28,083 nucleotides of DNA from a virus. Both the position numbers and the translations under genes were made by a program. How positions within the stretch are numbered: position 1 is the first letter of the stretch; each line of letters begins with the position of its first letter. Shown here one piece after another: positions 1 to 28,083 of this stretch. The DNA lies in IMG/VR virus record IMGVR_UViG_3300014499_000025, positions 1 to 28,083 of that record; one strand, written 5' to 3'. The notes beneath the pieces were generated by a model. The model was not told where the DNA came from, searched no databases, and saw only the letters and a program-made list of their open reading frames with translations.

Positions 1-199
1 CATAGAGATTGCATTTATCGGATAGCACAATAAACGTTATTTTCTATAAATTTTATATTGCTTGAAATATAGGGAAAAATCAATAAAATGTCAACCCCTC
101 ATCATTTCCTTGTCCAGACAATAGCAGCAATGTAAGGAAACCACCATTTTTTATCGCTCCCCCTGTTAGTTTTTCCTTCCTCATTTGTGGCAGAGAAAA

Positions 200-245
200 G
201 TAACATGGTATCCTCGTGTTACCAAAACGCAACACAGTGTTACAC
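200..245. promoter_or_regulatory. Cluster of GTGTTAC operator-like repeats
   Basis: GTGTTAC occurs at 216-222 and 237-243 as direct repeats 21 bp apart (two helical turns), and its inverse GTAACA at 200-205. The second copy lies in an 11-bp palindrome AACACAGTGTT (231-241). Two-turn phasing plus palindromy is typical of a regulator binding site. The binding protein is unknown. Confidence 0.35.
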
Positions 246-341
246 ATTTACATAGTTGCAATCCGTATAAATTTATCATAAGTTTCCCCATGTCGCGCCA
301 TCAGGCTGCGAAACATTGTAGACAGGTTTGCAAGCCTGAGT

Positions 342-365
342 GCCGGTAAGCTGCTCCTTACCGGC
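342..365 (+). other. Perfect 9-bp stem-loop in the leader of the first gene
   Basis: GCCGGTAAG (342-350) pairs perfectly with CTTACCGGC (357-365) around a 6-nt loop. No T-run follows, so it is not a canonical terminator. It sits 45 nt before the ATG at 411 and could be a leader RNA structure or protein-binding hairpin. Confidence 0.5.
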
Positions 366-410
366 CTCTACTCTCAAGAAAATCACAAAGGGGCAGCGGG
401 GCAGCGCACT

Positions 411-794
411 ATGAAGCACGATATTTCCAAAGTTATAAACCGCCTTATTGATTATAACCCCGATTTCGCAAAACGGGGCGACTGGATGCTCGTCCATTGG
501 TGGATCGATGAAGGCGCTGATCTTGAGAAAGACATTCTGCCGGCCATAGAGGAGTGCATCAGGCGCAAGCCGGGCATTGCCTCAATATCCTATTTCCGCC
601 CCGCTGTAGAGCGCCGCAAAGAGAATAGGCTGCTATTTGAGAAGGCAGCGAAAACATTTGTCAAAGAAGTCGTAAGCGATGAAATGAAGGCCAGAAATAT
701 CGCTTTCAAGCGCAAGATGAATATTTTCATAAACGCGCATGATGAGGCGTTTCTGTTGGGTTATGAACTAAAAAATGGAGAGGTGAAGGTTTAG
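411..794 (+). CDS. Small early phage protein, possibly replication-associated
   Basis: A 127-residue soluble protein with no signal peptide or membrane segment. I do not recognise a named family with certainty. The stretch around residues 25-75, with the pattern WW.DEGADLEKDILPAI followed by SISYFRPAVERR, resembles the C-terminal part of phage helix-turn-helix or replication-initiator proteins, in which a short 'line' of this kind follows the DNA-binding region. The N-terminal HTH of such proteins is absent, so this could be a stand-alone module or a shortened relative. The start ATG is preceded by a GGGGCAGCGGGG stretch, a poor ribosome site, and a stem-loop in the leader. The next coding gene is over 400 bp away across a structured non-coding block. 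Confidence 0.65.
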   Translation: MKHDISKVINRLIDYNPDFAKRGDWMLVHWWIDEGADLEKDILPAIEECIRRKPGIASISYFRPAVERRKENRLLFEKAAKTFVKEVVSDEMKARNIAFKRKMNIFINAHDEAFLLGYELKNGEVKV

Positions 795-1104
795 ACTGCT
801 GGGCGAGCGGTGAAATACGTCAGCACCCAGCATTAAGAGGACAATTACTGAGGGTCGGCAAAGTTGTCAAGTGGATGACTCATACCGCGAGGTAGAAGGA
901 ACCACTTCCGGGTGCAGGTGTTGCATAAAAGTTCCTTTGTGTACATGGGATAACCTCTCAAGGTACATTTGCATAAGCGACGGCGGCTCCGAAGTGCCTC
1001 AGTCCATGCAAGGGTCTAAACCGGTGTAGAAGCCGGGTTAGACTCTTATTGCCTTCGCTCCGGCTCACCTAAGTGCCTTGGTTAAGTAGTAAGTAAGAGG
1101 TAAC
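795..1104 (+). ncRNA. Candidate structured non-coding RNA
   Basis: There is no convincing ORF in this 310-nt block, but several helices can be drawn by eye. Stem 1: TGCTGGG 797-803 with CCCAGCA 826-832. Stem 2: GAGGT 889-893 with ACCTC 953-957, enclosing stem 3, AAGGAAC 896-902 with GTTCCTT 931-937. Stem 4: 1014-1024 with 1033-1043, 11 pairs with one A-G mismatch and an 8-nt loop. The motif AAGTGCC also recurs at about 992 and 1070. Just after it is a tiny frame (1105-1125, six residues) behind an AGAGG ribosome site, which could be a leader peptide. I could not match it to a known riboswitch, intron or tmRNA. Confidence 0.4.
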
Positions 1105-1210
1105 TATGAGAACGCTAAAACATTAACGGATAAACACCAACACCATTACATTACGAGAATTTCAAGCTAATCGCGTACTATTAACCGACTACATTTTAAG
1201 AAAGTTCAAC

Positions 1211-1708
1211 ATGATCCCGCAATTAGCTATAGGTAAGGGCAATCGGCTTGGTAAAATAGCATCTGAACGTGATGACGGTATGCTTACGCCTAAGTGGTTA
1301 TTCGAGCAGCTTGACGCGGTGTTCAAATTCGACCTGGACGCGGCTTGCACAAGTTATAATTGTTTATGTGACTATGGGTTCTATTTTGATGAAGGCACGA
1401 ATGCCCTTGAAATTGGTTGGGGGTTTAATCGTGTATTTTGCAACCCACCATTTTCCGGCAAGGCGGCATGGATGAAGAAGGCGCATCACGAGGTGCAAAA
1501 CAATAGTTGCCCTATCGTAGTGATGCTTCTGCCAACGAATAGCATGGATAGCAAGCCCTGGCATCAGTTCGTATATCCTCATTACAAATTCGACATTCTT
1601 GAGGGGCGTGTATCGTTTCTTGACCCGGTGACAATGCTGCCAAAGAAGGGAAATAATTCAGGGACGACTGTCGTTTATTTCATGAAAAAACCAAAGAGGC
1701 CGGTGTGA
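1211..1708 (+). CDS. Phage DNA N-6-adenine methyltransferase (Dam-type)
   Basis: This 165-residue protein transfers a methyl group from S-adenosylmethionine to adenine N6 in DNA. It matches the short phage Dam family: residues 24-45 have the typical opening TPKWLFEQLDAVFKFDLDAA, with the acidic FDLDAA motif, and the catalytic motif CNPPFS is at residues 77-82 (an NPPF version of DPPY). The rest (VVMLLPTNS, FLEGR-like and the closing NNSGTTVVYF) is characteristic and full length. The ribosome site is weak (AAGAAAG). As an early phage gene it probably protects phage DNA from host restriction. It is separate from the restriction-modification pair at 7866-9355. Its recognition sequence cannot be read from the protein. 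Confidence 0.9.
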   Translation: MIPQLAIGKGNRLGKIASERDDGMLTPKWLFEQLDAVFKFDLDAACTSYNCLCDYGFYFDEGTNALEIGWGFNRVFCNPPFSGKAAWMKKAHHEVQNNSCPIVVMLLPTNSMDSKPWHQFVYPHYKFDILEGRVSFLDPVTMLPKKGNNSGTTVVYFMKKPKRPV

Positions 1709-1775
1709 TATTTTTTGGTTTATTATGGGCTTCTGAAGTCGATCTCATGCGTTTGTGGTGGAAAGAGAGTCGCAC

Positions 1776-1949
1776 ATGGTGGTAGTGATTAAGACTTCTT
1801 TTTCTCATAACGAGGGATATTGCCCTGTGGTGTTGATCGATGACAAGTGCATGTACAGCGGCGAACGATATAAAACCCGTCTCGGAGCCATGAAAGACGC
1901 TATAAAGTGGGCTAAGAAACTCAAATGGCCGAAACAGAAGTGTCATTAG
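1776..1949 (+). CDS. Small hypothetical phage protein
   Basis: The frame is open from a GTG at 1755, but the ATG at 1776 follows a purine-rich ribosome site (GAAAGAGAG, 1761-1769) and is preferred, giving 57 residues. The protein is basic at the C-terminus (KDAIKWAKKLKWPKQK) and has no recognisable domain. It lies in a run of plus-strand small early genes between the Dam methyltransferase and the ASCH protein, and probably belongs to the same transcription unit. No function can be assigned. Confidence 0.55.
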   Translation: MVVVIKTSFSHNEGYCPVVLIDDKCMYSGERYKTRLGAMKDAIKWAKKLKWPKQKCH

Positions 1950-1968
1950 AATCAAGGAGGTGATGACG

Positions 1969-2328
1969 ATGGTGGCCTTTAACTTCAAAAAGCAATTTGC
2001 CGATGCTGTAGAATCCGGCGAGAAGCTGCAAACCATACGCCGCACGCGAAGGGCTAATGTGGGCGATAAGGTGCAGCTCTATACTGGAATGCGCGCGTCT
2101 GAATGCAGGTTATTGAGAGAAGCAAAATGCGTTGCAGTTGATTCTGTCTTGCTAGACGTGGAACGCCCTTATTTCAGTCAACCGGGATGGTGGCCTAAAG
2201 ACTGTGATGAATTTGCAAGGCGCGATGGATTCCGCACATACTTCGATATGTATGCGTTCTTTTTTAACCAGTACGGAAAACCTCAATTTGAGGGATACGT
2301 TTATCTTTTCAGCGCGAAAGACGATTAA
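1969..2328 (+). CDS. ASCH-domain protein
   Basis: A 119-residue protein of the ASCH (PUA-like, RNA-binding) type. The opening VAFNFKKQFADAVESGEKLQTIRR, then VGDKVQLYTGMRASECRLL, is the typical ASCH pattern seen in many phage proteins: a basic QTIRR turn and the GDKVQLYTG strand around residues 33-50. The C-terminal half has FARRDGF and a closing strand GYVYLFS. I chose ATG 1969 rather than the upstream GTG at 1960 because an ideal AAGGAGG (1954-1960) lies 8 nt before it and would overlap the earlier start. ASCH proteins are thought to bind RNA or modified nucleotides; the phage role is unknown. ATG of the next gene follows the stop by one base. Confidence 0.8.
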   Translation: MVAFNFKKQFADAVESGEKLQTIRRTRRANVGDKVQLYTGMRASECRLLREAKCVAVDSVLLDVERPYFSQPGWWPKDCDEFARRDGFRTYFDMYAFFFNQYGKPQFEGYVYLFSAKDD

Positions 2329-2329
2329 C

Positions 2330-2674
2330 ATGGCATGGAACCCCGATCACTCTGCCGGCGCTGGCAAACCGATAATCGAGCGCCCGGACAATCCCCTATC
2401 CCTCTCGACCGACGAGTTGCTGGCATGGCGTGAGCAAAGGCTCAGGATGTTTATGAGCGCTGAATATATTGCTGAAATGCACGCATTCGTCTATCTGGCA
2501 GCCAGGAGAAGGTTTCTAAAGCTTTATCGTGAGCATCGTAAAACGAAAATAGGCTGCCGCATGTCAGAGATAGACTTCATGCGTTGCATGGCGCCAAATG
2601 CTGAAAATGCGATTTACCACATGGAGCGTGTCAGCACGAAGGATACTTTTTTCAATGGGAGCGTGAGAATATGA
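2330..2674 (+). CDS. Hypothetical phage protein
   Basis: The reading frame is open further upstream, but the ATG at 2330, one base after the stop of the ASCH gene, is the sensible start and gives 114 residues beginning MAWNPDHSAGAGKP. The middle is helical and arginine-rich (LAARRRFLKLYREHRKTK), suggesting nucleic-acid contact, but I recognise no family. It overlaps the next gene by 4 bp (ATGA), so the two are translationally coupled. Confidence 0.65.
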   Translation: MAWNPDHSAGAGKPIIERPDNPLSLSTDELLAWREQRLRMFMSAEYIAEMHAFVYLAARRRFLKLYREHRKTKIGCRMSEIDFMRCMAPNAENAIYHMERVSTKDTFFNGSVRI

Positions 2675-2892
2675 CAAGTCCGCGCATGAAAGCCCGCGAC
2701 GAACGCAGATTGACCTACTCAGGAAAACGCTGCCCGCATGACGGCTCACGAGAATATTACACGGAATCAGGTGAGTGTGTTGAATGCCAGTCCTATCATC
2801 ACGCCGTTAAGGAGTTGAGGATTGAAGGGGTGGACGGTCGTACGGAAGGCCAGAAAGCAGTGAAGAAATTGCAGGAGAAGTACCGCAAATGA
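2671..2892 (+). CDS. Small Cys-containing (zinc-ribbon-like) phage protein
   Basis: A 73-residue basic protein with a Cys/His set CPHDG ... CVECQ (about residues 21-41) that could bind a zinc ion, although one pair is C-x-H rather than C-x-x-C. The C-terminal half is a charged helix (EGQKAVKKLQEKYRK). It overlaps both neighbours by ATGA, so it belongs to the same translationally coupled operon. Function unknown. Confidence 0.65.
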   Translation: MTSPRMKARDERRLTYSGKRCPHDGSREYYTESGECVECQSYHHAVKELRIEGVDGRTEGQKAVKKLQEKYRK

Positions 2893-3158
2893 CGGAGGAA
2901 ATGAAACATGGTCTCAGCTATACGGACGCTAGACTGAATGGGCTTCCGACCTTCATAGGTAGAAACCCCTGTAAGAAGTGTGGCGGCAAAATCCGGCGTC
3001 TCAGCAATTGCAAATGCATAAATTGTGTGCCTAAACTAATAAAGTTGAAGCCGCCCTCCGGCGTTGTGGCTAAACCACACAAAATGACCGTTGCGGATGC
3101 GATGAAAAATGTGGATTATTCGCAAGATGAAGTTATAATCAGCTGGGGTTGTCTATGA
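2889..3158 (+). CDS. Small zinc-ribbon phage protein
   Basis: An 89-residue protein with a clear four-cysteine cluster, CKKCGGKIRRLSNCKCINC at residues about 28-46, the layout of a treble-clef or ribbon zinc site. A C-terminal segment VADAMKNVDYSQDE follows. It starts within the previous gene (ATGA overlap) and is the last plus-strand gene before the minus-strand operon. Its final codons (ISWGCL) lie in a GGGGTTGTC sequence that may be the outer end of the rearranged IS1595-type module next door, so the C-terminus could have been altered by that insertion. Confidence 0.65.
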   Translation: MTEEMKHGLSYTDARLNGLPTFIGRNPCKKCGGKIRRLSNCKCINCVPKLIKLKPPSGVVAKPHKMTVADAMKNVDYSQDEVIISWGCL

Positions 3159-3182
3159 GTAGACATGAACGACACATAGTCT
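3151..3182. terminator. Imperfect hairpin between convergent genes
   Basis: CTATG-x-GT near 3152-3160 pairs with AC-x-CATAG near 3171-3181, giving about nine of eleven pairs around a short loop, exactly between the convergent stops at 3158 (plus) and 3184 (minus). There is no strong T-run, so this is at best a weak bidirectional terminator. Confidence 0.3.
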
Positions 3183-3183
3183 A

Positions 3184-3507
3184 TCATAACCATTTTGCCT
3201 CGTCCTTTGCGTCATCAGCTTTCGCTCGCCACCATTCATCAAACGAAAGCGGCCAGCCGATTACTCCTTTAGGGATAATCCACTCGTTCTTGAATAGTGC
3301 ATTGACCGCGTCTCTATCTTCCACAGGAATAGGATTTTTGAATCCCTGAATATCCAATACTTCCGCTATCGTTAACGTAGAGGTGACAATTTTTAAGCGC
3401 CCATTATTTGCTTCATCGAATAACTGAGTTATTACATCCGCCCTGCCAACCTCATCCTTTAGCCAAGCCAAAAACGTGCAGGAATCAAAATAAATCACCT
3501 CAGACAT
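3184..3507 (-). CDS. PIN-domain toxin-like protein, C-terminally altered
   Basis: A 107-residue protein. The opening IYFDSCTFLAWLKDE carries the first catalytic aspartate of PIN ribonucleases, and TSTLTIAEVL with its glutamate is the second conserved element. PIN toxins usually have about 130-150 residues and end with a KxxDAIHxA helix followed by a TxD motif. Here the sequence leaves the family after about residue 83 and ends in a different tail, FDEWWRAKADDAKDEAK, without the third acidic site in its normal place. The gene overlaps the upstream chimeric ORF by 8 bp, as PIN toxins overlap their antitoxins. It is probably a truncated and inactive toxin with a substituted tail, although a short active form cannot be excluded. 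Its tail recurs at 6636-6704. Confidence 0.75.
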   Translation of the reverse strand: MSEVIYFDSCTFLAWLKDEVGRADVITQLFDEANNGRLKIVTSTLTIAEVLDIQGFKNPIPVEDRDAVNALFKNEWIIPKGVIGWPLSFDEWWRAKADDAKDEAKWL

Positions 3508-4396
3508 ATTGCTTCAGGATACCCCTCGTCATTTTGTAATCGGATACCCCTTCCGCAGGAACTATTGGAAAGATTTTATCTACCCTTATTGCATAAGGAA
3601 TGCCTTTGCCGGAGTATTTAATCAAGCCCTCTGCTTCTACACGTTGCTCATAGAATTTATATGCGCTGTCAAATACATCTCGCTCAGCAGCAGTACAAAG
3701 AATACGGGCGGAATATAAGGGTTCGATTATGGCAAACTCTGGTGTATCTTCACTATCAAGCACCAATAGTTTTCCTTCAATCGCCCCATATTCAGTAAAT
3801 GCGCCTTCAAGGACTACATTCACATTTCCTTTAATAGTCGCGCCTATATTTGTTGGTTTTTTATTGAACCATGCGCCACGCTCTACAAGAGAGAAAACAG
3901 CCTCTTTTCCTACCGGGCCACGGCCAAGATGTTTGCGGTCTTTCGCATGTTTATTCTTCTCTTTGCCACCAACATACGTCTCATCGGCTTCAACAGTCTT
4001 ACCCTCGCCGCCCATCGGTTCAATGTGCAGAACACGCATTGCTTCGCGCAAGCGATGAGCCATAAACCACGCTGTATTATACTGCACTTCAAGAATGCGG
4101 TGAAGCTGATGCGCTGATATGCCCTTTTTGCTAGAAGCCAAAAGATGCGCAGCCTGTAACCATTTCGTCAAAGGAACATGGCTAGACTCAAATACAGTGC
4201 CAACTTTTACCGTGAATTGCTTGCGGCAGTTATAGCATTTCCACAAACCGGGGCGCGTGGCTTTGCCCTTCAAACGATTAAGGCGTTCTACGCTTCCGCA
4301 ATGCGGGCAATTTGCGCCGTTCGGCCACAAGATACTTTCGAGGTGCAGGATTGCGGCCTCTTCATTGTGGAATTGGGGTTGAGATAATTTACTCAT
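3500..4396 (-). CDS. Chimera: IS1595-type transposase N-terminus fused to PIN-partner (antitoxin-like) C-terminus
   Basis: 298 residues made of two unrelated parts. Residues 1 to about 172 are an IS1595/ISXO2-like transposase: zinc ribbon with C30, C33, C54 and C57, a helix-turn-helix region, and the first catalytic aspartate D138 in VEADETYVGGKEKNKH. The second aspartate and the N..E motif are missing. From about residue 185 to 298 the sequence instead matches the protein usually encoded just upstream of PIN toxins: YGAIEGKL, RVEAEGLIKY and a closing RGIL. The PIN gene follows with an 8-bp overlap. The ORF runs through the junction without a stop, so a fusion protein could be made, with transposase DNA binding joined to an antitoxin C-terminus. 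Transposition activity is lost. The start ATG lacks a strong ribosome site (GAAAGG is 7-12 nt upstream). Confidence 0.75.
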   Translation of the reverse strand: MSKLSQPQFHNEEAAILHLESILWPNGANCPHCGSVERLNRLKGKATRPGLWKCYNCRKQFTVKVGTVFESSHVPLTKWLQAAHLLASSKKGISAHQLHRILEVQYNTAWFMAHRLREAMRVLHIEPMGGEGKTVEADETYVGGKEKNKHAKDRKHLGRGPVGKEAVFSLVERGAWFNKKPTNIGATIKGNVNVVLEGAFTEYGAIEGKLLVLDSEDTPEFAIIEPLYSARILCTAAERDVFDSAYKFYEQRVEAEGLIKYSGKGIPYAIRVDKIFPIVPAEGVSDYKMTRGILKQYV

Positions 4397-4423
4397 AGGA
4401 TTAACCTTTCAGATTATGAGCAA

Positions 4424-4452
4424 ACACTACACCTTGTTTCTGGGTTTGTCAA
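4424..4452 (-). promoter_or_regulatory. Promoter for the chimeric transposase gene
   Basis: On the minus strand TTGACA (4447-4452) is followed after 17 bp by TAGTGT (4424-4429), about 28 nt before the ATG. The -35 is perfect and the -10 is mediocre. Placement just inside a GGGATT-type end mirrors the promoter of the intact element at 6903-6931. Confidence 0.45.
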
Positions 4453-4629
4453 CTACGCAATCCCCCTTTCTTTCATTAGTGAATATGGCTTACCCGTTTG
4501 AAGAACGATATCGCCTTTACGATGCCCTTCCAAAACTTCGTAGTGATACCATAAGCGATCTAATTCCTTGCTGGTTTCTCCAGTCCATTTGCACGCATCG
4601 CCTTTGAAGTAATAATCAGCTTTCTCCAT
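4453..4629 (-). CDS. Conserved small phage protein (58 residues)
   Basis: A gene too short for most ORF callers. The ATG at 4629 has a good AAGGAG ribosome site 8 nt upstream. The protein opens MEKADYYFKGDACKWTGE and continues with LWYHYEVLEGHRKGD, a pattern I recognise from small phage proteins (YFKG.A..WTG...LEGH..G), with no known function. It is the second gene of the leftward operon behind 4642-4872. The last residues (KERGIA) and its stop codon are encoded by GGGGGATTGCGTAG, which resembles the outer end of an IS1595 element, so the natural C-terminus may have been replaced. Confidence 0.7.
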   Translation of the reverse strand: MEKADYYFKGDACKWTGETSKELDRLWYHYEVLEGHRKGDIVLQTGKPYSLMKERGIA

Positions 4630-4641
4630 GTACGTATCTCC

Positions 4642-4872
4642 TTACAAAACTGTGTGGAATTGACCGTGTGAATTTACATTGCCAGCGAATACTTCGCTCA
4701 ATACCTGCGGCGATACTTCAAACTGGTAGCCAAGGGTGCGAATATGACGCATATCGCTCTCAGTGAGCGTTTTACGGCCCAGCAATTGGCAAAATACGCG
4801 GGAGTCATCGCAATTAGGATAAACCGTGTCCTTGCCATAAACCTGTTTGATGATGATGTATAATGTACGCAT
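4642..4872 (-). CDS. Hypothetical small phage protein, first gene of leftward operon
   Basis: A 76-residue protein with no family I recognise. The start is well supported: AGGAG lies 8 nt upstream of the ATG, and a near-consensus promoter is 54 nt upstream (4926-4954). The body contains LLGRKTLTESDMRHIRTLGY, which could be a short helical DNA-binding segment, but this is not conclusive. The position behind an operator-bearing divergent promoter makes it a candidate regulator or early anti-host protein. Confidence 0.65.
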   Translation of the reverse strand: MRTLYIIIKQVYGKDTVYPNCDDSRVFCQLLGRKTLTESDMRHIRTLGYQFEVSPQVLSEVFAGNVNSHGQFHTVL

Positions 4873-4925
4873 GGTTTTTACTCCTGGGTTGTGGGTTAAC
4901 GTCCATTGCCTGATGCAATAAATAA

Positions 4926-4954
4926 GTTATAGGATTTTGTGTCCACAAAGTCAA
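4926..4954 (-). promoter_or_regulatory. Leftward promoter with palindromic operator in its spacer
   Basis: On the minus strand TTGACT (4949-4954), a 17-bp spacer and TATAAC (4926-4931) form a near-consensus sigma-70 promoter for the gene at 4642-4872. The spacer contains the perfect palindrome TTTGTG-TC-CACAAA (4936-4949), so a protein bound there would block polymerase. Confidence 0.65.
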
Positions 4955-4977
4955 CTGTTATTTTATATTATTTCCAC

Positions 4978-4994
4978 TTTTTGTGCACACATTT
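4978..4994. promoter_or_regulatory. Second operator-like palindrome
   Basis: TGTGCACA (4982-4989) is a perfect 8-bp palindrome preceded by TTT, giving the same TTTGTG half-site as at 4936-4949. Its centre lies 43 bp from the first site and just upstream of the rightward -35 at 4998. One regulator could act on both divergent promoters. Confidence 0.4.
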
Positions 4995-4997
4995 ATC

Positions 4998-5025
4998 TTG
5001 ACGTGTTTTATCAGTGTGTTATTAT
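4998..5025 (+). promoter_or_regulatory. Rightward promoter, probably giving a leaderless mRNA
   Basis: TTGACG (4998-5003), a 16-bp spacer and TATTAT (5020-5025). Transcription would begin at about 5031-5033, which is the ATG of the next gene. Either the message is leaderless or the upstream AGG directly before ATG is used by a longer transcript. Confidence 0.5.
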
Positions 5026-5030
5026 GAGGT

Positions 5031-5210
5031 ATGGACAATAAAACACATGTGCTTAAAGTAAGGGTAACAGAGGCTGAAGCCTTGAGCGCGTTTGACGATG
5101 CTGCGGCGCGCGGATTCACTTTGTCTAAGTTGGTAAGGATACTTCTTAAGAATGAGCGCTGCCGCCGACAGAGAAAGAGAAAGCCTGATACAGGAATTCA
5201 AGAAAAATAA
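5031..5210 (+). CDS. Small ribbon-helix-helix-like protein (59 residues)
   Basis: An ORF of 59 residues, too short for usual cut-offs. The region LKVRVTEAEALSAFDDAAARGFTLSKLVRILLKNE (written here in pieces: LKVRVTEAEAL, then FDDAAARGFTLSKLVRILL) has the strand, helix, turn and helix order of Arc/CopG/MobC-type DNA-binding proteins. The C-terminal tail RRQRKRKP is strongly basic. It lies 23 bp upstream of the helicase gene, behind its own promoter and two palindromes, so it is a good candidate for the regulator that binds 4936-4989, possibly autoregulating. No experimental homologue is named. Confidence 0.6.
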   Translation: MDNKTHVLKVRVTEAEALSAFDDAAARGFTLSKLVRILLKNERCRRQRKRKPDTGIQEK

Positions 5211-5233
5211 ATGGTTGCGAATAATAAGCCATT

Positions 5234-6493
5234 ATGGCAAGAAAACAGGGGACAAAAAGCGTACCAGCACTGATTAACGATAAGGCAGCTGAAACAGTAA
5301 CGCAACGGGTAGAACTTGTCCTGGTTCACATAGAAAAATCCAAAAAGGGCGATAAGATTTTAGCCACTCTTGGCAATCTTCGCGCCATGCTTAATCATTA
5401 TGGCATTGTATGCCGTTATGATGTTATCAAAAAGCGCCTCATTCATATCATACCGGGCGAAGAGTTCAGCACGGAAAACGAGGAAGAGGCGGCATTGGCC
5501 TGCATCTATTCCTGTATGAAGGAAAATAGAATCCCTGTTGACGGCTATAAGCTTTATCTAGTGCGGATTGCCGATGAAAATCAGTTTAATCCAGTACTTC
5601 AATATGTGCGTTCAAAGCCTTGGGATCGTGTGGATCGGATGCCGGAATTCTGCGCGACAATCGAATCACCGGAAACAGAGGCAAAAAATCTACTTATAAG
5701 GCGATGGATGATAACAGCTATGAGCATGGCTCTATACAATGGCATTGACGGAGCCGGTTGTTTAGTCCTGCAAGGGCCGCCCGATTTAGGTAAGACATGG
5801 TGGGTTAAAAAGCTTGTGCCGCAAGAGATAAGAGAAAACCTGATACGCACGGATGCAACCGTTGATCCCGGTGACAAGGATCAGGTTAGCCAGGTTATAT
5901 CGTATTGGATCGTTGAATTAGGTGAAATAGGCGCGACATTCAGAAAAGCGGAATTACAAGCCCTCAAAGGCTTTATTACCCGCGATCATGATACAATGCG
6001 GCGTCCCTATGGCGAAGGCGATAAACGCTTCCCCAGGCGCACTGCTTTGATTGCCAGCGTGGATCAGTTCATCTACCTGATTGATACGGCTGGCAATCGG
6101 CGCTTCTGGACTATCCCCTGCACAAAGATAAATTCCTATCACGAAATAGACATGCAACAAGTATGGGCACAAGTCCTAAGTATGATTGAGGCGCACGGCG
6201 AAACATGGCGATTAACGCAAGTTGAAAAAGACCATATTAAGCGCATAAATGAAGAACATATGCAGATTGATCCCATCATGGAAATGATACAGGAAAAGTA
6301 TAAATGGGAGGAATTGGCAATGGTTGCGCGCTGGGAGACGGCTACAAAAATTGGTGAAGAAATTGGACTAATAGATCTTGGTCACAGAGAAACACGGCTC
6401 ATAACCGGCCATGTCCTTAAATTAAATGGAGGCCAAAAAAAGCGTACAGGCGATAAACGCTATTTACTGGTTCCTGCTTTGCGTCCCAGCTAA
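5234..6493 (+). CDS. VirE/VapE-family replicative helicase (AAA+ type)
   Basis: 419 residues. The Walker A motif GPPDLGKTWW is at 181-190, Walker B-like WIVELGE at 225-231, an arginine-rich RRTALIAS sensor region at about 268-275, and the family mark GNRRFW at 287-292. This is the ATPase of 'virulence-associated E' phage proteins, which act as replication helicases, often with a primase. The N-terminus lacks a primase (Toprim or AEP) domain and has only an alpha/beta region with a HIIPGEEFS strand. Residues 350-419 form a C-terminal winged-helix-like module (WETATKIGEEIGL ... YLLVPAL); a homologous module is found alone at 9753-10001. The 3' end overlaps the convergent XRE gene by 30 bp. Confidence 0.85.
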   Translation: MARKQGTKSVPALINDKAAETVTQRVELVLVHIEKSKKGDKILATLGNLRAMLNHYGIVCRYDVIKKRLIHIIPGEEFSTENEEEAALACIYSCMKENRIPVDGYKLYLVRIADENQFNPVLQYVRSKPWDRVDRMPEFCATIESPETEAKNLLIRRWMITAMSMALYNGIDGAGCLVLQGPPDLGKTWWVKKLVPQEIRENLIRTDATVDPGDKDQVSQVISYWIVELGEIGATFRKAELQALKGFITRDHDTMRRPYGEGDKRFPRRTALIASVDQFIYLIDTAGNRRFWTIPCTKINSYHEIDMQQVWAQVLSMIEAHGETWRLTQVEKDHIKRINEEHMQIDPIMEMIQEKYKWEELAMVARWETATKIGEEIGLIDLGHRETRLITGHVLKLNGGQKKRTGDKRYLLVPALRPS

Positions 6494-6646
6494 TTGCATA
6501 GCCAGCATCTTGACCGGACGGCTCATATTAATTTTCCCGCGTTCCATCATCGAAACGGCATCCATCGTTATTCCTAGCATGGGCGCAATTTCCGCCTGCT
6601 TTAATCCAAGCCTTTCACGCAATGCCCGTAATTCCTTACCTGTCAT
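6464..6646 (-). CDS. Small XRE-family (Cro/CI-type) transcriptional regulator
   Basis: A 60-residue HTH protein, little more than the DNA-binding domain: KELRALRERLGLKQAEIAPM forms helices 1-2 and GITMDAVSMMERGK the recognition helix and the typical ERGK. The frame is open 17 codons further, but I prefer the ATG at 6646 because the sequence before it codes for another frame (6636-6704) that overlaps it by 11 bp, as in coupled phage genes, and because XRE domains of this kind start MTGKEL. It is a good candidate for a repressor or Cro-like regulator. Its final 30 bp overlap the convergent helicase gene. Confidence 0.8.
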   Translation of the reverse strand: MTGKELRALRERLGLKQAEIAPMLGITMDAVSMMERGKINMSRPVKMLAMQLAGTQSRNQ

Positions 6647-6704
6647 ATTTTGCCTCGTCCTTCGCATCATCAGCCGCATTTCTCCAAAATTCTTCATAAG
6701 TCAT
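6636..6704 (-). CDS. Short frame encoding a tail shared with the PIN protein
   Basis: 22 codons starting MTYEEFWRNAADDAKDEAK. The same peptide, with changes, ends the PIN protein at 3184-3507 (FDEWWRAKADDAKDEAK), and the DNA is also similar. There is no good ribosome site, and the same frame stays open upstream to about 6760 (NPWLTHSRI before the Met), so this is more likely the 3' end of a larger, damaged gene than a free-standing peptide. It overlaps the XRE start by 11 bp, suggesting coupling. Confidence 0.4.
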   Translation of the reverse strand: MTYEEFWRNAADDAKDEAKYDR

Positions 6705-6889
6705 AATCCGAGAATGCGTTAACCAAGGGTTTTGTTTATTCCATGCATAAGTGCATGGTGCCTACCTTATCCTCATAAAAATGTCGCGGGTGTGGATGAT
6801 AAGCTGGCCTCATACGTTACCCTCCGCCAAACGCTTCATATCTGCAAGAGCGGCCTGGTTATCGTCAAAGAATCGGCATGGATTGATTT
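6705..6889 (-). other. Region of fragmentary minus-strand frames next to the transposon
   Basis: No complete gene is evident. On the minus strand a frame ending LADMKRLAEGNV stops at 6810 and overlaps by ATGA a 25-codon frame (6736-6813, MRPAYHPHPRHFYEDK...). A one-base shift near 6740 would join that frame to the NKQNPWLTHSRI stretch leading into 6636-6704. The overlaps look like an old leftward operon broken by small deletions and by the transposon inserted at 6890. I see no promoter here. Confidence 0.35.
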
Positions 6890-6902
6890 GGGATTTATAT
6901 AC
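6890..6902 (+). repeat. Left terminal inverted repeat of the transposon
   Basis: GGGATTTATATAC, directly followed by the transposase -35 (TTGACT, 6903-6908). It is the perfect inverse of 9348-9360. The GGG start is usual for IS1595-family ends. Confidence 0.8.
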
Positions 6903-6931
6903 TTGACTAACCAAGCGGCATGGGTTATCAT
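6903..6931 (+). promoter_or_regulatory. Transposase promoter
   Basis: TTGACT (6903-6908), a 17-bp spacer and TATCAT (6926-6931), 24 bp before the transposase ATG at 6956 with GGAG at 6947-6950. It probably drives the whole transposase-methyltransferase-endonuclease unit. Confidence 0.6.
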
Positions 6932-6955
6932 AATTCCATAATCAATGGAGACGTT

Positions 6956-7876
6956 ATGAAAACCGAAGCAAAAGACACCTTAGACGTTTTTGGATTTTTC
7001 AAGAAATTCCCCGACGAAAAAACGTGTGAAGATTTTATCATTGCCGCCCGCTGGCCGCGTGGTGTTTATTGCCCGCATTGCGGAAACTATAAGCTGTACC
7101 GCCTCGAAACGCAAAAGCGTTTTAAGTGTGCGGGTTGCCGCAAGCAGTTTTCAGTCCGTACCGGCTCTGTGCTGGCGGAAAGCAAAGTGACGCTGCAACA
7201 GTGGTTACTTGCCGGTTGGCTTCTCACTACTCACCGCAAGGGCTTTTCCAGTGTGCAGCTTGGCAAAACGCTGGGCGTGACGCAAAAGACGGCTTGGTTT
7301 CTCGCTCACCGCATACGCGATGCCTTTAGAGAGGAAGGTGGATTGTTCGACGGCACTGTTGAAGTAGACGAGACATATGTAGGCGGAAAAGAGAAGAATA
7401 AACACGCAAACAAAAAGCTACATGCCGGACGGGGAGCCGTTGGAAAAACCGCCGTCATGGGTATCAAAGAGCGCGGCGGCAAAGTGAAAGCCAAGCCGAT
7501 TAAGAATGCGGACGCTAAGACATTGCAGGGTGAAATCAGGCGGGTTGTAACTCCGGGTGCAACCGTATATACTGACGACCATCGCGGTTATCATGGATTG
7601 CTTGATTATCAGCATGAATCGGTAAAGCATTCCGTAGGTGAATATGTGAGGGGCATGGCTTCTACCAATGGCATAGAGTCCTTTTGGGCACTGCTGAAAA
7701 GAGGCTTATACGGGATTTATCACCAGATGAGCCCGGCGCATCTTCGCCGCTATGTGGATGAGTTTTCCTTCCGCCAGAATACTATCGGTCTCACTGACGA
7801 AGCCACTTTTGCCAAGATGTTCTATAACAGCAACGGTCGCCGTCTCACCTATAAGGAGTTGACCTGTGTCGCGTAA
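6956..7876 (+). CDS. IS1595-family (ISXO2-like) transposase
   Basis: 306 residues, full length for the family. It has an N-terminal zinc ribbon (C39, C42, C58, C61), a helix-turn-helix around residues 97-120, and a DDE-type catalytic domain with D138 (EVDETYVGGKEKNKH), D207 (VYTDDHRGY), H225 and the STNGIESFWALLKRG motif (N238/E241). All expected catalytic elements are present, so it is probably active. The frame is open to a GTG at 6920, but ATG 6956 has a GGAG site 5 nt before it. It overlaps the methyltransferase start by 11 bp. It shares the VDETYVGGKEKNKHA segment with the chimera at 3500-4396 but is otherwise clearly diverged from it. Confidence 0.92.
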   Translation: MKTEAKDTLDVFGFFKKFPDEKTCEDFIIAARWPRGVYCPHCGNYKLYRLETQKRFKCAGCRKQFSVRTGSVLAESKVTLQQWLLAGWLLTTHRKGFSSVQLGKTLGVTQKTAWFLAHRIRDAFREEGGLFDGTVEVDETYVGGKEKNKHANKKLHAGRGAVGKTAVMGIKERGGKVKAKPIKNADAKTLQGEIRRVVTPGATVYTDDHRGYHGLLDYQHESVKHSVGEYVRGMASTNGIESFWALLKRGLYGIYHQMSPAHLRRYVDEFSFRQNTIGLTDEATFAKMFYNSNGRRLTYKELTCVA

Positions 7877-8711
7877 CGCAACGCTCATAGAGCCTATTGA
7901 CGCGAGTTTTGATACCGTAATGCGGGCGATAGTACATGCGCCGGAGAAATTGCCGGAGAGAATCGCAACCCCTTCGCTGGCGCACTGGACGGGCAAAATT
8001 CATTGTATGGACTGCATAAAATTGATGAACGAATTGCCAGCGGGAAGTATAGGCGCAATCGTCACTTCCCCGCCGTACAATATCAAAAACAGCACGGGCA
8101 ATGGCATGAAAGACGGGCGGGGCGGTAAGTGGCCGCAAGCCGCGCTTATTAACGGCTACAAAGACCATGCCGATGATATGCCTTACCCTGAGTATGTCGC
8201 ATGGCAGCGCAAATGCCTTGATGCCATGATGCGCGTATTAAGGCCGGACGGCGCGATATTCTATAATCACAAGTGGCGCGTTCAAAACGGCTTATTGCAG
8301 GACAGGGCGGAAATCATCGCGGGCTTTCCAGTGCGCCAGATTATTATATGGAAGCGCAAGGGCGGTATAAACTTCAATGCAGGGTACTTTTTACCTACCT
8401 ATGAAGTGATTTACCTGATAGCCAAGCCGGACTTTAAGCTGTCTCCCAAAGCAAACGCGCAAGGGGATGTATGGGAGATACCGCAAGCGCGTGACAATAC
8501 ACACCCTGCCCCCTTCCCTATAGAACTGGCGCAACGCTGTATATCGGCAACCCAAGAGGGCGTTGTGCTTGATCCTTTTATGGGAAGTGGTACAACAGCC
8601 CTGGCCGCAGAGATACTTAACAGGGAATGGATAGGCGCTGAATTATCGAGTAACTACTGCAAAATGGCGGAAAAGCGGCTTAAAGAGCATCAAGAAACCA
8701 AGCTGATATAA
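7866..8711 (+). CDS. Type II DNA methyltransferase (N4/N6, beta class)
   Basis: 281 residues; modifies the exocyclic amino group of cytosine (N4) or adenine (N6) in DNA using S-adenosylmethionine. The catalytic motif TSPPYN is at 67-72 and the cofactor-binding motif DPFMGSGTT at 236-244. This order, with the target-recognition region between, is the beta class. Start codon GTG at 7866 is set by AAGGAG 7 nt upstream, inside the transposase gene. The stop overlaps the endonuclease ATG (TAATG), so the pair is coupled. Enzymes paired with MvaI/BcnI-type nucleases are N4-cytosine methyltransferases, which makes that the likelier activity here. It protects the site cut by the next protein. Confidence 0.9.
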   Translation: MSRNATLIEPIDASFDTVMRAIVHAPEKLPERIATPSLAHWTGKIHCMDCIKLMNELPAGSIGAIVTSPPYNIKNSTGNGMKDGRGGKWPQAALINGYKDHADDMPYPEYVAWQRKCLDAMMRVLRPDGAIFYNHKWRVQNGLLQDRAEIIAGFPVRQIIIWKRKGGINFNAGYFLPTYEVIYLIAKPDFKLSPKANAQGDVWEIPQARDNTHPAPFPIELAQRCISATQEGVVLDPFMGSGTTALAAEILNREWIGAELSSNYCKMAEKRLKEHQETKLI

Positions 8712-9355
8712 TGGCACCGCGAAAACTTGTAGGCACTATCCAGCCGCGCACCGGAACCGCGTGTTTTAAGAAAATCGCGGAAATCCTGAAAGCAGGAACA
8801 TGGGAATTTTCTGATGACGGCAAGTATAACGGCAACGGCGCTCCTGGTAGGTACTTAGAGGATTTGCTGGGCGTGAAAGCCAATAATGCCGATTCGCCTG
8901 ACATGGAAGGGTGGGAGATTAAGTTTCACGGCGGTAATTCCTTGCTTACGCTTTTCCATAAAGACCCTGAGCCTAGAGGCATAATCAGGACTATCGTACA
9001 TGACCATGGATGGGATGACGGCAAAGGCCGTATCAGCTTTCGGCATACGATAAGCGGCGAGACTTCACGGGGATTTTATGTGGTGAACGAAGAGGATAGG
9101 ATTGTCATACGCAATCGCCATAAAGATACCGCCGTCCAGCACTGGACGCATAATACTCTGTTTAATGCCTTTGCCGCAAAACTGCGCCGTCTCATAGTGG
9201 TAAGTGGCAGCATGATGAAAAACCCGCGCCGTGTCGTCTATGAAGAAGCTACCGCTTATTGGGAGCCTGACATAAGGGGATTTTCAAAGGCAGTCGCGGA
9301 CGGTCTTTTCTGTGTGGACTTTGACGCACGGACGCAAGGTGGTCGTGGTATATAA
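8711..9355 (+). CDS. Type II restriction endonuclease, MvaI/BcnI family
   Basis: 214 residues. The sequence GNGAPGRYLEDLLGVKANN, then SPDMEGWEIKFHG, is the core of the MvaI/BcnI family: D64 - E69 - K71 gives the metal-binding D-x4-E-x-K set, with the spacing I recall for MvaI (D50, E55, K57). These enzymes cut short CC-GG-centred sites, MvaI as a monomer; the exact site here cannot be read from sequence. It starts inside the methyltransferase stop (TAATG), and its stop codon lies in the right terminal repeat of the transposon, so the C-terminal GRGI is encoded by the element end. It appears complete and therefore potentially active. Confidence 0.85.
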   Translation: MAPRKLVGTIQPRTGTACFKKIAEILKAGTWEFSDDGKYNGNGAPGRYLEDLLGVKANNADSPDMEGWEIKFHGGNSLLTLFHKDPEPRGIIRTIVHDHGWDDGKGRISFRHTISGETSRGFYVVNEEDRIVIRNRHKDTAVQHWTHNTLFNAFAAKLRRLIVVSGSMMKNPRRVVYEEATAYWEPDIRGFSKAVADGLFCVDFDARTQGGRGI

Positions 9356-9360
9356 ATCCC
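9348..9360 (-). repeat. Right terminal inverted repeat of the transposon
   Basis: GTATATAAATCCC is the exact inverse of 6890-6902. It contains the TAA stop of the endonuclease gene (9353-9355). Confidence 0.8.
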
Positions 9361-9369
9361 ATATATTTT

Positions 9370-9792
9370 ATGAAAATACCAGAAAACCAAAGGACAGAAG
9401 TGCTAAAAATGCTGAAAGAGGGAATGCCAGATAATGCCGTTGCTGAATTTTATGGCGTCACCAGACAAACAATCGGAAATATGCGCAGAAAAGCAGGATT
9501 ATATGTAAAATATAAACTGCCGAATAAAGAAATGTGGAAAGAACATCTTAAGGTATCAAAACTAACCGCAAATGCCATATATCATGGCGTCTTAATACCA
9601 GAGCCTTGCGAGATATGCGGGGTATTCGGAAAGAATGATAAGGGAAAGCGCAAGGTCCATGCTCATCATGACGACTATAATAAACCCTTAAGCGTGCGCT
9701 GGCTTTGTGAAAATCATCACAGAGAATGGCATCTGACCAACAATGCCATTCCATGCTCATTCTTGAATCCGTGTCATATATCGAAAATTTGA
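9370..9792 (+). CDS. HTH-HNH-type phage protein (possible homing endonuclease)
   Basis: 140 residues. Residues 5-38 form a resolvase-like helix-turn-helix (DNAVAEFYGVTRQTIGNMRR). Residues 77-120 hold a zinc-bound HNH-like core: CEICG, then KVHAHHDDYNKPLSVRWLC and ENHHREWH. Many phage proteins of this make-up are site-specific or homing nucleases, others are only DNA-binding. It begins 9 bp after the transposon end with no good ribosome site, perhaps because the transposon separated it from its leader. Its end overlaps a remnant of a second VapE-like gene, fitting insertion of a homing-type gene into a replication gene. AT-rich codon use sets it apart from the preceding restriction genes. Confidence 0.75.
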   Translation: MKIPENQRTEVLKMLKEGMPDNAVAEFYGVTRQTIGNMRRKAGLYVKYKLPNKEMWKEHLKVSKLTANAIYHGVLIPEPCEICGVFGKNDKGKRKVHAHHDDYNKPLSVRWLCENHHREWHLTNNAIPCSFLNPCHISKI

Positions 9793-10001
9793 TAAAAGAA
9801 AAATATGACTTTAATTCAAAAGAATATGAATGGAAAACCGCAACAGAAATAGCGGCTGAAATAGGACTGAGAAATATAACTCAGGCCGATACAAGAGCCA
9901 TAGTTAGAGCCTTATCAACTATCTATCAGGATAGGACTCAAATGTTCAAAAATACATCGTATAAAAGATTAATATATGTGCCGTCGATGACTGAGAAATA
10001 A
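9753..10001 (+). pseudogene. 3' remnant of a second VapE-like replication gene
   Basis: The frame (open from 9726; about 80 residues from the Met at 9753) aligns over its length with the C-terminal module of the helicase at 5234-6493: here EKYDF...WKTATEIAAEIGLRN...YKRLIYVP, there EKYKW...WETATKIGEEIGLID...DKRYLLVP. No ATPase domain precedes it. The copies differ at many positions, so this is not a recent duplication. It is likelier the leftover end of an older helicase gene after replacement, with the HNH gene now at its 5' side. A small expressed DNA-binding protein cannot be excluded. Its last codons contain the first TGACTGAG repeat. Confidence 0.65.
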
Positions 10002-10240
10002 ATACTTGGTCTCACTCAGTCACCCCTCAGTCATGCGTTTTTTGAGTGTCACAGCCAGTTACAGAAGATTCGTGACTGAGTGACTGAGTTTTACTAGGAG
10101 CTATATGGATATAGAGTAATGATGGGTGTATTTTTATACTGCCCGTAACAGCCTCAGTCACACAGTCATAATAATGTATATTATTTATATATATCAGTTA
10201 CTTATCTAATGACTAAGTATGTGACTGAGTAGCGACTGAG
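9988..10240. repeat. TGACTGAG repeat cluster, candidate replication origin or operator
   Basis: Seven exact copies of TGACTGAG or its inverse CTCAGTCA: 9988, 10073, 10081 and 10222 (direct) and 10015, 10026 and 10153 (inverted), plus one-mismatch copies at 10210 and 10233. By simple arithmetic less than 0.01 copy is expected in this length by chance. The region is otherwise non-coding (10002-10280) and AT-rich in its second half (10165-10210), the make-up of an iteron-type origin. It follows replication genes, as phage origins often do. The binding protein could be the winged module found in the helicase C-terminus. Confidence 0.6.
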
Positions 10241-10257
10241 TGTGTCGGTTTGATAAA

Positions 10258-10285
10258 TTGACAAAGTTATAAAATACAATATGAT
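10258..10285 (+). promoter_or_regulatory. Promoter, probably giving a leaderless mRNA
   Basis: TTGACA (10258-10263), 16 bp, TATGAT (10280-10285). Transcription would start near 10292, i.e. at the ATG at 10293 of the next gene. The upstream ATG at 10281 lies inside the -10 box and would not be transcribed from here. Confidence 0.55.
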
Positions 10286-10292
10286 AGTGTCT

Positions 10293-10790
10293 ATGAGCGA
10301 CATTTACACAAAAATGGTGAAAGACTTCACGCCACGCCAAAATACAAATGCGCCGGTACAAGAAACACAACAAAGCGCAACTAACACCACATTGAGTGAG
10401 ATGGATAAGGCACTCATTGAGCAATGCCTAGATATGCCGCGTAAAGACCTACAAGGTCTATTACAACGCATTATCCAAGCCGCATGGGGGTATGGTAGCT
10501 TAACGGGAAAAGAACTGCTAGAAATGGCATTAAAAACGAAGGACGAGGCATATGAGGCATTAAAGCTCACCGCATTGACTCTGGCGGTGAATGCTGGCGA
10601 CTGGCGCGAGTTTAACGCCTTGGCGACGTTTTGGGCTGAGAGGGAGAAGGGCAAGCCGATAGGCGCGGCTCCCACGATAAACATAGGCCAAGGCAACGGA
10701 GAGAAGAAAATACAGATAGTATTCATGAACGCAGATGATGTGAAGCGGGAGCGGGAAGGGAAACTGATTGACATGACGCCGAGAGATTAA
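10293..10790 (+). CDS. Phage protein, possibly small terminase subunit
   Basis: 165 residues from ATG 10293 (169 from ATG 10281, which lies in the -10 box of the promoter and is less likely). No ribosome site precedes either start. The protein is mostly helical: LLQRIIQAAWGYGSLTGKELLEMALKT, then DEAYEALKLTALTLAVNAGDW and FNALATFWAEREKGKP. It ends in ININ-like strands and a charged tail KREREGKLIDMTPRD. Helical DNA-packaging initiators have this general layout, and it is flanked by an exact 15-bp direct repeat, but no specific family match is certain. Without a better candidate in the window it may be the small terminase subunit. Confidence 0.6.
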   Translation: MSDIYTKMVKDFTPRQNTNAPVQETQQSATNTTLSEMDKALIEQCLDMPRKDLQGLLQRIIQAAWGYGSLTGKELLEMALKTKDEAYEALKLTALTLAVNAGDWREFNALATFWAEREKGKPIGAAPTINIGQGNGEKKIQIVFMNADDVKREREGKLIDMTPRD

Positions 10791-11079
10791 TATATTAACC
10801 ACTATATGTAGTCGTGAAGAATTATTAAAAATGGGAAGGACGCATAAGTCATTGATATACTACGGTTAATATAATTTAATGTACTTTCCATAATACAGAT
10901 TATAAAATAATAGCAATAAAACCATTACAATACAATATGATAGGAATAGGGAATTGTCCCGCGCATTCCTTCCGTTCTGGGGGAAGAACGCCTAGAAATG
11001 ACCCCCCCGGTATGACCCGCGTAATGGACTTCCGGCATGTCTGTATTAGGCACCACAATTCTGCTTACGGGATTTCCAA
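10791..11079. other. Non-coding stretch with hairpin and 15-bp repeat; candidate packaging region
   Basis: No convincing gene. It contains AATACAATATGATAG at 10929-10943, an exact copy of 10273-10287, then a perfect 6-bp stem CGTTCT/AGAACG around GGGGGA (10973-10990) and a C-run. A 23-codon frame at 11012-11083 overlaps the next start by ATGA but lacks a ribosome site. The setting, after a possible small terminase gene, suggests but does not prove a pac or cos site. Confidence 0.35.
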
Positions 11080-11271
11080 ATGACCCGCACTCCAAAGATA
11101 CACGATGTTCATGGCGAAGGAACTGAGCATTGGAAGTATGGGGATGTCTTCACAGTAGCCCCTGATAGAACTGTAGATAACTGGCGTATGGTTATGGATG
11201 GAGATAGGCTGAGGTTGTTTCGATTGGTTCCATTTCCGAACCCCGAATCCACCTGGGAATCTTTGGTGTGA
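11080..11271 (+). CDS. Hypothetical small protein
   Basis: A 63-residue frame beginning MTRTPKIHDVHGEGTEHW, rich in acidic and aromatic residues, with a strand-like WRMVMDGDRLRLFRLVP. No family recognised. The ribosome site is weak (ACGGG 11 nt before ATG). It is supported mainly by being the only open frame in the interval and by codon use that looks coding. Confidence 0.45.
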   Translation: MTRTPKIHDVHGEGTEHWKYGDVFTVAPDRTVDNWRMVMDGDRLRLFRLVPFPNPESTWESLV

Positions 11272-11345
11272 CAATGCCTATTGAATTTGGTAAATAATTT
11301 AGAAACCGTTTTTATTTTGCGGCAATTTTTTGAGATGGGGGAGGT

Positions 11346-11537
11346 ATGGCTGAGCGTTCATTGAACATAATCGGTGCCGGTTCCGGCGGTGGGATGACGA
11401 GCGAGGAGGCGGATTTGTTTAAGAAGTTGAAGGAAGAGAACGCGAAGTTGGGGAAGCCGTGGGAGCATATAACTGAGAAGCCTGCGATGTTTGAGCGGAG
11501 GGGGACGTATAATCCTGTGACTGGGGAGGTGGAGTGA
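11346..11537 (+). CDS. Small phage protein with glycine-rich N-terminus
   Basis: 63 residues. A strong GGGGGAGG ribosome site lies directly before the ATG. The N-terminus has a flexible GAGSGGG segment followed by a charged helix (SEEADLFKKLKEENAKL) and a C-terminal YNPVTGEVE. It overlaps the next gene by a GTGA junction. Function unknown; small proteins of this kind are common upstream of terminase genes. Confidence 0.65.
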   Translation: MAERSLNIIGAGSGGGMTSEEADLFKKLKEENAKLGKPWEHITEKPAMFERRGTYNPVTGEVE

Positions 11538-11689
11538 TTATAGAAGATAAGAATTATTTGGAAAGCAAATATGTGGAGCATGTAGCGCGAGCGATATGCA
11601 GGGCGGATCGTTATGATCCGGATTCGGATTGGGAAATCTACACGGATCACGCCGTTGCCGCTATCGAAGCAATTAATGAGGTGGAATAG
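11534..11689 (+). CDS. Small hypothetical phage protein (51 residues)
   Basis: An ORF below usual length limits. GTG at 11534 overlaps the stop of the previous gene (GTGA), with GGGGAGG as ribosome site. The protein YVEHVARAICRADRYDPDSDW, then DHAVAAIEAI, is a helical pattern seen in small phage proteins. Its stop TAG shares a base with the next GTG start at 11689, so three genes are tightly coupled. Confidence 0.65.
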   Translation: MIIEDKNYLESKYVEHVARAICRADRYDPDSDWEIYTDHAVAAIEAINEVE

Positions 11690-12054
11690 TGATTAAGCCA
11701 TCAGAAAGCCTTGTAAATAAAAAGGCTGTAGCGATATTTGGAGGTAGAATAACTGATAGGGAGTATGACGAAAATCTTCTTTGGAAAGAAATGGTTTGTC
11801 TTCTGGATAATGTTTTTAAGCCTGATGGAGGGTATGCGGTTATAGAAAAACAACTGTTTGTAAAACGCCTCTATAAAGTTATTGAAGAAAATAAGGAAGA
11901 TGGGCATCTTTATGGAATTTCATATCGCGCAGTGAATAAGGCGGTAGAGATTGTTTTGCCTTTTGGGTGGTGGGGAAGGCGCGGCAAGGATTTTACTGAT
12001 TTAAGCAATGAGTATCTTTTGCCTGTTGCTATGCAATTTGAGAGGACGGAATAA
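11689..12054 (+). CDS. Hypothetical phage protein
   Basis: 121 residues from a GTG that overlaps the previous stop; the ribosome site GAGGTGGA is inside the upstream gene. No domain recognised. The sequence mixes helices (WKEMVCLLDNVF, KRLYKVIEENKEDG) with LPFGWWGRRGKDF. The stop overlaps the next ATG (TAATG). AT-rich codon use compared with the neighbouring virion genes. Confidence 0.6.
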   Translation: MIKPSESLVNKKAVAIFGGRITDREYDENLLWKEMVCLLDNVFKPDGGYAVIEKQLFVKRLYKVIEENKEDGHLYGISYRAVNKAVEIVLPFGWWGRRGKDFTDLSNEYLLPVAMQFERTE

Positions 12055-12605
12055 TGGTCTTTGATTATTGGAATTCACGCGCCAGACTCAATGCCGATGG
12101 TCACGATGAGAGCCAGTATCTTCCGAAGATATTAAATCCGGTTTCGGGGAAATGGGAAGAACCCCCGCCTGTGAATGCCTACCGTGCTGCTAAAGGAGAT
12201 ATACGGCGCAACGATGATGATAAGATTGAGTCTGCGACATGGCTGCCGCGCATTATGTTTTTGGGTCGGCGCATTGAGAAAGAGCATTATGACATGGCTG
12301 TGGTGGTGGAGTGCGTGTGGTTATCGGCAAAGAAGACTCTTGGCATCCTTGATTTAAGGGGGAAGCTCTTCGACAAAGTACCGGAGCTGGGGACGAATGT
12401 TGATGTTGATGCTTTTTTAGAGATGCACCGCACGATGGCGCGACCGGAATTGGAAGCGGTTCTATGGTTTGTGTCGTTTTATATAAGGGCGAGTAGTGCC
12501 GCATTGCCACTTGAAAGGCTCGGTGTTATCCTGCATGGACTTGAGAATGCACAAAATATTATTGACAATTGTAAACGCAAGCGTAAAGTAGCGTCATACA
12601 CCTAG
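12054..12605 (+). CDS. Hypothetical phage protein
   Basis: 183 residues; start ATG shares a base with the preceding stop (TAATG). The N-terminus is acidic and proline-rich (NPVSGKWEEPPPVNAYR), and the C-terminal half is helical (FLEMHRTMARPELEAVLWFVSFYIRA). No family recognised. It is the last gene of this operon: an intrinsic terminator follows 23 bp after the stop. Confidence 0.65.
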   Translation: MVFDYWNSRARLNADGHDESQYLPKILNPVSGKWEEPPPVNAYRAAKGDIRRNDDDKIESATWLPRIMFLGRRIEKEHYDMAVVVECVWLSAKKTLGILDLRGKLFDKVPELGTNVDVDAFLEMHRTMARPELEAVLWFVSFYIRASSAALPLERLGVILHGLENAQNIIDNCKRKRKVASYT

Positions 12606-12628
12606 CCATAGCCACGTCAGAATTTCGA

Positions 12629-12659
12629 GCCGCCGCGTTGATTCGCAGGCGGTTTTTTT
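12629..12659 (+). terminator. Intrinsic terminator
   Basis: CCGCCGCG (12630-12637) pairs with CGC-a-GGCGG (12644-12652) around TTGATT, leaving one bulged base, and is followed by a run of seven T. It ends the 11346-12605 operon just before the tRNA. Confidence 0.8.
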
Positions 12660-12669
12660 ATGCTTTTGA

Positions 12670-12744
12670 TGCGGGATAGTTCAGAAGTAGAACGCTCGGC
12701 TCATACCCGATAGGTCGGCAGTGCAACTCTGTCTCCCGCTACCA
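12670..12744 (+). tRNA. tRNA with CAT anticodon (Met or lysidine-type Ile)
   Basis: A full cloverleaf can be drawn: acceptor TGCGGGA/TCCCGCT (first pair T-T mismatched, six good pairs), TA at positions 8-9, D stem GTTC/GAAC, anticodon arm CTCGG-CTCATAC-CCGAT (four pairs) with anticodon CAT, variable loop AGGTC, T arm GGCAG-TGCAACT-CTGTC, discriminator A and encoded CCA. The D loop AGAAGTA lacks the usual GG, and the T loop reads TGCAACT rather than TTC-, so it is divergent but probably functional. It is a phage-borne tRNA standing between the terminator and the virion operon. Confidence 0.75.
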
Positions 12745-12775
12745 TATTTCAAAACCACAACCCAAGGAGAATCCT

Positions 12776-13048
12776 ATGACCGCATACGATAAAGGCGTCA
12801 ATATGAGCAGCAATTCCGAAACCAGGGAACAGCCTATCGGCGCTCAGGCGAAGTACCTTGGTATCAAGGATAACCGCGAGCCTTCCGCCGGGCATCTGGA
12901 CGTTGCGAATAAGCGTGAAGGTGGCAAGATGTCTGCTGCCGTGAGCATGGTTGAGCGCCACAATGAGCGCGGCGAACATGCACCGACCGTATGTGGCTAT
13001 AAGATGCACGATGGCGGTATGCGCGATACTGGCACTGACGGGGAGTAA
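12776..13048 (+). CDS. Hypothetical small virion-region protein
   Basis: 90 residues with a good AAGGAG ribosome site. It is hydrophilic and low in hydrophobic core residues (SSNSETREQPIGAQ, ERHNERGEHAP), suggesting a disordered protein. No family recognised. It is the first of a run of small genes upstream of the large terminase. Confidence 0.6.
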   Translation: MTAYDKGVNMSSNSETREQPIGAQAKYLGIKDNREPSAGHLDVANKREGGKMSAAVSMVERHNERGEHAPTVCGYKMHDGGMRDTGTDGE

Positions 13049-13054
13049 GCTTTT

Positions 13055-13252
13055 ATGAAAGAGTGGTGGGACTCTTATCCGGATCATGAGCATGTGAAGG
13101 AAAAGCCGACTATTACTAATGAGCAAGTTCAGCGGTTACGGCAGATGAAAGCGGCGGCACATGAGAAGGCTATTTCTGCGAAACCTGCTGATACGCTTTC
13201 CATATTGGGCGCTGGCACCCCTTATAAACATTCCATTTACGACGGTGAATAA
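13055..13252 (+). CDS. Hypothetical small virion-region protein
   Basis: 65 residues, 6 bp after the previous stop with GGGAG as ribosome site. A charged helix NEQVQRLRQMKAAAHEKA occupies the middle and the end reads TPYKHSIYDGE. No family recognised. It is probably co-transcribed with its neighbours. Confidence 0.6.
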   Translation: MKEWWDSYPDHEHVKEKPTITNEQVQRLRQMKAAAHEKAISAKPADTLSILGAGTPYKHSIYDGE

Positions 13253-13254
13253 TC

Positions 13255-13560
13255 ATGGTTGAAAACGTACCGTTTGAGCGCACCGCCGGTAATACGGAGG
13301 GCAACAAATCCGCTATGGATAAAAGCTCTTATACGCAGCCAAAAAGCAAGCCCTGGCATAAGCCTATGGATTCTGTAGGGCCGGTAGCCACGGGGCCAGC
13401 GCCGACTATGACTCATGCCCTGAATATGATTCAGCAGTTAGCGCAGCCGCAGTATGAAGGCCACGGCAATGTGGAAGGACTCAAAGGCGGCTCCGGTATG
13501 CCGGAAGACATAAACCTCATGCGCCGCGCCGTCAATTACATGAACAAGAATCCCCGCTAA
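13255..13560 (+). CDS. Hypothetical small virion-region protein
   Basis: 101 residues starting 2 bp after the preceding stop. The N-terminal half is hydrophilic and proline/lysine-rich (YTQPKSKPWHKPM). The C-terminal half has two possible helices (THALNMIQQLAQ, EDINLMRRAVNYMNKN). No family recognised; conserved linkage to the terminase suggests a packaging or virion role. Confidence 0.6.
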   Translation: MVENVPFERTAGNTEGNKSAMDKSSYTQPKSKPWHKPMDSVGPVATGPAPTMTHALNMIQQLAQPQYEGHGNVEGLKGGSGMPEDINLMRRAVNYMNKNPR

Positions 13561-13591
13561 TAATTTCAACCTTAATTTCAAGGAGACTAAA

Positions 13592-14314
13592 ATGAGTGGA
13601 CTTTATCCTGGTTTTCCCGCGCCTACAGCTCCGATTAACCCTAACGGCGTATGGGCTATGGACACGCTGGCTACGTCAGGAGCAACGCCTGAAACGGTCG
13701 CCATGACGCCCAGCCTGCTTGCCGGCATTGTCGGCGGCGGGGTGCCTTTAGTCGCAAGCAGATTCTACGGACTTCCTGCTGGCGCGACACCGGGTACGCT
13801 TCTTACGGTAACGGGTACGCTGTATGCTTACCCTTACTTCGTTCCGGGTCCGGCTACGATTAAAACTCTTGGCATTGATACCACAACCGGCCAGACGGGC
13901 GGCGGTGCGTTCATTGGTATTTATGCGGATAATGGCGCTGGCTATCCTGGTGCTCTTGTCGCGACATCTAATAATACGGCGGCATTAGCCGCGACTTCTG
14001 GCGCGGCGGTGCAGAACTATACTCCAACGACTGCTCTTTCTCTTTCCGGTGGCCTGTATTGGCTGGCGAGCATATTTACCGCTTCCGGAACGTTTCCGAC
14101 TGTTGCCGATGTTTCCGCGACTTATACGCCGCTATTCTCGCAACTTGGTGCGGATACTGCGTTGCATCTTGCGGCAACTTCCGGTCAGGCAACGACTGGC
14201 GTTTCTGTGGCGGCTACCTACGGCACGCTTTCCGGAATCAATGGCGGTGTATTCCCGGCATCTGCCACGCTGTCCGTGAATGCCGGTACGCCGCTGATCA
14301 TTCTGGGGACTTGA
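13592..14314 (+). CDS. Putative phage structural protein (beta-rich)
   Basis: 240 residues with a strong AAGGAG ribosome site. It is rich in Gly, Ala, Thr and Ser, almost free of charged residues and composed of short strands (RFYGLPAG, GGGAFIGIYADNGAGYPGALVA, GGLYWLAS), as in phage decoration, head-fibre or tail-fibre proteins with jelly-roll-like folds. GC-rich, regular codon use suggests high expression. The location before the terminase is unusual for a tail fibre, so a capsid decoration or head fibre role is possible. No exact family. Confidence 0.65.
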   Translation: MSGLYPGFPAPTAPINPNGVWAMDTLATSGATPETVAMTPSLLAGIVGGGVPLVASRFYGLPAGATPGTLLTVTGTLYAYPYFVPGPATIKTLGIDTTTGQTGGGAFIGIYADNGAGYPGALVATSNNTAALAATSGAAVQNYTPTTALSLSGGLYWLASIFTASGTFPTVADVSATYTPLFSQLGADTALHLAATSGQATTGVSVAATYGTLSGINGGVFPASATLSVNAGTPLIILGT

Positions 14315-14315
14315 T

Positions 14316-14450
14316 ATGAGCATTGTCAAATCCGGCAAGGGATTTAAGAATGAATCCAAAACTGGAAAAACTTTCAGTAAAAAGCCTTTGAGCAAAGAAA
14401 AAGCTGAAAAGCAATTGCGTGCGATTGAGGTGAATAAGAAGAAGAAATAA
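14316..14450 (+). CDS. Small lysine-rich protein upstream of terminase (44 residues)
   Basis: A short ORF beginning one base after the previous stop: MSIVKSGKGFKNESKTGK, ending EVNKKKK. It is very basic and probably disordered. Similar tiny basic proteins (FSKKPLSKEKAEKQLRAIE) are found next to terminase or portal genes in many phages, but their role is not established. The ribosome site is weak; coupling to the upstream gene is likely. Confidence 0.6.
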   Translation: MSIVKSGKGFKNESKTGKTFSKKPLSKEKAEKQLRAIEVNKKKK

Positions 14451-14491
14451 GCACACGGCTGCTCAATACCGGATCAATGCAAAGGTGAGTT

Positions 14492-15796
14492 ATGGAGGAA
14501 GCTAATCTAATTAGAGCGGCCTTCACTCCCAAGCTTCAGTTTCTTTTTCAACCTTCACGTTATAAAGTTCTTTACGGTGGCCGTGGTAGCGGACGTTCTT
14601 GGGGATGCGCACGAGCATTGTTGATACTTGGCATTCAAGACCCTCAACGTATTCTTTGCGCCCGTGAGTTTCAAAGCTCTATCCAGGAGTCGGTACATGC
14701 TCTTTTGAGCCAGCAGATTGATTTACTTGGATTGCAAGAATATTACGAAGTCCAGCAATCTACTATCATTGGTAAAGCTGGTTCTGATGCGTATGGGACG
14801 GAGTTTATATTTGCCGGATTGCGGCATAATGTGAACAAGATAAAAAGCATGGAAAAAGTAAAAAGGGTTTGGATTGAAGAAGCGCAAACTGTTTCCAAGC
14901 TTTCATGGGATACACTTATTCCGACTATTCGCATTGACGATAGCGAAATATGGATGACGTTCAATCCTGAGCTGGATACAGACGAAACTTATAGGCGTTT
15001 TGTGTCTTCTCCGCCTAAAAATGCTACCGTCATTAAGATGAATTGGAATGACAACCCCTGGTTCCCTCAGGTTCTTGAGCAGGAAAGAATAGACCTGAAA
15101 GAGCGTGATTACGACGCCTATCTCAATGTATGGGAGGGTCATTGCAAGCAGGCCCTTGAGGGCGCTATCTACGCCAAGGAATTACGCGAAGCTCAATTTG
15201 CCGGTCGCATAACGAAGGTTCCTTACAGCGCGTCGAAATCCGTTGAAGTATTCTTTGATTTGGGCTGGTCTGATAATACGTCGCTGTGGTTCGTGCAGCG
15301 CGTTGGATTTGAACTTAGGGTTATAAAATCCTATCAGAACCGTCATGAGACTTTGCTGCATTATTTGCAATATATTCAGTCACAGAAATATGTGATCGGG
15401 ACATTGTGGCTGCCGCACGACGCCCGCGCCAAGCAGCTTGGCACCGGCATGAGCATTGAGGAAATGGCGAAGGCTTCCGGATATAACGTCAGGATAGCGC
15501 CAAGGTTATCCGTTGAAGACGGGATCAATGCCTTGAGAACGGTGTTCCCGACGATGTATTTTGATGAGGAAAACTGCGCTGATGGATTGCAGGCGCTCCG
15601 GCATTATCGCTATAAAGTGGATTCGCTTACCGGCCAGTTCAGCCGTGAGCCTTTGCATGATGAGAACTCGAATTATGCAGATAGCGCCAGATATATTGCG
15701 GTTTCCATGTACGAGCCGAAAGCGCGGAAGATTCCTATAATGATGGAGGCGTCCCGCGACAGCATGACAAGCGCTACTGGCTGGCTTGGAGGATGA
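14492..15796 (+). CDS. Terminase large subunit (PBSX-type)
   Basis: 434 residues; the ATP-driven DNA-packaging motor and headful or cos nuclease. The N-terminal ATPase has Walker A GGRGSGRSW (29-37) and Walker B VWIEEA (126-131). The C-terminal RNase H-like nuclease has the first acidic pair in FFDLGWSD (254-261), further acidic sites around LPHDARAK and a closing HDENSNYADSARY. Length and motifs fit the PBSX/XtmB-like group. Start ATG has AAAGGTGAG upstream. It acts at the portal (next gene). Confidence 0.92.
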   Translation: MEEANLIRAAFTPKLQFLFQPSRYKVLYGGRGSGRSWGCARALLILGIQDPQRILCAREFQSSIQESVHALLSQQIDLLGLQEYYEVQQSTIIGKAGSDAYGTEFIFAGLRHNVNKIKSMEKVKRVWIEEAQTVSKLSWDTLIPTIRIDDSEIWMTFNPELDTDETYRRFVSSPPKNATVIKMNWNDNPWFPQVLEQERIDLKERDYDAYLNVWEGHCKQALEGAIYAKELREAQFAGRITKVPYSASKSVEVFFDLGWSDNTSLWFVQRVGFELRVIKSYQNRHETLLHYLQYIQSQKYVIGTLWLPHDARAKQLGTGMSIEEMAKASGYNVRIAPRLSVEDGINALRTVFPTMYFDEENCADGLQALRHYRYKVDSLTGQFSREPLHDENSNYADSARYIAVSMYEPKARKIPIMMEASRDSMTSATGWLGG

Positions 15797-15827
15797 TGCT
15801 CATAACAAAACCGGAGAATAATATAAT

Positions 15828-17918
15828 ATGAGCGATACCTATGATGTCCTGGAAACCTTGGGCGGCGATGATAGGATAGTACGCGAAGCAAAAACGCGAT
15901 TAGAATATTGCAGTAACCGGGAAGGCGAATGCCGCAAACTTTTCTTAGAAGATATAAAATTCGCCAATGCGGATTCCAATAACGGATACCAATGGCCGAA
16001 CGATATTCAGACCAATCGCAACCGTGAAAAGCGCCCTTGTCTTACCATCAATAAAACGCATCAGCATAATCTACAGATTATCAATGACGCCAAACAGAAT
16101 AAAGCTGCTATAAAAATCCGTCCCGTAGGTAATGAATCTACCTACGAAGCGGCAGAGGTTTATGAGGGAATAATACGGCATATTGAGTACATCTCGAATG
16201 CCAGCGATGCTTACGATACCGGCGTAAAGTTCCAGGTTGAAGGTGGAATTGGTTACTGGCGCGTAGTGACTGATTATATCGGGGATGATACGTTTGATCA
16301 GGAAATCTATATCCGGCGCGTCAAAGACCCGTTATCGGTTTTTCTCGATCCTGATATTAATGAGATAGACGGCTCCGATGCCATGTTCGGTTTCGTGTTT
16401 ACCGACATGAAGCGTGAAATGGCGCGTGAGAAATATCCTGAATTCAAGGATAAAATGGGCGAAACTGCTCTTGGTAATGCGGATAACTGGATAGACGACC
16501 ATCATGTGCGGGTGTGCGAATATTTCCGCAGAATAAAAAAGACCGATAAGTTGATTTCATTCCAGCATCCGCAGACTGGTGTGCAGCATACCATGCGAAA
16601 AAGCACATTGCCTGCCAGTATAGCAAAAGCCGTTATTGACGACCCGGCGAGCGAGTGTCGTGGCATTGAAGAATATGAAGTCCAATGGTTCCTCTTTATC
16701 GGAAACGAGATAGCCGAGAGGCGGATTTGGCCAGGTACGACAATTCCGATTGTGCGTTGCATTGGCGAAGAGACTATTATTGACGGCAAGATCGACCGCA
16801 AAGGCCATACGCGGGCGATGAAGGATCCTCAGAGAATCTATAATTATTGGAGCTCGGCCGCTGTAGAATTCGTCGCCCTGCAAGGCAAAACGCCCTTTGT
16901 AGGTCCAGCCGCAGCGATCGAGGGATATGAAACATATTGGCGTGAAGCCAACGTGCAGAATTTCTCGATATTGCCTTATAAGCATGTTGACGACGACGGC
17001 AAACCGATACCCGCTCCGATACGCGCCGAGGCTCCTGTATTCGCTCCTGCCTATGTGCAGGGTATGCAGGTGGCGCAGTCTGAAATGGCTATGGTTTCTG
17101 GCCAATATGAGGCTACATTTGGCGAGAAAAGTAATGAACGCTCTGGGCGAGCTATCAATGAAAGGGCGCGTCAGGGAGACAGGGCTACTTATCATTTTAT
17201 AGACAATCAGGCGATTGCCATACGCAGGACGGGTAAGATTATTATCGAATTGATTCCGAAGATTTACGATACCGAGCGCGTCATCAATATTAAGGCCAAT
17301 GACGGTAGTGGGTCGCAGGTGACGATTGATCCTAATGCTCGTCAGGCTTACATGAAAAAACGCCAGCAGAATGCTGATGAAGTACAACAAATTTTTATCA
17401 ATCCGAATATCGGAAAATATGATGTGCAGGCCGATGTCGGGCCAGCTTATGCAACGCGCCGTCAAGAAGCATTCAATGCCTTGAGTCAGATACTTTCGCA
17501 GTCCAGCGAATTAATACCGCTGGTGGGGGACTTGCTATTCAAGGCGGCTGATTTCCCGATGGCGGAAGAGGTTGCCGAGCGCTTGGAGCGCATGGTTCCT
17601 CCGCAAGCCAAGGGTGAAGGGCTTGCGCCCGCCGTACAGCAACTACAGGGGCAATTGCAGCACATGCAGGGCATTATGACAACCTTGGTGCAGCAGTTGT
17701 CTGAGGAAAAGAGCAAGCTGAAGGCGAAGGACACGCAAAAAGAGATCGACATTTATGAGGCTATTACCAAACGTATTGAGGTGCTTTTGAAAAACGTGGT
17801 TGTCACGCCGAAGGATAACGCTGCGATGCTGCATGATCTGATGGTGGAAGAACATAAAGCAAGTCTACAGCCAGCAGAAGATGCGATTGAACCGGATCTA
17901 CAAGGAGAAGCACAATGA
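15828..17918 (+). CDS. P22-like portal protein
   Basis: 696 residues, the usual length for P22 gp1-type portals. The N-terminal pattern RKLFLEDIKFANADSNNGYQWP, then RPCLTINK and QHNLQIINDAKQNKAAIKIRPVG, is diagnostic of the family, and DPLSVFLDPDINEIDGSDAMFGF is a further hallmark. The C-terminal part is a Gln-rich helical region (QQLQGQLQHMQGIMTTLVQQL) as in portal barrel domains. It forms the dodecameric DNA entry channel at one capsid vertex. Ribosome site GGAG; the end overlaps the next ATG (ATGA). Confidence 0.93.
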   Translation: MSDTYDVLETLGGDDRIVREAKTRLEYCSNREGECRKLFLEDIKFANADSNNGYQWPNDIQTNRNREKRPCLTINKTHQHNLQIINDAKQNKAAIKIRPVGNESTYEAAEVYEGIIRHIEYISNASDAYDTGVKFQVEGGIGYWRVVTDYIGDDTFDQEIYIRRVKDPLSVFLDPDINEIDGSDAMFGFVFTDMKREMAREKYPEFKDKMGETALGNADNWIDDHHVRVCEYFRRIKKTDKLISFQHPQTGVQHTMRKSTLPASIAKAVIDDPASECRGIEEYEVQWFLFIGNEIAERRIWPGTTIPIVRCIGEETIIDGKIDRKGHTRAMKDPQRIYNYWSSAAVEFVALQGKTPFVGPAAAIEGYETYWREANVQNFSILPYKHVDDDGKPIPAPIRAEAPVFAPAYVQGMQVAQSEMAMVSGQYEATFGEKSNERSGRAINERARQGDRATYHFIDNQAIAIRRTGKIIIELIPKIYDTERVINIKANDGSGSQVTIDPNARQAYMKKRQQNADEVQQIFINPNIGKYDVQADVGPAYATRRQEAFNALSQILSQSSELIPLVGDLLFKAADFPMAEEVAERLERMVPPQAKGEGLAPAVQQLQGQLQHMQGIMTTLVQQLSEEKSKLKAKDTQKEIDIYEAITKRIEVLLKNVVVTPKDNAAMLHDLMVEEHKASLQPAEDAIEPDLQGEAQ

Positions 17919-18112
17919 TTGTTGATGGAATAAAATATCGTTGCAAGGATGGTGGCCAGGATTTTTTTATTCCTATGGCTACATCTCCAGAAGAAATAGA
18001 GAAGGAAAGAGAATCTTATGCAGAAGTCCTTAGGGAGGATTTAAGGCTTCATAAAATGGCTATTTCTAGAAATGATCAATGCTTTCAGTTGGTGGATAAG
18101 GAAATAATCTGA
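17915..18112 (+). CDS. Small hypothetical phage protein
   Basis: 65 residues; ATGA overlap with the portal gene and AAGGAGAAG as ribosome site. Contains a charged helix (SPEEIEKERESYAEVLREDLRLHKMA). No family recognised. More AT-rich than the portal gene. Confidence 0.6.
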   Translation: MIVDGIKYRCKDGGQDFFIPMATSPEEIEKERESYAEVLREDLRLHKMAISRNDQCFQLVDKEII

Positions 18113-18415
18113 ATGGCTAAATATTCCCACAAACTAGTATCCAAAACCGCCCAGCAGATAGCGGCTGAATTTTATCAGGAGGCGGCCAGGGATAATGCTT
18201 TTTATAAAATGTGGCCGAATGAGCGCCAATTCGTCAATAAGCGGTGGGGAAATTTCATTCGTCCCGCGCGCGAGGCTTTAACAAGAATGCTTACGATGAG
18301 TCAATATTCCGAGGATATTAAAGTGGAAATTTATCAGGCACTGCTGCTTGACAGGGCTTTGCCTCCAAAGGGTGATACGTCAATACAAACTCCTACGCAA
18401 AGTATGGTGCATTAA
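18113..18415 (+). CDS. Hypothetical phage protein
   Basis: 100 residues, ATG directly after the previous stop. It is helical with a tryptophan/arginine-rich middle (FYKMWPNERQFVNKRWGNFIRPAREALTRML). Small proteins of this kind between portal and scaffold are common in P22-like phages of diverse hosts. No function assigned. Confidence 0.65.
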   Translation: MAKYSHKLVSKTAQQIAAEFYQEAARDNAFYKMWPNERQFVNKRWGNFIRPAREALTRMLTMSQYSEDIKVEIYQALLLDRALPPKGDTSIQTPTQSMVH

Positions 18416-18417
18416 TT

Positions 18418-18657
18418 ATGGGCACAAAATTGTTCACTATAGATCAGGCGCGCGGAACAAAGCAGTATGCTTTTACAATGCTTTCTGAAAAAGCAGATGA
18501 GAATATTGCGAAATCAATGTTAGTGGATATGGCTAAATCCGAAGGAAATGTTGAATGGTGTTTTCTGGAGCCAAGGAAAGCACTTGATGATGAATTTCGA
18601 GAAATAACTTGTTACCAAATGCTCGCAAATCCATTTTATTCTAAACAAGCCGCATAA
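18418..18657 (+). CDS. Hypothetical phage protein
   Basis: 79 residues, starting 2 bp after the preceding stop. No known domain. It ends shortly before a pair of hairpins and the scaffold gene. AT-rich codon use like its two upstream neighbours suggests the three came together. Confidence 0.6.
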   Translation: MGTKLFTIDQARGTKQYAFTMLSEKADENIAKSMLVDMAKSEGNVEWCFLEPRKALDDEFREITCYQMLANPFYSKQAA

Positions 18658-18664
18658 TATCGTA

Positions 18665-18704
18665 CCTGCCGGTTTGCAGGGATAGCGCACCCGTCGCCTA
18701 CGGG
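18665..18704 (+). other. Two tandem hairpins before the scaffold gene
   Basis: CCTGC (18665-18669)/GCAGG (18676-18680) and CCCGT (18690-18694)/ACGGG (18700-18704), each 5 bp with a short loop, in the 65-bp gap before the scaffold ATG. No T-run follows, so RNA processing or translational control is likelier than termination. Confidence 0.4.
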
Positions 18705-18722
18705 GATTGATATGGAGAATCT

Positions 18723-19454
18723 ATGACTGAAGAAACGACTGGCATACCGCCGGAAGATAAAACTGCGACTACTACAGAAACTACTCCTGAAACCAAGACG
18801 GAAACTACTACCGAGAAATCGCCTGAGACGAAACCCGAAGAGCCTCCTAAAAAGGAAGAAGGAAAGTGGTATATCGATGTTATCACCGGGCTTCGGCATA
18901 ACGTCCGCGAGAAGGGCGAGAAGCTTGAAGCGCTTGAAAAAGAAAACGCTGAATTGAAGGCCGGTAAGAAAGTAGAGCAACTGCCCGATGCTGAAATCCA
19001 GCGCCGCGCGCAAATTCTGGCTGAAACAAATCGGTTTAACGAGAAATGCAACAAGATAGCCGAACAGGGCAAGGAAAGTTTCCCCGGGTTTGATGCTGCT
19101 TTAGCTAATTTGAGCGCTGTTGGTGCTTTGGGTGCGAATTCTAATCCTGCATTTCTACAAACGGTAGCGGAGTTGCCGGAAGCGCATAAGTTGCTTCATC
19201 ATCTGGGTAATAACCCCGATGAAGCGGCGAGGATTAATTCTTTGCCTCCGGTGAAGATGGCTATTGAGCTTGCGAAGATTGAGGCGAAAATAACCACGAT
19301 GCAAGCCAAGCCGACATCGAAAGCCCCCCCGCCGATTACGCCTGTAACGGGAACAGGCGGCGCAAATAGTGACTTAGCCAGTCCTGATATGTCTATGGAA
19401 GAGTTTTCAAGGATCAGGGCGAAGCAGAGAGAAGAAAGATACAAGAGAAGCTAA
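18723..19454 (+). CDS. Scaffolding-like protein
   Basis: 243 residues located between portal and coat, the scaffold position in P22-like phages. The first 50 residues are a disordered T/E/K/P-rich tract (TTTETTPETKTETTTEKS). A coiled-coil-like helix follows (REKGEKLEALEKENAELKAG), then a helical body and a basic C-terminal helix (FSRIRAKQREERYKRS) that fits the coat-binding helix-turn-helix at the end of scaffolds. Ribosome site GGAG. Assembly role is inferred from position and layout rather than sequence identity. Confidence 0.75.
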   Translation: MTEETTGIPPEDKTATTTETTPETKTETTTEKSPETKPEEPPKKEEGKWYIDVITGLRHNVREKGEKLEALEKENAELKAGKKVEQLPDAEIQRRAQILAETNRFNEKCNKIAEQGKESFPGFDAALANLSAVGALGANSNPAFLQTVAELPEAHKLLHHLGNNPDEAARINSLPPVKMAIELAKIEAKITTMQAKPTSKAPPPITPVTGTGGANSDLASPDMSMEEFSRIRAKQREERYKRS

Positions 19455-19479
19455 CCCGCTCGGCAGGGATATGCCGTGT

Positions 19480-19647
19480 TCAAGCAAAGATTTTATCGTA
19501 TCTTTTTTCTAAAATTTTTCTTGCGACTTTTTTTATTTGCTCGTTGTTCATTTCAGGAAATAATACGTTTAATTCTTTTTTAGAGAGGGTCGCCATTTTT
19601 CCCATAAATCCCTCTAACATGTTATCTATTGAAGTTTTGCGGCTCAT
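19480..19647 (-). CDS. Small protein accompanying the homing endonuclease
   Basis: 55 residues from the ATG at 19647, chosen over one at 19686 because TAGGAGAG lies just before it. The sequence is helical and basic (MATLSKKELNVLFPEMNNEQIKKVARKILEKRYDKIF). No family recognised. It lies on the minus strand against the virion operon, together with the GIY-YIG gene, and probably entered with it. A CTAACCCG-type sequence occurs on both sides (19451 and 19695). Confidence 0.5.
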   Translation of the reverse strand: MSRKTSIDNMLEGFMGKMATLSKKELNVLFPEMNNEQIKKVARKILEKRYDKIFA

Positions 19648-19711
19648 AATCTCTCCTAAAGCACCAGTGCTTATCGCTGGGTTCAATATTTAGACTAACC
19701 CGTATCGGCGG

Positions 19712-20416
19712 TCAATCCGAGAGTGCCTTATCAGGTAGGCATTTTTCCTGAGATTCTAATTGTTTGGCTTTACGTTTTACCCAAGCTGCTTTTCTGGATT
19801 CAGATTGCTGTTTGCGATAATTTTCATCTTGCCAGTTTGCCTTTCTTTTAGTTGATTGTGTTTGTCTGTGTTCTTCATTTTTCCACATTTTCTTGAACGC
19901 AGTGGATTTTTTTTCTTTATATTCAGTAGATTCCATAGCCTTTTTGAGGGATATGGATCGACGTTTCTGTAACTCAGGATCGGCACAAGCGGCTTGATGA
20001 GATATTCGTCTACGTTCTCTAAATTCAGGGTCTTGCCAAAGTTTTTTGCGAATAATAGATAATTTTTCCTTGGTTTCTTTTGAGGGGGTTGTGCCAGATT
20101 TTGCTGCTTCCGTCAAATTGTAGCTATTAGGGATTACTGCCAATAATTTTATTTCTGCTGCATTTAAAGCGACTTGTAATTGATCTTTTGGAACAAGAGA
20201 AAGATCAACGGCAACCTTAAATACAAAGGCTTTTTCGCCATATTTATTCCAAGCCCTTTGCAGATGAGAATTTCTATGAGCATTCTTGCGTAAGTGCCAA
20301 TGATGGCTATGCCACCTTCGCCTTATGTTAATCGTTTGCCCGATATAGATTTTCCCAGAAATAGTATTGGTGATCGTATAAATACCGGGAAAATTTAATC
20401 CGCTATTTGCAGTCAT
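19712..20416 (-). CDS. GIY-YIG homing endonuclease with 17-residue repeats
   Basis: 234 residues. The GIY-YIG nuclease domain spans about residues 10-95: GIYTITNTISGKIYIGQT with the GIY and YIG triads, R32-R34 region, and H/N-rich HSHHWHLRKNAHRNSHLQRAWNKYG. Residues 121-222 consist of six 17-residue units (patterns ..RKKLWQDPEFRERRR, ..KKAMESTEYKEKKS, ..RKANWQDENYRKQQS), resembling NUMOD-type DNA-binding repeats but longer than usual. The gene is antisense to the virion operon, between scaffold and coat, as expected for a free-standing mobile endonuclease. AT-rich codon use marks it as foreign. Confidence 0.88.
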   Translation of the reverse strand: MTANSGLNFPGIYTITNTISGKIYIGQTINIRRRWHSHHWHLRKNAHRNSHLQRAWNKYGEKAFVFKVAVDLSLVPKDQLQVALNAAEIKLLAVIPNSYNLTEAAKSGTTPSKETKEKLSIIRKKLWQDPEFRERRRISHQAACADPELQKRRSISLKKAMESTEYKEKKSTAFKKMWKNEEHRQTQSTKRKANWQDENYRKQQSESRKAAWVKRKAKQLESQEKCLPDKALSD

Positions 20417-20596
20417 ATAAAACCTTTCGTTATTACAATCAAAATAATAACATAACCTTATACGCAGGTCAAGCGTAGTTTGTCCTATCAGAGGATTAAA
20501 TCTGAGTTCGAGTTATAGCGCAAAATATCTTAAAACTCATATTTAACAGTATATTGCTATATAACATAGCGATACAACCTCTAGGAGAATTACTAT

Positions 20597-21826
20597 ATGG
20601 CAAACTCGCTTTTGACGATTAACATGATAACCCGAGAAGCCGTTGAGTTGTGGAAAAACACCAACAGCTTCATTCGCAACATTGATCGCCAGTACGACGA
20701 TCAGTATGCTCGCGGGGGCGCAAAAATCGGCTCCACGCTCCGCATCCGTCTGCCGAACGATTATACCGTCCGTACTGGCCCTGCCGCAAGTGTGCAGGAC
20801 ACGGCGGAGCAGAGCACAACCTTGACGCTTGCTACTCAGGCTGGCGTTGATGTGTCGTTCAGCACCTTTGACCGCACAATGAGCTTGGATGACTTCTCTG
20901 AGCGCGTTCTTGCCCCGATGGTCAATAACGTAGCCGGCTATGTCGCCAATACGATTATGCAGGGTTCCGAGGGCGGTATCTGTAACTATGTTGCGAATAC
21001 TGACGCCAACGGCAATATCATCTCTCCGACCGATAGCACCTATCTACAGGCTGGTGCAGCCCTTACACTGAACTCGGCACAAAATGCCCGCCGTAAAACG
21101 GTCAATGACCCGATTACGCAGGCGCGTGTCGTTTCCAGCCTGAGCGGTTTGCTGAATCCCTCGGAAATGATTTCGAGGCAGTATGCTACCGGCCAGATGT
21201 ACCAGGCGCTCGGTTTTGAGTGGTTTGAAGACCAGACGGTTATCAAGCACACTGGCGGCACTTTCTCCGCTGGCGGCACGGTAAATGGCGCAGGACAGAC
21301 CGGCACAACGATTGTTGTGAATGCCATCACCGGTACGCTCGTTGCCGGCGACATTATCACCTTCGCCAATGTCAATGCCGTAAACCGCATCACCAAACAG
21401 ACCACCGGACAGCTTCGTCAGTTCGTTGTCACTGCAAACGTAGCAACGAACGGTACGTCGATTTCGATTTATCCGGCGTTGATTCCGACCTCTACGGGGG
21501 TCGCAGGTGGCCCAATCGTGCAGTACCAGACTGTTGACAGTTCGCCCGTAAACGCGGCTGCAATGGTGATGGTCAATCCGGCCAGCACAACGTACCGCAA
21601 AAACATCGCCTACGCTCCGCAGGCCATCACAATGGCAACCGCCGATCTCGTCATGCCGGAAAAGGGCGTCGAAGAGGCATGGCGTGAGGCTTTTGACGGC
21701 ATTGCGATGCGTATGTTGACGGCGTATGTGCCAGGGACTGACCAGCTAATTACACGTCTAGATTGCTTATTTGGCTACTTATACACGCGCCCCGAATGGG
21801 CGTGTATAATTGCAGATTCAATCTAG
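20597..21826 (+). CDS. P22-like major coat protein
   Basis: 409 residues, close to the length of P22 gp5. The opening MANSLLTINMITREAVELWKN, the middle DVSFSTFDRTMSLDDFSERVLAPM and the end TAYVPGTDQLITRLDCLFGY...PEWAC are characteristic. The glycine/threonine-rich segment from about residue 220 to 300 is the telokin-like inserted domain of this family. Ribosome site CTAGGAG. Codon use is the most GC-rich and regular of the window, as expected for the most abundant virion protein. It forms the icosahedral HK97-fold capsid with the scaffold. The 3' end codes through two nested inverted repeats. Confidence 0.93.
   Translation: MANSLLTINMITREAVELWKNTNSFIRNIDRQYDDQYARGGAKIGSTLRIRLPNDYTVRTGPAASVQDTAEQSTTLTLATQAGVDVSFSTFDRTMSLDDFSERVLAPMVNNVAGYVANTIMQGSEGGICNYVANTDANGNIISPTDSTYLQAGAALTLNSAQNARRKTVNDPITQARVVSSLSGLLNPSEMISRQYATGQMYQALGFEWFEDQTVIKHTGGTFSAGGTVNGAGQTGTTIVVNAITGTLVAGDIITFANVNAVNRITKQTTGQLRQFVVTANVATNGTSISIYPALIPTSTGVAGGPIVQYQTVDSSPVNAAAMVMVNPASTTYRKNIAYAPQAITMATADLVMPEKGVEEAWREAFDGIAMRMLTAYVPGTDQLITRLDCLFGYLYTRPEWACIIADSI
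21758..21826 (+). other. Nested inverted repeats at the 3' end of the coat gene
   Basis: Outer arms CTAGATTG (21758-21765) and CAATCTAG (21819-21826, ending at the stop codon) enclose inner arms ATACAC (21781-21786)/GTGTAT (21802-21807) with GCCC (21789-21792)/GGGC (21798-21801). The structure is entirely within the coding end and stop of the coat gene. Confidence 0.55.
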
Positions 21827-21850
21827 TTACACTCGTTTTTTAATAACCGC

Positions 21851-21894
21851 ACTCCTCTAAATTGTTACATTATTTTGTGACTTTTTAGAGGGGT
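21851..21894 (+). terminator. Long hairpin after the coat gene
   Basis: ACTCCTCTAAA (21851-21861) pairs with TTTAGAGGGGT (21884-21894), 11 pairs including one T-G wobble, around a 22-nt loop. Only a short T stretch is associated, so it may be a partial terminator that lowers expression of downstream genes, or an mRNA-stabilising hairpin for the coat message. Confidence 0.45.
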
Positions 21895-21914
21895 AAAACT
21901 TAAAGGACCTCCCC

Positions 21915-22280
21915 ATGGTAAAACCAGCCCTAACCAACCGCTATTCCAACTTCGATTTCCCTGAGTACAAATTCGTGGAATTCCCCAAGGCAGTTACGCA
22001 TAACGGGAAGGTTCATGTGGTGAACGATGCCGAAGAGGAAAAGGCATTGCTGGCTGTAACACGCGATTATCGCAAAGAGGCATTGGATCGCGCCGCCGAG
22101 CTTAAACTTGAGATTCCCGACGACTGGAAACTGGAAAAGATTCAGCTTTTTATCAAGAAGAAGGAATCTGATATTGAATTCGAGAAGCTGCTTAAAGAAG
22201 AAGATAAGCCTATCGGTGATAAGGATGCTTCCAGGGCTTCCACGATTAATAAACTGACGTTGGCTGCGAAGTCGAAGTAA
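21915..22280 (+). CDS. Hypothetical virion-region protein
   Basis: 121 residues with AAAGGA as ribosome site. The N-terminal YKFVEFPKAVTHNGKVHVVNDAEEEKALL has the look of small head-completion proteins of phages, with the 'P.. V...G....V.D..EE..ALL' pattern. A charged helical C-terminus follows. No certain family. It is placed between coat and the tail accessory factor. Confidence 0.65.
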   Translation: MVKPALTNRYSNFDFPEYKFVEFPKAVTHNGKVHVVNDAEEEKALLAVTRDYRKEALDRAAELKLEIPDDWKLEKIQLFIKKKESDIEFEKLLKEEDKPIGDKDASRASTINKLTLAAKSK

Positions 22281-22316
22281 AAACCGCTAATGAATGTCGA
22301 AAGGGGTGATAGTTAA

Positions 22317-23039
22317 ATGGCCGTCACCGCTTTAGATATTATCGTGCAGTCTTTCAAAAAAGCTGGTATTCTCGGTGTAGGCCAGACGCTGCTTGCCGAA
22401 GATATTAATGATGGGTTCTACGATCTGAACGACATGATGGCTCAGTGGGCGCGCAAGCGTTGGCTGATGTGGCATTTGCTGGATATTAGCAAGGTTTCTA
22501 CAGGAGCGATGTCTTATACGGTGGGAATCGGAGGGGATTTCAATACCCCACGCCCTGATAGGTTAGAGGCGGCTTTTTTCCGGCAGATCGTGCCTTCGCA
22601 GCCTAACCAGATTGATTATCCGCTGGAATTGATTGAGTCGCGTGAGGCGTATAATAATATCGCGCTGAAATCGCTGATGACGTTTCCTACAAATATTTTC
22701 TATGATGCGGCTTACCCGACAGGCACTATTTACCCGTGGCCGGTTCCGCAGGCGACTATTTACGAAATACATCTCACGCTCAAGGACACGCTCGCGCAGT
22801 TTGCGACCCTGACTACGCCAATAAATATGCCGCCTGAGCATGTCGCGGCTATAAAATTTAATCTGGCGATTCGCTATCGCCAATCTTATCAGCTTCCTCC
22901 TGATTTGGCGCTTGTCGCCCTGGCTAAAGATTCCTTGGCGGTGATCCGTGGTGCTAACGCGCAGATACCGACACTGAATATGCCCTCTGATCTCATTCGC
23001 GGCGGGTTGTATAATATTTACAGCGATCAGTTTTATTAG
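22317..23039 (+). CDS. P22 gp4-like tail accessory (head-completion) factor
   Basis: 240 residues. The N-terminus DIIVQSFKKAGILGVGQTLLAEDINDGFYDLNDMMAQWARKRW is the typical helical start of the gp4/packaged-DNA-stabilisation family, which binds beneath the portal and closes the head after packaging. The middle PLELIESREAYNNIALKSL and YPWPVPQATIYEIHLTLKD also fit. In P22 gp4 is about 166 residues; longer forms like this are common in relatives. Ribosome site AAGGGGTGAT. Confidence 0.85.
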   Translation: MAVTALDIIVQSFKKAGILGVGQTLLAEDINDGFYDLNDMMAQWARKRWLMWHLLDISKVSTGAMSYTVGIGGDFNTPRPDRLEAAFFRQIVPSQPNQIDYPLELIESREAYNNIALKSLMTFPTNIFYDAAYPTGTIYPWPVPQATIYEIHLTLKDTLAQFATLTTPINMPPEHVAAIKFNLAIRYRQSYQLPPDLALVALAKDSLAVIRGANAQIPTLNMPSDLIRGGLYNIYSDQFY

Positions 23040-23076
23040 ACTTATAATTCAATAACTTAGCACGAAAGGTAAAATC

Positions 23077-24069
23077 ATGGCTGCAACAACCAAACCACTT
23101 GCTGTCGAAGCCCGTCCCACAGTACCAGGGAAAAGTCTTTCCTTTAACGACTATCTCCAGAATGGTCTTTTGAACCTCAATGGTGCAAATTCCACTTACG
23201 GAATTACTGCTGCCGGTACTACGCAGGCTACAGGATTCCAGCTTAATTCACCTTATAATGAAGTGGATACTGTTGGCGCAAGCTCTGGCGTCAATCTGCC
23301 GAATTCGTCCGGTAAGCATAGTGTTCCTTATCAGTTTTGCGTTATTTATAACAATGGCGCAAATACGCTGACGGTTTATGCTGCGCAAGGCACTTCTGAC
23401 ACCATCAATGGAGTCGCAGGGGCAACTGGTATAAGCATGAATGCAAACTCTGCCGCACTTTTCGCTTCTGCGAAGGCAGGTGTTTGGGCATCTATCGGCA
23501 TTGCGGGAAATGAAAACTTTGGCGCAATTACAGTTACGACGATCAACGGCCTGACGATTACGACCTCGACAGGGACACTGACGATTCCAAATGGCGTTGT
23601 CGCCACTGGCCCCGCAACTTCTGGGCTTGTGGCGCTTGCCAGTCCACCGCCTGTTGCCGTTGGATCATCCCTTGCTATCACTGCGGCTATGAGCGGTGCG
23701 CGGATATTGCTTAACACGGCAGGCGGTTCGACCGCCACGCTTCCCGCTGCATCTGGTTCCGGTAATATATACAAATTCATCGTTTCTGTTTCCACTACCA
23801 GCGCAGCACATAAAATCTTAGCCGCATCCAGTTCTGATTACATTGTCGGCGTTGCAATGGGATATACCGGATCAACAGCAAAAGTGTTTGGTTCACCAGC
23901 TACCACTAATCATTCGATTCAGATGCCTAACACTGGATCGCAGCCGAGCGGCGGTATTATCGGTGATTATTTCAACTTTACTGACATCGGCGCTAATCTT
24001 TGGCATTGCGATAGCATGTACCAAGCTGGCACAACTCCCACGACGCCATTCAGCAGCGCCACGACCTAA
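23077..24069 (+). CDS. Putative phage structural protein (beta-rich)
   Basis: 330 residues with a GAAAGG ribosome site. Few charges, rich in Gly, Ala, Ser and Thr, with short strands (FCVIYNNGANTLTVYAAQGT, SMNANSAALFAS). Repeated elements such as ITVTTINGLTITTSTGTLTI resemble beta-helical fibre or decoration proteins. Located between gp4- and gp10-like genes, so a tail or head surface protein is likely. No named family. Confidence 0.65.
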   Translation: MAATTKPLAVEARPTVPGKSLSFNDYLQNGLLNLNGANSTYGITAAGTTQATGFQLNSPYNEVDTVGASSGVNLPNSSGKHSVPYQFCVIYNNGANTLTVYAAQGTSDTINGVAGATGISMNANSAALFASAKAGVWASIGIAGNENFGAITVTTINGLTITTSTGTLTIPNGVVATGPATSGLVALASPPPVAVGSSLAITAAMSGARILLNTAGGSTATLPAASGSGNIYKFIVSVSTTSAAHKILAASSSDYIVGVAMGYTGSTAKVFGSPATTNHSIQMPNTGSQPSGGIIGDYFNFTDIGANLWHCDSMYQAGTTPTTPFSSATT

Positions 24070-24081
24070 TGCGAGAGTATA

Positions 24082-25785
24082 ATGCGGATTCTGCTCACTG
24101 GTGGCTTTTACCAAAGTAAATCAATTATCGCCAATGCGCAACGCTGCATTAATCTTTATCCTGAGAAAAATCCCGAAGATTCCCCAGTCCCAATCACGAC
24201 CTATCTGACGCCGGGACTTACCCTTTTGGGCACGGCTCCCAATAATATGCCGAATCGCTGCACTTATCGCACATCGCAGGGACAGCTTTATACGGTGAAC
24301 GGTGACACGATTTATGCCGTATCTTCGTCTTGGGTTTATACGTCAATCGGCACGATTACGAATCTCTCCACGCCGGTTTCGATGGCCGATAACGGTCTTG
24401 TGATACTGGTTGTTGACGGCACTCCTGATGGCTGGGCTATTGACATAGCAACAAATGCCTTCGGCGTGATAAATGATTCCGCGTTCTACGGCTCGCCACG
24501 AGTGGATTATGTCGATACCTATTTTCTCCTGAGCCAACCGGGAACGAACGCTTGGTATATCTCGCTTTCCAATGCGACATTTGCCATGCTTACGAGCATA
24601 GGCGGATCGATTACAAGCGGAACAACAGTAGGGGGCACGGGATATACGGACGGCACCTATACGGCAGTTCCTCTCACTGGCGGAACCGGATCGGGCGCAA
24701 CCGGCACTTTCACTATCGCAGGCGGAATTGTTGGCACCGTTACAATCGTCAGCGCCGGCATTGATTACGTCATCGGTGACACGCTTTCCGCATCAGACAT
24801 TGGTGCGGGGGCTGGTTTTGTTTTTGAGGTGGTGACTATTGGGGGCGCATTTGATCCTTTGGCGATTGCCACGAAAAACGGCTATCCCGATCCTATAGCT
24901 GCCTTGATCGTTATGCACCGCGAGGTGTGGCTAATCGGGCAACTAACGAGCGAGGTATGGTATGACGCAGGTAATGCTGATTTTGCTTTCTCGGAGTTTC
25001 CCGGTGCTTTTATTGAGCATGGATGCGTTGCCCCTTATTCGGTAGCTAAGCAGGATTTATCGGTTTACTGGCTTTCGCAGGATGAGCAGGGACAGACGAT
25101 TGTCATACGTGGAGCGAGTTACCAAGCTACGCGGATTTCGACTCATGCGATGGAAAATGAAATAAGTAAATATTCTGTTATTTCTGATGCGATAGGCTGT
25201 ACATATCAGCAGGAAGGGCATGTATTTTATCTTCTGTTCTTCCCCACGGCCAATAAGACTTGGTGCTGGGATCAGACTGCGGAATTATGGCATGAACGTG
25301 CGTGGACGGATGATAACGGCATTTTGAATCGCCATCGCGCGAATTGCGTCGCCAATGTTTACGACGTGAACGTGGCGGGTGACTGGCAGAATGGCAATCT
25401 TTATGCGTTTGACGAAGAGAATTTCACTGACAATGGCCAGCCGATAAGCCGGATTCGCTCTTTCCCGCATTTTCAGGAAGATCGCAAGCGTATCACGCAT
25501 AAGTTTTTCTATCTTGACATGGATGTAGGCGAGGATGACGGAAGTGTTGACGGAAGTACGCCAAGCAATCCGCCGATGATTTCCTTGCGGTGGAGCGATA
25601 CCAAGGGCGCAAGCTGGGGCAATGCGGTAGAGCAAAGTCTTGGCGCCGGCGGCCAGTATTTGACGAATATCCAATATTCACGCCTCGGCATGGCACGTGA
25701 TCGGGTTTATGAAGTATCATGGTCATGTCCTGCTTTAACGGCACTTCAAAGTGCATGGATTGAACCCGGATTGGCGGCAACATGA
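24082..25785 (+). CDS. P22 gp10-like packaged-DNA stabilisation (tail hub) protein with inserted domain
   Basis: 567 residues. N-terminus with RCINLYPEKNPEDSPVPITTYLTPGLTLLGT and the middle DPIAALIVMHREVWLIGQLTSEVWYDAGN are typical of the gp10 family, which follows gp4 in the head-tail plug. Residues about 171-257 are a glycine/threonine-rich segment (GGTGYTDGTYTAVPLTGGTGSGAT ... IGDTLS, given in part) that interrupts the family pattern between FAMLTS and DPLAIATKNGYPD. It is an inserted repeat domain found also in other phage surface proteins. The stop overlaps the next ATG (ATGA). Confidence 0.85.
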   Translation: MRILLTGGFYQSKSIIANAQRCINLYPEKNPEDSPVPITTYLTPGLTLLGTAPNNMPNRCTYRTSQGQLYTVNGDTIYAVSSSWVYTSIGTITNLSTPVSMADNGLVILVVDGTPDGWAIDIATNAFGVINDSAFYGSPRVDYVDTYFLLSQPGTNAWYISLSNATFAMLTSIGGSITSGTTVGGTGYTDGTYTAVPLTGGTGSGATGTFTIAGGIVGTVTIVSAGIDYVIGDTLSASDIGAGAGFVFEVVTIGGAFDPLAIATKNGYPDPIAALIVMHREVWLIGQLTSEVWYDAGNADFAFSEFPGAFIEHGCVAPYSVAKQDLSVYWLSQDEQGQTIVIRGASYQATRISTHAMENEISKYSVISDAIGCTYQQEGHVFYLLFFPTANKTWCWDQTAELWHERAWTDDNGILNRHRANCVANVYDVNVAGDWQNGNLYAFDEENFTDNGQPISRIRSFPHFQEDRKRITHKFFYLDMDVGEDDGSVDGSTPSNPPMISLRWSDTKGASWGNAVEQSLGAGGQYLTNIQYSRLGMARDRVYEVSWSCPALTALQSAWIEPGLAAT

Positions 25786-26441
25786 CGCAAATGCAGCAAG
25801 GTTTTCCGCAAATATCCTCTCCGCTTGTTGATCCTCCCACGGGGCGGATTACGACTACATGGCTATATTTACTTCAATCATTGTGGAATCGAACGGGTGC
25901 AGCACAAGGCGGCGTGGTAAACAGCGTCACTGTCAACGCAAATGAAGGCATTACTGAGACGGTTCAAAGCGCGACTTCCAATGTCCTGATAACGTTAGGG
26001 CTTGGAGCGATAACGCCTTCATCCGTTGCCGCTTCCGGCAATGTGACGGGTAGCAATCTTTCCGGCACGAATACCGGCAACGTGACCTTATTGGGCGAGA
26101 ATTATCTATCGCTTGCGGGACAGGCGATAACCGCCCATCCGATTAATCTATCCGGCACAAATGTTACTGGCGAGTTTAGTGCATCGAATCAACCGGCATT
26201 GACCGGCGATGTGACGACTCCAGGCGCTTCGTTGGTTACTACCCTGGCAACAGTTAACTCTAATGTTGGAACCTATACGGCAGCGACAATAACCGTGAAT
26301 GCCAAAGGGCAGGTAACTGCGGCAGCAGGTGGGGGCGGTATATCGGCAACGATTACAACGGCCAAGCTTACGGGTGGCGGCGCAAATGGTAGTTTGACGT
26401 TCGTTTCGGGAGTCCTCACTGCACAGGTACAGGCAACATGA
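25782..26441 (+). CDS. Tail-fibre-like structural protein
   Basis: 219 residues, coupled to the upstream gene by ATGA. After a short N-terminal part with ITTTWLYLLQSLWNRTG (probable attachment helix), the rest is a low-charge Gly/Thr/Asn repeat (TGSNLSGTNTGNVTLLG, then QPALTGDVTTPGASLVTTLATVN) typical of phage fibre stalks. Possibly the needle or fibre of the tail; P22 gp26 itself is not recognisable. It ends in an ATGA overlap with the GNAT gene. Confidence 0.7.
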   Translation: MTQMQQGFPQISSPLVDPPTGRITTTWLYLLQSLWNRTGAAQGGVVNSVTVNANEGITETVQSATSNVLITLGLGAITPSSVAASGNVTGSNLSGTNTGNVTLLGENYLSLAGQAITAHPINLSGTNVTGEFSASNQPALTGDVTTPGASLVTTLATVNSNVGTYTAATITVNAKGQVTAAAGGGGISATITTAKLTGGGANGSLTFVSGVLTAQVQAT

Positions 26442-26995
26442 CCATTGAAATAAGAAAATATACGATTGGCGAATTAGACAAAGCGCCAAATGTGCTGGAA
26501 TTATTTAAAGAATACGAGGCAGAAAGCGCCATAGTCGGACTTCCCCCTATAAGCGCAAAGCTTGATTTATATTTATACCTTGAAAAAAATGGAAGCCTTA
26601 CGATATTCGGGGCTTTTCTAAGGGATGTTTTAATAGGATTTGTTACGGTCTTAGCTCCAGTCATTCCGCATTATGGGATAGTAGTTGCAACCACTGAGTC
26701 TATCTTTGTGGCAAAAAAATATCGCATGACGGGAGCAGGTTTAAAATTGCTCAAAGCAGCGGAAGATCACGCTATAACGGTAGGCTCGCCCGGATTGCTA
26801 CTCAGCGCGCCAAAAGACGGCGCGTTAATGAGTCTACTGCCGCGATTAGGTTATACAGAAACCAGCCGCATATATTTCAGGAAATTGAATGGAATTAGTG
26901 AAACCGCAGGGGCTACCAGCAATGGCACAGCATCATATAGAGAAGGTGACACAATTAGCGATAGCATCACGGGAATTTCCGCAAACTATCATTGA
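26438..26995 (+). CDS. GNAT-family acetyltransferase-like protein
   Basis: 185 residues. FGAFLRDVLIGFVTVLAPVIPHYGIVVATTESIFVAKKYRMTGAGLKLLKAAEDHA (given in part: ESIFVAKKYRMTGAGLKLLK) matches the GNAT core: beta-4 followed by the acetyl-CoA-binding R/K-x-x-G-x-G/A-like loop (YRMTGAG) and helix 3, then PRLGYTETSRIYFRKL as the closing strand. GNAT genes occur in many phage tail regions; the target is unknown. The last 36 residues are encoded by DNA shared with the next gene and are probably not structured. AT-rich codons compared with neighbours. Confidence 0.8.
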   Translation: MTIEIRKYTIGELDKAPNVLELFKEYEAESAIVGLPPISAKLDLYLYLEKNGSLTIFGAFLRDVLIGFVTVLAPVIPHYGIVVATTESIFVAKKYRMTGAGLKLLKAAEDHAITVGSPGLLLSAPKDGALMSLLPRLGYTETSRIYFRKLNGISETAGATSNGTASYREGDTISDSITGISANYH

Positions 26996-27338
26996 TACCT
27001 ATCATGTTTTCCACGCTGGCATGTATGCACGGACTATCATGATACCGGCAGGCGTTACGATTACTGGGGTATTAATAAAAATACCCACTCTTGTGATATT
27101 GGCAGGTCATGCGCTCGTATATCAAGGCGACGAAACCATCGAAATGACGGGCTATCATGTATTGCCAGCGAGTAAAAACCGCAAACAGGCTTACCATGCG
27201 ATAAATAATACCATGCTGACGATGTTATTTCCTACTGAATCGCAGACCATAGCAGGGGCAGAAGCAGAGTTTACAGACGAAGTAGATCAATTGCTTTCGC
27301 ACACGCAAAATAATCATATCATTATAACGGGCGAATAG
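26889..27338 (+). CDS. Conserved phage protein, cupin-like
   Basis: 149 residues. The central segment IPAGVTITGVLIKIPTLVILAGHALVYQGDETIEMTGYHVLPA (seen in pieces, with GHALVYQGDE and GYHVLPAS) reads as a small cupin-type beta barrel, and EAEFTDEVDQLLSH closes it. It begins 107 bp inside the GNAT gene in another frame; an internal Met at about residue 12 is an alternative start. Found next to GNAT and ejection genes in related phages as far as I recall, role not known. Confidence 0.7.
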   Translation: MELVKPQGLPAMAQHHIEKVTQLAIASREFPQTIIDTYHVFHAGMYARTIMIPAGVTITGVLIKIPTLVILAGHALVYQGDETIEMTGYHVLPASKNRKQAYHAINNTMLTMLFPTESQTIAGAEAEFTDEVDQLLSHTQNNHIIITGE

Positions 27339-27339
27339 T

Positions 27340-28083
27340 ATGTCAGGAGCGGCAACGGCATTAGGTATTACTGGAGGATTGACTGCTAATGCCGCACTTA
27401 TCGGTGGAGGTTTATCTGCCGCAGGCGCTATAGGTAGTTCGCTTATAGCTGGAAATGCTCAGCAAAACGCCGCAAGTTCTGCAAGCCAAGTGCAGCAGAA
27501 TATGTTTAATCAAACGCAGGCAAACCTTCAGCCCTATATGGCTGCAGGAAGCTCTGCAATAAATGCGCTTTTGCAGGGTACGGGGCTTTCTAGCGCTCCG
27601 GCGACGGCTCCGGCGAACAGTGCAGCGGTGAATTTTGACGGCAATGCACTGCCGCCGGGATTAACGCCGGGTACATATTATGAGGGAAACACCGCATCCT
27701 CTCCAGGCATGTATCCGATCTATGGTACAAACGGACAAGTAATTGATTATAGCGCTGCTCCGCCAAGCGCTTCTGGCAGCCAGCAGCAGCCGGGACAGGC
27801 ATCGAATGTGGGAGCTGGTGGCACACCTTCGCTTTCCAATGTTTTGAATAGCCCTCTTTTACAGGCTCCTACTGCAAATCTGAGTCAGGCGGCCTTGGCA
27901 CAGACGCCAGGCTATGAATACGCGCTTAATCAGGGCTTAGAATCGACGCAAAACGCGGCAGCGGCGCGTGGGCTTGGCTCATCGGGCGCGGCGCTGAAAG
28001 CATCGGCAAATTTCGCCACAAATGCAGCGGAAAATACTTATCAGCAACAGTACCAAAATGAGGTCACAAATCAAACGAATCAG
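27340..28083 (+). CDS. Ejection/internal virion protein, cut by window end
   Basis: The frame opens with ATG one base after the previous stop and stays open for 248 codons to the window edge, so the protein is incomplete. The N-terminus has a Gly/Ala-rich hydrophobic segment (GITGGLTANAALIGGGLSAA) and AGNAQQNAASSASQVQQNMF. The second half has TPGYEYALNQGLESTQNAAA and ARGLGSSGAALKASANFA, hallmarks of phage DNA-transfer or tail-associated proteins found with P22-like tail genes. It probably enters the host envelope with the DNA at infection. Confidence 0.75.
   Translation, partial: MSGAATALGITGGLTANAALIGGGLSAAGAIGSSLIAGNAQQNAASSASQVQQNMFNQTQANLQPYMAAGSSAINALLQGTGLSSAPATAPANSAAVNFDGNALPPGLTPGTYYEGNTASSPGMYPIYGTNGQVIDYSAAPPSASGSQQQPGQASNVGAGGTPSLSNVLNSPLLQAPTANLSQAALAQTPGYEYALNQGLESTQNAAAARGLGSSGAALKASANFATNAAENTYQQQYQNEVTNQTNQ

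Follow-up and report, generated by a model that had tools for sequence, protein, structure and literature searches.

Elements of the IS1595 family that carry passenger genes (tIS) have been described, MTnSag1 and tISCpe8 among them (PMC5704250), and ISApl4, of the same family, has 14-bp ends and 8-bp repeats that are preferably A/T-rich (PMC12561309). Mobility of restriction-modification systems between genomes is likewise known, with the movement of small operons usually explained by larger islands or by pairs of IS copies on either side. Tn7-like transposons often carry defence cargo, restriction-modification being the commonest (PMC8649781), IS-flanked restriction-modification complexes are described as composite forms (PMC3031569), and an hsdMSR cluster of Acidithiobacillus caldus lies upstream of IS200/IS605 and IS1595 elements (PMC10214660). 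Here, we report an IS1595-family element at positions 6890 to 9360 of an IMG/VR virus contig (28,083 bases, analyzed in full and called the window), in which a transposase and an MvaI/BcnI-type methyltransferase and endonuclease lie within 13-bp matching ends. With a probability of about 0.85, it is a decayed transposon copy with type II MvaI/BcnI-like cargo that was inserted in a phage and later lost about 105 bp, its likeliest role now being that of a modification enzyme.

The window element shares with MTnSag1 and tISCpe8 a DDE transposase of the IS1595 type, inverted ends, and an internal passenger, and its relatives share their 8-bp duplications; MTnSag1 and tISCpe8 are mobilizable, with tISCpe8 cited for lincomycin resistance, whereas the passengers here are restriction-modification genes, partly joined to the transposase with a common leader (PMC5704250). 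The IS-flanked complexes also tie mobile restriction-modification to insertion sequences, but their operon lies between two IS copies (PMC3031569) and not inside one element's own ends. In Tn7-like elements, restriction-modification is one of many cargo kinds moved by a multi-gene transposition system (PMC8649781), whereas in the IS1595 elements (median, 2.6 kb) it follows immediately after one lone transposase gene. The initial annotation knew of no IS1595 member with a full restriction pair, and the literature searched, in which the founding paper (Siguier 2009) figured as a citation only, agrees, no restriction-modification operon within IS1595 ends having come to light there; passengers as such are already known in the family, and it is this class of passenger that is without report there. 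Within one small transposase family, restriction-modification operons of diverse types occur as cargo, often with base-exact bounds, in chromosomes and on virus contigs, and the IS1595 vehicle offers a direct, testable route for the spread of restriction-modification and for phage acquisition of methyltransferases.

MvaI recognizes a CCNGG-like site. The BcnI site is CC^SGG (PMC4081073). With these systems the window element shares the PF15515 endonuclease (match to R.MvaI, E 7e-11 for the window protein and 1e-25 for a six-sequence profile) and a methyltransferase with the TSPPY motif; it differs in that the window endonuclease is without its C terminus and that the transposase-adjacent methyltransferases have an N-terminal extension.

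The window element and its setting

The features of the window are as follows, with L015 denoting an intact cousin in a Nitrosomonas MAG.

6882..6889, no strand: left flanking octamer attgattt, presumed old target duplication
6890..6902, plus strand: left terminal inverted repeat, outer 13 bp, GGGATTTATATAC
6903..6931, plus strand: candidate sigma-70-like promoter, TTGACT-17-TATCAT, with the -35 box in the inner left repeat
6956..7876, plus strand: IS1595-family transposase, 306 aa, ATG at 6956 (further in-frame ATG at 6920)
7866..8711, plus strand: N4/N6 DNA methyltransferase, 281 aa, GTG start (PF01555, 3.5e-39)
7866..7943, plus strand: leader segment VSRNATLIEPIDASFDTVMRAIVHAP, common to non-homologous cargo proteins in part of the family
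8711..9355, plus strand: MvaI/BcnI-type endonuclease, 214 aa (PF15515), C-terminal ~31 residues missing relative to L015
9340..9350, plus strand: junction of the ~105-bp deletion relative to L015, placed by alignment, breakpoint uncertain by a few bases
9348..9360, minus strand: right terminal inverted repeat, outer 13 bp remaining, reverse complement of GGGATTTATATAC; holds the endonuclease stop codon (9353-9355)
9361..9368, no strand: right flanking octamer atatattt, 6/8 identical to the left octamer

The transposase matched PF12762 (8.4e-44; ISXO2-like DDE), PF12760 (4.1e-14; IS1595 zinc ribbon), and NF033547 (193 bits; cutoff, 75). All three reading frames are open, and the gene overlaps claimed initially are real (11 bp between transposase and methyltransferase, 1 bp between methyltransferase and endonuclease). 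The first ~40 residues of the methyltransferase are an extension ahead of the conserved core, and the protein is 63 to 81% identical to the methyltransferases of six aligned relatives. The promoter candidate, a weak one based on consensus match only, agrees with the consensus at 10 of 12 positions; there is one such site, and shuffled sequences have 0.6 on average. Neighboring genes encode phage proteins (VapE-like, terminase, and P22-like portal).

The perfect repeats of the initial annotation were confirmed (13/13, or 14 bp counting T6889/A9361) and occur nowhere else within the window. Taken alone, a chance origin of one 13-bp inverted pair is not negligible: at spacings of 1 to 4 kb, the window held 17 inverted 13-mer pairs, against 0 to 7 in 60 dinucleotide shuffles. 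The flanks, initially read as consistent with an 8-bp target duplication, do match at six of eight positions, but as sole evidence this is weak, since two random AT-rich octamers of the window match as well in 4.6% of draws; 49 of 80 related genome loci match at 8/8. Because shuffles also give inverted 13-mers and the flanks agree at only 6/8, the window by itself would not prove a transposon. We regard the repeats as real element ends because they match the end consensus of the IS1595 family, GGGAATTATATACTTAACTAGCC, the majority sequence of 50 left ends, one being that of the window and the others those of 49 genome elements; the window shows small differences from it. Up to 6911, 21 of 22 left-end bases are those of L015, and DNA similarity to L015 (69%) spans 6887 to 9342, ending near the repeats. 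A search for nucleotide-level copies of the window element elsewhere found none, the phage collection giving only a methyltransferase stretch (72%).

Intact relatives, empty sites, and virus contigs

The L015 proteins are 78% (transposase), 81% (methyltransferase), and 75% (endonuclease) identical to those of the window, and the element has 20/20 matching ends with ttattttt on both sides (a perfect 8-bp duplication); its endonuclease has 245 aa. As in the window, methyltransferase and endonuclease both lie inside the element's own ends in L014, L015, and L016. Calling the locus a transposon implied other genomic copies ending at the same kind of repeats, as well as empty sites, and both were found for L015. 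Among 85 genomes of its genus (its own included), G078 had the left (92%) and right (88%) flanks adjoining with an overlap of exactly 8 bp, hence a single uninserted target; G074 showed the same 8-bp overlap and another insertion further out in the left flank. From these two sites we conclude that the L015 transposase and cargo were inserted as one unit. For L077, in which the methyltransferase is fused to an Mrr-like domain, the flanks lay side by side with small offsets in G111 and G113 (79 genomes searched) and ~265 bp apart in G112. The L029 flanks had near-empty sites at 72 to 77% identity, without a base-exact match.

An exact empty site for the window insertion was not found by relatives of vapE, the terminase, or the downstream gene. 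L013 encodes a 68% identical vapE product and has no transposase match in the 13 kb covered, but its next genes differ; the terminase search turned up L094 (79%), where 1.6 kb is all that precedes the terminase; and the downstream gene had only 36 to 56% relatives.

Elements of the window's kind do sit in virus contigs, although some IMG/VR contigs may be misassigned. Four further distinct contigs (L102, L107, L183, and L186) carry a transposase, a methyltransferase, and a full-length MvaI/BcnI endonuclease. L107 and L186 show 8/8 duplications, the octamers of L183 match at 6/8, and L102 (18/20 ends) has no duplication (1/8). In L105, L106, and L185, the endonuclease matches are close to full length and the transposase matches partial; a search for end pairs gave no credible one for these three or for L012. 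L005 pairs a different methyltransferase (PF01555) with an endonuclease that PADLOC assigned to type II (E 3e-45), within 18/20 ends and an 8/8 duplication. As sole query, the window endonuclease had no match in viral contigs; the endonuclease profile found nine virus loci, all with an IS1595 transposase match upstream (partial in L184, L185, L187, and L188). These nine represent eight distinct loci, L181/L182 being in the same contigs as L102/L103 and L102 and L103 being identical. A rule that a transposase lies upstream of every family endonuclease was discarded, as L108, L109, and L111 (27 to 30% endonuclease matches) have no transposase match. The notion that phage copies always lose the endonuclease, prompted by the window and L012, was dropped as well, the full-length enzyme being kept in L102, L107, L183, and L186.

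Deletion in the window copy and alternative readings

Aligned with L015, the window shows a 105-bp gap that covers the last ~31 endonuclease residues and the inner right repeat. The PF15515 profile is matched up to position 198 of 227 in the window and to 227 in L015. The missing tail (RNHGTKFR and following residues) is present in 5/5 aligned relatives and in the viral L102, L107, L183, and L186, and its RNHGTKFR region aligns with the C termini of R.MvaI and R.BcnI. In BcnI, a histidine of the corresponding stretch contacts DNA. Residues invariant among the six aligned endonucleases, including P63, D64, E69, and K71, are retained in the window protein. The right end is down to 13 bp, against 20/20 ends in L014, L015, and L016.

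The endonuclease stop codon does fall inside the right repeat, but as a scar of the ~105-bp deletion and not, as first proposed, as a sign of a tight unit. The window endonuclease is probably dead, the mobility of this copy is doubtful, and the methyltransferase, being full length, is likely functional. Domains, ends, and relatives all agree with the proposal of an IS1595-family transposon with type II restriction-modification cargo inside a phage. The window holds no pristine complete restriction-modification system, the endonuclease C terminus and the inner right repeat being deleted, and the epithet "complete" is unsupported; addiction and phage exclusion, also put forward, would require of this copy a working endonuclease. 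The term "cut-and-paste" is likewise unsupported, a review suggesting that IS1595-type elements might be excised by a replicative route involving a circular form (PMC5704250). Known from a single metagenome contig, the ~105-bp deletion might reflect a rare variant or an error of assembly.

In the intact relatives, the transposase, methyltransferase, and endonuclease are co-directional and mostly overlapping and would probably be expressed as one operon from a left-end promoter. The element would insert as a unit within ~20-bp inverted ends, duplicating 8 bp of an AT-rich target, and for the relatives unit insertion and duplication follow from the 8/8 duplications and the empty site. The window copy would have entered between tailed-phage genes and afterwards lost ~105 bp (relative to L015), with the endonuclease C terminus and inner right end going and the target duplication drifting to 6/8. 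Since its methyltransferase is full length, its likeliest present role would be that of a phage-borne modification enzyme, which could keep endonucleases of the same site specificity from cutting phage DNA.

That the window element is instead fully working, with the short endonuclease active and the 13-bp right end sufficient for transposition, is improbable: its three open frames, its retained invariant residues (P63, D64, E69, and K71 included), and the fit of the outer 13 bp of both ends to the family would all be expected of a working copy, but the lost RNHGTKFR stretch is kept in 5/5 relatives and matched in R.MvaI and R.BcnI, the right end is shorter than the 20/20 ends of L014, L015, and L016, and the flanks have drifted. 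We give still less credence, very little indeed, to a phage that gained a restriction-modification operon beside an unrelated IS1595 remnant, with coincidental 13-bp repeats. Shuffles do yield 13-bp inverted pairs at such spacing, and the flanks match at 6/8 only; the same three genes nevertheless lie within ends of the same kind with 8/8 duplications in L014 to L016 and in the viral L107 and L186, and the L015 empty site adds to this, so that coincidence is refuted for the relatives.

An addition to the decayed-transposon reading, rather than an alternative to it, is that the phage kept the element for its methyltransferase only and that loss of the endonuclease was favored. The window and L012 both pair a damaged endonuclease with an open methyltransferase, and in phage contig L101 an 83% identical methyltransferase stands by itself, with no transposase match, endonuclease match, or leader; set against the full or near-full endonucleases of L102, L107, L183, L186, L105, L106, and L185, this addition seems rather unlikely.

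Range of cargo and a shared leader

A three-sequence transposase profile was run against the genome collection, and the best 80 of at least 509 confirmed loci were used; because the query alignment included two restriction-bearing transposases, the fractions below describe the window's IS1595 neighborhood and not the whole family. At least 11 matching end bases and a perfect 8/8 duplication bound 49 of the 80 (median length, 2.6 kb), with A/T-rich target duplications (335 of 392 letters). A DNA methyltransferase gene lies downstream of the transposase in at least 30 of the 80, a lower bound set by the open reading frames (ORFs) that were scanned in the remaining 50 loci; 26 were recognized by Pfam match (methyltransferase or partner nuclease) and four (L019, L049, L050, and L076) by motif or sequence similarity only. 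Perfect 8/8 duplications flank 20 of these 30, and two more have long ends; in the other eight (L035, L038, L039, L050, L060, L070, L072, and L079), whose ends were not both located, the cargo may lie inside the element. In 18 of the 30, a nuclease partner or fused part was recognized by Pfam or PADLOC (two weakly), representing at least eight types, counted as domain types and not as origins because several may share a distant PD-(D/E)XK fold.

MvaI_BcnI nuclease: L014, L015, L016, L035, L043
PDDEXK_11 with D12 methyltransferase: L066, L088
RE_HaeIII: L070, L072
GIY-YIG: L059
HNH fusions: L061, L079
Mrr-like fusions: L074 (below Pfam cutoff), L077
GmrSD/HNH: L081
Type IIG-like: L064 (Eco57I methylase family, nuclease part below cutoff), L087 (PADLOC)
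PADLOC REase_II with DUF4928: L090

Six further loci pair a C5 methyltransferase with an unnamed family of ~245 aa, which matched nothing by sequence in PDB (best E, 0.19), in Pfam (6/6 members), or in PADLOC (three members, L018, L057, and L040). Its predicted model resembles restriction enzymes: Foldseek gave no match better than E 0.044, and a VIA structure comparison placed restriction endonucleases among the first 32 matches (Z 8.3 for the restriction endonuclease 3ndh and 7.2 for HinP1I), although such Z values may reflect merely a common arrangement. L029 carries hsdM and hsdS, with no hsdR seen. The restriction-modification-carrying kind of IS1595 element is real and broad.

On a transposase tree (92 sequences; quick search; SH-aLRT support only), the window, L015, L014, L016, and L102 form a single clade (SH-aLRT, 100) with the same cargo, and MvaI/BcnI cargo occupies two separate clades. 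Mapped onto the tree, five cargo classes, with "other" counted as one, imply 18 changes, against 50.7 in shuffles; from this and the two MvaI/BcnI clades, we conclude that cargo stays with a transposase lineage yet has been repeatedly replaced.

In 54 of 91 loci, the start of an ORF of 80 aa or more falls between -20 and +15 bp from the transposase stop, most commonly at -8 (22 loci) and -4 (15 loci). The commonest identified cargo other than methyltransferases comprised 22 aligned proteins (14 P63C, 3 RhuM, 1 KilA-N, and 1 Rha), and a leader profile was trained on 21 of these (30 N-terminal residues each), with the KilA-N protein left out, and run on 33 N termini of other cargo classes and 1,673 control ORF N termini. 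Seven of the 33 scored above the best control (7.9 bits) and 26 did not; the seven were the KilA-N protein of L003 (30.9 bits), L014 (27.2), the window (27.0), L015 (20.6), L016 (12.2), and the D12 methyltransferases of L070 (16.6) and L072 (8.8), representing three lineages (L003, the window clade, and the near-identical pair L070/L072). A regular-expression motif for the leader, post hoc, was found in 7 of 15 proteins, with L102 and L103 both counted, and in 0 of 21 methyltransferase relatives without a transposase match (Fisher p = 0.0008), most of which start near the conserved core; as the expression was written after the sequences had been viewed, the profile is the proper test.

By sequence comparison, part of the family has a common leader across non-homologous cargo, the window methyltransferase included, which would be consistent with leader-based coupling or with cargo capture by in-frame fusion. 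Tentatively, and with the odds somewhat against it, this IS1595 branch may be a platform dedicated to the exchange of restriction-modification genes and of genes resembling phage regulators, in which cargo is fused in frame behind a leader overlapping the transposase stop and the tag on N4/D12 methyltransferases, KilA-N, and P63C/RhuM proteins couples cargo to transposase by translation or protein contact. A common leader on non-homologous cargo is an unusual feature and one easily tested. On the tree, the L003 transposase falls inside the clade from which the leader profile was trained.

Cargo of related IS1595 elements

Genome loci retrieved by transposase similarity carried other cargo in IS1595-family elements. 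The element at L029:6906-9733, bordered by 20/20 matching terminal inverted repeat bases and a perfect 8-bp target duplication (8/8), carried type I hsdM and hsdS, and no hsdR was seen with these two genes. One stretch of its right flank was found twice more in the same genome, at 100% identity. Cargo gene 2 of the element at L023:6914-8392 was a PemK/MazF-like toxin (PF02452, Pfam).

A family of ~245-aa proteins adjoined C5 methyltransferases in IS1595 elements at six loci (L018, L019, L038, L040, L049, and L057), for example:

L018:7882-8613, ~245-aa family member, beside a C5 methyltransferase

None of the six members was matched by Pfam, nor any of the three scanned with PADLOC. The structures closest to a predicted model of the family were restriction endonucleases (VIA Z 8.3 to 3ndh), and the family is possibly an unnamed endonuclease family.

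Elements seen twice within one contig or genome

Viral contig IMGVR_UViG_3300044470_000095 had the same IS1595 element at both ends (L010 and L011), with identical flanking octamers; these are probably a single copy, seen twice through terminal redundancy. A scan of L010 showed, on the strand opposite the element, a gene for a trypsin-like peptidase. Two sites of one metagenome-assembled genome (L082 and L093) carried IS1595 elements of equal length (1,451 bp each) with different 8/8 duplications (aaagagaa and aattaatt), which suggests recent transposition in that genome.

Phage methyltransferases and a second transposase

A solitary methyltransferase in a phage contig (L101:3022-3801) was 83% identical to that of the window element. 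Its locus had no transposase match, no endonuclease match, and no leader (the N-terminal segment overlapping the transposase stop), and its neighbors were other phage-like genes. The gene may have been exchanged between phages and these transposons.

The window contained a second transposase ORF:

3187-4396 (-), IS1595-type transposase ORF, partial Pfam catalytic-domain match

The match was limited to the domain start (positions 5 to 48 of 153), Pfam matched nothing in the last ~129 residues, and a PIN-like ORF (Pfam match below cutoff) overlapped the end of the transposase ORF by 8 bp; the transposase ORF looks like a chimeric remnant. Elsewhere, the phage encoded a Dam-like methyltransferase (PF05869; 1211-1708) and a GIY-YIG endonuclease (19712-20416, -).

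Follow-up and report, generated by a model that had tools for sequence, protein, structure and literature searches.

The present study describes, in a phage contig, a compact array of short repeats (positions 9988-10240) that, judged from its sequence, is very probably the replication origin of the phage, or the initiator-binding core of that origin, of the VapE/SaPI-Rep kind. The window, that is, the whole stretch of 28,083 nucleotides analysed here, is a linear IMG/VR record (IMGVR_UViG_3300014499_000025) encoding a terminase large subunit, a portal and a major head protein. The presence of these genes on a linear record identifies the window as a partial tailed-phage genome. The array itself is plain in the window, its block order is common to two other arrays adjacent to vapE, and arrays of this kind are generally associated with vapE.

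Seven exact copies of TGACTGAG in mixed orientation lie within 9988-10229 (starts and strands 9988+, 10015−, 10026−, 10073+, 10081+, 10153− and 10222+), and none occurs elsewhere in the 28,083 bases, against a mean of 0.40 and a maximum of 2 in 100 dinucleotide shuffles. This agrees with an earlier note on this DNA, which had reported one cluster of seven exact repeats in both orientations with a tandem pair at 10073-10088. The same note had counted two more copies with one mismatch; the actual number is four (10011−, overlapping 10015; 10161−; 10210+; 10233+), and these extend the array to eleven sites over 250 bp. The iterons are 8-10 bp in length, and their most frequent form in the window is GTGACTGAGT. 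With spacers in parentheses (bp), the geometry reads −− (39) ++ (64) −− (41, 88% AT) +++, and comprises the following features:

9988-10240, no strand: whole iteron array, putative origin core (exact and one-mismatch TGACTGAG copies, geometry)
9988-9995, plus strand: single exact iteron within the final codons of the open frame for the VapE C-terminus
10011-10033, minus strand: block A, iterons at 10015 and 10026, with the one-mismatch overlapping copy at 10011
10034-10072, no strand: spacer A-B, 39 bp (40 in L008, 39 in L027, from array comparison)
10073-10088, plus strand: block B, tandem pair of exact iterons
10089-10152, no strand: central spacer, 64 bp, 64% AT
10153-10168, minus strand: block C, iteron 10153 and the one-mismatch copy 10161
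10169-10209, no strand: spacer C-D, 41 bp, probable DNA unwinding element from its AT content (88%)
10210-10240, plus strand: block D, copies at 10210 (one mismatch), 10222 (exact) and 10233 (one mismatch), in steps of 12 and 11 bp

AT-rich DNA had been placed downstream of the repeats; it is indeed present, but as spacer C-D inside the array, with repeats on both sides. The DNA of 9985-10245 folds more strongly than its shuffles (z −3.5), as DNA with inverted repeats should. An Rfam search gave no match, and phage records, searched with the array at the nucleotide level, yielded a single chance match (E 0.9).

The TGACTGAG iteron recurs, in the window's block order and directly after primase-vapE genes, in two uncultured phages, L008 and L027. 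The former, found by a scan for the tandem-pair pattern, carries seven exact copies and three TGACCGAG variants starting about 50 bp after the primase-vapE stop; the latter, found by a VapE profile search, has its array in the equivalent position, made up of six exact copies plus one variant. With signs set to one convention, the geometry is − (40) ++ (46) −− (30) ++++ in L008 and − (39) + (87) −− (27) +++ in L027. Both were also recovered by a protein-blind scan for three nearby direct copies, which picked up 37 stretches of viral and at least 117 of cellular DNA. L008 and L027 aside, stretches with at least four TGACTGAG copies in 400 bp are nearly all same-strand tandem, a few having one opposite copy, and VapE was found at none of these loci. 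When 2.9 million contigs were scanned for the C-D arrangement (−− spacer +), those of L008 and L027 were the only hits. A VapE search of genome contigs confirmed no case.

These two phages bear on whether the array could instead be a packaging site (cos/pac), where the repeats would be bound by a small terminase, encoded perhaps by ORF 10281 downstream, much like the R sites upstream of lambda Nu1. The array does lie just upstream of ORF 10281-10790, and a weak relative of this frame (26% identity) stands just before terL in another phage contig, L009. However, ORF 10281 matches no terminase family, and its relatives came down to one contig, L002, which has no repeats. A cos/pac site should keep its adjacency to the small terminase gene; in L008 and L027 the array lies between vapE and a ParB-methyltransferase gene, and the small terminase is encoded separately, further on. 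On small plasmids without annotated packaging genes, vapE is also followed by arrays arranged in the same way. Since the adjacency is lost and the architecture is shared with plasmids, we consider a packaging site very unlikely.

Support for an origin tied to a VapE-type gene, as the earlier note had proposed, comes from the same repeat and order after vapE in L008 and L027 and from lineage-specific repeats after vapE in most relatives. With the vapE stop as the common reference point, 16 of 26 loci, not all of them independent, have their densest mixed-orientation 8-mer cluster starting between −100 and +350 bp of it, compared with an expectation of about 7% for each locus (p 8e-13). Repeats near vapE in relatives, which had been named as a check, are thus found; the vapE slot lacks the strictly best cluster in 10 of the 26. 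In three loci (L012, L015 and L026), a mixed-orientation array lies about 2.1 kb downstream. The letters of the iteron vary by lineage: AGGTGTCA in 9-kb plasmids of E. coli and Salmonella, TCCCACCA in a Stutzerimonas plasmid, AGGGACAC in Roseomonas, and AGGGTAAT and GGGGTAAC in uncultured viruses. Plasmids of 8-10 kb are among the carriers of vapE-linked arrays.

Across lineages, it is the geometry that is conserved and not the iteron sequence, namely alternating inverted blocks with a preferred spacer of about 40 bp. In 25 arrays, orientation switches across 55 of the 62 spacers of 22-130 bp (permuted mean 32), and steps within blocks keep orientation in 93 of 124 cases; neither value was reached in any of 20,000 permutations of orientation made within arrays. 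With one array per iteron type, alternation holds in 42 of 44 cases (0 of 20,000 permutations), and 21 of 68 spacers fall at 36-42 bp compared with 4.4 under a uniform spread. The dyad symmetry of single arrays is not significant, and the claim therefore rests on the pooled orientation test. L026, whose VapE is helicase-only, has its array about 2.1-2.2 kb from vapE, with the iteron GTAGATGAGT and the geometry of the window: −− (41) + (54) − (42) ++ under the same sign convention. The last five letters of GTAGATGAGT, TGAGT, are common to the window form GTGACTGAGT. The AT-rich C-D spacer occurs in L008, L027 and L026 too.

The genes around the array, and a promoter next to it, are as follows:

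5234-6493, plus strand: intact VapE-family helicase without a primase domain (Pfam PF05272, E 4.5e-41; PDB 7pds, E 2.2e-18)
6464-6697, minus strand: helix-turn-helix (HTH) gene
7866-9792, plus strand: DNA methyltransferase, MvaI/BcnI-type endonuclease and HNH endonuclease, between intact vapE and the array
9753-10001, plus strand: VapE C-terminal remnant, 82 predicted aa (frame open from 9711, ATGs at 9726 and 9753; VapE HMM match, winged-helix model)
10258-10285, plus strand: sigma-70-like promoter (11/12, consensus match only) just 3′ of the array, for the gene at 10281/10293

This promoter, together with the HTH gene at 6464-6697, is what an operator array would call for, in which a phage repressor or activator binds the repeats and acts on 10258-10285. 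Against it, eleven sites in 250 bp, in alternating blocks with spacers of 39-41 bp, match the vapE-linked arrays of many replicons whose downstream genes differ, and a plain operator leaves the link to vapE across replicons unexplained. We regard it as extremely improbable, although the iterons could control the adjacent promoter alongside an origin function.

The earlier note had placed the start of the first repeat within the final codons of a VapE remnant, and this repeat does overlap the end of ORF 9726-10001. The frame 9711-9998 matches positions 307-379 of a VapE-protein HMM, that is, its C-terminal end (E about 8e-9). Thus, the VapE identity of what had been called an older replication gene stands, whereas "older" is a presumption. 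The AlphaFold model of the remnant, made with sequence rows from the window and IMG/VR only, is a compact helix-strand domain (pLDDT 85.7), for which Foldseek listed winged-helix proteins (CodY C-terminus, F-112, LP1413) among weak matches, none of them significant. A protein search in IMG/VR found no relative of the remnant. Over short stretches, the remnant shares 36-43% identity with the VapE C-termini of L009 and L008, and it is less similar to that of the intact VapE of its own phage (23 of 67 residues identical). Because the intact C-terminus differs from the remnant, the intact VapE is no more than a candidate binder of TGACTGAG; judged from the sequences, either it or the remnant may recognise the array.

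The remnant lies directly before the array and the intact vapE 3.5 kb from it. Such an arrangement raises the question of a dead leftover: an earlier vapE would have been replaced, the array and the C-terminal fragment being what is left of it, and the intact VapE would now start replication at an origin beyond this contig. This would fit with the distance to intact vapE, with the incompleteness of the contig, and with L009, the closest relative of the intact VapE, in which no convincing array was found after vapE or elsewhere in the 18.6 kb examined. On the other hand, an array in decay would not be expected to retain seven exact copies along with its block order and spacers, the window contig has no second mixed-orientation cluster of the sort, and in L026, where VapE is similar and likewise helicase-only, the array too is separate from vapE. 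A relic is therefore, in our estimate, clearly unlikely, and the window origin is most likely displaced from its helicase gene yet in use. Relatives without repeats, which the earlier note had held to speak against an origin, exist in part: L009 has no array after the gene, but L026 has one 2.2 kb away with a related iteron and the same geometry. Repeats of L009 at 12059-12270 (the long TGTATGTYTAGTTGACA and GTAAGCGAGACATRCAT) were considered as iterons and rejected, as they precede a small HTH gene and are probably its operators.

If the array is an origin, the winged-helix C-terminal domain of a VapE-family helicase would bind the TGACTGAG iterons, and the four blocks of alternating orientation would hold helicase oligomers, probably two hexamers. 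By analogy with known systems, the TGACTGAG blocks in the window may position VapE oligomers so that the 88% AT spacer at 10169-10209 melts and the helicase loads. At some stage, the origin would have become separated from the intact helicase gene, with the VapE C-terminal remnant left directly before it. A more ambitious proposal is that one origin blueprint is common to the VapE helicases found in phages, in satellites and in small plasmids: inverted iteron blocks, set about 40 bp apart, recur on either side of a centre, and the geometry is kept even as the letters of the iteron change along with the C-terminal domain. In addition, the origin-binding domain in the window would have split off as a stand-alone 82-aa protein recruiting the helicase encoded 3.5 kb away. 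We put this combination forward tentatively and hold it to be rather improbable.

Origins of this type are already known from SaPIs and other PICIs. In SaPIbov1, SaPI5 and EcCICFT073, the iterons lie immediately 3′ of the initiator helicase gene, as two sets around AT-rich DNA (PMC6092414), and they are recognised by the C-terminal domain of the initiator (PMC7581432). The window likewise encodes a Rep/VapE-type helicase, matching PF05272 and the solved VapE-like protein 7pds, and its repeat sets (blocks A, B and C on one side, D on the other) flank an AT tract. As for position, the array lies immediately 3′ of vapE in L008 and L027, and in the window immediately 3′ of the C-terminal remnant but not of the intact vapE, which is 3.5 kb away. 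The iteron is TGACTGAG rather than GGTAGA. The phage terL, portal and major head genes also set the window apart; given these genes, its assignment as a phage-inducible chromosomal island, a satellite that depends on a helper and lacks a complete structural gene set, was rejected. The origin of the E. coli PICI EcCICFT073, whose deletion lowers plasmid maintenance (PMC6092414), has the geometry −− (40) + (16) −−− (25) ++ (16) − (40) ++ for GGTAGA. Its two 40-bp inverted spacers show this spacing in an origin whose function has been tested and whose helicase is of the D5 type.

The SCCmec Cch2 origin works with a self-loading helicase whose C-terminal domain binds repeats located downstream (PMC7581432). 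The window is similar in having repeats downstream of a VapE-type sequence, for which we propose C-terminal domain binding; Cch2, unlike the window, has only three short iterons, and its helicase belongs to the D5/Primase_Cterm family. Like the window, classical iteron plasmids and the SGI1 oriV combine short repeats with AT-rich DNA and a neighbouring initiator gene (PMC7433901), but their repeats are direct, of 17-19 bp, and accompanied by a DnaA box. A classical DnaA-dependent origin of the RepA/pi type (17-22 bp direct iterons and a DnaA box) is not supported, as the short window repeats run in both orientations and no DnaA box matched within 9988-10240, even with one mismatch.

No paper joining VapE with iterons turned up in the library searched, which covers few subscription journals, and, as far as those papers go, this origin type seems not to have been described before from full-size phages or small plasmids. 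The comparison of loci extends it to full-size tailed phages and small plasmids from Pseudomonadota and Bacillota and yields a geometric rule, in which blocks alternate and the spacer is near 40 bp. With this rule, origins of uncultured phages can be predicted from sequence, and helicase assembly at the origin becomes directly testable through defined changes of iterons and spacers.

Several further observations were made. GC skew, which the earlier note had suggested computing, is uninformative for the origin as the contig is partial; it jumps to 0.22-0.32 at 10501-12500, just downstream of the array, which an origin or gene composition could explain. The contig contains two IS1595-family transposase genes (3500-4396, minus strand; 6920-7876, plus strand), the second overlapping the start of the methyltransferase gene at 7866. 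This phage-borne methyltransferase adjoins the MvaI/BcnI-type restriction endonuclease (7866-9355), and its DNA is 72% identical over 690 bp to the methyltransferase of Methanosarcina virus MetMV. A tRNA-Met (cat) gene lies at 12670-12744, between the replication and packaging regions, and an ORF in the head gene region (19712-20416, minus strand) resembles, by eye, a GIY-YIG homing endonuclease. The 786-aa terL ORF of L009 (13599-15959) matches terL families at 536-770 and an HNH endonuclease family at 368-455, which suggests, from the sequence, an intein or inserted homing endonuclease. Directly 3′ of the putative origin, L008 (11140-12378) and L027 (2922-4217) each carry a gene that fuses ParB-N to a DNA methyltransferase.
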